Assembly: GCA_022264855.1 (NCBI GenBank)
Contig: JABYQU010000077.1
Location: 1 to 64,000, forward strand
DNA from: Lenzites betulinus
Taxonomy: Eukaryota > Basidiomycota > Agaricomycetes > Polyporales > Polyporaceae
Direction of reading: 5' to 3'
DNA: 64,000 nucleotides
Numbering within the stretch: the stretch's first letter is position 1; the number at the start of each line of letters is the position of its first letter. This document shows positions 1 through 64,000 of this stretch, piece after piece. Below the pieces are notes generated by a model. It had not been told where the DNA came from, did not search any database, and saw nothing but the letters and a program-made list of their open reading frames with translations. Made by a program: the position numbers and the translations under genes.

Positions 1-1110
1 GCAACGATTGATGGCAGTTCCTGTTTGGGATGGATTAGCGTCTAAAGTTCCCACTAATACTATTACTACTGATCAGATAGTATTCCAGCATAAAATTCAA
101 TTAAATGTATGGCCCTCTTCTTTCTAAACTTCCATCCAGGTTCACCTTTGTCAAGCCCTGTGCTCTGCCACTGACGCAAACGCTTGTTACCCTATCCCTC
201 CCACGTTCTGGCGATTATTTACCAACATACCCCTTGGTATTCCCTTCACTCGCGATGATTCACGCACGGGCCATAGGCAGGTTTTGGTCACGCTATAACC
301 ATTGTAATCTCGAGGGCTGTATGTGAACAGCGTCCATTACCGCAGTCGATGGTCTCGACTACATATTGCGCAGCCCGCCGGTGAGCACTACATCTTTTTT
401 TCGGGTCGTAGTTTCCACTATACCCTTTCCCGCACACTTGCAACGAGACTCTGCGAGTGTCGCTCGTTCGTTAGACTGCGGAAATATAATCCCCCTCGTG
501 CGTTAGTAGCGGCGTCGAGCATCTCTTCTGGACCCGTCGTTGGACGGATATGTTGTCGCGGTCTACAACGCTCGGCTATGCGATGTGTCAGGGCCATACA
601 AGACCATGATCGCCATTCGCGGAATATGCCACGCTTCTACTTTGTGTTACATCTCACTCTACAAGTCATCGCGTCGCTCAGCATCATCCACACCTTCTAG
701 TACCGGGTGCACACTCAGCGTAACTCGATACCTATAGCCGTCGCTCAGACAGCACGGGACCACCCACATACTATCTCGTGCGTCAAAGTGTGGGCTGGCA
801 ACACTGGCAGTGCAAATGCATGGCACAGACTTATTGAAAAAGGATGACATGATCTATGTAGTAAGTGGTCACTGCCGTCGTAAGCCCGACATCTACAGCT
901 GCTGGACTCGGATGGCTCTATATGATATCGGCAGTCGTCGGGCCCGTCCTCATACCGATCAGCCTTCCATACACCTGCAAGATATAAGGTTCGCACTGGT
1001 AGCCCTGCCATAATCTATCCTCGTCCACCACGTCCCCTTCATATCTCCCGGAGGGTGGTTGTATTGGACGCAACTCTGAGCCATCGCCTCGAGAACTGCC
1101 ACAAGCAGGT
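1..1110. other. left-edge intergenic region, no gene recognised
   Basis: Only short unconserved open frames are present on either strand. I see no tRNA-like, rRNA-like or transposase-like sequence. The right end merges into the promoter of the first HET gene. Confidence 0.5.
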
Positions 1111-1111
1111 G

Positions 1112-1120
1112 AATATATAT
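1112..1120 (+). promoter_or_regulatory. TATA-like box of HET gene copy 1
   Basis: An AT-rich aatatatat element lies about 75-80 bp upstream of the HET start codon in a GC-rich context. The same element is kept in front of the second HET copy (9963-9971 on the minus strand), which supports a promoter role. Confidence 0.45.
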
Positions 1121-1129
1121 CCTGTACTA

Positions 1130-2205
1130 GATCCCCATCCCTCCCCATCTCTCCACAGATCCCCAGCTCCGCTAGACTCCAGTCGCCTCAACGATGCCCG
1201 TCGACGCGGCTGTCCTCCGATATCCGTCGGAATCGTCACTCTCCTCCGAGAAGCATCACAAAGGTCCCGACGCCGTCAGCGACCCCTTCGACTCTTACAC
1301 CACGACTGTGTCGCCTACGCTAGTGGATCCCTGGCAGACTCTCGCTCAACTGCCTTTCTTCCCGTACGACTGCCGCCTCGCTGGGTACACCCTCCCGCCC
1401 AAACCCGATACTCTCTGCGCGTCGTGCTGGGAGGGTCCGTTCGGGGCGCACGCGGCGTGGCTGTGTGACGTCGCAGACGAGATCCAGGATGCCTCGTCCC
1501 CATCTGCGCTAAAGTCATATTCGTATCGAACATCCAAAGGAGACCTCGAGTCCCGCGCGCGTATGGGTTGCGCTTGGTGCAGTGCGGTGAAATTACAGGT
1601 TCTGGCAATATGGCAGGAATCAGTGAATATCGTCATCGAACTGGGACTTGCCTTCGACAACGGTGTTCCGCCCACTGGCATGCACATGATGGATCTGTCT
1701 TCAGATGGCAATCGACGAGGCTACCGTTATGCCTATAAATTGGATGATGGTGAGACGGAGCGGCCGGGATATGTGCCAATTGATGTGAGCTTTGAAAGAG
1801 CTAATCAGTCGTGATCAACTTCCAGATCATCCCGCGGCGGCGCAAACCAGATTGCACGCGCCCATCCTCGATGTAGGATCTGCGAGAGCGTTCCAGTCAG
1901 CTCGCGAGCTCATGCAGAATTGCGAAAAGAATCACGCACGCTGCAGAGCAATCTCGATCCCCGCCGAGCAAACAACGCTACCGAAGCGTCTCATAGACTG
2001 CACGGACCCCGAGCGCCCGCGTCTGGTGGAGTCCTCCAAGGGCGAATGCGGCCAATACGTTGCGCTCAGCTACGTGTGGGGCGGCGAACAGCCACACAAG
2101 ACCACACAGACCAACCTTTCGACGTACGAGTGCAGGATCAAGCTCGCCCTTCTCCCACAGACAATCCGGGATGCGATTCGCGTGACACGCGAGCTTGGCT
2201 TCAAG
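1130..2205 (+). repeat. left arm of near-identical inverted duplication
   Basis: This 1,076-bp tract matches the reverse complement of 8881-9956 without gaps and with only a few substitutions. It covers 64 bp upstream of the HET start, exon 1, the intron and the first part of exon 2. Identity stops abruptly after 2205, inside the HET domain, although the genes stay homologous beyond it. On the outer side, small indels begin just before 1130. Confidence 0.85.
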
Positions 2206-3528
2206 CTGCTCTGGGTCGACAGCCTCTGTATTGTCCAAGACTCGGGGGAGAAGCAGCACGAAATCGGACACATGCACCACATTTTCCGGTACGCCGTGCT
2301 CACCATCGTCGCCGCAAGCGCCCACGACGCAACGGACGGCTTCCTCCATGATCGTCAGCCGTGGATGCCTGATACCGGTTTTATATTTGATCCCTTCTCT
2401 CTTCCTATTCTTTACCCACAGGCCCACGCTACAGCAGCACCCCAAATGGGTACCCTCACTCTTTGTCCCGATTTTGCATTGCCCTCTTACAGGGATAGGG
2501 AAATGGAGCCCATCAACCAGCGGGCGTGGTGCCTCCAAGAGGAGATTATGTCACCCCGCTCACTCATCTTCTCCTCCCACACCCTGCGGTTCAGATGCCA
2601 GACGGCTACACACAGCATCGGCAACTCCTTCTACCAGTGGGAAGATGAAGTCAGGCTCCCCGACGCACTCCTTCTCCACACACCCTCCCCTCTAGAGCAT
2701 GGCACCCCCGACTGGCACGACGTAAAACACAGATGGATTGACGTTGTGGAGGAGTACACTGGCCGCTCCATGACCGAATCGTCGGACAAGCTAGTCCCAT
2801 GTCCCGCCATCGCCCAGGCCTTCTACCGTGTCCTCACCTCAGACTATCTGGCTGGCCTCTGGCGTTACTCGCTTTTCACTGATCTCCTCTGGCGCGTTAG
2901 CGCAGCACGAAGCCGTCCTGCAGCATTCCGCGCACCGTCATGGTCTTGGGCGGCGGTGGACGGCAAGGTCTCAAGGTTTCTCTTCATCCCAGGCTTCCAT
3001 AAACTTGCAGAGGTCATCCGCTGCGACGTGTTGCTCAAAGAAGACTCACTTCCTTTTGGCGAGGTCTCCGGCGGATCTCTCGTACTGCGCGGCCAGATGC
3101 TGCAACTCCAACTCATGAACAGAGATGCGAGGCAAGTGCAGTTCAACCCGACGGAGCACCTGTTGCGAGATCGTCGGCTGGATCTTAAAGAAGACGCGGC
3201 GGCGGATTCGGTCCTGTGGTACAACATGAAATGGGACGTAGCATACGACTTTGACAGCGCCGACGATTACGACGATCCATCCTGGGCTATCCCGTTTGTC
3301 TGTCCAAACCATCTGAATCACTGGATAGACATGCACTGCCACGGGCTCATCGTCGCTCAAGCTAACCCAGCTACCAGTGACCCCATTTTGGCAGGCGGCA
3401 GGACACTCTATCGCAGGATCGGGTGGTTCGGAGACCTGAGGCGCGAAAACGTGAATGAGTTCGAGCGGCTATTGTTTCAGCCTCTGAAGAACAAAGAGGT
3501 GCCTTTGCAGGAGATTGAGATCATATGA
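1194..3528 (+). CDS. HET-domain (heterokaryon incompatibility) protein, copy 1
   Basis: I reconstruct two exons, 1194-1749 and 1826-3528, separated by a 76-nt GTGAGA..CAG intron; the joined frame gives 752 residues. The HET domain shows its usual blocks: [10 protein letters not shown], then [11 protein letters not shown] about 60 residues later, then RAWCLQEEIMSPRSLIF. HET domains take part in fungal non-self recognition and programmed cell death; the role of this copy is not known. Unlike small HET proteins it has a long N-terminal part with several CxxC-type cysteines (LCASC, GCAWC) and a long C-terminal extension. No membrane segment is seen. It is convergent with the inverted paralog at 7528-9892 and appears to be the functional member. 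The start at 1194 follows a TATA-like element and is conserved in the paralog. Confidence 0.85.
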
Positions 3529-3924
3529 GAGCTACAGTGCCTGGGTACGTGTCGCCGCCGACATAGTTTTGCAGTTGTGCAGATCTCAACCACTTCAAAT
3601 TAGACTGTTCTGCATGCAAACTTGTGGGCACAGTGTGGGCTCGTTTATAGAGCTCCGGAAGCGGTCGCGATACCACCCATGAGGGCGTGGTTGGTGAGAC
3701 AGTGGAGAACGCAGGCGGCCTGCCCAGGGGGTCGCAAGTTTGGAGGAGACGGCGGGACGTTGGGTGTGCCGAAGTACTACTTGGCTGGCTTCGCCTTCGC
3801 GAGCTCTTCTCATTGCATCTATTGCAAAATCCATGTTTCTACCTTTCTGGTGCACAATTCCCACCACGAACACTCCGGGCATACCGTGCAACGCGCCCCC
3901 ACCTATCGACCCTACATCAGTTGC
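3529..3924. other. short convergent intergenic spacer
   Basis: This is the 3' side of both the HET gene and the SDR gene. It contains no recognised coding segment and presumably holds both 3' untranslated regions. Confidence 0.5.
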
Positions 3925-5505
3925 TCACCCGCGCCCGACGAATGGCATGCGGGTAGCCCTGCGAACACACGTCAGCTCGTGCACCCGCAAACGCGTGCGT
4001 ACGAGGAAACACGCACATGATGTTGAAAGTGAGCACGGTGACGTCGAGCGGGAGGCCCGCGACGTGCACGATGCTCTCCCCGACGTGGCGCGCGTCGAAC
4101 GTCGCCTCGGGCATGCGCGTGCCGTTCGGCTGGAGCGCGCCCTGCGGCGGCGGCGACATGCCCGTCTGCGCGCCTCCTGTGGGCGCACGCGGCGTCGGTC
4201 AGTACTGCGCGTCACGGGGCGAAGATGCGGACTTGCCGATGTCGATCTGGGTGCAGGTGATGTTGTGCGCGCGGCCGTCGAGAAGGGTGGACTTGGTGAG
4301 GCCGAGCACGGCGTGCTTGCTCGCGGTGTACGCCGACGAGAGCGGCCGCGGGGTGATTGCGGAGACCGACCCGTTGTTTATGATGCGTCCTAGCAGCGAG
4401 TGTGTCAGTGAGCGATCCATCATGTGTGTGCAGATGCCAAGAGGCATTGGGCGGCAGGCAGCCTATGATGGCGTCCGCTCCTCTCCTCGCTGGAGAAAGC
4501 GTTCGTAGCTTCTTCCAGCTCGGACAGGCGGCTTACGGCAACGCATCGTGGAATATGCCAAGGTTTGTGACGATTCTGACGCTCTGGAAACGTCAAGCTC
4601 TGTGCAGCGTAGAAAGAGGCGCACGGGATCTATGCACGATCTCCTCCCTATCGTCGAGCGCAGCAGGTGACCACGGCGGCGATAGGACTCCCCGGAGCTC
4701 GAAGAAAATTGCATCGCTGGGAAGGAGAATGGGCGCAGGACCAGGTCCACGGCGGCACTCGCGCCTTCTATCGCGGTGCGCGAAACGGAAGAGGCCGTTG
4801 GGCAATAGACCGGTAGCGTTCAAGCCATAACCGAGAGCCACGCTGACGCTCCCACACCTCCCGTGACAGGCACCGCAACTCAAATCGGTCCATCATCGGC
4901 CTGAAGCGAAGGAGACGCGTACCTCCCGGCGGCGTCTGCGCCTTGAAGATCCTCACGGCCTCGCGCGTGCAGAGGAAAGTGCCGAGCACGTTCACCTCCA
5001 TCACCCGCTGGAAATCCTCTGCCGGTTGGTTCTCCACCTCGACCTGCATGCCTGTGATCCCTGCGTTCTGCATACGCTCGTCAGATGGCGCGCAGGAGGG
5101 ACGGCGGTGCGCGCACGTTAAACACCATATCCAGGCGTCCTGCAATGCATCGGTCAGCACAGCACATCGCGAGCCAGGGGAGGGGAGGCGCGATAGAGCT
5201 AGCGTTTACCAAAAGCATCGATCGTCGCCTGGAAGAGGCGCTTGACGTCGTCTTCGCGCGAGACGTCGCCGGCGACGAGCAGCACCTGCGCCGGATCCGC
5301 GCAGAGCGCCTTGGTCTCCTCCAGGTTGTCCACGCGCCGTGCGAACAGGGCGATCGACCACCCCGCATTTGCTAGCGCGATCGCGGACGCCCTCCCGATG
5401 CCTGCGTGTGTGCAGATGGTGTGTTCGTGTGTTCAAGGGCGGGTGCGGAGCCGCGTACATACCAGAGGATGCCCCTGTGACAATCGCAACCTTTGCCGCC
5501 ACCAT
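3925..5505 (-). CDS. short-chain dehydrogenase/reductase (SDR)
   Basis: Seven exons join to a 249-residue SDR: 5505-5463, 5401-5210, 5139-5117, 5067-4923, 4389-4237, 4176-4017 and 3958-3925. All phases agree. The N-terminus carries the cofactor motif TGASSGIGRA, split by intron 1. NNAGITG follows, then a serine in NNGSVSA and the catalytic YTASK (YxxxK). This is a classical NAD(P)(H)-dependent oxidoreductase; the substrate cannot be read from sequence. Exon 3 is only 23 nt. Intron 4 is 533 nt, about ten times the local norm, and intron 5 appears to use a GC donor (gcaagt). The gene lies between the two HET copies and is divergent from the small gene at 5833. Confidence 0.85.
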
Positions 5506-5715
5506 TGTGATATACGCGTTCTGTTCTGGTGCTGACTGCGGCGAGATGGACGCGCGTTATGCGGCGGAGGCAGACGGAGGACGATCGATGGCACCGATGA
5601 CCGTGAGAAACTGTTAAAGCTAGCTCGGTGGCGGTGCTCGAGAGTTGCCGAGTCGTGATGTCACCGCGCTCCGCCCCCGCTTTTGGCTCGGAGGCTGGAG
5701 CATCCCTCGCGCTGC

Positions 5716-5723
5716 TATATAAT
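5716..5723 (+). promoter_or_regulatory. TATA box of small basic-protein gene
   Basis: TATATAAT lies 110 bp upstream of the ATG at 5833 in a GC-rich stretch. It sits in the 327-bp divergent promoter shared with the SDR gene. Confidence 0.5.
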
Positions 5724-5832
5724 CCGACGCGCGAGCCTAAGGTCCTCCATACTACCCCGCGCACTCTGCCAGCCCCCATCGCGTGCATACCTATTACTAC
5801 CCTCGCGTGCACCCCATCCTCGGCGCGTAAAC

Positions 5833-6106
5833 ATGTCCGCACTCTTGTCATCCACCTTCTGGCTCCTCTTGAACACCCCCATGGTGCCCCCTGAGCCCAA
5901 GCCGAAGACGAAGGCCGTCCCCATGGTCGACCTGAACAAGACCAGGGGAACGAAGAGAGCGCGCAGGCGGCCATCCGTATGTTCATCTCTCGTCCCATTC
6001 ACTCCACGCGATACTCATGCGTATGCGCCGACAGACATCCAGCGTCGAGAGCGGCGTGAGCACCTCTACGACGGAAATCGACGCCCAGTCTGCAGTTGCA
6101 GCGTGA
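5833..6106 (+). CDS. small basic hypothetical protein (71 aa)
   Basis: Two exons, 5833-5976 and 6035-6106, are separated by a 58-nt GTATGT..CAG intron and join in phase to 71 residues. The protein begins MSALLSSTFWLLL, continues with a Pro/Lys segment (PPEPKPKTK), then a basic run (KTRGTKRARRRP) that resembles a nuclear-localisation signal, and ends in a Ser/Thr-rich tail. No known domain is recognised and there is no C-terminal CaaX box, so it is not a pheromone precursor. Support comes from a TATA box at a sensible distance, near-consensus splice sites and a sensible end. Function unknown; the intron assignment is the main uncertainty. Confidence 0.55.
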
Positions 6107-7527
6107 TAGATGCCCATGCAGGTACGCGTCTTCGTATCAATCCGCGCGGCACACCACCAACATATACATTGTCCAGATTGAAATCCAGCCATCCGCACGT
6201 CTGCATTAACTGTCTACTTGTCCCTCCACTGCACCCATTGCTCCATACATTATCAGCCCGCATGCTTTCCCCGCCCATCACGGCCCCCGCCAGCCATACC
6301 CATCCTCAGAAAGTACCATACGCCACTGTACCATACAACCTCGCCTTTTACTCGGATCCGTGTTTCCCACCACGCTTGTACCGCTCAATAGTCCGAGCCC
6401 CTAGTAGTTCTCCCATATATGTATTGTTAGTATTAGTACCCGGATACATTTAGCTCGCTGTCAGTTCTCCTCCATGTTCTGTATTTCCATTCTTCCCTTC
6501 GAGTCAAGGGAATGCTCGCGCTGTTCGATCAATGGAGATTTGGCCGCCCTGCCGATGGATTCTGCACGCGCAGATCGACTCCATATCCCGTTTCTGGGCG
6601 ATTTCGCGAACTGTAGAACGTACTTCCGGCGGTTCCCGGACTGTACGGCACAGGGCCCACGCGCAACTTGTACCCGACTGTACTAGTTCAGACTCCGGGA
6701 GCTCTAGTACTATGGCAGCCCTCTGTCACTGTGCGACCGCCGTGCGCATAAATCACACTTTAGAAGTACAGCTGTGATACCGGCGCACAGAAGTCGTCCC
6801 AGGGTAGTCATGCGTTGAGGCCCCGGCCAGCAAGAGATGGTACGCGCACTCGGTGTTTAAAGCAAACCCGCCGCATTCGCCGCGACTTGCTCACACCAGT
6901 CCGCGTGCGTTTATGACAGGTTGAGCTCAGGCCCTCAACTTGTTATCGTTGCTCTGGACGACCGTATTTCTGCGCGTTTGCGTGTTGAGCTCGACGGTCA
7001 CGGTGTGCTTCGCGACCTCACTGGCTAGTAAGTACTGCCGTGTATTGCTCGTAACTTGTGATGTCGGCATGTAGCATCCCGAGTTCATTTCGATACAGGA
7101 GTAAAATCTATAATGGACAGCTGTAGTGGTAGAATACAAGGATGTCAGCGAGGATGCATATACGCGGCGTGTCTGAAACGGACGACTCACTCTATGCCGT
7201 CGGCATCTTCCAGCTCCGCCGTCCCCACGGAGGTCGCTACCCTCCTACTTAATTGATTCCAGTCTCCATTCTGATTCACAAAAAGTTCATGATGGGATTA
7301 ATAGAACTGGCCGCGGATTGAGAGTTCTGTGATTTTAAAAAGAGGATCGTAAAAAGAGGGTCATAAAGATGTGCAAAGCACTCTACCTGCGGCGGGACAA
7401 TCACAGCGTGAGGCGCGCTAAGTTTCATTCCACGGGTTTGCATGCAGCGCAGCGTGTCTGTGACCCCTGTTGAGATCATCCCAACTACAAAGGCTTGTTG
7501 ACGGGGAGGGCCGTACCAACGTAGCGT
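6107..7527. other. intergenic region, nothing recognised
   Basis: About 1.4 kb between the small gene and the 3' end of the HET pseudogene. Only short unconserved frames are present. I found no repeat, RNA gene or domain motif. Confidence 0.45.
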
Positions 7528-9892
7528 TCAAATGATCTCAATCTCCTGCAAAGGCAGCTCCTTGCGCTTGAAAGACTGAAAAGCTAGGGCATGTGTGTCA
7601 ATTACGCTTTGGTTTTGGTGCAGAGGAGGAGGAGTACCGGCTCGGCGGCCCGGAGATCGAGGCATGCCTGAAAACAATCCAATCCTGCGATAGAGTGCCT
7701 TGCCCCCCTCCGCGGAGGGGCCAGCGGGTTGAGCTTGGGTGACGATGAGGCCGCGCAGCCTACAAAACACGCCATAAATGGTATAAACCAACGGGATAAT
7801 CCAACATGGATCGTCGAAGTCGTCGGCAGCGTCGAAGCTGTACGATAAGTGCAATGTCATTTCGTTGCACAGGACCCAGTCTACCGCGGCGTCCTCTTCA
7901 CGACGGGCCAGCCGGTGATCTCGCAACGCCCGCTCTGTCAGACTGAACAGCAGTCGATCCGCATGTCTATCCGCTAATTGGAGTCGCAACAAATGGGCGG
8001 ACAGTACGAGAGATCCGCCGGAAACTTCGCCAAAAGGAAGTGAATCTTCTTTGAGTGATACAACGCACCGAACGACCTCTGCAACTTGAACTTGGATGGG
8101 TTCGAAGTCGAACGTTTTATACCCAACCTGGTTGTCCACCGCCGCCCATGACCACGACGGCGCGCGGAATGTCGCAGGACGCCCTTGTGGTGTGACAGCA
8201 CACCAGAGGAGATCAGTCAGGAGCGAGTGACTCCAGAGGCCGGCCAGATAGTCCGAGCCAAGGACACGGTGAAATGTCTCTGCGATGGCGGCACATGCAA
8301 CCAACTTGTCCGATGGTTCTGTCATGGAGCGGCACGAGTACTCATGCACTACTTCCATCCATATGGCTCGTATGTCGTGCCAGTCGGGGGTGCCATGCTT
8401 GGGAGGGGAAGGCGTTGGGAGAAGGAGTGCGTCGGGGGGCCTGACCTCTCCGTTCCAATCATAGAAAGAGGTTCCGATGCTGTGTGTGGCCGTCTGGCAT
8501 CTGAACAGAGCGGTGTGGGAGAAGAGGAGTGAACGGGGGGACATAAGCTCCTCTTGCAGACACCATGCCCGCTGATTGATCGGTTGCTTGTACGTCTTCA
8601 TGTGTGAGGGCAATGCACGTAGGGGACAAAGAGTGAGAGTGCCAAGTCGCGGTAGTGCTGTAGCGTGGGCCTGTAAGTAAAGAATTGGGACAGAGAAGGC
8701 ATAATTCTCGGAGAGCTGCCACGGCTGATGATCATGGAGTAAGCCTTGTCTAGCGTCGTGAGCGCTTGCGGCGACGATGGTGAGCGCGGCGTAACGGAAG
8801 ATGTGGTGCATGTGTCCTATTTCGTGTCACTTCTCCTCGTCCGAATCCTGGACGATGCATAGGCTGTCGACCCAGAGCAACTTGAAGCCAAGCTCGCGTG
8901 TCACGCGAATCGCATCCCGGATTGTCTGTGGGAGAAGGGCGAGCTTGATCCTGCACTCGTACGTCGAAAGGTTGGTCTGTGTGGTCTTGTGTGGCTGTTC
9001 GCCGCCCCACACGTAGCTGAGCGCAACGTATTGGCCGCATTCGCCCTTGGAGGACTCCACCAGACGCGGGCGCTCGGGGTCCGTGCAGTCTATGAGACGC
9101 TTCGGTAGCGTTGTTTGCTCGGCGGGGATCGAGATTGCTCTGCAGCGTGCGTGATTCTTTTCGCAATTCTGCATGAGCTCGCGAGCTGACTGGAACGCTC
9201 TCGCAGATCCTACATCGAGGATGGGCGCGTGCAATCTGGTTTGCGCCGCCGCGGGATGATCTGGAAGTTGATCACGACTGATTAGCTCTTTCAAAGCTCA
9301 CATCAATTGGCACATATCCCGGCCGCTCCGTCTCACCATCATCCAATTTATAGGCATAACGGTAGCCTCGTCGATTGCCATCTGAAGACAGATCCATCAT
9401 GTGCATGCCAGTGGGCGGAACACCGTTGTCGAAGGCAAGTCCCAGTTCGATGACGATATTCACTGATTCCTGCCATATTGCCAGAACCTGTAATTTCACC
9501 GCACTGCACCAAGCGCAACCCATACGCGCGCGGGACTCGAGGTCTCCTTTGGATGTTCGATACGAATACGACTTTAGCGCAGATGGGGACGAGGCATCCT
9601 GGATCTCGTCTGCGACGTCAAACAGCCACGCCGCGTGCGCCCCGAACGGACCCTCCCAGCACGACGCGCAGAGAGTATCGGGTTTGGACGGGAGGGTGTA
9701 CCCAGCGAGGCGGCAGTCGTACGGGAAGAAAGGCAGTTGAGCGAGAGTCTGCCAGGGATCCACTAGCGTAGGCGACACAGTCGTGGTGTAAGAGTCGAAG
9801 GGGTCGCTGACGGCGTCGGGACCTTTGTGATGCTTCTCGGAGGAGAGTGACGATTCCGACGGATATCGGAGGACAGCCGCGTCGACGGGCAT
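7528..9892 (-). pseudogene. HET-domain gene copy 2, broken by an in-frame stop
   Basis: This is the inverted paralog of the gene at 1194-3528 with the same two-exon plan (9892-9337, intron 9336-9261, 9260-7528) and the same C-terminal ending LPLQEIEII. An in-frame TGA at 8829-8827 lies just after CIVQDS, inside the HET domain, where copy 1 has CAG (Q). The frame stays open on both sides, so a single nonsense codon separates an N-terminal fragment from the remaining 427-residue frame. Upstream of 8881 it is almost identical to copy 1; downstream it diverges strongly at protein level. A CGA to TGA change in this copy would explain the stop. A truncated or re-initiated product cannot be excluded. 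Confidence 0.8.
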
Positions 9893-9956
9893 CGTTGAGG
9901 CGACTGGAGTCTAGCGGAGCTGGGGATCTGTGGAGAGATGGGGAGGGATGGGGATC
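8881..9956 (-). repeat. right arm of near-identical inverted duplication
   Basis: Reverse-complement match to 1130-2205, equal in length with no gaps. In the exon 1 frame only two amino-acid differences are seen (P/S and C/F). The arms are separated by 6,675 bp. Confidence 0.85.
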
Positions 9957-10469
9957 TATAGGATATATATTCACCTACTTGTCAGTTCTCGAGGCGACGA
10001 GTCGCGTTGAAACCGGCAAGCCTCCGTGAGATACGAAGAGGTGTGCACGCGGATGTGGACAGGTATTAGTCTGTATTAGTAGGACTAGTGATACAGAGCT
10101 TATACGTCGGTGACATGCATATGGTCGGAACTGGAAGGCTAGGGCGCCTGCAAGTCTTTAGCGGCAAAAACAGCCTGCGAGTCGTGCATGTATGCTGATT
10201 AGATATAAAGAGCAGCGTTTGCATTGTCTGTCGCATTCCGATTCGTACGATCCTTAGTAGCACCTTGCCCCGTCTGAAAAGTGCGATTCCATGGATGGCG
10301 GCGCACATACCCCTTGATCTAGAACCAAAACACTCCGAGGCATCACCTTACAGTCCCGCGGCCCTTACTCCAAGAAGGCGCGAATTCTGTCTGAACATAC
10401 ATAAGTACTAGGAGAAGATACAGCACGATTATCTATATAGAGGCATACAAGTGCCTATATATGCGCAGC
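9957..10469. other. spacer between HET copy 2 and P450
   Basis: Holds the upstream region of HET copy 2, including its TATA-like element near 9963, and the 3' side of the P450 gene. No coding segment is recognised. Confidence 0.45.
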
Positions 10470-12775
10470 TTATGAGACAAGCGTTACCTTGAGGAACATC
10501 TCCGGACGGTCGCTCCCCTCGCCCGTGGTGGGATAGATCACTGCGGCCGAGTTCCACGCGATCGGACGGTCAGTCATCTCAAACTTGAGCTTTGACAATA
10601 GGACCGTCAGGACGACCTCTGTGGGATTGCGCATCAGCATGCAGCATGGAGTAATATGGGGAACAGCACGAGACTTACTCATCTCGAGCTGCGAGAACTT
10701 GAAGCCGCTGCAGATTGATGGGGTGAGAAATGTGGGGCACTGACTGTTTAAAGTACTCACATGCACGAACGGCTACCACCAGCGAACGTCATCCTAGATG
10801 AGGTGTGCGTGAGTACCTCGTGTAAATCGTTCTGCGGTAAAGGAAGAGCCGTACAAGTTAGAGTAGATGCCAGGGATGCGGACGTCGTCGAGCGTTTGCG
10901 GCAGCTTCTCCAGCCACCGCTCGGGCTTCCACTCGAGCGCGTCGGCTCCCCAGAGGTCCTTGTTCGTGTTGCATCCGAGCGCGGGTGCTAGGATGGGCGT
11001 GCCCCGCGTCACCGGGACTTCAGACAGCATCGTGCCATCCACGCCGCGGATCGGCTTCGAGAGCGGGAGCATCATGTCCTTCTCGGCCCTGGTAAAATGC
11101 AGGTCAAAAAAATTGCATAACGTGACGCACGTGGGATTTCGGAGGGACCTACTGGCGGGGGATGAACTGTATGGGCGGGAAGAGGCGGAGCGTCTCGCGG
11201 ATGATGGCTTCGAGATACGGCAGCTTGTTCACCTCGTCGTAGGCCAGGTCGTCTCCGCTATAAGCCTCCACAATCTCTGCGCGGAGCTTGTCCTGCACGT
11301 CGGGGTTCTGTGATAGAAGATGCAGGATGCGAGAGAGCGCGTTCGAGGTGGTGTCCATCCCGCCGAGGATGAACGTCCTGCGATGGAAAGATATGTCAGA
11401 AAGTGAGACGCCGGACGGTGACAGGCGCATACACTCACGACATCTGGGCGATGAGCTCTTCATCGGTGTGCTTCTCTGCGTCCGAGGCGGTCAGGTTCGC
11501 CTTAACTGGAACAGGTTCTCGAATGAGCGACTCAGAGAGTCATGTACACAGCGAGCGGCGGAATAGTACGCACGCAGCAAACTCATGATGTCCTTTCCTT
11601 CTCCGACCTGGTGCACAAGCGCGTCATCGCCCTTGAGCAGAGCGGTCTTCTTCTCGGTGATGATCTCGATCGAGCGCCGCGCCATGGTATCGGAGATCGC
11701 CATCATGCGACGCATGTTCTGGCTTGGCACCATCTCGAGCACTTGCTTGATGAGCCACAGCGGTACGCCGAGTTCCACCGCTTTCGGCACGCACATCGCC
11801 ACAGGATACACGCGGCTCAGGACAGGGCTTGCGAATTCCAAAGTGGTTAGCATCACGTACGTAGGTCAGGCCCTCTAGCATGATTGACACTAATATACAC
11901 GACTCACAAGAACATCTTCACGGACTCGCCGAGTTCGTCCTTCGAGTCGTCGATGAAGTTGTCGAAGGAGTAACCGAGACCTGCCTGCCCGAGCATCTCG
12001 AGTGCCGCGCGCGACATCCACCCGTTGACGTCGACGATACCGCCATCTTGCCCCGCGCGTGCCTCCAACGCTTTTTGAAGCTGCATCACACAGTAAGCCG
12101 TGAAGGATTACCGATGGTGATGCAAGATGTACGTACGCGGTGTGCGATGCGGTAGAATATGTGTGACACGTCTCGGAGATGTGCGACGGAGAAAACGGGA
12201 TTCAGGAGCTTGCGCTGCTTCCTGTGCTGCGCGCCGTTAGTGGTGAGGAGGCCGGGGCCGAGGAACAGATACATATCCCTGATGTACAACGATCAGCGTG
12301 CAGTGTTAGAAGTGACGTGTAGGTAGGCGGCGCACGAAATTGGCTCGATGGTCTTCGGGAACAGATCACCATCCTTGATGAGGATCGTGTACAGTGCCTT
12401 GGGATCGGAGACGTGTAGCATGCGAGTCTGTGTAGGGACCATGATAGGATCATTACTTTACGGATTGAATGCGGCAGGCGGGAACCTACACCGAACATTC
12501 CTTGTATCCTGCACACCGTTCCATAGGTATCTAAGGTTTCTCTCCACCGCTTCCAGGAATATCTGTCGGTGAACTCTGCGACACTGCCTGTGAATGTCGT
12601 TGAGTTGATATCCAAGGCGAGTAGATGGTTTGAATCGCTCACCAACTATGAACGAAGGAGACGGCGGGCCCGGAATGTTATCCAACGGCGATCGCTGTAG
12701 GTAGCCCTTAAATAACAGCCGTATAATCAAGAAGAGTGCGCCCGCAAGGGCCGCTACAACGAGATTGTTTGCCAT
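10470..12775 (-). CDS. cytochrome P450 monooxygenase
   Basis: A multi-exon P450 read on the minus strand. The N-terminus MANNLVVAALAGALFLIIRLLF is a membrane anchor, followed by the proline hinge IPGPPSPS. Landmarks in order: the C-helix region (NGAQHRKQRKLLNPVF), the I-helix (FILGGMDTTSNALS), the K-helix ExxR (ETLRLFPP), the PERF-type EWKPERWL, and the heme loop MTFAGGSRSCIGFKF, which is joined across a short intron after SRSC and carries the cysteine ligand. All core residues are present, so the enzyme should be active at the endoplasmic reticulum. Its substrate and CYP family cannot be assigned by eye. It lies beside an MFS transporter and two Zn2Cys6 regulators, and an SDR is 5 kb away. 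Confidence 0.9.
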
Positions 12776-13984
12776 CTGTGTCAGTGCGCCACGGTCTAGT
12801 TTGCGGCCGGGCGGGGTTCGCAGTCTGCTAGTGCTTGAACACCACCGCCCAGAGCAGCCCTATGTATACTCTGCGTCGTTTGCGACCCTACATTCGGCCC
12901 TTGCTATAGTTTGCGGGCGGGACTTGGGCGCTGAGCGCTGAGCGCTGATTTGTTACGCACCGCCTAGTACGGCGATGAGTCTGATAGTCTGGTAAGAAAC
13001 CTACTCAGGAGAGCGCATCGCCCATGTTTATTTTGCACCTCCTATAAGTAAGGGAGCACATCTTGGGCGTCAGCGTGGAACTGGTTACATGACGCTTTTG
13101 ACATCAAGGGGTGTTGCAACTTGAATATACCGGCGGTAAGCGCTAAGTTCTTGAACAGGACGACATGTACGTGTTTCAAATGTCATTGAGTTTGGATCGT
13201 GACGGTCTTAGCAGACCTCGTTTTCGGACTCGTGTTCGGATGGGCCCTATCATTGTACGTAGGGGAACCCCCTGCTGGTCCCTCGTGTAAGTTCATGGGA
13301 ACGACTCTGCGATCACATGTCAGTAATTGTCAACATGAGTAATAATATTAATGACCATGAGACGATCATGGTGCATTCAAGCGCATGTGCAGCTGCGAGC
13401 AGAGAATACTCACCGTGTCTTTCGTTGAGCCAAGCGGAGCACACCCTCCGCGGAGTCCTTGGAAGAGTCAACTACGAACATAAGTATGACGAGCCGGCGC
13501 TTGCCGGCGCGCGGTAAAAGTCTGGTGAAAGTCCGACACGGTCCGCTCGCTAGGTCCGAACTCCGTAAGACCGAACGGCGATCGCGAGTTCGTACTACTT
13601 ACTCGTACTTACACTACGCTGTGCGATAGCATCGTAGTAAGTATGATTTATTTATGAAACGCACTTACCCCATTGGCTTAAAACTGTACACGAGTGTGCT
13701 CGCTGAGAGATGCTTACCGACAAATCCGCTCGTGGATTCGCTGGAGAATTTGACATGTAGATTAAGAATCAAATTCGGCCGAGGACAGCCGAAAGCGGAA
13801 CGAAAAGTACTCTCGCCCTTCCGACGAAGTACCTCGAGCCGGCAGCCTGGCCGTGCCGGCAGGTTCGCACTGCATTATGTTTTACGTTCCGCCTGCTTGC
13901 ATATAACCCACCCATGACTCGCAGGGGGATCCTCGGCCAGTGACTCAAGCACTCTCCTACACTCGCTGTGTAAATTGTGCCCTC
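12776..13984. other. divergent intergenic region between P450 and MFS genes
   Basis: About 1.2 kb that must contain the promoters of both divergent genes. It includes palindromic GC-rich bits (gccggcgcttgccggc near 13493, gccggc-rich sequence near 13840) and an imperfect hairpin near 13600-13640. No gene is seen. Confidence 0.4.
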
Positions 13985-16259
13985 ATGCTCGACCACACCC
14001 AGGACAGCCGTCAAGACACTCTCTCGCCGCCACAGCCGCCGGCAGTTCTCGATATCGAGCATGCTGTCGTTGCGGATGATCCTAGGGCGTGGTCAAAGGC
14101 TCGGAAGGTATGTGGAAGGCGACGTATTGCGTTTGACGAACACACACTAAACGTGATTACACCATCATCGCGGCAGCTCGTTGTGGTCGCGACCGTCTCT
14201 GCAGCCAGTATGATCGCGGGTCTGGGCGGGAATATATACAATCGTGAGCACGGCGCCAGTGCAAGCCTGGGCCAATGGTAGCTAGTGAGATTCACCGCCG
14301 CCCTGCATAGCTGCAATTTCACAGATCGAGGAACAGCTGCATGCCTCGAGCGGCGCGATCAGCCTCAGCCTTTCTCTGTTCATCCTCATCCAGGGGGGCG
14401 TGCCATTATTGTGGAGTGCGTTGAGCGAGTTTTGGGGAAGAAAGGTAAGCTTGGGCGCAGCGTGCGGATGATCCAAGATCTTGACATTTCGTGTAGAAAG
14501 TGTACCTCGTATCCACCGCGCTATGCGCTATCGGGTGTATAGTGGCTGCACTGTCGAAAACCATAGGGGTGCTCATCGGGATGCGCTGTATCCAAGCCAT
14601 AGGGTGAGCTGTGCGACTCCGGTCCCACTGACGCCCTGCTTATCCCCCTTGTCTAGGTCAAGTGCTGTGATTTCCCTGGGCGCCGCGACACTCGCCGACA
14701 TTTTCGAGCCGAGCCAGCGAGGGACCATGATGGGCATCTATTATAGGTTCGAAACACTGTGCCGCCCTCCAAACATAGCCCACTCACTTCGAAACCCCCT
14801 TAGCGCCCCTCTGCTGGGTCCGTCACTCGGTCCGATCTTGGGCGGAGCTCTCACCCAAGGTTTCAACTGGCGCGCGACATTCTGGTTCCTCGCCATCTTC
14901 GTCGGTGTCTGTTTCCTGCTCTTTATCCCGTTCAGGGACACGTTCCGCCGCGAGCGCAGCCTTGTGTACCAGGCGGCGCTGAAGCGGAGGCTGGCGCACG
15001 AGTCGGCAAAGGGCTCCGAGGCGTCGAGTCTTTCACAGATCACCGCTGTCTCGCGCATCATCCCCGATGTGGAGAAGAAGACGGAAGAGAAACCCACAGC
15101 GGACGGGCATGGCGAGGGCAAGGACGCGATCGAAACCCTCGCGCGCGACATAGACCTGGAAAAACAGCAGAAGCAGGCCGTGTCCGCGGATATTGACCCT
15201 GCGGAGCCCCTTGAGGAGATCAAGTTGTCTCTTGCCGACGTGAACCCTGTGAAGCCCATTGTGCATGTACTACGGCGCATGAACAACTTGACGATCCTTA
15301 CTGCCTCAGGTGAGCCTTTGCGAGGCGATGATCTCTTCTGTGCGACCGTCGGTGTATTGACTGCCCGCTCTAGGTTTGATCTTTGCGTTCAGCTACTCGA
15401 TCACATATACATGCTCGAGGACCCTTGCCAATAAGTATGGGTACAATGCGCTGCAGATCGGCCTGGTGCTCCTCTCTTTCGGCGCAGGTTCGTGCCCTAT
15501 AACCTTCTCAACGCGACGTAGCTGACGTGCACTCGTACAGGGTCATTGTTCGGGAGCGTTTTGGGCGGTCGATACTCGGACCATGTCTTTAGGAAACTGA
15601 AGGCAAGCAACGGGGGCTCGAGCGAAGCTGAGGTTAGCAACGTCTGTTCTTTGCTCTATTCCACTGCAACCTTATCGCACGTGAACTCGTCTAGATGCGT
15701 CTGCAGAGCACAATGGTCCCCATGATCTTCCTTCCCCCATCTGTCATCGCTTATGGCTGGGTATGCGAACGCCACGTTAATGTCGCTGCAATATGCGTAA
15801 TGCTCTTCCTTGCCGGGTTCTTCTCCATGTACGTGATGCGGCTGCTCCCTATCTAGCACACCTTTCTTATCCTTTTCTTATCCTTTTGGTGTCCAGATCC
15901 ATCTACTCCAGCACGCTGGCTTACATCGTGGACGCCAACACCGGCCGATCCTCCTCGGCCGTGGCGACCAACAGCGCGTTCCGTGGCTTATTCGCGTTCG
16001 TCGCGTCAGAAGTCGCAGTCCCATTGCAGGTGCGTCTCATCTCTTGGCATCTCCCGCACACGCCGTGCGGATGCCGGGGCCCCTTTCTGCACGTTCCATT
16101 CTGACGCTGTCGATTTTCCAGGACGCGATCGGGGATGGGGGCCTGTATTCTCTTTGGACGGGCCTGATGATCCTCGCCGAGCTGCTTATCCTGCTCGTGT
16201 GGTGGAAGGGCGGTGCTTGGCGACAAAAGTGGGAGCTCAAGGAACGCGGCCTCTCATAA
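13985..16259 (+). CDS. MFS transporter, drug:H+ antiporter type
   Basis: A multi-exon major facilitator protein. The first exon (MLDHTQDSRQ...) is followed by membrane segments such as LVVVATVSAASMIAG. The loop-2 signature reads WSALSEFWGRK, across an intron. A glycine/proline-rich antiporter motif follows (LLGPSLGPILGGALTQGFNWRATFW), typical of 12-TM DHA1 proteins. A long charged central loop (about 130 residues, rich in K, E and D) separates the two halves, as in fungal Tpo1-like exporters. The C-terminal half includes SLFGSVLGGRYSDH and ends KWELKERGLS. Likely an exporter at the plasma membrane; the substrate is unknown. I use the ATG at 13985 because the frame upstream has no better ATG. 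It is divergent from the P450. Confidence 0.85.
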
Positions 16260-16450
16260 TCGAGACGCCCGTGTCTCCCTTTCCGTTGTGTTTTCCTTTT
16301 GGCTATCATTGACTCTCTGCACGCGCCTCTCACGATTGACCTTTGCACGATTAGACGACCCCTGTACATCCATAGACTAGACTAGACCTGATAGAAGATA
16401 TCCTGTTACTGTAGAACCGCTGACTCGCCAACCTATGGTCTTCGCCGACC

Positions 16451-16813
16451 TCACTGCTCTCCGGCAGTCAGGCGGCTGACGTCTGTCTTGTAGTTGTCGA
16501 CAGGAAGCGTCGGGTGCGACGCGTCCGAGGTCTGCATGACGTTCACAGGGAGACCCTGCTGCAGGATGGGCGCCGGCTCAGCACTGCGACACGTGAGAAG
16601 GAAAAAGGGTGCGGCACTCACCCTGGCTTGGAGCTGCTTGATGCCCGACTTCACGTACTCCGGCTCGTTGACCGCAGCGCCGAGCATCGTGTCCCTCCGG
16701 GAGTTCCATCGCGCCTCCAAGCCTTCGCTCGTGCCACCCGACGGCATCGCTTGGGCGGTGATGAGGAGGTGGAAGAATGTGAAAGCGATGACGGAGAAGC
16801 AAGGAAGCTGCAT
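16451..16813 (-). CDS. small secreted protein
   Basis: The ATG at 16813 begins a clear signal peptide (MQLPCFSVIAFTFFHLLITAQA, cleavage near AQA/MP), followed by a short mature region with GLEARWNSRRDTML and a conserved-looking tail ending SRLTAGEQ. No known domain. The frame is open to 16451 without splicing, but a GTGAGT donor occurs in the middle. An in-frame 45-nt intron with a GAG acceptor would remove a hydrophobic insert, so the mature length is uncertain. The open frame extends 27 codons further upstream, but the signal peptide argues for the inner start. It is convergent with the MFS gene. Confidence 0.55.
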   Translation of the reverse strand: MQLPCFSVIAFTFFHLLITAQAMPSGGTSEGLEARWNSRRDTMLGAAVNEPEYVKSGIKQLQARVSAAPFFLLTCRSAEPAPILQQGLPVNVMQTSDASHPTLPVDNYKTDVSRLTAGEQ

Positions 16814-17637
16814 CGTGGTGATAGGGCGTGGAGGGATACGGGGGTGGGTAGTGGAGTAGTGGATGGAGGAATGGTGAGGAGACCTTCCGCTCACGCGGAA
16901 CTATAGGGTATGTCTCCGCGGCTGACACTAGTTTATGGCAGCCAGCCAGTGGTTTGACAATGCGGCAGGCGAACAACAAGCTGGGGCTGACTGACACAGT
17001 GAAAACGCTGGAACAGCCGAGCAATGCATTCGAAAACGAACTGCCGATGCTTGGCTTGATAACAGGGTATGTAAACGACCGTCACGACCAGATTCTGCTG
17101 ATATGTCGCGGGATGCCGTACGAAATCGCCGGTGCGTCTTGGCAATGTATGACATTCATGAGGTTGCGAGAGAGGTGCACTGAGATTCGCGAATCTCAGA
17201 GATCTCGATTTCTTCCACGTTGAAGTCGCGCGTCGGCCTCTGCAAATTGGTGTACATGGTGAGTACAAGGACTTATCGTAGCGTGCATGTTATATGTTGA
17301 AGAAAAATCTGAGGACGCGATGGGCAGAAGCATGGAACGTTGACGCGGACGCTTGCCAGTGGTGGCACTACTAGTACGAGTTTCGCGTCGGGAGATCTTT
17401 CATGGTGCGGCAGGGTGCGGCACAGCAATGGCGGGAGGCGCTCAAAGATCTGGCAAGGGTCCACCACCATTTTCTAACCCCGCGTCCCCTCCGCCGCCCT
17501 CCCGACATGAAGATCTTAGGAAAGCTTCCCCAGTATATGAACGTGGACCGCGAATCCTTATGCCGATCCACGCTTTACAAGGTTGAGGCATCGCTGTCTA
17601 GTGAACATCCACCCCCACGCTCAAGGTGCCTGGAACA
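16814..17637. other. intergenic region
   Basis: Upstream sequence of the small secreted protein and of the first transcription factor. No other coding segment is recognised. Confidence 0.45.
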
Positions 17638-20610
17638 ATGCCAGCCACCCCTGACTCTCCCCCCAATGTCCGTGGCACATCTACATCTTCGGAAGACACC
17701 CCGCTGGCAGCGTTGGCGTCTGGGCGCGCCGATAGCATTTCAGGCGATACCGCAACGCACCCGCAGGGCAGCGCACGGTGTCTTACATCCACGGGCAACG
17801 AGCGGAGGTGTTCAGTTCGAGCTCACAATGACGCTTCTTCGTCGTCTGCATCCGATACTTCCTCCCGAACCTCCCGAGCACCCGCAGCGAAGAAGTCCCG
17901 CATCACACTAGCACCCGACCAACCTCCGACTGCAGATGGCAAGCAGCGCGCCCGTGTTTACGTTGCGTGCGCCGGATGGTGAGCGCCGTGTCTCGCCATC
18001 AGTAACTAGTCCGCAAACTCACCATACTCACAACATGGGCCACCAGTCGAAGTCGAAAGGTACGCTGCGACGGAGCAAAACCGGTGTGCTATAATTGTCG
18101 CCGGCGCGACGCGACTCTCATTGCATGCGATTACGACGACGCGCCCAAGCGGCGGGGACAGGACAAGGCTCCCGGTACCCGAAAGCGTTCCGCTCCAGGA
18201 AGCCGCAAAACCCGACCGTCGCAACGACCACTGCAAGATGGCAGTGAAAATGAGACTGATACATCCTTGCGGAGAGACCATGTCGTAACGTATTGCCTCC
18301 AGGTGAGAAGGGTTGGGTTCGCTGACGTCGGAGGGGTGCGAACTCACGAGCATACACAGGAAGCGATTGAGAGATTCGATCCATCTTCTTTCAATGTCAA
18401 TGAGCCCGACTCGTTCATGTTGCCAGACCCACCCACGTTAGGCGAAAACGAGAACGAGGAGCAGGAAGAGGAAACGGCAGAAACGCTCTCCTCTGAGCCG
18501 AGCATGCAGTTCACCCGCGATACATGGTGGGATAGCCTTCTCATGCACTACGCCATGGACACCGGACAGGGGGATGCGCCCGCGTTCACTGCTGATCGAC
18601 GTGGCGCGGCCACTAGACGCGTCTTCAAAGATATCCGCTCGCTCTTCCGCACGTCGATATACTGGGGGAGCTTCGTCCACCTTCCTCGGTTTTTTGAAGC
18701 CCTTCTCGATCCCGCGCGCAGGTCCTCAATACAACCAGGTCTCATCTTGAGCATGCTTGCTGTCGGCACCTTTGTGCAGAGCTCGAACCTGCGGCTCGGT
18801 TCTTTGGGACGAACTCGTGCTCTCAAACTCGTTGATCAGGCTCATGCGGCCATCCAAGCTAGCCTAAGCGCTCAGTGGGTTGATCTCGGACTTGTCCAGG
18901 CGGCATGGGTGCGTTCCTTGCAAATCGTTTGTGATTATCTTACGGCACTGAGCGGCGAACTCCTGTGAACAGGTTCTAGCGTTCTTCGAAATGCAAGCCC
19001 ATCCGCAACAATCATGGGAGCGGAATCGCTCAGCGTTCTTGCTACTGGATTCTCTGATCCGCCTTTTTTCTCTGACGACCCTGGACGCAGGTCTCCCGGA
19101 AGCCCGCTTCTGTCTCTTTGCTGTGCAGAATCCTACTGTGACACCTACCCTCGGCCCTCTTGTCCTGACCGAGCCCTCCGCACGGATGGTTGCGGAGCTC
19201 CAAGCTGATGTTCAACCTGACCCATCATTGCGCCCGCACGCGCCCACTACAACCGGGATGATCCATGCTGGATGCCGCTGCGCGCGATTCACGCTCAAGG
19301 AGCAATGGCCTGCGGTACTGGAGGTTGCTCCACTATGGCAAGCGACGGCTATGTGGCCGTCTTACGGCACCGAGGGTGAAATCAGGCAAGAGGAAAGCCG
19401 CCGTCTGGTGTGGTCGAGCGTCATGCTCGCCGCTGGCCACAACTCCTACATCTCCGCGAGCACGGAGTCCGACCACGCGGACTTGTACATCAAGCATTAC
19501 GACAACGTACGTCAGTCCTTACGTCCCTACTTAGCTACTACTTTGACTTCACCCCCATTTGATGTTCAACTGAATCATTGAATTCGTTTCCGCGCAGTAC
19601 GCACTCCTCCTGCCCGGGGAAGCGCTGGCACGCTCGGGCGCGCCCGTGGCGCGGAACGACATTTGGGCGCTGTACCTGCGCGCTATGCTCCTCTGGCATA
19701 CGGCTATTCGCACCCGGTCTGAGCGTGCCATGCCAGATCTCCAGCGCGCACAGTTCGCTATCGATGCCTGGCTGGAGGCCGACGCTATCGAAGGCGCGCT
19801 GAATCTCCACACATGCGATCTCGAAGGCCGCCTCGCGTACCAAGCGCGCGAGTTCCTGTTCAAGTGCGCCTTGTAAATTTGTCCGTCATGTGGTAGGAAG
19901 CGCTGATCGTCGGTCCAGTGCTCGGATGAGTATCTCATGCGATTTCCAGCGGTACCTGCCACATGTATCGTCGTAAGTGTGGGTTTGCAATCCGATGGGT
20001 CGCTGGTTTGCTTATACGGCTATGCGAGCAGAGAGCGAAGCAGTCTGCTGTACCGCGAGAAATGCGAAGCGTGGTGTAAGTCCATTAGCTGTTGTTGGCT
20101 GGTAAGATCGCTCACCGCGCCTTGCTGTCTAGTGCGCGGTCAGATGGCAGTCACGCAATCTCTATGGGACTGTCTACACACGCATCCCGGAAACGAGCTG
20201 GGCACGCGCTCATTTCTAGTCTACTGGTTTATGGGGCACGTCACAAGGTACCTGCTGTATCTCTTCATCGCTGGGAATATGTTTTACTCACCGCCAGCGA
20301 TGCAGAGCGCTGTTGCTATGGGAGAACGACCAGACTTTGCATCTCGCTCTAGATGCTGCCAAAGTGTTTGTTCTCCCTCTGGAGTACTTGATGTGCCTCT
20401 GGCCGTGCCCCAGTGCGTGTCTAATTCCACGTGAACATATGTCTGATGGACCTGATGGACTTTGTTTTCTCTCCAGAACAACGAGAAGCATGGCAGAGAT
20501 TGCGCTATCGCTTGGTGGAGGCTTGTCTCAAGGCTGGCATCGCTCCCCCTACGCCGACGCTTCCTCCTCCAGCTCCACACACTGGTCTTTGCGCCCCGGA
20601 TAGCGAGTGA
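17638..20610 (+). CDS. Zn2Cys6 fungal transcription factor, copy 1
   Basis: Multi-exon. Exon 1 encodes a Ser/Thr-rich N-terminus ending RARVYVACAG and is spliced inside the zinc cluster. The joined motif is C-x2-C-x6-C-x6-C-x2-C-x9-C (CAGC, RSRKVRC, DGAKPVC, YNC, ...IAC), a Zn(II)2Cys6 binuclear cluster followed by the basic linker PKRRGQDKAPGTRKR. The middle homology region follows from about FTRDTWWDSLL through IYWGSFVHLPRFFEALLDP to LLLDSLIRLFSL, and the C-terminus ends GLCAPDSE. It is expected to be a nuclear DNA-binding regulator. The downstream gene is a tandem paralog with matching landmarks. The last exons (YWFMGHVT..., LLLWENDQTLHLALDA) were placed by comparison with that paralog. 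Targets are unknown. Confidence 0.85.
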
Positions 20611-21332
20611 TGCCGGCCCAGAGGAAATGCACAGTAACGAAGTAGAGTATCCGGGTCTGCTGGCCGTTCTCCGAGTCCGCCTTCCGAGTCCCTCGGATGG
20701 CAGTACGGGTTTCAGCTTCCCATAGCTATCAAACCATTGCTCCCCCGAAGGAGCTAGTGCTAGCACGAGGCGCCGAACTCGGTACGCCCATTGCAAGGCC
20801 CAACGCGGAATCAAAATCATTGATTTAGCACGGAGTACTAGTCTTTGAATTTGAAGCACATCAGCCAGCCTGGCTACACAGCGAGAAATGTACCGTTCGT
20901 ATTGGCCTTCGGGTCCGCTTGAGCTCGGGGACGTTGGTCGGCAGGCATTGGTTGGAATGCCGCTCACTGCGCCGTGAAACATAACGCATCGCGGAGTGAG
21001 TCAGCGAGTGCGGATGTGGAGGACAATGTATGCCGCCACTGCCACCACTGGGTTTTGCAGGGCGCCTGGCCTGCCGGACGATGCCTGGCGATGCCGATCG
21101 GAGCCAATTCAGAGTTCATCGACGCATCACGCGTTCCTCTCCGCGCACATCTCCTCGTGCACATCCTTGCAAGTCCACATATATACAACGCGGTGTTCCG
21201 AGAACGCTCATTGTATAAAGCTACTGCGCACGCTGCCTCCGCTAAGTGGTGTCCCGGCCTACTTCCATCGACGACATAACTTGCCTTTGATCTCAACGGA
21301 CGCTCAAACCGCGAGACTCCTGCATTCCGCCC
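20611..21332. other. spacer between tandem transcription-factor genes
   Basis: About 0.7 kb with no recognised gene; probably the 3' UTR of copy 1 plus the promoter of copy 2. Confidence 0.45.
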
Positions 21333-24315
21333 ATGTCTCTTACCACAGCGCTCGGCGATGTGCTTGCACTCTCTCGATCACCAGTCATACCCGCGTGGGG
21401 CAACCCCGCGTCAAGCTGTCTCTCTTCATCCTACAGCTCTCCGTCCCAGGCGCCCGACACCATTAACAGTGCAGGCTCTACCAGTTCTGAACACGAGAGA
21501 CACCACCATCGAACTCCTCCTTCAAACCCCCCGCGTCGTAGAATTCGCCCCAAGATCGCCCTCGACCCCAATCAGCCCCTGACCGCGCAAGGCAAACCTC
21601 GAGCGCGGGTGTATGTTGCATGCAATCAATGGTAAGCTTTCATCATGGGTGTGCCACATGTTGCGCGACCGCTGAGCGCATCCAACTCCTCCCAGCCGTG
21701 CTCGTAAGACGCGTTGTGACGGGGCGAAGCCCGTTTGTTTCCACTGCCGCAAGCGTCCCCCGGAGAACGGCGAACAGTGCAACTACGAGCCACAGCCCAA
21801 ACGCCGTGGGCAGGACAAGGCACCCGGAACCCGGTCTCAGAAGCCTCCGAAGCGCAGGCGAAGGTGCACCGAAGATCCCTACGACAGCGGCTCGGATTGC
21901 GGCTATAGTTCCGGATCGACCAACAGCGGACAATCTTCTTCTCCGCGGTTTTTCGGCCTCCATACCGGCGATGAAGATTCCAGTCTGCAATCTGATGTTC
22001 GTGAATTGTGCTTGTTGCCCTCCATGACATGCAGTGTTAACGCCTTTTCTCTCAGGACTCCGTGTCGGAATACGACCCATTCGCATCGCTAGATATCAGC
22101 GAGGTACTGAAGCTACAGACACCCAGCGAATACAACGAGGTCCAAAGTGTGTGGGCTGAAGCAATACCGACACGTCCCAGCTTGCAATTCACACGCGAGA
22201 CGTGGTGGGACGCTCTCATCACCTTTTACTCCTCCGATGACGGCTCCACCCCGGCCGAAGCTATGGTCCTCTCGGCCGACCACCGCAGCACAGTCATGCG
22301 AAGTATCGTTTCCGATCTTCGCGCTCTCTTCCACTCATCCCTCTACTGGGCAAGCTTCATACACCTTCCCCGGTTCTTCGACGCCGTTTTGAACCCCGCC
22401 CGACGCGAACACATACAGCCGAGCCTTGTTCTCGCGGCACTTGCTGCTGGAACACTCGCACAGAGCTCGGAGGCCGAAAGGGGAGCGGTGGGACGCGCAC
22501 GCGCTGTCAGGCTACTCGAACTCGCCGATGGGGCTTTGCAGGCCAGTCTCGCTTCTGGTTGGGTGGACATAGGGCTCATTCAAGCGACTTGGGTACGTCA
22601 TTCCCGGAATTCCTTCTCATGAAATCGAATACTCACGCGAGGGGACCGCAGCTCATCGCATATTTCGAGATGCAGTCGCACCCGCTTCACTCTGAAGAAC
22701 GCAGCCAGTCCTCCCTGCTCCTTCTCGACTCCCTCATGCGCGTTTTTAACTTGACCGCGCTCGATGCCGATATCATTCAAGCACATTCCGTCCGCAATCA
22801 GAACGCCTTTGGTAGTCAAATGGCAGGAGCTCTGCCGTTTGCCCGTACTTCTCTCTCCCCTGAAGCGGTCTTCACACCGCTCGGAGCGTCGGCTATCCCA
22901 AACTCAATGTTCGGCCCTCTGACTGATCACACCTGTGGACCCATTGTCCCAGACCACACTACCCTCGCGCCCTCAACGTCCTCACTCCCGAACAAATGCG
23001 ACTGTGGAAAGCTCACGATTAGGAACCACTGGCCCTCCGTACAAGGCCTCGCGCCAGGATGGGAAGGCACTCTCATGTGGCCGATCGGCCTGTCGGAGGG
23101 CGAGTTCAGGAAGGAGGAGTGCCGGCGGCTCGTCTGGTCGACCGTCATGCTCACTGCGAGCCTCAACTCGTACAGCTCCGTGACCGACGCGTTCGAGCGC
23201 ACGCGCCTGACTGTCAAAGAGCCCCGCAATGTAAGTCCACTTACTCCACCTCTCCATCAACCGGATATTGATCGCGATTTGCAGTTTGCGCTCCTGTTCC
23301 CCGGAGAGTCGCTCTCGCTCGCGGGGACGCCCGTCCCGGCAAACAACGTATGGACGCTCTATCTCCGCGCAATGCTCCTGCTGCACGCATGCGTGGACTC
23401 GCGGGCCAACGGACAGCTGTCCGAGGCGGACCGCGCGCAGTTCGCTATGCGGGCGTGGCTGGAAATTGACTCGCTCGAGCACGCGTTGGACCAGCATACA
23501 TGCGACTTGGAGCGGTGGTTCGGCTTCCAGGCGCGCGAGATGCTGTTTGGGTGAGCTCGACTGGCGAGTCTAGTGTGCGGCGGCATCGACTGACGGATCA
23601 TGTGCAGTGCGCGGATGTGCGTGTCATACGAGTTCCAGCGGTATATCCCTCAGGTCACCACGTGAGTTTCCCATCGCATACTCGTTAGGTGTCAAGTATT
23701 CACGACGGGTACAGCGACGGCAGCAAGCTCTTCTACAGGGACAAGGCTGAGTCCTGGCGTACGTATCCTCGTACCCCGCATATATTTGTTTCTGACATGC
23801 GGTCATCTTTTGCAGTCCGGTCAAGACTGGACGCTGCCGATCGTGTGTGGTATACCCTGGTGAAAGGGAAGTCAACGCCCACGATGGACTACCGCAAGCC
23901 GCTGCTCATCTACTGGTTCATGTCCCACATCATCAAGTGCGTGTTTTCATCCAGCTGTGTCGCATTCGGTCCGAGATCGCCCATCTGACACGATCATTCG
24001 GTTTCACAGGGCGCTCGTCCTTTGGCGAGCGGACCCGACGCTCACCATCGCGCTCGAAGCTTCGAAGAGCTTCGTGAAACGCACAGAGTACCTCATGATG
24101 TTCTGGCCTGATGCAGGTGCGTCGTTACCGTTGCGATATCCATATTGGTCTTCCAACAGCTTGCTTACGCGTGCCTAGCAGAACAGCGCCGAGAGTGGCA
24201 GAAGCTGCGCTACGAGATCGTCGAGGCGTGCCTTCAGGTCGGCGTTGCGCCCCCTGAGGCGTCCATCCCCGTCCCCTTCCCTAGGAAAAGGCCTCTCGCG
24301 CCTGATATGGCATAA
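21333..24315 (+). CDS. Zn2Cys6 fungal transcription factor, copy 2
   Basis: A tandem paralog of the gene at 17638 with the same architecture. The Ser/Pro-rich N-terminus (MSLTTALGDVLALSRS) ends in RARVYVACNQ and is spliced into the zinc cluster CNQC-RARKTRC-DGAKPVC-FHC, with the last Cys ten residues on, followed by PKRRGQDKAPGTRS. The middle region includes FTRETWWDALI, LYWASFIHLPRFFDAVLNP and LLLLDSLMRVFNLTALDAD. Late exons give LLIYWFMSHIIK and WRADPTLTIALEASKSF, ending RPLAPDMA. The zinc cluster and the linker just after it are the best conserved part, while the acidic/Ser-rich segment after the linker differs, suggesting related DNA sites but different regulation. Confidence 0.85.
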
Positions 24316-25425
24316 CGCAGCGGCCGCCGAGAAGGGGGGGAGAGCATGTAGTACCATACGGATCGGTCAGGCACGACTTTCGAAACTTGAAGTTCAGCAT
24401 ACCCTGTGAAGACCTACAGCTTCAAGTTAAAAGTGGAGATGGAGCGTTGATTTTTTTACCGTAGCCTGAGCGCGCTTTAGATGTATATTATCAGACTAGG
24501 ATTCCTCAACTTTTGCTTAATTAAACCACGATTTCCCCACCATGTGCTGCTGCAAGTTTAATTCGTCCATCTTGTCGGGTGTGTTCGCTCCCTCCCCTCG
24601 CAATCAATATATAAAAGGAGGACGGTGCATTTAACTGATGCATGCTATTGCGCCCTTCGAATAAGTATGCATCGAGGCCAAGAGATCTCGGAGGACTCGG
24701 AAGAGTCATATCTTACGGGTGCGTTGGTAAACTTACGCCCCGCCCTATCTATGTACAGTACTTAGTAGTACCGTTAAGCCAGATTTTTTCTGGTGGTCGT
24801 ATATGTAGGAGGAGTGCACGAGCCAAGCTTGCCTCTTGCAGGTAGTGGTAATTCAGGGCGAGCTTACGTTCTATGGGGCCTTACATTTACGACAGAGCTC
24901 ACGAAACCGTTGCTTTAAGTACAGCAAAGTCACAGCTCTCAGCCTCCAAGGCTCAAAGTATGATATTGTGTCTTCAACAGTCCAAGGGCAGACTGATGCT
25001 ATTACCATTCACAGTACCTTTCAGACACGCCGCCCGTGCGTAGCACGGGCCTACCGTCTATACCTACTGAATTCCCTGCAGCCATCAATGTGCCGACACC
25101 GATCGGGAGGCTCGTGGGATTCTGCATAAGGACCCCGACGGATCCACAACCGCGTTGCTGATGGAATAGCACTTGCAAGCACTGTCTCAGACTGAGACAG
25201 ACCCGATCATGGAGCTTGGAGCTTGGAGCCCCGCACCCGAATCCGGCAAAGAGTCTCCTCGATGGTGTCGGATGGACCCTCCGAGACACTCCGTCGCGGC
25301 ACCGAATTTGAACAGCGTTTGCGATACCACCCTGAATTTGAGGGCGTTTCCGCTTAACTGCGCCGGCCGATGCTTGCGGGGTGCAGCAGGGTGCAGCAAG
25401 GGAGATAAATCCAGGTCTCTCCCAG
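24316..25425. other. gene-poor region
   Basis: No gene is recognised. It contains a perfect 8-bp-stem hairpin at 25032-25050 (gcccgtgc / gcacgggc with a 3-nt loop) and otherwise unstructured sequence of mixed composition. Confidence 0.4.
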
Positions 25426-25453
25426 CATACTATTGTGACCCCAGAAGCTGCGG
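25426..25453 (+). repeat. left terminal inverted repeat of candidate element
   Basis: These 28 bases are the perfect reverse complement of 26257-26284. Eighteen of them (gaccccagaagctgcgga, starting at 25437) are repeated directly at 25466-25483, giving a 29-bp-period subterminal repeat. Confidence 0.7.
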
Positions 25454-26256
25454 AAGCGCCCATCCGACCCCAGAAGCTGCGGAATCCGCTGTACCTCCTC
25501 CGCGTCATGCTAGATCGTTCTGAAAAGTGTACGATTTAGAAGCTATTGATTGTGTCTACATGCCCTATAGATTTGAGGATCAGGCATGTGTTTGCGAAGA
25601 AGATATTTGAGTAAGTGCACAGTCACTACCGGTCTACCGACCTCATACTGCTGATATGTCTGCCCCTTTGAGCCGGAAAATTCCGAAACTTCGCGTGCTG
25701 TATGTTTGACCCCCTCGTAGACTCACTATGATATTTTAAGAGGAATCGAAATGATCTTGGGTAGAGAGCCTGAAGGGCGTGACAGGTGTCTGTATTTGGT
25801 AGGTGATCTTGAGGCGGCGCTTGAATTGTGCAGGCTGCCGTTACAACAACGTCATCGGCAAGCCTGCTTCATCTCTCGTTTCTCATCGCTCTTGTGACAT
25901 TCCTCGTGCTCGAACCCGCTTCTTTTCACACAACACACTCTCTGGCTTACTTCTCATGGCAAGACACACCTCCAGCTCTCAGATCTCAGTGCCGCGCTCG
26001 CAGCTTGAAGGGCAGCAATTAGACGCGGGCGTAGAGCGGAGATTGAACTCGGCATGTATCGGCAACGTGACTGGGACGTGACGCTTGCCCGCAACATCTG
26101 GGGTCAAACAAGTGTTTCTCAATTATCTCCTTTCTCTGTGCACCTTTTGGCCCGGTTTTTTGCTTGTGTGTATATGAGGGCAGTATGAACATACCCCTGA
26201 AAAAAAATCTGATTCTGACGAGTCCTGCCAGAGGTAGAGCAATAGGCGCCCTGACC

Positions 26257-26284
26257 CCGCAGCTTCTGGGGTCACAATAGTATG
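26257..26284 (-). repeat. right terminal inverted repeat of candidate element
   Basis: Perfect reverse complement of 25426-25453. Confidence 0.7.
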
Positions 26285-27398
26285 TGTCGTATAGCATAGC
26301 TCTGCAACATAGTGATTCGTTGTTCAACGTTCAGCCCCCCTCACGCGAACAGCTCATGCACACAGACCGATCGACGTCGTACAGCGACACTTACTAGGAA
26401 TAAGCGCTCCAGCCTGCGATTGTGCCGACGTAGCGCCAGATATCGCATACGCCATCGTTCTCAGCAACTGCGTGGCCAGTTCGGCTTGTGACTCGTCTAG
26501 AACGTGAGATCGCTGGTTACTTGTACGCGGGCGTGTTGTCCATTAGAAATATCTGGAGGCTTCGCAAGCTTACTAACCTTTTCGCATTCAGCCCGGAAAA
26601 CTAATGTAATCACGTGTTCCCATTGACCGATGGGGGCAGCGTCGAATGCGTATGCGGAGACATACATAACACATGCATCGGGATGCTCACTTCGAGAACG
26701 ACTGACACATAGAGGGTGTCGTTAGAAGTTGCCCGCCATCCACGAGTTGGACTCCCAGTCCTATACAGCCGCGAGGTTGTTAGGAAGCATGCATATATTG
26801 GCTGAAAATTGGCACTTACGTGGCTGGCTAGGAAAAGGCTCTACCCGCCCATATAAGCGATGGTTCTGGTGCGGCAAAGCGACACGCCCCCGTTTATGTA
26901 CTCTGGGGAGATTAGCCCTTCCGTTATGTTATGCATATACGTTATACGTACGCAACGTGGATATTCTCTTGGGCCGCCTGAGGAATGTGTGCAGCCGTTG
27001 CGCGTGCGTCATGCTCTTCTTATCGCGACTATGGCATTCTTCGGTGGGCAAGGTTTCGCAGCTGCGAGTATGGTCAGATGCTGTGCATGACGTGAGCGGC
27101 CTGGTCTTCTTACGCACTAAAGTTTGACGTATTATGAATACTCTCGTGTCCTAATGATTCTAAGCGGGACGCCGACGGAATCTAGACTTTCTGACAAGAG
27201 AGGTTCATCATAGAACGACAAATATGCAGACCTGAGAAGCCGATGGAACCTACCTCAGACGAGGCATAACGTGCAAAACTAGAGGCGGTTAGGGTGTACG
27301 GAGCGCCCATGCGTATACTGTTTCAAGAACCAGCGAAAGAGGTAGGAACATCATGCAGTCAACGCAAGAGTCCATAGGGCTCATTCAGACTGAGTAAT
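26285..27398. other. gene-poor region
   Basis: Open frames of up to about 130 codons occur near 26729-27127, but none shows a recognisable motif, signal peptide or credible splice pattern. I call no gene. Confidence 0.4.
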
Positions 27399-28439
27399 CT
27401 AGCCATTGGCCGGAGTGTCGGTGGGGGTGATATAGACATGGCGGAGCACGAGCTCGACGTCATGTGCTTGGCAGGCTGCAAGAGCCTGGCGCCATCCTGC
27501 GGGCTCCTTCGCACCCGCATTCACAACGATCTTCTTTCGCGGGGCGTCCGGGTCGTCCCGCCGGAACAGACCGAGCGAAAGCGCGGACACGATGTTCCAG
27601 CCCATGAGGGAGCTGAAATAGCCGATGGACGAAAGGTAGTGGATGGGCGGTGCCTCGAGTGTGAGGCAAGTCACTCCTTTCGGCGTCGACAAACATTTCA
27701 GGATGTACGGCGTATCGAGGTGGATGTGCTCGAGGTCCGGAAAGAGCGTGGGGAGGTAGTACGAGAAGCACTCGTGGTCGTGCGAGTGGCCGCTCGTGTA
27801 GTTGTAGTTGTGGCAGACGCAGCGTGGGTACTCGTGTATGCGGAGGTATGTCACGCCGTGCATGGGGTCGGTGGGGAGTATGTAGCGGTTGATGTGTGTG
27901 TACGTCCAGAGGAGGTAGAGTTCCTTCGTGGTTGTGTACTGGGACAGGAACTGGAAGAGGGGGCGGTAGGGGAGGACGAAGCGGTCGTTGGAGGGCAGCT
28001 CCTTGATGATAACCGAGACACGCTTGCATGCGGGAATGTAGCGCGGGATACTGGCGTAGTCGGTCGAGAAGTGGAAGCTTGTTTGGCTGGGGCAAGTCCA
28101 ATCCGAAACGACAATGTGAAGCTCGGAGCGTTCAAAGTAGCCCCGCACGATGTGCGCAACACGCCCGCCATCCCGTGTGTGTGGATCGAAACCCCAGCGG
28201 CGTTTGATGAGGAGGCGATAGTTGTTGAGGTCCTTGGAGGTTTGGATCATCACGCAGCGCAAGGCAACGGACGCCATGATGTCGCGCAGGGATCGCGAGA
28301 CGAGAGAGAGGTCACGATAAAAATCCCAGCGGTTGCCCCACTCATCGTCCACGAGGGAGAACCAGGCTTCGTGGATGATGCAGTGGATGAGTTCGATGGG
28401 AAGCGAGCGAGAGGGGACGGCTGGTAGAGGGGGGGCCAT
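27399..28439 (-). CDS. F-box-like protein
   Basis: A single-exon frame. I take the ATG at 28439 (MAPPLPAVPSRSLPIELIHCII), because the F-box-like helix LPIELIHCIIHEAW follows at once; the open frame extends 65 codons upstream but that part looks like untranslated sequence. The region DLSLVSRSLRDIMASVALRCV resembles the second half of an F-box-like domain. The remainder has no clear LRR repeat but contains a Cys/His-rich segment (CVCHNYNY, HSHDHECF). Such proteins may act as SCF ubiquitin-ligase adaptors, though many basidiomycete members are uncharacterised. It is divergent from the phytochrome with about 250 bp between starts, so they may share a promoter. Confidence 0.65.
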   Translation of the reverse strand: MAPPLPAVPSRSLPIELIHCIIHEAWFSLVDDEWGNRWDFYRDLSLVSRSLRDIMASVALRCVMIQTSKDLNNYRLLIKRRWGFDPHTRDGGRVAHIVRGYFERSELHIVVSDWTCPSQTSFHFSTDYASIPRYIPACKRVSVIIKELPSNDRFVLPYRPLFQFLSQYTTTKELYLLWTYTHINRYILPTDPMHGVTYLRIHEYPRCVCHNYNYTSGHSHDHECFSYYLPTLFPDLEHIHLDTPYILKCLSTPKGVTCLTLEAPPIHYLSSIGYFSSLMGWNIVSALSLGLFRRDDPDAPRKKIVVNAGAKEPAGWRQALAACQAHDVELVLRHVYITPTDTPANG

Positions 28440-28689
28440 TGCAATATTGATTTCCCGGCTGGATGGGATTGTTCGCTGGAGGTTTATGTGCGTTCCTGTG
28501 GGTCGAGTGCGGGGAGGATCTAGAAAGTTGAAGCAGGACCGTCTAGCCCGAGATGGATGAGGTTTGCGATGACGAAGGGCGAGAGACGCGTGGGCCGAAG
28601 AGCCGGATGGCCGGTTAGACGCCGGGGACTCCATCCGCGCTCGTCGATCTCGCCGTTACTCCCTCCTTCCCCTCGTCCCTCCACCACAC

Positions 28690-31600
28690 ATGCCCAAAGA
28701 CAAACCTCCCCCTCCAGATCAGCCCACTGCTTCCACCTCGAACGTCGCATCATACGTCTACCCCATCAAGTCTTTGCTCACTGGGATACAACCAGCAGCT
28801 GCGTCTAGGGATGATGGCATGTGACCGCTTCAGCACTCAACTCTTCCTCGACCTAACGTTTGCTAGAAGAGGGCAGTCGTCGCGACATCTTCACCAAGGT
28901 AGCTGCTCTCCCTCGGTCAAGCAGCTCCAGCAATATTTCTGGATCATCCGATGTCCCGAACAGACATGTAGGACCAGTCCCAGTCCCACGCCGCGCCGTC
29001 GACCTCGAGTCCGCGTCCGACCCCTCGGCTCTGCGCCGCCACAACCAGAGACGCAGCAAGCAGTTTGTGCCGAACTACCGCGACTTCCCCCCAAACCAGA
29101 GCCCGTTCTCACCTCGGACATTTTCCTCGGCTCTTCCCAGTACTTCCCCTTCGGATTCGGACGTCTCCGCTGGTGCCGGTATACTCTTTACCCCTGGAAC
29201 TCTCGAGGAACCGATCGTACTGCTTCCCAATATTCCAAGATCCCCGGGCCCAGACGGTTCTCACAATGATGATGATCGTCGTCGCTCGCCCTTGCCGGTT
29301 GTATCAGTGGATGCGCCTGCGGATATCTCCTCAAACGCCGTGCTACCTCCTGGATATGGACATGATCAAGTCCCAGAAGGCTCTATTCCGTACAGTCAGG
29401 TCGCACCTGCTCCAGAAGGCGCAGCAAACAGCGAGCTTTCCGTAGGCCTTTTTTCAAAGTCCTCTGCACCACCTCGGGACGAGAATGCGCCGTCGAACTT
29501 CTCCCAATCCGGAATCGTTCACCTCGCACCTCGGGAAAGCAAATCCAGCTCGCGCTCTAGCTCGGGTGGTCCCTCTTCTGGACGATGGATGAGTCCACAG
29601 ATGTCGAACTCAGGTAATGGTTCTTCCGACGCCCCGAGGCATCCTGTGCCGTCCAGGTACAGCGGTTCCGACTCTCGTGGCCAGTCGGCACACCTTTCTC
29701 ACTCGTCCGACCCTTGCTCATGTTTCACCACGTCAGGCTCTGCGAGCGTTGTCAGTGGCTCGTCTGGTTCGTCTGGCCCTCTCATGACCATGAGGTATCG
29801 GCATCATGAAGACGAGAACGGTCATCACTTGATCGTCGGCCGTGAAGGCAAGTTGACTAAATGCGAGGACGAGGTAGCTCATACTCATTCTCTACGTGCC
29901 GAACAGAGCTCACTAGTCTTTGCATAGCCTATACGCACCCCGGGCGCGGTACAGGGGTTTGGCGTCTTGGTCGCCGTGGAAGAGGATTTGGAGACCGGTA
30001 ACTTGATAGTTCGGCAAGTTTCTGAGGTATGTGTCAGAGGGCTATCGTGGTCATCAGTTACTGACAATTCACCAGAACTCCACTGAACTTCTAGGGCTCT
30101 CACCTTCATATCTCTTCGGTCTTGAGTGCTTCTCCCAGACCTTTCCCGATCATCAAGCCGACCTGCTTTTCGACAACATTCAATACCTCAGCGACACGGC
30201 GCTCGCTGCGGAGGAGCAAGCAGAAAATCTGCATGTTTTCATGATCAGTGGATGGGGCGAGACAGGGACCTCGCAAGCTGAGGCGACTTCAGGCGAAGCG
30301 CACAACAGGCGAGCATGGACATGTTGGTGTGCAGCTCACAGACCACAGATGACAGCGCCCGCCAATTTCGTACCAGGGGAGTCGGGATTGGAGACGGCCT
30401 ACCAGAACATCATCATTCTGGAGTTTGAGCTTGAGCGCGATTCTTTCAATCCTCTCTACCCGCCTCCACCTAATGCTGAGGAAGAATATGTCCGCTCTGG
30501 GGTCTCTTCTCCCTCGAATGCCTCTGCCACTGCTTCGACTAGCTCTGGGCGCACACTTGTCTCATCCTCGGACGAAAGCGTCGGGTTGGCCACGCCGGAG
30601 GAATACTCAGATCCGCCGGCTGTGACCAGCAATAGTCAACGCAGCTCCAATTCGCGGACCATGTCTGGGTCCACCCCTGCGCCATCTTCTTTGTTGAACC
30701 CGTATACTCTAGCTGGCGATGACGAATGGCTGCCCGCTCCAGAGGATATTCTCGAGAGTACGACGAGCCGTTCGAGACCTCTTTTGGCGTTGGAGCGTTT
30801 GCGACGCACGAAGCGCCCTATAGAGGAGACACCCTCCGATACAGGCAATGGACCGCGTTCTCGGGCCCACCAGCGTCGTCGACGCGGAGCTGGCGCAGTC
30901 GGTATGATGGACGTTTTCGCCGTCATGGCGCAGATCAACGAACAGCTCGGCGCTGCTCCCGACCTCGAAATGTTTCTCAAGGTCACCGCCGGCGTAGTGA
31001 AAGATCTCACTCAGTTTCATCGCGTGTTGGTCTACCAGTTTGACGAGGCCTGGAATGGCCAGGTCGTCGCCGAACTGGTCGATTGGAATCAGACACACGA
31101 TCTCTACCGAGGACTGCACTTCCCCGCAACGGATATCCCCGCACAGGTACGTACCAATCTCCGTTAGACAAAGCAATTGCCTGACCATTTTCAGGCGCGT
31201 GGGTTATATGCTCTGAGTGAGTTGTTCGCCATGTGTGCGTTGTCTCCTATGTTCATAGTTGTGTTCCTAGACAAAGTTCGTCTATTGTACGATCGAGGGC
31301 AACCTACCGCCCGTTTGGTGGTCAGAAGCAAAGCCGACCTAGAACAGCCGCTGGTATGCAGTAGTTCAATGCTACGGCAAGGTGTTCAATACTTACGAAG
31401 AGTGCACACAAGGACATGACACATTGTTATCTCCGCGCGATGAGCCCGATTCACATCAAATGTAGGTCACACGCATTCTTACGTCCTGTTCTCCTCATTT
31501 ATAAAGCTTGTTCGTTGCAGATCTGGAAAACATGGGAGTCCGAGCGTCGATGTCTGTGGTGAGTTTCACGCGCGCCTGGCCGGTGTTCTAGCTAATGAAT

Positions 31601-34500
31601 CCAATCCCCGGGTGCCCGGCGCGTGCTTGGCTCCTGCTTCGAATTGACAGTCCATTATCGCGTTTGGCACGCTCTGGGGCCTTGTCGCTTGCCACTCATA
31701 TGGCCCGTATGGAATGCGTGTATCATTCCCCGTACGGCAGATGTTGCGCCTGCTCAGCCAGTCCATCTCGCGCAATATCGAGCGCTTGAGCTACGCGCAG
31801 CGACTTCATACACGCAAACTGGTAACGTTTCATTCAACTGTCCTGTCAAAGAGCGTTGTCCCATTCATGCAACTTTGCATCTATCTTAGATCAACACCAT
31901 GCCAACGGATCAGCATCCCAGGGGATACATTGTGTCGAACGCGGACGACCTGCTCGGCCTGTTCGATGCTGACTACGGCGTGCTCGTCATCGGCGAAGGC
32001 GCGAAGATCCTTGGTCCGAATGAGCACGGACAGGAAATCCTCATCGTCGCGGAGTATCTGCGTCTCAAACAGTTCACGTACGCCCCCGTTTTACATTTGA
32101 GCGCCGACGTGCTGACGCTCTTCCTGTCGTCGTATGCAGTACGTTGCAGGTTTCTCAGGCGGTGACGGTCGACTATCCCGATCTACTACTCACCAACGGG
32201 CTGGAGATCATCGCTGGCCTGCTGTATGTTCCATTGTCAGCTGGAGGTCGGGACTTCATTGCGTTCCTGCGCAAAGGCCAGCCACGGCAAGTGAATTGGG
32301 CGGGCCGTCCGACCAAACCTGAGGGGCGCAACGTGCTCGAACCTCGACGTTCGTTCAAGACGTGGTCAGAGACTGTCGCGGGCCGGTGTCGTGCATGGTC
32401 GGACGAGCATCTCGAGACCGCGGGGGTGTTGGCGCTTGTGTACGGGAAGGTGTGTGATGTAATTCTCAGCTATCTTGATGCTGAACGCTAATTATTCGCG
32501 TTACCAGTTCATCGAGGTGTGGCGACAGAAGGAGACTGCGCTGCAGACGACCAAGTTGACCAACATCTTGTTGTCGAATGCGAGCCACGAAGGTTTGTCC
32601 AGCACTTTCTGGGATGCACCTGTCTTGTTACTGACGCTATGACGTAGTGCGGACGCCTCTCAATCACATTATCAAGTACGCTCATCCCCAGCCCCCCAGC
32701 CTCCCTCTTTTCACTGACTAATGCTTTGCAGCTATCTTGAATTGGCAATGAACGGCCCTCTAGACACAGAGACACGAGAGAACCTGAGCCAGTCACATGC
32801 TGCCTCGAAGAGTCTGCTGTTTACCATAAATGACTTGCTCGTACGTCTAACGAGCGTCTCGGCTTCGTGTGGCCTGCTCTTCTGACTCGGTGTCTGTAGG
32901 ATCTCACACGCCTTGAAAGCGGCCACGAGACCTCGTTCAACGAGCCTTTTGACCTTCAACAAGCGATCGAAGATGCTACACAGCTCTATCGGAATGAGGC
33001 TCAGAGACGCGGTATAGAATTTGTCCTAAGCCTCCAAGGCTGCCCCAAGCAAGTTGTGGGCGACTCGAGGAAGATTCGCACCGTAGTAGCGAACCTCACC
33101 GCAAATGCCCGTAAGTTGATAGCAATCCTCGATCCGCACTGCGCGCACTCATAAGAACGACCTAGTGAAATACACGACAAATGGATCTATATCTGTCCTC
33201 TGTAGGGCATTCGATGAGCCTACTGGCTTGCGTGACAGCGGTGATATTGCGGTGGAGATTGTGGTGGCCGACACCGGATGCGGTATCCCTAGCGACAAGC
33301 TGGAGAGCATATTCCGGGAGTTCGAGCAAGTCGAGACTGCTCCGCGCACACGTTCCCCCGGCCTTGGTACGACTTTCTTGCTCTGCCGTACTGTCCAAAC
33401 ATGTTGACGTCGCTGTAGGTTTGGGCCTGGCCGTCGTCGCGCGAATCGTGGAGCAGCTCGGTGGCCAACTGCGCGTCGACTCTAGTTTGGGCGAAGGAAG
33501 TCGCTTCTCGTTCCTGCTGCCTCTCACGACAGACGTGCATGGAGGAAGCATGTCCTGGTCCTCTGGATCTTCCCGATCGTCGTTGGTGTTGACCCGTGAT
33601 GGAGGCTCGCGCAGCTCACACATTCAAGACTTGGTCAACGCGCTGTCCGCCAACCACATGCACGATTCGAGGGACATATCTGCCACCTCTGATGAGCCCC
33701 AAGTGGTGGAATCTCCCAGTCGACCTACGACGGGTGCATCAATCACAATCCCGGGGTCTGCGACACCGTTCCGGCCGATCAAGGTCGACGAGTTTGACCT
33801 CGATCGACCTGTGCCCGTACCCGTCAACGTCAGGACCATGAGCAACAGGAGGTCTCCGGCGAAGGGCTCGCCTCCCGGTCGTCCTCTCCTCGACGCGTCG
33901 TCCTCGAAGCTGCGAATTCTCATTGTTGAGGTGTGTTACACCGGTATATGTCGCAGTGATATTTTTACTGATCCGGCTATAGGATAACGACATCAACCGT
34001 ATGATCCTCGCAAAGCGGCTGTCTTTGGATGGGCATATAGTCGTCAACTCAACCAACGGCCAGGAAGGATTGGAGGTCGTTGAGGCTGATCGTGAATTCG
34101 ATTGCGTCCTCATGGACATCCAGTACGTCCCTCAACTATGCATGCATCGCAGAATGACTTACTCAACCTACAAAGGATGCCTCTGCTGAATGGCTACGAG
34201 GCAACCGAACGCATCCGCCTCCTGGAAAAGGAGTCCCTCCTCTTCGATCGCATATCGCACCAGCTGAACGGCCGCATACCCATCTTCGCCGTCTCCGCCT
34301 CGCTCTACGAGAACCAGCGCGACGAGCTGTACAGGCTTGGCCTGGACGGCTGGATACTGAAGCCGATCGACTTCAAGCGGCTCCGCGCGATCCTGCGCGG
34401 CGTTGTCGATTCGGTCCAGCGCGAGCGCGATGTCTATCGATCTGGCATCAACTGGGAGAGCGGCGGGTGGTTCTCACGACCAAGGGACAGATCCGAATGA
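28690..34500 (+). CDS. phy1: phytochrome: hybrid histidine kinase photoreceptor
   Basis: A multi-exon protein with the full fungal phytochrome layout. A long Ser-rich N-terminal extension leads into a PAS domain. [17 protein letters not shown], formed across an intron, contains the cysteine expected to bind biliverdin. The GAF domain has [12 protein letters not shown] and [11 protein letters not shown], the latter with the chromophore-contacting histidine. The PHY domain carries the tongue motif [12 protein letters not shown]. Then come an H-box ([11 protein letters not shown]), N-box (NLTANALKYT), G1 (VADTGCGIP) and G2 (GLGLGLAVV). The C-terminal receiver has IVEDN, LMDIQMP, SAS and KP, with D in MDIQ as phospho-acceptor. 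About 130 low-complexity residues separate PAS from GAF. It should sense red/far-red light and signal by His-Asp phosphorelay. All key residues are kept. The first-intron placement (28821-28876) is less certain than the rest. Confidence 0.93.
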
Positions 34501-35152
34501 ACATCGACTACGACATACGGGACATTATCCGCTACTTAACGTTATTTGCACGACCGTGTTTCGCCTTGCTATCGATTGGCCGCAGCAGCATCTACCATAC
34601 TAGACCCGGCCCATATTTCACTGTAGCACACCCCCTCCCCCCTCCCAGGCGGACAGAACACGTACACACGGACGTTCTGCGCCTGCTTTAGCATACCATA
34701 GCATGTTTCGACTGTTTACGCTCATGCACGCACGCACGGTGGTTTCTTTTTTTCATGTTGTATCATTCAATGTCTCTGGCTTGTTGTTCTGCACGCATGC
34801 ACGCATCACATACCTCTCGCGTCAGATCTCACTTTTTTGTAGCCATGCTTCTCAGTACCATACACGCGCTGTGGGTTGGCTACGACCGTCGTCAATCGCT
34901 GTATCATAGCATTCATTCTCGGAAACATGTGCAATTTCGTTGCGTGTCGTCGGGGGTTATACGGTGCATACACTGCACTTCGGAAGACATGGCCGCCCTC
35001 CGAGGAGGTCAGGAAGAGGGATCCTGGGGCGTTTAGCGCCCTATATGTTGATGTTTTCGTTCTACTTCGCCGTCTTTCCTTCTTTCACGTTCATTCTCTC
35101 TCTGCGCTATTTGTTCAAATATTCAGTCACCACTAGGGTCTTGACATGGAAT
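34501..35152. other. phytochrome 3' flank
   Basis: A T-rich and pyrimidine-rich stretch, probably the 3' UTR plus the promoter of the next gene. No coding segment is recognised. Confidence 0.45.
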
Positions 35153-36407
35153 ATGCTTCGCCGGTCATATTCGTCGTCCTACGGCGCCCCTGAGCTTCCT
35201 CTCGAGATATGGTTGAGCGTCTTCACCTATGCGACACATATACCGGGGCGCCTCGGCAATCATTGCTTTCGCGAGAGACAAGTTTGGAATCAGTACACAT
35301 CGCAGGCATCGCGAAGCCACCAACCTCATGCTTGCTGCGAGTCGAGTCTGCAAGACATGGGCCCCCCTCGCTACCGAGTTTCTCTTCAAGTACCTCGTAA
35401 TCAAGAGCGGAGACCACGCTATCAGCATCGCCGCCGCAATGGAACTATACGAGAAGAACCGGCCGACCTACCGTCCAGCTGGACACTGGACAGTCCGACT
35501 GGAGCTCGCTTTGGAAGGTGTGCACCGATGGCACAACCCGCATTCAGCCGCCTTGGAGCGCATACTGGCATGTTGTCCCAACATAACCGTATTCTCGACC
35601 GCGTTCTGCGCGGCGGACCCCTTGCTCTCCCAGACCCCTTGCTTTCGCCGCACTATACACGCCATAGCGATCCGGACGAACCTCAAGAGGGTGGAGGTCA
35701 ATAACGATGTGGCTAAGCTCGAGACGGCTCTGCGCTACGTGACACCCTCTGTAGAGACTCTCTGGCTGTCTGGCCTTGAAGCTGGGCCTACTTTCTCAAG
35801 ACCTGTGCACTTGCCTCTTGTCCATACTCTTATTCTTTCCGAAGGGTTCGCACGGGACGACCTCCCAGACACCTGGACCGCACCCACACTCAAAACTCTC
35901 TGGATCGGCGACAATGGTTTTGCGGGGCCAAAGCCGAGCGTAGTGGAAGCTTTCTTCCATCTGCACGGCTCGCAATTGAAGAATTACGTGACGGGAGGCT
36001 CTAACTTCGGACTTGTCCACCTCTGTCCTAACCTTGTGGAATGCACGCTCATTTGCGTTGCGTTGGGCCAGCTTTCTCGGGGTGCCCCTCTGCCGACAAC
36101 CATCCGTTACCTCACTGTCGTCGACGATAAATCCTCGATCCCTATCTTTCCGCTGGATACCCTTGCGCTCCTGATAGACTGGCTAGAACGGGCCCCGCTT
36201 CCCGCGCTCGAGACAATCCGGTTCATCGTGCCGTTCTCTGGGCTTCCCCGGAGCCTTCGCCTACACGAGGACTTCGAGTGGGCTTTTCGGATGCTGTGCG
36301 AACGCTGTCAGCAGCTGGGCGTGCGCGTCGAAACATCTAGTGGACAAGATAATCATACCGCAGACCGTTGGAAGACCTTCACCGTCGACCATGTGAACCC
36401 GGGGTAG
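35153..36407 (+). pseudogene. F-box-like gene with a frameshift at 35249
   Basis: The frame from the ATG at 35153 reads MLRRSYSSSYGAPELPLEIWLSVFTYATHIPG, a typical F-box-like start. After the codon ending at 35248 the expected continuation (SAIIAFARDKFGISTHRRHREA) is found in another frame starting at 35250. One extra base, or two missing ones, in ccggggcgcc therefore breaks the gene; no intron of usable size fits. Downstream the frame stays open to 36407 through SRVCKTWAPLATEFLF and LRR-like segments (PTLKTLWIGDNGF, CPNLVECTL). This could be a young pseudogene, an assembly error in a short G run, or a product restarting at the ATG at 35229 without most of the F-box. Confidence 0.6.
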
Positions 36408-37448
36408 TGCTTGTCTTTTGCCACCCCGTCGCATCTTATGGGGTGCGCACGAATTTCTAGTTGCCGTGCACGATCGTTTACTCACGCTGCGTCTCTCCTT
36501 CCCAGCTTCGAATCCGTTGTGTACTGCGCCTCCGCATCCATCAATCAAATGTGCAGCGCGTCGACGTAGGTCGACGTCTGCCTTCGAGCCCCAAAGATGC
36601 TGCATTCTAGGTTTTGGTGACGCACGAGCACGGTATATCCTGCACCTGCGCGCCAGTGGCCAGCCGGTCTCGGTATTGGGCGAACCCGATCCTAGACGGC
36701 CATTACCGCATGATCATCGTTCACCTTAATGTGGACCGGGCCACTACTTCCCCTCTCATGCGACTCTTCCCCTCATCTGTGGATGTCGCTGTGAGGCAAT
36801 CCAAATGCAATGGCCTTGATAGACGGTACGGATGTGAGGCGGTATCTACCCAGATATCGCAGTCCGCAATGTGAGGAGTTCTCGCATCCTCGGACTTACA
36901 TATACACTTCCCGTGTATAGGCTCTAGGGAAGCGACTCGGTCTTCCGGAATGCGATTGCGTTGAGCGCTGGCAGCTTCGGAGGCCGAGCAGTGACTGAAT
37001 GCAAAACCCGGTCAAACCAACCGTTTGCCACCATCGTAGCTTCTGTTTCTGCGCGACGTGGGGAACAGCTTCATGTCGCCGCTGCGTTCTGCCCTCGTGA
37101 GCCCGTGAGTATGAAGGATAGGTACCGCACCATGTATGGACATGTTGATCCTGATTTGTACGTCCTCATCAGATCACACAGCTTCCTCAACTGTCCATCA
37201 TCCACAGCACGCGTAGTGCCTCGCACTGCAGCCCAATCAACGCAGCCCATCTCGACTAAGATGGCCAGGCCGCCAACGTTGGCAGATTCCGGAGCTCCTC
37301 GCCCGAAGTACGGAGAATGATCTCAATGTGGAGAGGGCCCTCGTGCTTAGGAGGCTTCCAACCTCTTTCGCCTCTACCCTACCGGTCACCCCCGCCCCGG
37401 GCCATCTCGCCGTCGCTCCTTGGACCCCCCTCCTTCCAACTTTCGTAG
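36408..37448. other. intergenic region
   Basis: No gene is recognised between the F-box gene and the first member of the Cys-rich membrane-protein array. Its right part is the promoter of that member. Confidence 0.45.
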
Positions 37449-39534
37449 ATGTACTGGGGCTATTCACACATATTTTCTTGGGCCTTCCTGGCAACATTCT
37501 CGCTCTTAGCTGGGGACGTCTATGCGGGAAACACGACATGCGCTAGTGGTCAACTCGACTGGTACACGAGTGTTGTTGGAGAGTCTCCATGTACGTATCT
37601 CAGTCATATCATGACTATTCTTCGCTGCTCACCGTGCTCGCTGTTCAGGTGTAACGTACCAACGACTGCGTCAGATCTGCAATAGTGACTGTGAGTATCG
37701 TCGATGCTGCTGACTCGGCTGTGCTGGACAGCCGCTGATTTTGCTCTCAAGACCAAGTACCTAGCTTTCGACCGAACACCCCCGGAGATAACTGCGATGA
37801 TCAAGTTTGTGAGTGTTGTATCTCACAGGATAGCTTCATTTGCTGATTCCCCTCAGCTGCATGCTGCTGCAATACTGTCGCTTTCCAGTTGAGCATGCTT
37901 TGCATGAAGTACACCTTGCTCTTCCAGAGTCGTCGTATAGTATGTTAATCGATTCTCGTAGCTGTCAACAGGACCATCTCGCCGGTGATCAGATCGGTAT
38001 CGATGCTGGTAAGGCGATCCCGGAACTGTTGCAGCCAGACTATCTTTCTTACTGTTCCCTCGGCAGGGGTTGGGGCATACACGCTGTATCGTGGCGGATG
38101 TGGTGCTGGGACGAACAACGCGTAAGTCACGTCACCTCATTACTAACCTTGCGAGAAATATTGATACTAACCGATGCAACTAGATTACCTTCGGATATAC
38201 AAAAGGCAGTGTGTAACCAGAATATTAGGCTCGACAACTTCGTTTATGGTGGCTGGTCTGATGGCTCGTGGTACGCTGGCTTGAACTGTCGTGTATTCTT
38301 GTTACTCATCCATGCCACGACATAGGTTTTAGTAAGTTTGAACTGTACTACAGTGATCGCCAAACCTAACAGATCTACCAAGTGTTTGGACCCGGGAGAA
38401 TGCCGAACGGGAGCATGCCGCGAACAACGATAACACCTTCACGCATTGCCCGAACCAAATATCCCCGTCCATAACACCCACACCTGCCACTACCAACGCC
38501 AACACCCCAGCTCAGCCAACCAGTGCGACTCCGACAAGTACGCCGAGCACCTCAACTACCAGTACGCCAGATGCGTCCCCAAACACAAGCCCCACAAGCC
38601 CCACAGCCTCAGGCGCGCGCTCGAGCTCTACTGGAACTGGGTCCACCGTGACCACATCAGCAGCCAGTACCTCAAGCACGCTGTCTTCCGGTACGGTATC
38701 GCAGCTTCAGGCTCTCCCCAATGGCCAAACAAACTCTTTGGCTGTCTCGGTAAGCTCTGTGTTCTCCATTTTTATATCTCTATTTAGGCTCAACCCCCCG
38801 GAGGGATCATCCACGCCAACATCCTCTGCCGGTGATGCGCCCTCCTCCCCTGTCCCCGACAATAACAACGACAAGCCCACGAAGTCCTCCTCTGATATGG
38901 GTGCAATCATAGGAGGCGCTGTAGGCGGGGTCTCGCTCGTTGCGGTTGTTGGAATTCTGTTCCTGTTGCTTCGGAGGTGCCGCACTCGGAGAGCCGCCTA
39001 CCAACACCAACCCCACGTGCCTCGCCTCAACGATGTATTCCGTGATGACGAGCACAGTTATGGCACTGCGAACATGAGCGCGGTGCACCCTGGATCCGCA
39101 TCCACCGGCATGGGTGCGTCATATACCCTGCTTCCTTTCACTGCGATCCCAGCTGACAGATTCTCCAACGCTCAGATGTTGGCGGCCAACGAGAGTTCCT
39201 GGTCCCTGCCACAGCCACGGAGACCCCCGGGCGCTCTGCATGGAGCGACTTCTCCAGCGATCTGCCGCAGAGCACGCTCTTCACGAGTCAGGACTTGCGT
39301 CATACGGACGCAGGCGTTTTAGTTCCCCTGCAACGTTCAAGCTCCGGTAGACTCCCTCCGGCGTATCGCTCTTGGGAGGACGGCTCGAGCTCGGGTTCCG
39401 AGGTTTCGACAAATCACCAGCAGAGCGAGGTATCTGGCGAGACTACGAGGTCGGGCGTAGGGTCTGATGCGCATACGCCTCTCGTACCTCTCCGGGGTGA
39501 GAAGGACCCGGACGAATATCATCTTCCTGCATGA
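37449..39534 (+). CDS. Cys-rich single-pass membrane protein, array member A
   Basis: About eleven exons, placed by comparison with members B and C. Signal peptide MYWGYSHIFSWAFLATFSLLAGDVYA. The ectodomain has 12 cysteines in a fixed order, including CASGQLDWYTSVVGESPC, a CCC triplet (SACCCNTVAFQLSMLC) and GVGAYTLYRGGCGAG. A Ser/Thr/Pro-rich stalk follows, then one membrane helix (IIGGAVGGVSLVAVVGILFL) with a basic stop-transfer RRCRTRR. The cytoplasmic tail contains LPPAYRSWED, a PPxY motif. Exon 8 is only 6 nt (38326-38331). The topology suggests a cell-surface sensor or cell-wall-associated protein, but no function is known to me. It is the first of four tandem paralogs. Confidence 0.8.
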
Positions 39535-40319
39535 TGCTCCGGAGCTGCTGTTTATCTCTTCTTTTGTATCATCGTGCGGACACTGTATCATCTGTTGCTA
39601 CTTTCTTGTTCTAGCACATGAGTGCTCCCGGGCTTCCTATTTGCTTGATACCCGTATGTATGGGGTGCGCATCGCGCTCGCCGGTACTTATGTATTGGGT
39701 CTGTACGCTGCAGATAGTTTGATTACGCATCCAGCCCATGTTTTCTGATCCCACGTACGCCACCAGCGTGCCGTTCCCACATCGCACAGCATGCATGTTT
39801 TGTCCCGAAAAGGCATAGTCCAAGTCGGTTCCTCTCGGGGCGACACTCTCAGCTCTCTCCCGTACTCCCGTTCAAGCGAACAAGTTGCTCATATATGCAG
39901 ATATCTGCAGGCAAGTCTTCGAAGCTTCAAAGGTTATTGCTCTCGAGAGCGAGAACTTACCGATGAATCCGATCAGGCGAGGCTGAACATAAGTGCCCCC
40001 GACACCTCGTTGATCGCCGTTAAGCCCCACTAGTACCCCCGACGGTTGTCGCGCAGTCGATCCTGATTCCTGCTTGATCAAACGTGTCCTTGGCAATCTA
40101 TATAGTCTTGTTGGCACTTACACGGAGGCAACTTAGTTATATGACATACCCGAAGAATCGGATTTCGGCTGGCGAGCTTGCTCACGCGGCCGTTCGAATT
40201 CTGAAGCTGGCCGCAGCGAACCTAACTTCTCCATCTCTCGTCTCGACCACAACCTCCGCCGTCGGCGTGGGCATCGCTCAGAGTGTCCTTTCTGTCGCTT
40301 CCGCTTCGGATTGCAGAGA
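39535..40319. other. spacer between array members A and B
   Basis: The 3' flank of A and promoter of B. No additional coding segment is recognised. Confidence 0.45.
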
Positions 40320-42154
40320 ATGGGTGGGCTTGTGACGCGTTCCTTCCAGCTCTACTTTGCTTCGATCTTCTTGCTAGTCTCAGCGGTCTGGGCTGGTAAC
40401 ACGACTTGTGCGAGCGGGCAGTTGGACTGGTACTCTAGCGTAGTGGGGGAATCACCTTGTACGTCTTCCTTCGAGACTAAGGACGGTGTGCGCGTTCTGA
40501 TCAGCATGCCCGCGGTTAGGCGTGACATACCAGAAATTGCGCCAGATATGCAACAACGACTGTACGCACAACTCAATCATCTGCGGTGGCCTCGCACTGC
40601 GGAGACTGACAGTCGATCTTGTGCCTGCAGATCAAGTCCCAAGCTTCAGACCAAACACCCCCGGGGATAACTGTGATGACCAAGTTTGTGAGTGTTCAAA
40701 TAACATGAACAGTCCTGATATTTGTCTGACATGTCCTCAGCGGAATGCTGCTGCAACACCGTTGCTTTCCAGCTGAGCATGCTGTGTATGAAGTACGGGA
40801 GTTCCGACTACCTAGTGTGGCTCACTTTCTGACCTATGCATGCCGTCGTAGCTGCCAACAGGATCAGCAAGCCGGCGACCAGATTGGTATCGATGCAGGT
40901 CAGTTGTACATCACTAGTGTCGCGAAGAGTCCTGCTCAATAGGTCACCATAGGCGTTGGCGCGTACACGCTGTATCGCGGCACATGCGGCGCCGGAACGA
41001 ATCGCTCGTAAGTCCATGCTGAGTCCCAGTTGTTGGTCTTGTCTAATGTCCGTGATATAGGCTACCTGCAGACATACAGCAAGCTGTCTGTAACGTGAAT
41101 GTCAGACTCGATAACTATTTATATGGGGGATGGGATGATGGATCATGGTGAGTTCTGCGGTCGCCCGATTTATTAGTTCGATGCACTGAACATTTACGAC
41201 AGGTTTTAGTGAGTTACCCTACATCGCTAGCTTCATTCTCGTGCTTACGGAACGTGCTGCAAGTGTGTATACGAAGGAGAACGCCGTCCGCGATCACGCG
41301 GTGAACAACAACAACACATTCACGCACTGTGCGAACCAGATTTCACCCTCTGCGACGCCTACCTCATCGACGTCAGCGACTTCGTCGGGCGCCCAGACTG
41401 CCATTACCGTGAGTACTTGCACGAAAATCCCAACAGCAGCTGACATTCTTCAAGTCAAGCACCCCGACAAGCAGTGCAGCAAATCCGTCCGGCACGAGCG
41501 AGAACGCAAACACTGACTCCGACCACACGACCTCGTCTTCGCATGTAGGGGCTATAGTGGGCGGCGTCGTCGGCGGTGGCTCCGTCATCGTGATCATTGG
41601 GTTTCTCATGTGGCGAACGCGTCGTAATCGACGTTTTGGCGGTATCACCCGCGGCATACAAGAACCGCACCACAATTACGACATCGATTCCGACGCATCT
41701 GGGCCTCAAAACATGATTTCGCCGTTCCCTGGGATGGTTACTCACAGTAAGGACGTTCGTTGCGCATTTCTTTATTTTCTAACGAATATGCTCGTACACA
41801 GGTACGCAGCTGTCGCAATCGACTTCTCCCGGAGCCCCCTCCTCGTGGAGCGACCTTGCCGGCTCAGGACCCCAAGGCTCCTTCCCCACGGACAGTTCCT
41901 TGCGGCACATGGACGCAGGCGTCATCATCCCCGTCCCTCTCGAGCGGTCTTTGTCGGGGAGGCTTCCTCCAGCGTATCGCTCGTGGGAGAACGACTCCAG
42001 CGTTAGGACCGACGTGCCCTCCAGCCACCAAGGAAGCGCGACTTCGCCTCCCAGCAGCCCGCCAGCTTCGGATTCTGCGGCCGACCCGCATATGCCGCTC
42101 GTTCCTCTCAGACTAGAAGAGAAATCGGGTCTTTCGACGCGTTCACAAGCGTAG
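40320..42154 (+). CDS. Cys-rich single-pass membrane protein, array member B
   Basis: The closest paralog of member A. Signal peptide MGGLVTRSFQLYFASIFLLVSAVWA. The same 12-cysteine ectodomain follows with the same introns (CASGQLDWYSSVVGESPC, SECCCNTVAFQLSMLC, GVGAYTLYRGTCGAG, YLYGGWDDGSW). The Ser/Thr stalk is shorter than in A. Membrane helix AIVGGVVGGGSVIVIIGFLMW is followed by RTRRNRR. The tail shares SLRHMDAGV with A and the PPxY motif in LPPAYRSWEN. The micro-exon is at 41203-41208 (GTTTTA), between introns of 55 and 55 nt. All frames join without lesions. Likely a type I plasma-membrane protein; function unknown. Confidence 0.8.
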
Positions 42155-43013
42155 CATTGCAGCCATACTTGGATTCCCCCATCTATTTCCCTGGTATCTA
42201 CTTTGATCATTCTTCATGTGCAATACGGCTCCGTACATTTCGACCTCACGATATACTGAAAGAACGAACATCTCGTAATGCACTAGTCAGAGCGCAGTCG
42301 GAAGGATAGTGCTACGGTACGGATGTTCGACCTCAGCCTTTGCGAATGACGCCGAATCTGCGGAGTGGCTTGGCAGGCGCGGCTGCAGGCGCTATACGCC
42401 ACATCAATTACTCTCCTCTTGACGACCACTCTGGGGTTTCAACTCAAAGTACATTCGTCACCATACTTGGGCAAGATATATTCCCACTACAAGGCTAGGA
42501 ACGTATGTCTCAATTAGAATCTCCTTTTTTGCGGACAAAGGTACATTATTGTTTAATTACATGTCTGGGACTACAATTTGAGGCAAATAGTACGCGTACG
42601 ATCGGATCCGGTGACCGCATTAACCTCTACCACACAGAACCCTACAGAACCCTGACCAACCCACGCCGACATGATTATGGCACCGCTATTAGAAGTGATA
42701 ATGAGAAAAGATCACCCGGTCCCAACTTGATGCACGCCGTGTTTTAAATTGATCAAGGTCGTCGCCGTCGCCACTTCGACGTTCCCGCGGGCCGTAAGGG
42801 CGCAGTGATGGCTCTTGGGCCTCCTGCCGCGGCATCTTATGTACTCCGCCAGTTGACAGCTCTGCGATGGTCAGGCCTCCTTGCGACCCTCACACCGTGA
42901 CATCTCTAGGCTCTCCGCGGTTCTCCTTTCCCCCTCAGGCTCTTCTTTTTGGGTATCTCTGTCTCGTGTCTTAACTTTTCACTCATCCGTGCGGCAAAAT
43001 CGAGTCATTGGCC
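42155..43013. other. spacer between array members B and C
   Basis: About 0.86 kb with no recognised gene. Confidence 0.45.
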
Positions 43014-44576
43014 ATGCACTTTGGCGGAAGATTGGAATACCTTTCCGGGTGCTGGCGCTACACTCTTTTGCTCCTGACTCTCTGCGTTTTCCCCGTCACC
43101 TGGGCTGCTGTTGCAGCAGCAGCAGACCACACTAAATGCGCCAGTAGTCAGCTAGACTGGTATACCAGCGTAGTCGGCGAGACACCCTGTACTTCGTTGT
43201 CTCCACATGTCTTAGACAATACCTTACCTCGGCGTTTGTACAGGTAAAACATACGAGAGGCTGCGCCAGGTATGCAACGGAGACTGTGAGTATTCTAGAC
43301 ATATTTATATGTATACGACGTGGTCAAATTAACGAGAACACCCTCAGATCAAGTACCAAAGTTCGCGACCACCTTTCCGGGCGATATATGTAGCGACCAA
43401 GTTTGTACGTTGCGAGTTTGATCACCAGAGGCCTCTGTGGCTCATATCGCCTCAGCCGGGTGCTGTTGTAATACAGTTGCCTTCGCGCTCAGCATGCTTT
43501 GCATGAAGTACGTCGTCTGCGAGTGTCTGCGGTCAATGTCGTACGGCCGTGCTCATATCGCTCTCGCAGCTGCCAACAGGATCTCCTAGCGGGGAATCGG
43601 ACTGGGATAGACGCACGTGAGTTTGAACAAATAAGTCTACACATCGGGCTGGTGATTGAAGCTATGTCGAATGTTTTAAAGCCCCTGGGACTTATACCAG
43701 CTATCGGGGAGCGTGCGGCGCTGGAAACAGTCATTCGTAATGTCATATTCCTCTACAGTATATCGCATTACTGATCGCACACCAGGTTGGCATCCGATAT
43801 TCAACAAGCTGTGTGCAACGAGAATATCAGACTTGATGATTTTCTATACGGTGGTTGGGATGATGGGGCATGGTGCGCTCTACGATACGCCTCCACCGAA
43901 TCAAATCGGGCTGACCTTTTCTGACAGGTTCTAGTCAGTTCCTAATTCAACTTTGCGTCCGCTGCGTGCTCACAAAAGCCGTTCTATAGTGTTTGGACGA
44001 AAGAAAACGCCGAGCTCGAGCACGCGGCGCATAACAACAACACGTTCACCCGTTGCTCTGCACAAGCATCGCCCTCCGCGTCAACGTCTCAGGTCAGCTC
44101 TTATCTACTTTTCGCAAGCTCAGTATCCTTACACATCCACGGATGATACCCACAGTCGGGCGCGCTGGTGTCTTCTGCATCTAGTCTCTCGGTCGCCAGC
44201 CAAACCTCATCAAGCGTTCCGACAGGCCAAGCCGCCAGTGCACAGGGAGGATCGAAATTATCAACAGGGGCAAGTGCAGCCATCGGCGGGGTCATCGGCG
44301 CCAGCATTGTTATCCTGTCAGCCGGTATCGGTTTTTTCTTCTGGAGAAGGCGAAAGGCTCGGAATGCCCTAAAGTGTCCGAGCAATGTAGCCCGCCGGAG
44401 CTCAAACCCGTTTCAATACAGACCAGCCGGTCCGGAGTTCGTTACAACGCCGTATTTCGTCGATACAGATGCTCATGGTAAGGTAGGTGGTATACTCGAA
44501 TAAGCTCCGTATCTGATATGTCACTTCGTATCTAGGAGAGTTGGGTGGCGACATCAAACCTCGTCGCTTCGGGTGA
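43014..44576 (+). CDS. Cys-rich single-pass membrane protein, array member C
   Basis: Signal peptide region MHFGGRLEYLSGCWRYTLLL with a hydrophobic core, then the array ectodomain (CASSQLDWYTSVVGETPC, SGCCCNTVAFALSMLC, TYTSYRGACGAG, FLYGGWDDGAW). The micro-exon at 43928-43933 is GTTCTA. The Ser-rich stalk is short. Membrane helix AAIGGVIGASIVILSAGIGFFFW is followed by RRRKARN. The tail is short; I place its last intron so that the protein ends IKPRRFG at 44576, whereas reading through the intron would end at 44503. It lacks the PPxY segment of A and B, so its cytoplasmic partners probably differ. Confidence 0.75.
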
Positions 44577-45343
44577 CGATGCGCCTCATCTGAATTGACG
44601 ATGAATTTAAGGATATGTTCGGTCAAAATCCGTCCGCTCTTTTCATGTGCTTGTTCTTCCGGGGAATTGACTCTCCTGAAGATTTTCTTCGGAAAACAAT
44701 ACACTTGCCACCAGACTTTGCTGGCAGTTAAGGTTCACATATCTGACCACAGCTGTCAGCGCTCAAGAACCGGAGGGCTGACCTCCAGCGGTGATTGCAT
44801 CTATCCATTTAGCTTCTTGGAAGACGCCAACTGGGTTTATCGCCGGGGATGGTTGCTCGAGTTCTAATGCAGGAATCCGATGGTTGCGTTGAGTCACGCT
44901 GGCCGTACAGCAGCCAATGGTGTGGGCAAGAGTAAGCACGGTAAGCTCGCACTCTCTGATAAATAAGCCTGTGAATTGTTCGCTCATGTTCGCATTGTGC
45001 CACTTCGGAATTCTCAGGACCCGAAGCCCCAAGCAACGTACATGCTGGAGGTAGACGTTTGCAGTTCATCACAAGACGGCGCGACTGGTGCAACCAGGAA
45101 TAGTCGTCCATTGCGTGTTGTCCTCCGCGTCTATCCTTGGAGGGCTACCCACTGTGCGACAGTGCATGCCGCAGGCGCAGTTACGCTGTCAGACTGGCGC
45201 GCCTGTGCACGCAAGCGGTGCCCTTGCAACCCGAGTACGGCTTGTCAAGGGCATAGCCGGCATAAACCATCTTCCTCCCACCACGCTCGTCCTCGTCGTA
45301 TTCCTTCGTAACTTCATACCTCACAAGCTGAACGAAAGGGACC
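44577..45343. other. spacer between array members C and D
   Basis: No recognised gene; presumed 3' flank of C and promoter of D. Confidence 0.45.
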
Positions 45344-47138
45344 ATGAGTAAACTAGCACAGTGTGTCTGGCGCTGTGCATCCATATCATTCTTCATCTTC
45401 TTCGAGTTCGGCGGTGCGAAGGGTGAAGGTAATAGCTCGGAATCCGAGTGTCCGAGTGGCCATCTACTATGGTACATACAGTGCTTCAATGAAACCCCTT
45501 GTAAGCGTTTTATCGGATGTCGATGTCATAATAACGCAATGCATGCTTACGCGGGCGAACTTTCGCAGGTGACACTTACAAGAATCTTCGACAGACATGT
45601 GATCCAAATTGTGAGTCTATGGATCGACAAATGACCGCAAGCCGTCCGCGCATTAAGTATCGCAACACGTGGTAGATACACTTCCACCGGATAATTTTGT
45701 CGACCATTAAAGCGAGGATCTGTGTACTGATGCAGGTGTCTCAGGTATGACCGAGGTACCTGAAGCCCACCCCTGCTGACGGTTAGATTACCTGCGTTCG
45801 TAGAACAGTGCTGCTGTAACTCGGCTGCTTTCCAGCTGCATATGCTGTGTCTCAAGTAAGTTTGACATACAGCTTCATGCTCGTGTACTCTCTGACTGGC
45901 TGGCTTACGCAGCTGCCAAATTCCCCGCGAGAAACGGTCGGACCAGCCTGAAGAACCTCAGAACGCTAGTACGTTGTGGAGGCTGCCACATATACTCATC
46001 AGATGTGTGCTCATTGTCTGTCATTGCAGCGTGGACGGAATATACAGCTTACTTCAAACAGTGCCCTAATGGCTCCACCGAGGGAACGCCCCCGTGAGCA
46101 GTGGTACTCTGTGCCAATCCGAAGTAAGCTCATGAATAGATCAGTACATCACCGGCAGGAAATGCCAAACAGGTCATCGCGAGCATGCCGTTCCTCATGG
46201 ACCATCTCCCTTTCGAAAGTGGATGGTACGTGTTCCACATATTTCGGGATAATATGATTGTTTGAATACTCGCCATGGATACTAGGAGTTAGTAAGTCAT
46301 GCCTACGCTGAGGTCCTACGGGGACACCCAAGTATTGATACGACTGTAGTTTTGCGACCAAGGAGGCCGCTGGTGATTGTTCTGCCGATGCGAATAACAT
46401 TTCCTCGCCAACACCCTCGTCGACTCTTACCAATCCTGTGTCACTCCCTACTCATGCAACGTCTATTGTCACTGTGGTAAGCAATGTTCGCAGGTGTCGG
46501 AACGTGAATGTTTATGTTATTTCCTCAATCAGGAATCATTAACATCTACAGCTACATCTACGGGCTCGATTCTCGGCGATGATGCTCATCGAGCAGACGT
46601 CCAGTCTGTACCCCCCGGCGCAATCGCCGGGATAGTGGTTGCAGTAGTGGTGGTAATAGGCCTCCTGTCCGTCGGACTGTGGTACATGCGGAGACAGAGA
46701 CGCAAAGCGCAGGATGTGGTCGTTGGCCGTGAAATTGCTCAGATGACGGGCAACAGTGCGACTGTCCCAACGAGGAAAAGAGGTGAGGCTTGATCACCTT
46801 TTCACGTGGAGTGTAGACTCAGAGTCTTCGAATTTCATCGCTTAGGAGCGTACCTCTCGATGTCCTTTACTCCGCTGCTGATGCGCCGCCGTGCGAGCTC
46901 CTCTTCTGGAAGTGACACGCCGCCCCCGATTACCTTTCATCCCGACGCCATGGTACGACGGGTGTCCCCAATGCCATTCTCCGAGGTGGCGCATTCAGAG
47001 TCACTCCCAGGCTACGCTGCATGGGATGCGAAGCGGATCGATGAGAAGTTGATAGCGAGCAACCGCACGGATTTGCGTGTTCGTGAATCCATGGACGAGT
47101 CACCGAACCCGTTTCTGCCCATCCACCTTTGCGCTTAG
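45344..47138 (+). pseudogene. Cys-rich membrane protein, divergent and probably decaying member D
   Basis: The exon plan follows A-C: signal peptide region MSKLAQCVWRCASISFFIFFEF, then CPSGHLLWYIQCFNETPC, EQCCCNSAAFQLHMLC, TEYTAYFKQC, a 6-nt micro-exon (46286-46291), a Ser/Thr stalk, membrane helix AIAGIVVAVVVVIGLLSVGLW and basic RRQRRK. The long tail has LPGYAAWD where A and B have LPPAYRSW. Two problems stand out. An in-frame TAA lies in the third exon, after LPPDNFVDH near 45710, and the exon starting near 46162 joins its predecessor one base out of phase. One ectodomain cysteine (in A's KAVC) is missing. The downstream membrane and tail exons remain open. Unusual splicing could rescue it; otherwise it is a recent pseudogene. 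Confidence 0.5.
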
Positions 47139-50100
47139 GCTCGGAGACGTAGTGAGCATTGCTGCTGGTGGCCTCGTATTCAATGACTTTTTTCTTGGAA
47201 AATCTTGTGTATCATATTCGTACTATTTACGATCTGAGAACTCTCGTTGTGGCTTACGAACTACTATAATATTTCGACGAGGCCAGAGCCTGTCGCGCGC
47301 AAGACTCGTCGCAGCGCACGGTACGGTCACGGGACACAAGCAGACGCGTGTCGCGTTTGTTGACGCGTTGTTTGTTGCGCGTCTAACCACGCCTGGCCTC
47401 GCGGCGTCGGGCTCGTCTGCTCCTTGCTCTCGACGACGACACTCGCACTGGCCGACGCATGCTTCGCCCCGATACCGTGCAGACGGATACTCTCCTCCTT
47501 CGCTCTTTCGACGACCCTCATCGCTCCGGGTCCTTGTTCATGTGGCTACTGCTGTTCTGCCGCTTACCGACGCATCGCCTCCAGCCAATAATTTCCACTC
47601 TCTAACCCAGAGTGAGATCTAACCCTAAGTGCATATAGGATGTCCTCGTGTTCCTTCTATGCTCTGGGACGTCAACGCTATGGGAGTATATCGTGGTCGG
47701 GCAATGCCACATCTTTGTGCGGGGAGCGTGCGGTGGTCAGGTACGCACCTTTGCATCATGTGAATCTTGTGAGTCTGTGTCTCCTCTCTTGGCGTCCAAC
47801 TCTGGATTTTCTCTTGCTATGACCCTCTCGGACCTCTTCAACTGCTTCCCCGGCACGTGTCGCGCGTCTGGGTCAGTCGACTTGTGCTGAGCGCTACAAA
47901 CAGATCTCCGTTAGCGTCGCTTCGGGGCCCCGCCTTTCTCCAGTATGTCCGAGATGTGCTACGTACAGAGCACCGCTCTGCGTGTGCTTCGCACTACGGC
48001 TTGCAGCGAGCAAGAGGGAAAGTGACGTCAGCACGCGTGAGATCCGTCCTCAGTGGAAGTAGATCCCAGACAAACGCACTAGGGAAGCGTCGCGGTTCAT
48101 TTGAGCTTTTCTGAGGGGCGAGCTGGACACGCACACCAGGTTGGTCAACCGCTGGGAGAGCTGCGACAGGTTGGCTACGAACAGGCCTTCCCAGGTCCCC
48201 TTGCCTTCCATTGCTCCCCTCCATGATTCTATGATCGTTGCCTCCGACCCGCCGTCACAACTCTCGTCCCTCTCACGGCGTGCGTCACCACTCTCCGGAG
48301 TAGCCGAGTATACGTACAGAGCACAGGGCATCTTGAGTTCTTGACTCATTCGCGAGGGGTGTCCTCGGGACTGCAAGGTCCAGCGGGGCCACCTCTCAAC
48401 CCCGGTGATGTTTGCGCCGATTTTGGCTCGCCGCAGGGGGCTCTGCGCGTCGCGCTGTCTATTCTCAAGACGGCCGTCGCGCAGCGCAGGACCCTGGAAG
48501 CGCTGGTATGCGCAGCTAAATAGGCATGGCTTCGCGATGCTGAGGTGGCGAATAATGGAACGGGCTGTGGCCACATGAACATCAAGAGAACACACAGTTA
48601 GACGAATGGGGATGTTTAGATCCAACGGTTATGCAAGGGCAGGGTGCTCATGCGTGCGGGCTGCAACGTCCGTCGAGACTTGGTCTAGTCTGGGAGATAC
48701 GCACAGGGAGGAGCAGGTGCGGCGGTGGGCTCTGTGCCTTCTGTTCGTATAGTTCCTTCAAGTCTACTCGGCTGCCCCCAACTCCTGCCCTTCCAATACA
48801 GGAAGGCGGGCGCCGGCACCCGCTACGCCACCAACTCAGCTCTCACTACAATCTGCCCGCAGCTCGGAATTTGTGATGCGACCGCGCGCACTGCGTTGAC
48901 TCGTACCAGCACCCACTTGGATGCTATTGGGCCGCCCTAGGGACCTGCGAGCGTTCTCGTTATTCAGGCAAGCCGGCTACGACCCGTGTGGCGTGCACTC
49001 TCTATGGTCTCGTTTCTGTCCTTCCTATGCTCATCCTGGCACGAGAAAACCGATGCGCACAGGCATGGCAACATCCCACCCCTATTGACCCAGCGGCCTG
49101 ATACCGCCTCACTGTACTCTCCCCTCTCGTGGCGCATTGTTGCTCGGTGGCTTGCACCTCGACGTTAGACTCGGTCCTCCCTGCAGTAAAATTGCAGCTC
49201 CTTCGGGATGTTTCAATAGAGACTTGTTCTCGATGTTACTTGGGGAAAACGTGTCTTGCCTTTTGGGTGGGACGCGTGGGACAATGCAGTCAGTCGATGC
49301 GTGTAAGGCCCCCGGCGACGTTTGTCTGCGGGGGGCGTGAGGGGGCAGATGCAGGTGATGCGTAGGGCTGTTGGCGAGGGGGCGCGGTGAGCCTTGCGTC
49401 TCGTATGTAGCGGTGCCAGGTAAGCGTCACGTACATGAAGGCTGAACAGACTTGCGAGTGTGTTACGTGCATGGCGAGCAGGGCTCTGAGCGCGACCCTC
49501 TGGGTACGCGAGAGGATGTGAACGGGAGACCCTCAGGGTGAGTGTCCATGTCCAGGTGGTACGTTTCTCCAGGGCAATACGCGTAGTCTTTAGCCCCTTC
49601 GCGGGTGCACGCAAAGGAGGAGCTGTGCTTTGTGGTGGCGGAAACCTCTGCCTCGTGTGGAGGGAGTACGGGGAGCAGGAGTTGAGCGAATGGCGTGGTC
49701 GAATAGCCCCCGCGTATTGCGCGGGGCGGTGGCGGATGCGGGGGAATACGGTTAGACCAGCCGTGTTCGAGAGTATGCTGAGCAGGACAACGTGCGCCGA
49801 GCTTCCGCTCGGAGGATCTCTCCCGTTATCTTCATAATTTTTCACATCGTGTCGCCTTCGAGGTGACGTTGGGGAATTTTCGAGCAGCAGCGGTTCTTCA
49901 GTGCGGTGAGTGGAGTTGTATCATCTCAAAAACGTACTAAATCATGTATAGGGTGGCGAACGATGGTCTTAGTATGGAGGTAGATTGTTGTACATCTGCC
50001 CCTGCGAATACACCTGGATTATTGTTGACTTCATGATCACTGGGTACGGCGCCACAGCTGCCCGCATGTTGAGAAGCGCCCATGCAGCGCACAAACAGTG

Positions 50101-50524
50101 ACCATCTTCGCGGGGCTTGCTTTCCCCCCTCCGTCAAGTTGCAACGTGCCGACCTCACCAGTCAAAGACACCATATACTCAATTAGAACCGAATTATCTC
50201 GCACGCACACGAGGTGTGTTTCGTTCAATCTCGGTGACAATGTCGCCGATGTCTGATATCCTCATTTGATCAGTCAGATCGGGCACGCCGCCAAACATGG
50301 AATGCGATGACAACGATCGCATGCCAACTAGGGACCAGCTTGCAACTTTTATCGGTGTATTAGAAGAAAATGTCCTGAACGAAACAGTAAGGTGCGCTGC
50401 TTTGGAGGCTGGTATGTTTCGACACGTTAGATATTGATATTCTACTCCAGCACAGATGAAGTGAGCTGCTGCTAACAATATTGTCAATGGAGAGGTGGGA
50501 AGGGCTTGCTAACGCATCACTTAG
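47139..50524. other. 3.4-kb region without a recognised gene
   Basis: Several short stretches look coding-like but could not be joined into a gene. They include a + frame ending GALRVALSILKTAVAQRRTL near 48440-48523 and a - frame reading GLFVANLSQLSQRLTNLV near 48120-48200. A GC-rich hairpin (ccccgcg / cgcgggg) lies near 49710-49730. They may be remnants of a broken gene; I cannot name a family. Confidence 0.35.
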
Positions 50525-52111
50525 CTCGGCGCGATCAACAAATTACTCAAATCCAGCTCGCTTTTCATCCTGCGATCCACCAACGCTAGGCGTCCCATCA
50601 ATCGTCTCCCGCCGGAGACTCTCCGCATGATTTTTTGCGAGTCCGTACGGCTAACGGCTATTGGCAGCCTTATGTCGGGAAAGATAAAGGATGTTGGCTG
50701 GCGACATACACATTCAAGGGTATGCGACGTCCTGCGGCTCTCGCATGTTTGTCGCCGATGGTAGGAGGTCCTTACCCACTTTCCCGCCTTCTGGACGTCA
50801 ATCAGAGATACCCATCCCGCGGAAACGAAAATGTTTCTCGGTCGCTCAAAGGATCAGTCTCTCAAGGTCCTTGCCGCCGCCGAACGCCGCTCGGACTGGT
50901 TCTGGGACATCTGCATGGAGTACGGACTGTCGATCCAGGAGCTACACTGGGTATCGGGGAAAGGCAACGAGAGCGAGGTCGCCACCATCCCTACCTTGGA
51001 TATCAAGGCATCCAACGTGGAGCGCCTGTCGCTCAGCCGCGCCGCCAAAGACCAGGCCAGGTACAGCAGAAGCTCGGTACTTCGGGGCGCTACCACCAAG
51101 GTCAAGTTTCTGTCACTCAACAACATGAATTGGCTCCCTGCCAATCGTTTCCCGGCCCTCACTCATCTCACAATATCCGGGACGCTATCCATGCCCGATC
51201 TCCTTTCCTTCCTGCCCCATTGTCCCAACCTCCAGAGCCTTATCCTACGGAGCTGCCGTCTCGTAGATCGCCATGGTTTACACAATGGCGGCGCCCGTGT
51301 GCAGATGCCTCAGCTTAGGCGGCTATCGCTCGACTTGGAGCTCTGGGGGCCGCTAGAGGACTTATTATCTAACCTGGGGTTCAGTCGACCAGCAGCCGCA
51401 GTGGAGGTTGTGATCGGTGACCTTACCTCCCGGTCAGAGAGTGTGCTTGGAATGCACTTCCCAAACACTCTCTTGATCTCCGGTTTCTCCCATGGCGACT
51501 ACGCAGAGCAACCACTTACTCGTCTCTGCCTTAAGCAATCGCCGAGCCCTCGCAGATGGAGCTCCATTCTCGCCTTGAATGATGTCGGCGGGATATGTTC
51601 AAAGTTCCTGGGGCCCTTGGACCTACAGCACGCCACCATGGTGCAGCACAACGTCGCACTCAGCCACATCACCGAGTTATGGCTCGAGGGCGCGGACGAC
51701 ACGCTGTACCACCTGTTCTGCGCGCTTCGGAGACACATGACATCCCTGCGAACGCTGAACATCGTGCACTCCGAACGATCTCACCTCTCCCTGGCGTTGT
51801 GCCTCCACGTGCTGCGCCGCACGCAGACTCTCCGCGTCGTTTTCGGTCGAGCGGTGTACTCTCCCGACGACGGCGAGATGAGGTCTGTGATTCGTGAGCT
51901 GAGCAGGATGCGCGCGATGTCGGGGAAGGGGAGCAGGCTGATTTTGAGGGCGCCGACGTTTTTGCCGGAGTACTATGAGACGGCGGCGCCTAGCCTCGCT
52001 CGGAACTGGGACAGTGTAGAGGTTGAGGTGGATACTTCCGAGGACATCGGCATGGCGATACCTCCTCTGTGTCAGGCGGACTGGGAGTCCCCTCTGTGGG
52101 AGGGGTGGTGA
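50525..52111 (+). pseudogene. F-box/LRR-like gene with nonsense codon, tandem copy 1
   Basis: The exon starts after a ttag acceptor at 50524 and reads an F-box-like start (INRLPPETLRMIF) to LSHVCRRW. TAG at 50762-50764 then interrupts the same frame. The frame continues homologously to the tandem paralog (HFPAFWTSIRDTH against DFPYLWTSIRATH) to WEGW at 52111. The long C-terminal part has LRR-like units (LTHLTISGTLSMPDLLSFL, CPNLQSLILRSCRL). The 5' exon before 50525 was not found. A product starting at the ATG at 50831 would lack the F-box. Intact relatives would be possible SCF adaptors. Confidence 0.65.
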
Positions 52112-52595
52112 GCGTGGGACGGCGAGTTGTCGTGGTGAGTTGCGGATATATTGATCATCGTCTCGATGCGTACTCACATCATGTCCCAGACTCATACAGG
52201 TTATAGTGCCCGAGGCTGTAGACCAGTACATGTATGAATATGTGTGATCCTCATCGTGCCTACGTACTGGGCCGCCCGAGGTTTGACTGTGCTGAGCGCT
52301 ACTTAGCATTAGAGTAGGGACTGCTACTGACAAACGGCTCTGACGATAAATTGGACTTCACGACTATCGAGCACTATCAAAGCCAGCGACTTGGGCAAAG
52401 TAGTATATACAATACTATCTTTCGGGATCACTTGATCGCGCAGATGATACAAGTCGACAGGTCGAAGTAGGACCTCTAGATCGGCCGGCGCGTTGCCAGT
52501 ACTTTAGTACACGCCTGTCGTCTCTTCTTACAGCCACTACCTCCTCCATCGATTTCCTTGGCGCATCTACTCAACCACGCTTCAAATCTCAACAG
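52112..52595. other. spacer between tandem F-box/LRR-like genes
   Basis: No gene recognised; 3' flank of copy 1 and promoter of copy 2. Confidence 0.45.
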
Positions 52596-54409
52596 ATGAT
52601 GGCTACAGAGCTCTCCGAAACGATTCACGCTGTACAAACCCTGAGGTGAGATAGCCGTTCAAATTCACGTTCCAGTGCACTTAGAGTGCTATAGAACATT
52701 ACATCTTACTGACATTGCGCTCTCACAGCCTCTCAGATATCCAGGTCTGCTCCTTGGTTGTGTTTTACAATAGACGATCCACTCGCTCATTGAATCAAGC
52801 AAGGAGACGGGAAACCTGAGCCTTCATCAGATTCCGAGTCTCGTTGCGGTGTCAATCGTCTCCCCCCGAGATCCTTCGCATCATCTTCCTCCTCCTTCTC
52901 CGTCCGACCGATTTCAGCCCCATGCTATATTCGGTCGGGGATTTCGGGTGGACGCACAAGCATTTCCAGGTCGCCGACTCTATAACTCTGTCGCATGTAT
53001 GCCAGCGCTGGCGTGCGATCGCACTCGACTTTCCTTACCTTTGGACGTCGATACGTGCTACCCACGCCAAAGGAACGGAGGAGCTGTTCAGACGTGCGGA
53101 CGGCCTTTCTATTCAGCTCGTTGTCCAAGGGACCATACGTGGCTGGCTCAAGGACATCTGCGCCGAACGAGGCTCATCGATTAGCGAACTACACTGGTTT
53201 TCTACCCCTCTTGAATCTGGTGTCCGTGATATTATTGAATTGCCCATGGATGCTCCCAATGTGGAAAGGCTGTCGCTCTCCAGACATGCCAAAGATGCCT
53301 CGAGGTACCGAGCGTCGAGGACCGTACTCCAAAGGGCAACTAACAACGTGCGGTACTTGTCGTTGAACAACTTCGATTGGCTCCTAGCGAATCACTTCCC
53401 CGCAGTGACGCACGTCGTGTTATCGGGTGCGCTGGAGGTCCATAATCTCCTCAACTTCCTCCGCAACTGTCCACAACTCGAGACTCTGGTAATGCGGGAC
53501 TGCTCAATCTACGACCCGCCGCCTGGACCTCCGACGGTCCAAGACCACCTTCCTCGACTCCGGAGACTCTCAGTTCACGTAGGACGCTTCAACACCCTCG
53601 CAGCTGGCCTACGCTATGTTCCGTACGATCGTCTCAACTCCACGACCGAGATCATCATGGACAGTCGCAAAGTCGATCCTAATATGCGCTTCACGGGGTT
53701 CCATAACATGCTCGGTGCCGATGCGCCCATGGGACTTGCTAGCTCCATTTTACAACACCCCAACTACGCAGCCGAGCCGTATGCTCGCCTCTTCTTCAAA
53801 CAGAGCACCGCCGACCCAACACCGCGCAGATGCGCGCTGGCCCTCTTCAGCGACCGCGGGGGCGTCGCGTTCCGGAGCCTCTCTCCCCTGGACTTCGACT
53901 ACGTCTCCCTCTTCGGCGGCCCGGGCGAGCTGCACGCCGTCACGGAGCTCTGGATCGACGGCGTCGACAAGAGGATCATCCAGCTCTACATGATCATACA
54001 CCGCGACCTGCCCAACCTGCACACCGTGAACCTCGTGCACCCGGAGCGCGCGGAGGCAGGCCCGCTCGGGATGTTCATCACGAACATGCGCATGTCGGAG
54101 ATGGCATTGACGGAGGCTCCGCGCACCGTGCGCCTCATCTTCGGGAGCGGGAGGGTCGGCCTGGACCCCGGCGTGGACCAGGGCACGCGTGTTGTCTTAG
54201 GACTGGTCGGCGCGTTGTGGCCGCTTGGGGAGAAGACGTCGCGCTTGATATTGCGCGGAACGGAGTTCTCCCCGGAGTACTACTCGAGGCTGGTGCCGTT
54301 GATGGAACAGAGCTGGGAGTCGGTGGTGACCGAAGTGAGCGACGACGCGATCCCTCTGCCGCCTCAGGTTCAAGCAGACGTTGAGTTTCCACCATGGGAA
54401 GGATGGTGA
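52596..54409 (+). pseudogene. F-box/LRR-like gene, tandem copy 2, with apparent 1-base deletion
   Basis: Short 5' exons give MMATELSETIHAVQTLSLSDIQ, joining an exon that reads SDSESRCGVNRLPP in phase. From there the expected EILRIIFLLLLRPTDF is one frame over, because the C run at 52862-52867 has six Cs where seven would keep the frame seen in copy 1 (NRLPPE). After the run the frame is open to 54409: SHVCQRWRAIALDFPYLWTSI completes the F-box, LRR-like units follow (CPQLETLVMRDCSI), and the end is FPPWEGW, as in copy 1. A homopolymer assembly error is a real possibility, in which case this is an intact F-box/LRR-like protein. Confidence 0.6.
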
Positions 54410-55409
54410 TTAGGCGTTGTCGAGGTGTGTGGGTGCCGCAGCTTATATCCGAGAGCCTGACTCAGGCTGACATGTTTGGACCTAGACATGGACTGGGATT
54501 CACCGCGAAAAGAGTATAGGATGTATTACATTGTAACACGATAGCGTTTTCACTCAGCTTGTGCTTGCTGACTTACCTCGAGACTTTGATGGGCCAGTAC
54601 AGACAAGATTGGGTTGCGCTCAAGCGGCAGAACATAACAGTGAACAATGCACGAACTAGTCGTGTTCTAGTATTCTAGTTACCACAGGTAACGCCAAGAA
54701 TGCGAAGTAACCGTCAAGGATCTCGTCCAAAGACGCGAGATAGGAAGCGCAAGAATATCGGTACGTGATCGAAGGGTACGATGGACAAGGAAGGGAGAAT
54801 GGACATGTGTCGTAAGAGGGTGATTATACGGAGGGTGTGTGCTTAGGGTGAGTGCCGAACTGCATAGGGGAGTGGAGGGTGGAGGGAAGGGTGCTCATAG
54901 ACGAGTGATGGGTTTGTGTGGTGTACGAGTGTTATAAATATGTGGGGATTGCCAATGCCGATGCCAATGCGTGCGGATGCTGATGATTAGATGGGATATA
55001 CGATGTTTCGAGGGTCTGCAGTCATGGTCAGAGGGGGATATACGGGGAATGTATGGTATGCGATGGTAGTTCCGATGCGAATGCGAAGTCCAATCTTGGA
55101 TGTTGACGAGGAGTCTGTAGGTCATGATGTTGCGTAAGAATAGAGTTAAAAATGCTTGGAATGCGTCTGGGGATATTGGTCCGTATCCGGAACGTCCAAA
55201 GGGGTCGTGCAGCCCAACGAGCCGCGGCGTTGACCAGCATACCCTGACATGCATATGATGTTTTTTTTTGCAGGCCGTTGTTGAAACAGTGATGGACGGC
55301 GTTCTGTCGTGGGACGGTCAACAATGGCGTAGCGCTTCAGACGAGACGACTCACGGCGCACGAGTAACTTCGCTTTGATATCCTGCTCACGACGGTGGAA
55401 AGACGCTGT
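54410..55409. other. intergenic region
   Basis: About 1 kb between convergent genes; presumably 3' flanks. No recognised gene. It ends next to a T9 run near 55262. Confidence 0.45.
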
Positions 55410-56582
55410 CTAATCCCGAAGTGGGAAGCGTTCGCGTGCCCTGCCGCGCCGAGGCCCGGCCTCGTTGTCGTCGTTGTCCACCAAAGCCGCGAAATAGTCC
55501 TCCCTGTGACGCCGGCCCAGGGTTCTTCCCCGCGAGCTGCTGACACCCTCTGGATCGAACTTATCCAGAGAGCGCTCGATGTCTTCGTCGCTGACCAGCG
55601 ACATGCCGCTGGTGGATCGCGTCACGACCCGGCCAACGCCGCGGCCAACGACAGTGCTCATCCGACGGTACCGCTCCCTGACGTTCTCTATGCTGTGCTC
55701 GCTACTGGTAGCCGAGCCACGGCGGGCCCGAGGTCCTCCGCCGTCGAGTTGTGGACTGAAGAGGGGAGGGTCCGCTTGCGCGATGCTCAAAGACACGACA
55801 GGTTCGGCAGCTGCGGTACGCTGTATCGTTTGAGACCTGGAGGGAAGTAGGTGGCGAAGGCGCGCGCCAGAACTCATACGTTGGTGACGACTGCGAACTG
55901 GTGGAGAAGGATAGGGCGAAGGTGGACGATAAACCGAGGGCTGCAAGACGTGATCATCATCATCATCACTCCAGTACCCCGAGGAAGACATGGCAGAACA
56001 GGATAGGAGGGGAGCCCGGAATGCACCAATCAACGCAGTATCAGCTTGATGAGCATCTCGGGGCGACGTGGCTTCGGCGGAGATACTCGAAGGTGCATCG
56101 CACTCAAAGGAAGACACGGGTTGAACTGCAGGTGGCGAGCCTAGGGATGTGAACTGACCGCCACGAAGACCCTGGTTCAAATCGCCAGTAGTGCAGTCCG
56201 CAAGAGTGTCCCTGCGTGTGTTTTGGGTGTCCCGAAAAGGAGTCTTGGATACCGTGTAGAGGAAAGGCTCGTCAGCGTAGGGGTGCGCAGGGGTTTGGCT
56301 GCCAGATCCAAGGGCAGAAAGGGGAAGATAGGCCGCCGTCCCTTTCTGAAGGGGGAAGAGCCGAGTTGTAGCACCTTGATTGTGCACAAACCGCGGGGCA
56401 ATCGAGACTGCCTCTTTCGGAGAGAAAGAAAACTCGAAGTCAAACACCAGCTCAGGTGAATTTTGGTCCCTGGGGGGAGAGCAGGGGGGAGGCCGGACAG
56501 ATTTGCGTCTAGGGATCGCAATTGGACTGGAACGAGCGAGTGGCCAGTCACCTTGAGCCATGTAGGATACTGGTCCAGGCAT
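55410..56582 (-). CDS. disordered Ser/Pro/Arg-rich hypothetical protein
   Basis: An open frame with likely start at 56582 (MPGPVSYMAQGDWPLARSS) runs to 55410 and ends ARERFPLRD. It may extend 140 codons further upstream, but that part looks non-coding. No domain is recognised. The sequence is low in complexity, with SSSGYWSDDDDDH, a Pro/Ser stretch (YRPPSPYPSPPVRSRHQRMSS) and basic patches (ENVRERYRRMSTVVGRG, RTLGRRHREDYFAAL). That pattern suggests a phosphorylated, intrinsically disordered regulatory or nuclear protein, but this is inference. An intron inside the frame is possible. Confidence 0.5.
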   Translation of the reverse strand: MPGPVSYMAQGDWPLARSSPIAIPRRKSVRPPPCSPPRDQNSPELVFDFEFSFSPKEAVSIAPRFVHNQGATTRLFPLQKGTAAYLPLSALGSGSQTPAHPYADEPFLYTVSKTPFRDTQNTRRDTLADCTTGDLNQGLRGGQFTSLGSPPAVQPVSSFECDAPSSISAEATSPRDAHQADTALIGAFRAPLLSCSAMSSSGYWSDDDDDHVLQPSVYRPPSPYPSPPVRSRHQRMSSGARLRHLLPSRSQTIQRTAAAEPVVSLSIAQADPPLFSPQLDGGGPRARRGSATSSEHSIENVRERYRRMSTVVGRGVGRVVTRSTSGMSLVSDEDIERSLDKFDPEGVSSSRGRTLGRRHREDYFAALVDNDDNEAGPRRGRARERFPLRD

Positions 56583-57761
56583 TCCAGTTCTATTGCCAGC
56601 GAGACAAAGGACGGAGAGTGATGGTGGGAGGATGCGGAGGGGAGGTGAGAAGAGACGAGGGTGCACGCGAAGGATACCACTGACGGAAACCCGGCGATTC
56701 AGCGTCCGTGTTAGCTGCGGATGATAGAGACTATAGACGCGGTGGCGTATGAATAAAGACAGACGCCGCCCGTGGGTCGACAGAGGACAAACGGACGTAC
56801 GGGGATACGGGGATATGAGTGGCGTGCGCGCCACTGTCAGGCTGACACGGCGCGTCGGATTGTCTTGAGAAAAGAAAGACAGCGCACACGCAACTGCAGA
56901 GTAGCGTAAGCGGCATTCATCGCGTTGTTTTGTGGCGAGCACACGATGAACGGAGAGCAAAGAGCGAAGGTGAAGTGTATGCGGGGAAGTGCATGTAGTC
57001 AACTCACAGCAGTGCTACCCCTTCGTGAGTTTGTCCTTTGAGTTGACTGAGTAGTCGCCTTGGCCTCAAAGATTAAACACTGCCGTCTTGGTTCTGCAGG
57101 AGCTGGAAGGAGAAGCGGAGGGAGGAGGGGGAGATGGAGGGAGGGAGGGAGAGGGAGCAGACGAGAAAACCTTTGTAGTTCAAGAATGGAAGTCGTTTGT
57201 TGTGAAGAATACGTCATGTCCGCGTGCCTCTCGCGTGGCAATCGCTGGCGCTTAACAACTCAGAACTGCAGTTCGACGGCGCTGGCTTGGCTCTACCCAT
57301 ACGTCTCGAGGAACCTCCGGATATGCAGGTGGTCAACAGCGCTTCTACACACCGCTATGGATATTAAACTGCAGTGGTTGACATCCCAGAGTTGACATGG
57401 CATTACACAACTTCCCCTGCTCATCAGGCTCTGAATCGGCCACTAGGGACCTAACAGTCCGAAGTCGGGCCAACTACACCGTCGCGCTGAAAAGGTTTGA
57501 TAACCGCATTTATTGAGACGGCCTGCCCGAAATACCGGTCGAGCGCATGTGCATGCGCATGGTGGCCTGGTCTTCCGGAAACATATCTATATCTATGCCA
57601 TAGGTCAGGTGGAGGCCCGGGCCGCGCTAAGTATGCACTTTCCCGCCGAACTCGGCCCACTTGGATTGAAGTCCGTGGCCCACTACACCGTTCTCTTCCA
57701 CGCCGATCACCCTCGCGCTACCAAGGACGAAAAACGGTAAACCCAACTTAGCCTTGCGATC
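56583..57761. other. divergent intergenic region
   Basis: The upstream side of the disordered-protein gene and of the aldolase gene. Includes the purine-rich tract at 57101-57160. No other gene is recognised. Confidence 0.4.
57101..57160 (+). repeat. purine-rich GA/GGA low-complexity tract
   Basis: A nearly pure G/A run with repeated ggga/gagg units between two divergent genes. It may influence promoter structure. Confidence 0.6.
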
Positions 57762-58976
57762 ATGTCGCTAGAGAACAACCGCACGCTTGCCATCCTCCGG
57801 AAGGCAGAGACGGAAGGATACGGCATCCTTGCGCAGGTATGGTAAGCCCATAAGTCAATACTCTCTGTTTGCGCCCGTGATAGCCACGATTGTTTACGTT
57901 CACGATCCATACAGCTACGACGCCAACAGCGTGATAGGTTTAGTACGCGCAGCGGAAAAATCTCGTAGCCCTGCTATCATCATGATGTTCCCCGTCACTC
58001 TTGCTTTTGGGAAAGGCCCATTCTTGCAATTCTGTCTGAACGCGTTCGCATTCCAAAGCTCCTCTTTGCTACCTTGTACTAACTAGATATCAGCGCTCAC
58101 CAGGCTTCAGTACCTATTGCTGTCAACTTGGACCATGCAACCGACCCCGAACACCTTGAGCTTGCACTCTCACTTGCTGAGCAAGGTGTTGCTTTTGATA
58201 GCATCATGGTCGATGCTAGCCATGCGGAGGTATGCAGCATTGTAATCCCCGCCCGTATATACGTTAATCATGGTTCAGACGGACGAAGAGAATATCGCAC
58301 TTGCTCGGCCCTATATCGAGCGTGCAGAGAAATGCGGCATCGCCGTCGAAGTCGAGCTGGGTCGTCTCGAGGGGGGAGAGGCTGGCCTGCGTGTGATCTC
58401 TGACGCTAAACTGACTAGACCGGAGAAGGCACTTGAGTTCATGAAGGGGTAAGTTCGCGTGGCTGAGCATCCTGGCTATATGCTGACTTGATTGTAGGAC
58501 TGGCGCAAGGATATTAGCGCCCAGTATCGGCAACCTTCACGGGCTGTACCTTCGCCCTCCGAATTTCAGGCAAGACATGTACGTTCGTTTAGTGAATTTG
58601 GATAGAGACACGTCCGCATTACTGAAGACATCCTTGCTACTCACAGCCTTAAAGACCTGCAGACCACATTCAAGGGCTCCATCCCCCTTTGCCTCCATGG
58701 TACCGACCAGCTCCCTGACGAGCTGTTCAAGGAATGCATCAAGAATGGCATATCGAAGGTTGCACAATCAATCATTTGTCGGGGACCAGAACTGATCAGA
58801 AGCACCTGATTATACAGATCAACGTCAACAGCTGGGCCCGCGAACCTTATGTGAAGACGTTGGCTGAAGGCCTGCAAAGCAAACCGTTGCCAGACGCGAT
58901 TGAGGACGCGACGAAGGCGTTCGAGGACGTGTGTGTGCGTCTTTTTGAAGTGTTTGGATCTGCGGGGAAAGCGTAG
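57762..58976 (+). CDS. class II ketose-bisphosphate aldolase
   Basis: A multi-exon gene starting MSLENNRTLAILRKAETEGYGILAQ and joining to CYDANSVIGLVRAAEKSRSP. Conserved landmarks are AVNLDHATDP (metal-binding His), VELGRLEGGEAGL (acidic ligand/active-site region), APSIGNLHGLY and LCLHGTDQLPDE (two further His ligands) and INVNSWAREPY. It ends FGSAGKA. Class II aldolases are Zn-dependent and cleave or form ketose 1,6-bisphosphates or related substrates. This copy belongs to the fungal FbaA/GatY-type branch rather than looking like the main glycolytic Fba1. The neighbouring dehydrogenase suggests sugar-acid catabolism. Intron positions were chosen by reading-frame continuity. Confidence 0.85.
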
Positions 58977-59504
58977 GAAGGTCAGATTTTACCTGGTATG
59001 GGCTGCATCATTTACTGACAGTTTCACCAGATCCGTGCGTAGGGTAGGTATAGCCCAACAACAAGAAGTAAGACTAGTGTTGTGTAAGATATGCGAGCGT
59101 CCCTTATATTACTACGCAGGAATCTCCTACCACTTGCGTCAAGACCTTGCTCAGTGCACACAAAGATGACTATCTTAACATTTCTTAAACCTGTGCCTAC
59201 TGCTCTCAGTGATTTACAAGGCATATTTTCCATGACAGTCACTCATGCTATAGGACCGGGCCTCGTACGCCTGTGTTCCTTCGACCGTGTCAGTTTCCTG
59301 GGCGGTGGCCACACGGCGGCCCGACGGCCTCCCGTTCGGCAGCCTATTCTCGAATGTAGCTCATAAGACCAACTCTGCTGACCAGTCAAAGTGCGCTCAC
59401 CAGTACTATATCATCCTCGACTGGGCGGAAAATCAAGCTCCGGCGCCCGTATCGGACAGTCTAAATACCGAACTGATCAACGGAATCGGGTGTTGTCCAC
59501 AAGG
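58977..59504. other. spacer between aldolase and dehydrogenase
   Basis: No recognised gene. The two flanking genes run in the same direction. Confidence 0.45.
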
Positions 59505-60761
59505 ATGTCAAACAACGTCGTTCTTATAACCGGCGCTGGAGGGTTTTTGGGTGGTCTCGTAAGTGCTGATTACAGCACCACGCAGTCTGTCGATCACTGA
59601 CATAGATGTCCACAGCTTGCGCGTGCGGTACTTGCCGATGCGGAAGCACCGGGGACAAGGCTGATCCTCGCCGATGTTATCGAACCGAAGACGCCCCAGG
59701 GTGTTGACGCGGTCACCGTTCGAGCGGACTTGACAGACCCAGCTCAGGCCGACGCGCTATTCAACACGCGATATGGCACGCCCGACGCGGTCTATTGCCT
59801 CCACGGAATCATGTCCCGCGGCTCAGAGGACAACTTTGACTTTGGGATGAAGGTGAGATCCTGCGCTTCGAAAGTGAACTCAAACTAGATTAGAGTCGGT
59901 GCACGCAGGTCAACGTCGACTCTGTCCGCTCGGTACTCGATGCGGCCCGCCGAGCGGGGGAGAGAGCAGGAACTCTGATCAAGTTCATCTTCGCATCTTC
60001 CCTAGCTGTTTACGGAGGCCCACTGGTGAGCAATCACATATCCCTACAATACGCCAGACGATCCTGACGACATGATCCTAGCCAGAGGTGATTACCCCCG
60101 AGACGATTGCCACCCCCCAGGGCGCATACGGCACTGCGAAGCTGATCGGCGAGCTCTACATCAACGAGTACACCCGCCGCGGCTACGTCGACGGCCGCAT
60201 CCTCCGCCTTCCAACCATCGCCGTGCGCCCCGGCCCACCAGCCGCAGCCACGTCCGCATTCGTCTCCGGTACGCCCTGCTTTTTCCTCTTAAACACCCTA
60301 TGACACTCACTACCCACCGCGCACTGGCACCGGCAGCGATCATCCGCGAGCCGCTGCAAGGGCTCGAAACGACGTGCCCGATCGGCGACTCGCTCGCGTC
60401 CCCCGCGCTCGACGCGCTCGCGCTCTGGCTCGCGAGCCCCGAGACGACGCTGCGCAACTTCGTGCGCGCGCGGCACGTCCCCGCCCCCGCCTTCCGCGCG
60501 CACACGCGCGTCGTGTGTCTGCCCGGGTTCACCGCGACGGTGCGCGAGGCGCTCGAGGCGCTCGAGCGTGTGGCGGGGAAGGAGGCGGTCGCGCGGGTGA
60601 GGTTTAGGGACGACGAGACGGATAGGCGGATCGTGGGGTCGTGGCCGGCGCGCTTTGATAATGCGTATGCGCTGGGATTGGGGTTTGTGGTGGATGAGGG
60701 CGGGATGGAGCCGCTTGTGAGGAGGTTCAAGGAGCAGCTGGAGGCGGGTGCGGTGGTGTAG
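59505..60761 (+). CDS. NAD-dependent epimerase/dehydratase, D-erythronate dehydrogenase-like
   Basis: An extended-SDR fold. It starts MSNNVVLITGAGGFLGGL with the Rossmann glycine motif GxxGxxG, then a cofactor-selecting acidic residue (LILADVIEP), a catalytic-region serine (FASSLAVYGGP) and YxxxK as YGTAK. ILRLPTIAVRPGPPAAATSAFVS and the C-terminal part with LASPETTLRNFVRA match the DenD-type family rather than UDP-sugar epimerases. Several short introns interrupt it and the last exon is GC-rich. Its likely role is oxidation of a four-carbon sugar acid. The neighbouring class II aldolase fits a shared pathway; this is inferred, not shown. Confidence 0.75.
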
Positions 60762-61793
60762 CGAGGTTGGGAGGCCGTCGAGCTGTGTCACTCGAGAATG
60801 CTCCGCTTGTGAGAGCCTAGACCTGTCCGTCGCTCGACGCTCGTCGTAAACACCGTACATGTGTGTTACTACGAAACGTATCAACCGCGTGGTACCCGAG
60901 GGTGAGTGTGTGCACTAGGCTGGTGAACGAGCCATCTCCGCGGCGTACCTTTCCGCGGCCGATCCTGCCAAGCTCGCTCGCTCCGGATCACATATATAAC
61001 AAACATGGTGCATATTCCGGATCACCAACAGATCGCCCGTCTGCGCCAATACATACATACAGTGCACCCAAACCGTGCTGCCAGACTCCCATCATGATCC
61101 GCCAGCGGGCACAGTGAAACTGAGAGCGGGGCATCAGAGACCGTGAATAAGCTTATAGGTAGTAACTTCCAGATTTCATCTACAGACGCACACAGCGGGA
61201 CCCAGGACCTGACTTCAAACTTGGACTAAACATGCATAATTCGAAGGGGGATAACAGAGGGACAGAAGAAGAGGAAGGAGAACCCTGCGGCGGGATCGGC
61301 CAGCGCGACGCGGGTCCGGGGGCGTAACAGTACTTGTACTTGTACTTGACAGTAAACATCGAAGTTCAACTTGGATACTGGACAGGACGCGAAGGTCGGC
61401 TCCGGACGGCCACGCCGCCGCAGAGCGAATAAATATTGAAAAAGAATATACGGTATGGGCGCGCGCGCAGCAGGGAATAGCGTAGTGAATAAATGGGAAG
61501 AGGAAGAGGGAGAAAAAGTGCCCGCGCGCACTGTGCACAGGCGTCGTCAGAAAGGAGCGGGAGGGTCGTGGGGGGACGTGACGTTAAGCGAAGCAACACC
61601 AAGACGGGACGTAGACTGGGACCGACCGGCTCTCCCCCGCGCTCGACGCCGTGACGGACACCCGGCGCCCATACGCGCACCGCAGACCGGTCCCAGATAA
61701 ACAAGCACAACAAGGGGGCGAAGGTATGTGAAGGGGGTGTGGGCGGGTGGTATCATTTTACATCGAGCCCCGGGGCGTGCGCGCGCGCGGCGC
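60762..61793. other. convergent intergenic region
   Basis: The 3' flanks of the dehydrogenase and of the Msb2-like gene. Contains a short tacttg repeat (three units near 61331-61348). No gene is recognised. Confidence 0.4.
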
Positions 61794-64000
61794 CTACCAG
61801 TTCATGGTGTTGTCGCGCAGGATGGGCGCGCCGATCGGCGGGCGGCGCTCGCGCATCGTCGGGTTGAACGGGTCGTCCGCGTACGCGCTCTGCGGCGGGG
61901 CCGGGGGCGGCTGGACGGAGATCGAGTCCGCGGCGTAGTAGAACGAGCGGCGGCGCTGGCCGCCGACGCTGTCGCGGTCGAACTCGTGATCCTCGGGCGG
62001 CGCGCCGATGAACTCGTTCGGCGGGTCCGAGAGGCGGCGGTGCGCGAGCGCGCGGCGCTGCTTGACGGCGCGGAAGACGAGGAAGGCGAGGATGAGGAGC
62101 GCGATCGCGCCGAGCGAGCTCACGACGCCGATGATCGCGTCCTCGCGCGTGTTGGAGGACGAGGACGCGCTGGAGGGCGAGGTGCCCGAGGTGCCGTCGT
62201 CCGTGCCCGTCGTGCCAGCGTTCGTCACCGGGAAGGAGGAGACGACGTGCGCCGCGAGCTGGCTGTACGGATCCCCGAGCGCGTGGTAGAACGCGGAGGA
62301 CGTCACCTTGAGCTGCTGCGCGAGATCGTCGACGCTGTCGTTGGGGATCCATCCGAGGTACATCGTTTGCAGGAGCGCGACGTCGGCTGGGCCAGTGTAT
62401 GTCGAAGGGACGTTCACCTTCAGCTCGTATGTCTTCACCTGGTTGGACTGGAGGCCGAGCGCGGTCTGGATAATCAAGGGCATCCAAGCGAAGATCTGTG
62501 AGGGAGAGCCCGAGTTACCAGTGACGAAACTCCAGCTGAGCGCGGAATCGAACAGGATCGAGATCAGCGTGTAGCCCGTGAGGTCTGGGTCTCCCGGGTG
62601 GGAGCCCTCCGCGGGGAAGATCACCGACGGCAGGTTCGAGGGAAGGGGCGCCTGGGTTGGCTTGGAGTCGGCCGCGGCTGTCGTCGTGGGAATCGTCAGG
62701 TTGAACGTCGTCGCTGCGTCGGGATCTGTCAAGGTGGTAGAGGCAGAGCTCGACGAAGTAGGCGCAAGGAACAGGCTGGACTGCGTGACGAACGCGCTGA
62801 ACTGGGAGTTCACGGACGGCGTGGACGTGGGCGGGAGGCTCGACGTCGAGAGCGAGGTGAAGTTCATCGTCGAGGACGCAGTGATGGACGGGAAGCTGAT
62901 CACGGTGCCGTTGCTCGCCGATGCGCTCGCGGTTCCATTGAAGCTCGAGGCGGCAGAGCTCGAGAGAGTGATCGGCGGGGAGGAAATCGTCGTGCTGTGG
63001 GTGTATATAGGTCAGCGCCATCCAAGGATACCACTACTAGGAAACCAGACATACGGGCCAGTGGTCGTGATAGTCCCATTCCCGGTGACACTGGGGATAG
63101 AGACAGTTGCGTTTCCGCCATCAGACGAAGCGCTGCTCAAAGTCGTGGTCGTTGAGTTCCCGGGAACGCCAGTGATCACAGACGCGGAGGACGAGGACGT
63201 GATCGACGCGGACACGGACGAGGGGGAGGAGCTGGGCTGGAACACCGTCGTGAAATTCAACGATATCGGGAACGTCGTCGGGATAGAGATGGGCAGACTG
63301 AAACTGTCGCTGGAGGACAAGCTGGCACTGTCGCTGCCGCTGACAGGTGGAGCGCTCGCGCTCGCGCTGCCAGAGGTTATCGGCGCAGAAGCGGAATCAG
63401 ACCCGGACTGCGATGCACTAGACGGCTGCGAGGTGGGGAACAGCGTGATCGAGGGGATGGACAACGGCAGCGAGATCGACGGGAGAGTGATCGGCAGCGA
63501 AAGCGAGGGCAACGTCGTCGGTAACAGAGGCTGGCTCGTGGTGATAGAGGCGCTCGATGGGGCGCTCGACGGGGGCTCGCTCGACGGGCTAACGCTCTGA
63601 GAGTCCGATGTACTTGCGGGGCTGCTGGGCGTTACAGAGGAGTCCGTCGGGCCAGGGTCGGACGTGATGTCTGAGGCTGAGGTCGGGCCCGCGCTAGTAG
63701 TGGGCACCGACGTCGGAGCATCGCTCGTTGAGATTACCGAGGATGCGGAGTCGGTGGGCGGTGGCGCGAGCGCAGACGTCAAAGATGACACGCCAGAGGC
63801 AATCGCAGAGGTGAGCGAGGAGAAGGCCGACCCCTCAGCAGAGGTGAGCGAGGAGAACTGAGAGCCCAGTATGGACGTGAGGGAGTCGATCGGGTTCTGC
63901 GGGGACGTGGTGATTGTCGCACTTGCGGTGGACACGGGGCTCGTGGGGGTATCAGTTATGGAAGCCGATGCAGAGTCAGAAGCGGCCGACGTCGAGGACG
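61794..64000 (-). CDS. MSB2: Msb2-like signalling mucin (partial, 5' end outside window)
   Basis: The frame is open from the right window edge; exon junction 63054/62994 uses a GTATGT..CAG intron of 60 nt. The N-terminal visible part is an almost pure Ser/Thr/Pro mucin region. A folded extracellular domain follows (GYTLISILFDSALSWSFV, SQIFAWMPLIIQTALGL, KTYELKVNVPSTYTG, MYLGWIPNDSVDDLAQQLKV, SSFPV), the conserved block of fungal Msb2. Then come one membrane helix (IIGVVSSLGAIALLILAFLVF) and a short cytoplasmic tail with FNPTMRERRPPIGAPILRDN. Msb2 proteins act at the plasma membrane upstream of Cdc42 and MAP-kinase cascades for surface sensing and filamentation. The signal peptide and the rest of the mucin lie beyond the window. 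Confidence 0.85.

What the first reader, a model, noticed from the sequence alone, without database searches (positions are those of the whole stretch)
38326..38331. A 6-nt micro-exon conserved at the same place in all four array genes
Exons of exactly six bases are predicted at 38326-38331 (GTTTTA), 41203-41208 (GTTTTA), 43928-43933 (GTTCTA) and 46286-46291 (GAGTTA). Each lies between two GT..AG introns (55/51, 55/55, 55/56 and 60/58 nt). Each splits the same codons, completing W, coding F (S in D) and starting Y before VWT or its equivalent. Skipping would join the outer exons in frame but give a 112-nt intron, about double the local norm. Conservation of both tiny introns and the phase argues that the micro-exon is real. 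Gene finders will usually miss it.
Basis: partly seen in the sequence, partly recalled or inferred. Interest (0 to 1): 0.8.

Follow-up and report, generated by a model that had tools for sequence, protein, structure and literature searches.

The report
Six-base micro-exon in mushroom surface genes
A bracket-fungus gene family of unknown, probably cell-surface, proteins carries a coding exon only six bases long that supplies most of a conserved three-amino-acid motif; it appears to be shared by several orders of mushroom-forming fungi, and about a quarter of the public gene models examined lack the residues it encodes.

Summary
Confirmed. In Lenzites betulinus (100% protein match) genes A-D each have a 6-nt exon between two short GT..AG introns, as stated. 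A fifth paralog, E, lies just outside the window (contig 69245-69250, minus strand). The exon completes a conserved Trp, encodes Phe (Ser in D) and starts Tyr: the W-[F/Y]-Y motif of a 12-cysteine ectodomain. Neighbouring exons have identical lengths in A-C, while the flanking introns have mostly diverged. Shuffled intervals yield a W-x-Y 6-nt exon in 0.03-0.2% of trials.

Of 212 listed homologs, 156 keep W-x-Y/F and 47, in six orders, show the exact skip product (one Cys). At E, the only skip model whose DNA I could read, the exon is present and the model omits it. All 13 transcript-like ORFs include the motif; one is 91% identical to a Suillus luteus model that skips it. So skip models are probably mainly annotation errors, and inclusion looks constitutive, by intron definition.

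Corrections: public models of A and B already include the exon, so gene finders do not 'usually' miss it; D has an in-frame stop; no sign of regulation was found. Tiny fungal exons (6 nt, even 1 nt) are known; I found no report of this one.

The parts
37449..39534 (+). Gene A (public model C2E23DRAFT_579536, P0007, Lenzites betulinus)
38184..38270 (+). Gene A exon 7 (87 nt, ends ...TCG TG)
38271..38325 (+). Gene A intron 7, 55 nt, GTACGC..TAG
38326..38331 (+). Gene A 6-nt micro-exon GTTTTA (W-F-Y)
38332..38382 (+). Gene A intron 8, 51 nt, GTAAGT..AAG
38383..38749 (+). Gene A exon 9 (starts T GTT TGG); right border from my draft, the public model reads on
40320..42154 (+). Gene B (public model C2E23DRAFT_578839, P0001)
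   Evidence: 100% identity over 303 aa, micro-exon residues included; end read from the sequence
41061..41147 (+). Gene B exon 7 (87 nt)
41148..41202 (+). Gene B intron 7, 55 nt, GTGAGT..CAG
41203..41208 (+). Gene B 6-nt micro-exon GTTTTA (W-F-Y)
41209..41263 (+). Gene B intron 8, 55 nt, GTGAGT..AAG
41264..41408 (+). Gene B exon 9
43014..44477 (+). Gene C, from the start codon to the end of the last exon modelled here
43786..43872 (+). Gene C exon 7 (87 nt)
43873..43927 (+). Gene C intron 7, 55 nt, GTGCGC..CAG
43928..43933 (+). Gene C 6-nt micro-exon GTTCTA (W-F-Y)
43934..43989 (+). Gene C intron 8, 56 nt, GTCAGT..TAG
43990..44092 (+). Gene C exon 9
45344..46477 (+). Gene D (divergent), from the start codon to the end of exon 9 as modelled here; one in-frame TAA in exon 3
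45708..45710 (+). In-frame TAA in gene D exon 3 (45676-45744) under family-like borders
46145..46225 (+). Gene D exon 7 (81 nt)
46226..46285 (+). Gene D intron 7, 60 nt, GTACGT..TAG
46286..46291 (+). Gene D 6-nt micro-exon GAGTTA (W-S-Y)
46292..46349 (+). Gene D intron 8, 58 nt, GTAAGT..TAG

Best explanation
It is a genuine, ancient and mainly constitutive 6-nt coding micro-exon in a family of Agaricomycete proteins that look like single-pass membrane proteins (signal-like N-terminus, 12-Cys ectodomain, Ser/Thr-rich stalk, one membrane helix, cytosolic tail often with LPPAY). It supplies the last base of a conserved Trp codon, the central F/Y codon and the first two bases of the following Tyr codon. 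How it is spliced (inferred): each of the two 51-60-nt introns is recognised as a unit by intron definition. The hexamer is too short for both neighbouring splice sites to be occupied together, so the introns are probably removed one after the other; whichever goes first fuses the hexamer to a normal-sized exon. The donor after the hexamer is strong on its intronic side, which may compensate for a non-consensus exon side (TTA/CTA) and compete against single-step skipping. Selection on the protein keeps it: skipping turns W-x-Y into one Cys and gives the ectodomain an odd number of Cys. Shown: the sequence, its conservation among five paralogs, inclusion in the public models of A and B, and the motif in transcript-like ORFs of homologs. 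Inferred: presence of the exon in other species' DNA, splicing order, intron definition and the protein cost of skipping.
For: Exon borders and frame in A, B, C and D; fifth copy E. Intron cores show little residual similarity (18 of 20 paralog comparisons with z below 2; B-C z = 3.0 and 2.1), while the hexamer and its splice sites persist. Shuffled intervals give a W-x-Y 6-nt exon in 0.0003-0.002 of trials. Homologs: 156 of 212 W-x-Y/F, 47 exact skip product, 9 other. 13 of 13 lgn/jgi-only ORFs (333-489 aa, longest contigs 1.2-3.5 kb) have the motif. P0023 (lgn) is 91% identical to the skipping S. luteus model P0039. The 47 skip models: Polyporales 24, Boletales 17, Agaricales 3, Atheliales, Jaapiales and Sistotremastrales 1 each (names; count; orders of four species checked, the rest recalled). 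E is skipped in the public model P0085 though the exon and its sites are present. Ectodomain Cys: 12 in 133 of 149 included proteins, 13 in 37 of 42 skip models (9 of 158 and 3 of 45 rows without the first Cys column were left out). Micro-exon donors have AGT at +4..+6 in 5 of 5 against 14 of 39 other donors of the five genes. Intron definition as the route for micro-exons with short introns: passages of PMC8378409.
Against: No RNA reads from L. betulinus could be examined. Whether those homologs carry the micro-exon in their DNA is not known; some may have lost one or both introns. That a Cys signature means a missed micro-exon was checked on DNA at one locus only (E). 13/0 against 145/45 gives Fisher p = 0.077, not significant. 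The donor-strength test is post hoc. In A the acceptor after the hexamer is AAG with a CAG only 10 nt upstream, which might compete. Homolog lists were cut at the best 120 of 188, 206 and 207 hits and the queries contained the motif.
Confidence: 0.92

Rival explanations
1. The micro-exon is a cassette: inclusion and skipping are both real and regulated, switching the ectodomain between W-x-Y and an extra Cys.
For: Skip is in frame in all five genes; 47 of 212 listed proteins, in six orders, show exactly this product; the AG|GT at the start of the hexamer in A, B, C and E would also allow a zero-length recursive step with the same outcome; a switch-like 20-nt micro-exon is described in Trichoderma Xlr2 (PMC11121469, passages).
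Against: 0 of 13 transcript-like ORFs show skipping; close relatives disagree (P0042 against P0046 and P0050, 91%; P0121 against P0159, 88%), as expected of gene-caller differences; the skip form usually has an odd Cys count.
Confidence: 0.06
2. There is one 110-124-nt intron (or a stwintron removed in two steps) and the hexamer is never in mRNA; W-F-Y in models is gene-caller noise.
For: 47 of 212 listed proteins have the product of this splicing; fungal stwintrons exist (PMC6616335, abstract and outline only).
Against: W-x-Y is present in 13 of 13 transcript-like ORFs and W-x-Y/F in 156 of 212 proteins; it would not recur at the identical place by noise; the other introns modelled in A-C are 46-69 nt, leaving out a doubtful 38-nt one.
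Confidence: 0.02
3. Another small exon or a shifted splice site is used, for example the 3-nt options (TTTTAG|TAA|GT, or GAG|TTA in D) or a later donor within intron 7.
For: Enumeration finds such in-frame paths; 9 of 212 listed proteins are mis-spliced, read through or end at this place.
Against: No alternative found in A, B, C or E keeps the conserved W-x-Y; they give Cys, deletions or insertions.
Confidence: 0.02

Closest known systems
Micro-exons of Phanerochaete chrysosporium P450 genes (PMC1184071)
   Same: White-rot basidiomycete; exons down to 6 bp (2 aa) in genes with frequent 45-55-bp introns (passages)
   Different: Different gene family; no cross-order conservation test in the three passages read
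One-nucleotide exon of Fusarium CYP621A (PMC12940212)
   Same: Very small exon inside a conserved protein motif, hinted at by a combined intron more than twice the median length; omission corrupts a conserved residue (passages)
   Different: Ascomycete P450; 1 nt, so skipping shifts the frame; inclusion shown there with SRA reads
Conserved small plant micro-exons that are pervasively misannotated (PMC8831610)
   Same: Deeply conserved exons of 15 nt or less, often missing from reference gene models; strong signals in flanking introns (passages)
   Different: Plants; shown there with RNA-seq and genome-wide
Trichoderma Xlr2 20-nt micro-exon switch (PMC11121469)
   Same: Functional fungal micro-exon (passages)
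   Different: 20 nt, glucose-dependent alternative splicing; no sign of regulation found here
Fungal stwintrons (PMC6616335)
   Same: Two nested or adjacent splicing reactions within one interval
   Different: A stwintron leaves no exon; here a conserved hexamer remains (only abstract and outline read)

Membership tests
Constitutive coding micro-exon (30 nt or less) | Very short exon with canonical splice sites on both sides | tested here: met
   6 nt, GT..AG introns on both sides in A-E
Constitutive coding micro-exon (30 nt or less) | Present in mature mRNA | tested here: inconclusive
   13 of 13 transcript-like ORFs of homologs include the motif; no L. betulinus reads available
Constitutive coding micro-exon (30 nt or less) | Conserved residues encoded, position kept in paralogs or orthologs | tested here: met
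   Five paralogs by DNA; in other species only by the skip signature, six orders
Regulated (cassette or switch-like) micro-exon | Inclusion level varies with tissue or condition | not testable with these tools
   No RNA-seq; no skipped transcript-like ORF seen, 0 of 13
Spliceosomal twin intron (stwintron) | A consensus element of an outer intron is interrupted by an inner intron and nothing between them stays in the mRNA | tested here: not met
   Public models of A and B keep the hexamer; W-x-Y/F kept in 156 of 212 proteins; no direct mRNA test
Recursive (zero-length) splice site AG|GT | AG|GT juxtaposition usable as acceptor then donor | tested here: inconclusive
   Present as AG|GTTYTA in A, B, C and E, absent in D (AG|GAGTTA); a poor donor match; the product would equal skipping
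Mid2-like cell-wall sensor (a label on some public homologs) | Match to a curated domain model | tested here: not met
   No Pfam family above its cut-off for B or C; 'Mid2 domain-containing' appears only as a source name

The most novel reading that the evidence does not exclude
The hexamer is an ancient switch in a surface receptor of mushroom-forming fungi: inclusion gives the folded 12-Cys ectodomain; regulated skipping (directly or through the AG|GT recursive step) puts a thirteenth, unpaired Cys at the base of a helix, allowing disulfide-linked dimers or a non-functional form, conserved across six orders.
Probability: 0.06. Interest if true: 0.8.

Novelty: new member of a known kind. Interest (0 to 1): 0.42.

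Why it matters
It is a clean case of a tiny exon kept at one codon position, apparently across several orders of Agaricomycetes, so it is a natural test bed for how intron-defining spliceosomes handle exons too small for both splice sites at once. It also points to a systematic error: 47 of the 199 non-transcript public models examined carry a probably false Cys in place of three residues of a Cys-rich ectodomain, which would mislead structure prediction, cysteine pairing and expression constructs. The Cys-for-W-x-Y signature suggests a simple way to look for missed micro-exons in protein databases.

Tried and rejected
DNA of homologs from other species: one scan each of viral contigs and genome contigs found no relative; metagenome contigs had a cap of zero and was not scanned. 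So the exon's presence in the DNA of other species is inferred from protein models only.

Fold comparison: in the AlphaFold2 model of P0001 the ten-residue blocks from 31 to 190 have mean pLDDT 83-96, but Foldseek against the PDB gave one match, at E 3.8, and a profile search of PDB sequences matched mainly transmembrane segments, best E 0.0018. No known fold assigned. Coordinates are not returned, so burial of the W-F-Y residues was not measured.

Pfam scan of B and C: nothing above cut-off.

A strict DNA pattern for the whole site found A, B and C only in the own genome; it was too narrow for D and E. A protein search of the own genome found pieces of A-C and E; D was not found by it, so the paralog count is a lower bound.

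Stwintron, pure skipping and shifted sites were considered and rejected for the reasons given. Counts vary with the method: 76 included/39 skipped/5 other of 120, 138/47/6 of 191, 158/45/9 of 212, 156/47/9 of 212; the report uses unless it says otherwise. Among the nine 'other' are P0026 and P0114, which seem to read intron 7 through and then give R-F-Y, and P0096, whose Q-V-L-V-S reads like CAG GTT TTA GTA AGT; these were judged by eye.

The first donor table had two wrong D borders, corrected; the exon 6 start of D was corrected. Literature on the family: a term search inside PMC8893723 for micro-exons or exon skipping found nothing.

Full report
What is there. The window is contig 84, bases 1-64000, of a 37.4-Mb genome. 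The spliced product of gene B (first 303 aa) is 100% identical to C2E23DRAFT_578839 of Lenzites betulinus (P0001), and exons 1-9 of gene A give the first 285 residues of C2E23DRAFT_579536 (P0007). L. betulinus belongs to the Polyporales. Four tandem genes on the plus strand, A (37449-39534), B (40320-42154), C (from 43014) and D (from 45344), share one exon plan. In A, B and C the exons from the second to the eighth have exactly the same lengths: 42, 57, 52, 47, 55, 87 and 6 nt, with the same phases. The eighth is the six-base exon of the finding.

A fifth copy. Searching the genome with the ectodomain of B found pieces of A, B and C and one more gene on the opposite strand of the same contig, at about 69.1-70.1 kb. 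Its DNA (L028) has GTTTTA at contig position 69245-69250 between introns of 52 and 52 nt. D was not returned by that search, so the number of paralogs is a lower bound.

Is it more than chance? When each interval between exon 7 and exon 9 is shuffled with its ends kept, a 6-nt exon with introns of at least 45 nt appears in 3-13% of trials, and one that restores W-x-Y in 0.03-0.2% (20,000 trials per gene). It is found in five of five genes. These are paralogs and not independent, but the cores of the flanking introns have little detectable similarity left: 18 of 20 pairwise comparisons have z below 2 against shuffled partners, the exceptions being B-C (3.0 and 2.1). So the hexamer and its splice sites have outlasted most of the sequence around them.

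What other gene models show. Three protein searches found 188, 206 and 207 proteins and listed the best 120 of each; together 212 distinct homologs. The named ones are Agaricomycetes as far as I can tell from the listings. Placing each on included and skipped templates gives 156 with W-x-Y or W-x-F, 47 in which these residues are replaced by one Cys, and 9 other (slightly different counts by multiple alignment). The Cys form is what results if TG is joined directly to the T of exon 9. Among the 9 others are models that seem to read intron 7 through and then give R-F-Y (P0026, P0114).

Are the Cys forms real? Four points say they are mostly annotation errors. First, gene E: its public model P0085 reads GDCVYT while its DNA has the hexamer with good splice sites, GTTTTA|GTGAGT. 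This is the only skip model whose DNA I could read. Second, 13 proteins come only from the sources lgn and jgi, with longest contigs of 1.2-3.5 kb and unbroken reading frames of 333-489 aa; in intron-dense genes these are best read as transcripts, though no call labels them so. All 13 include the motif. Against the remaining models (145 included, 45 skipped by that count) this is p = 0.077, suggestive only. Third, near-identical relatives disagree: P0023 (lgn) is 91% identical to the skipping Suillus luteus model P0039; Suillus variegatus P0042 includes while S. discolor P0046 and S. fuscotomentosus P0050, both 91% identical to it, skip; Sistotremastrum suecicum P0121 includes while S. niveocremeum P0159, 88% identical, skips. 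Fourth, included proteins have 12 ectodomain Cys in 133 of 149 cases, skip models 13 in 37 of 42 (rows without the first Cys column, 9 of 158 and 3 of 45, left out).

How old is it? If a Cys signature marks a missed micro-exon, then the exon is present in Polyporales (24 models), Boletales (17), Agaricales (3: Collybiopsis, Marasmius, Mycena), Atheliales (Piloderma), Jaapiales (Jaapia) and Sistotremastrales (species names; count; orders of Lenzites, Jaapia, Piloderma and Sistotremastrum checked, the others recalled). Listed Rhizoctonia and Ceratobasidium proteins have the motif, but that does not tell whether they have the exon. No DNA of other species could be obtained.

How it probably works. 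The two introns are short, and the combined interval (110-124 nt) is about twice the 46-69 nt of the other introns modelled in A-C, leaving out a doubtful 38-nt one. Steric interference between splice sites across micro-exons is discussed in passages of PMC8378409. That work in C. elegans proposes that micro-exons are handled by intron definition and reports that replacing a long upstream intron by a short one relieves a need for PRP-40. Here both introns are of a size where intron definition should be the default, so sequential removal is the likely route; this is inference. The donor after the hexamer has AGT at +4..+6 in five of five genes against 14 of 39 other donors of the five genes (p = 0.011, post hoc), while its exon side matches CAG poorly (mean 0.2 of 3 against 1.0). 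This fits compensation by the intron side. In A, B, C and E the acceptor is followed by GT (AG|GTTYTA), which could act as a zero-length recursive site, but D lacks it and the product would equal skipping. In A the acceptor after the hexamer is AAG with a CAG 10 nt upstream; the public model uses the AAG.

The protein. The family has a helical N-terminus that looks like a signal sequence, a confidently modelled helical ectodomain (ten-residue blocks from 31 to 190 with mean pLDDT 83-96), a Ser/Thr-rich stretch, one likely membrane helix and a tail with LPPAY, invariant in the 12 sequences of A2; PPAY occurs in 128 of the 212 homologs. W160 is invariant and Y162 at least 90% conserved in the 93 sequences of A1, but these were chosen as included forms, so that is circular; the 13 transcript-like ORFs, not chosen for it, all have W and Y. 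No Pfam family and no PDB fold match was found. Its function is unknown; a surface sensor or adhesion role is a guess.

Gene D. Under family-like borders D has one in-frame TAA at 45708-45710. The paths found that avoid it change the conserved borders. D may be a pseudogene, or spliced differently, so it is weaker evidence than A, B, C and E.

What is known. Six-base exons are reported in P450 genes of Phanerochaete chrysosporium (passages of PMC1184071), a one-base exon in Fusarium CYP621A (passages of PMC12940212), a 20-base switch in Trichoderma Xlr2 (passages of PMC11121469), and pervasive misannotation of conserved micro-exons in plants (passages of PMC8831610). Seven searches on micro-exons showed, in their listed rows, no paper that I recognised as describing this family or this exon; only openly licensed papers are held and only the top rows are listed. 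So this is a new member of a known kind, notable for its apparent depth of conservation and for the error it seems to cause in databases.

Noticed in passing
45708-45710: In-frame TAA in exon 3 of gene D under family-like exon borders; D is also shorter in exon 7 (81 against 87 nt) and has diverged strongly, so it may be a pseudogene.
   Followed up: partly
39355 and 41966: The tails of A and B carry GRLPPAYRSWE, with a PPxY motif; LPPAY is invariant in the 12 sequences of alignment A2. No PPxY was found in the forward frames of 43990-44700 (C) and 46350-47200 (D). PPxY as a WW-domain ligand is recalled.
   Followed up: partly
L028 4300-6400 (contig about 69.1-70.1 kb, minus strand): Fifth paralog outside the window whose public model P0085 omits the 6-nt exon although it is present in the DNA.
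   Followed up: yes
38750-38787: My draft of gene A removed a 38-nt GT..AG stretch in the stalk and ran into stops; the public model P0007 reads through it, so it is probably not an intron.
   Followed up: partly
1194-3528 and 7528-9892: Very similar ORFs in opposite orientation about 4 kb apart (translations), suggesting an inverted duplication.
   Followed up: no
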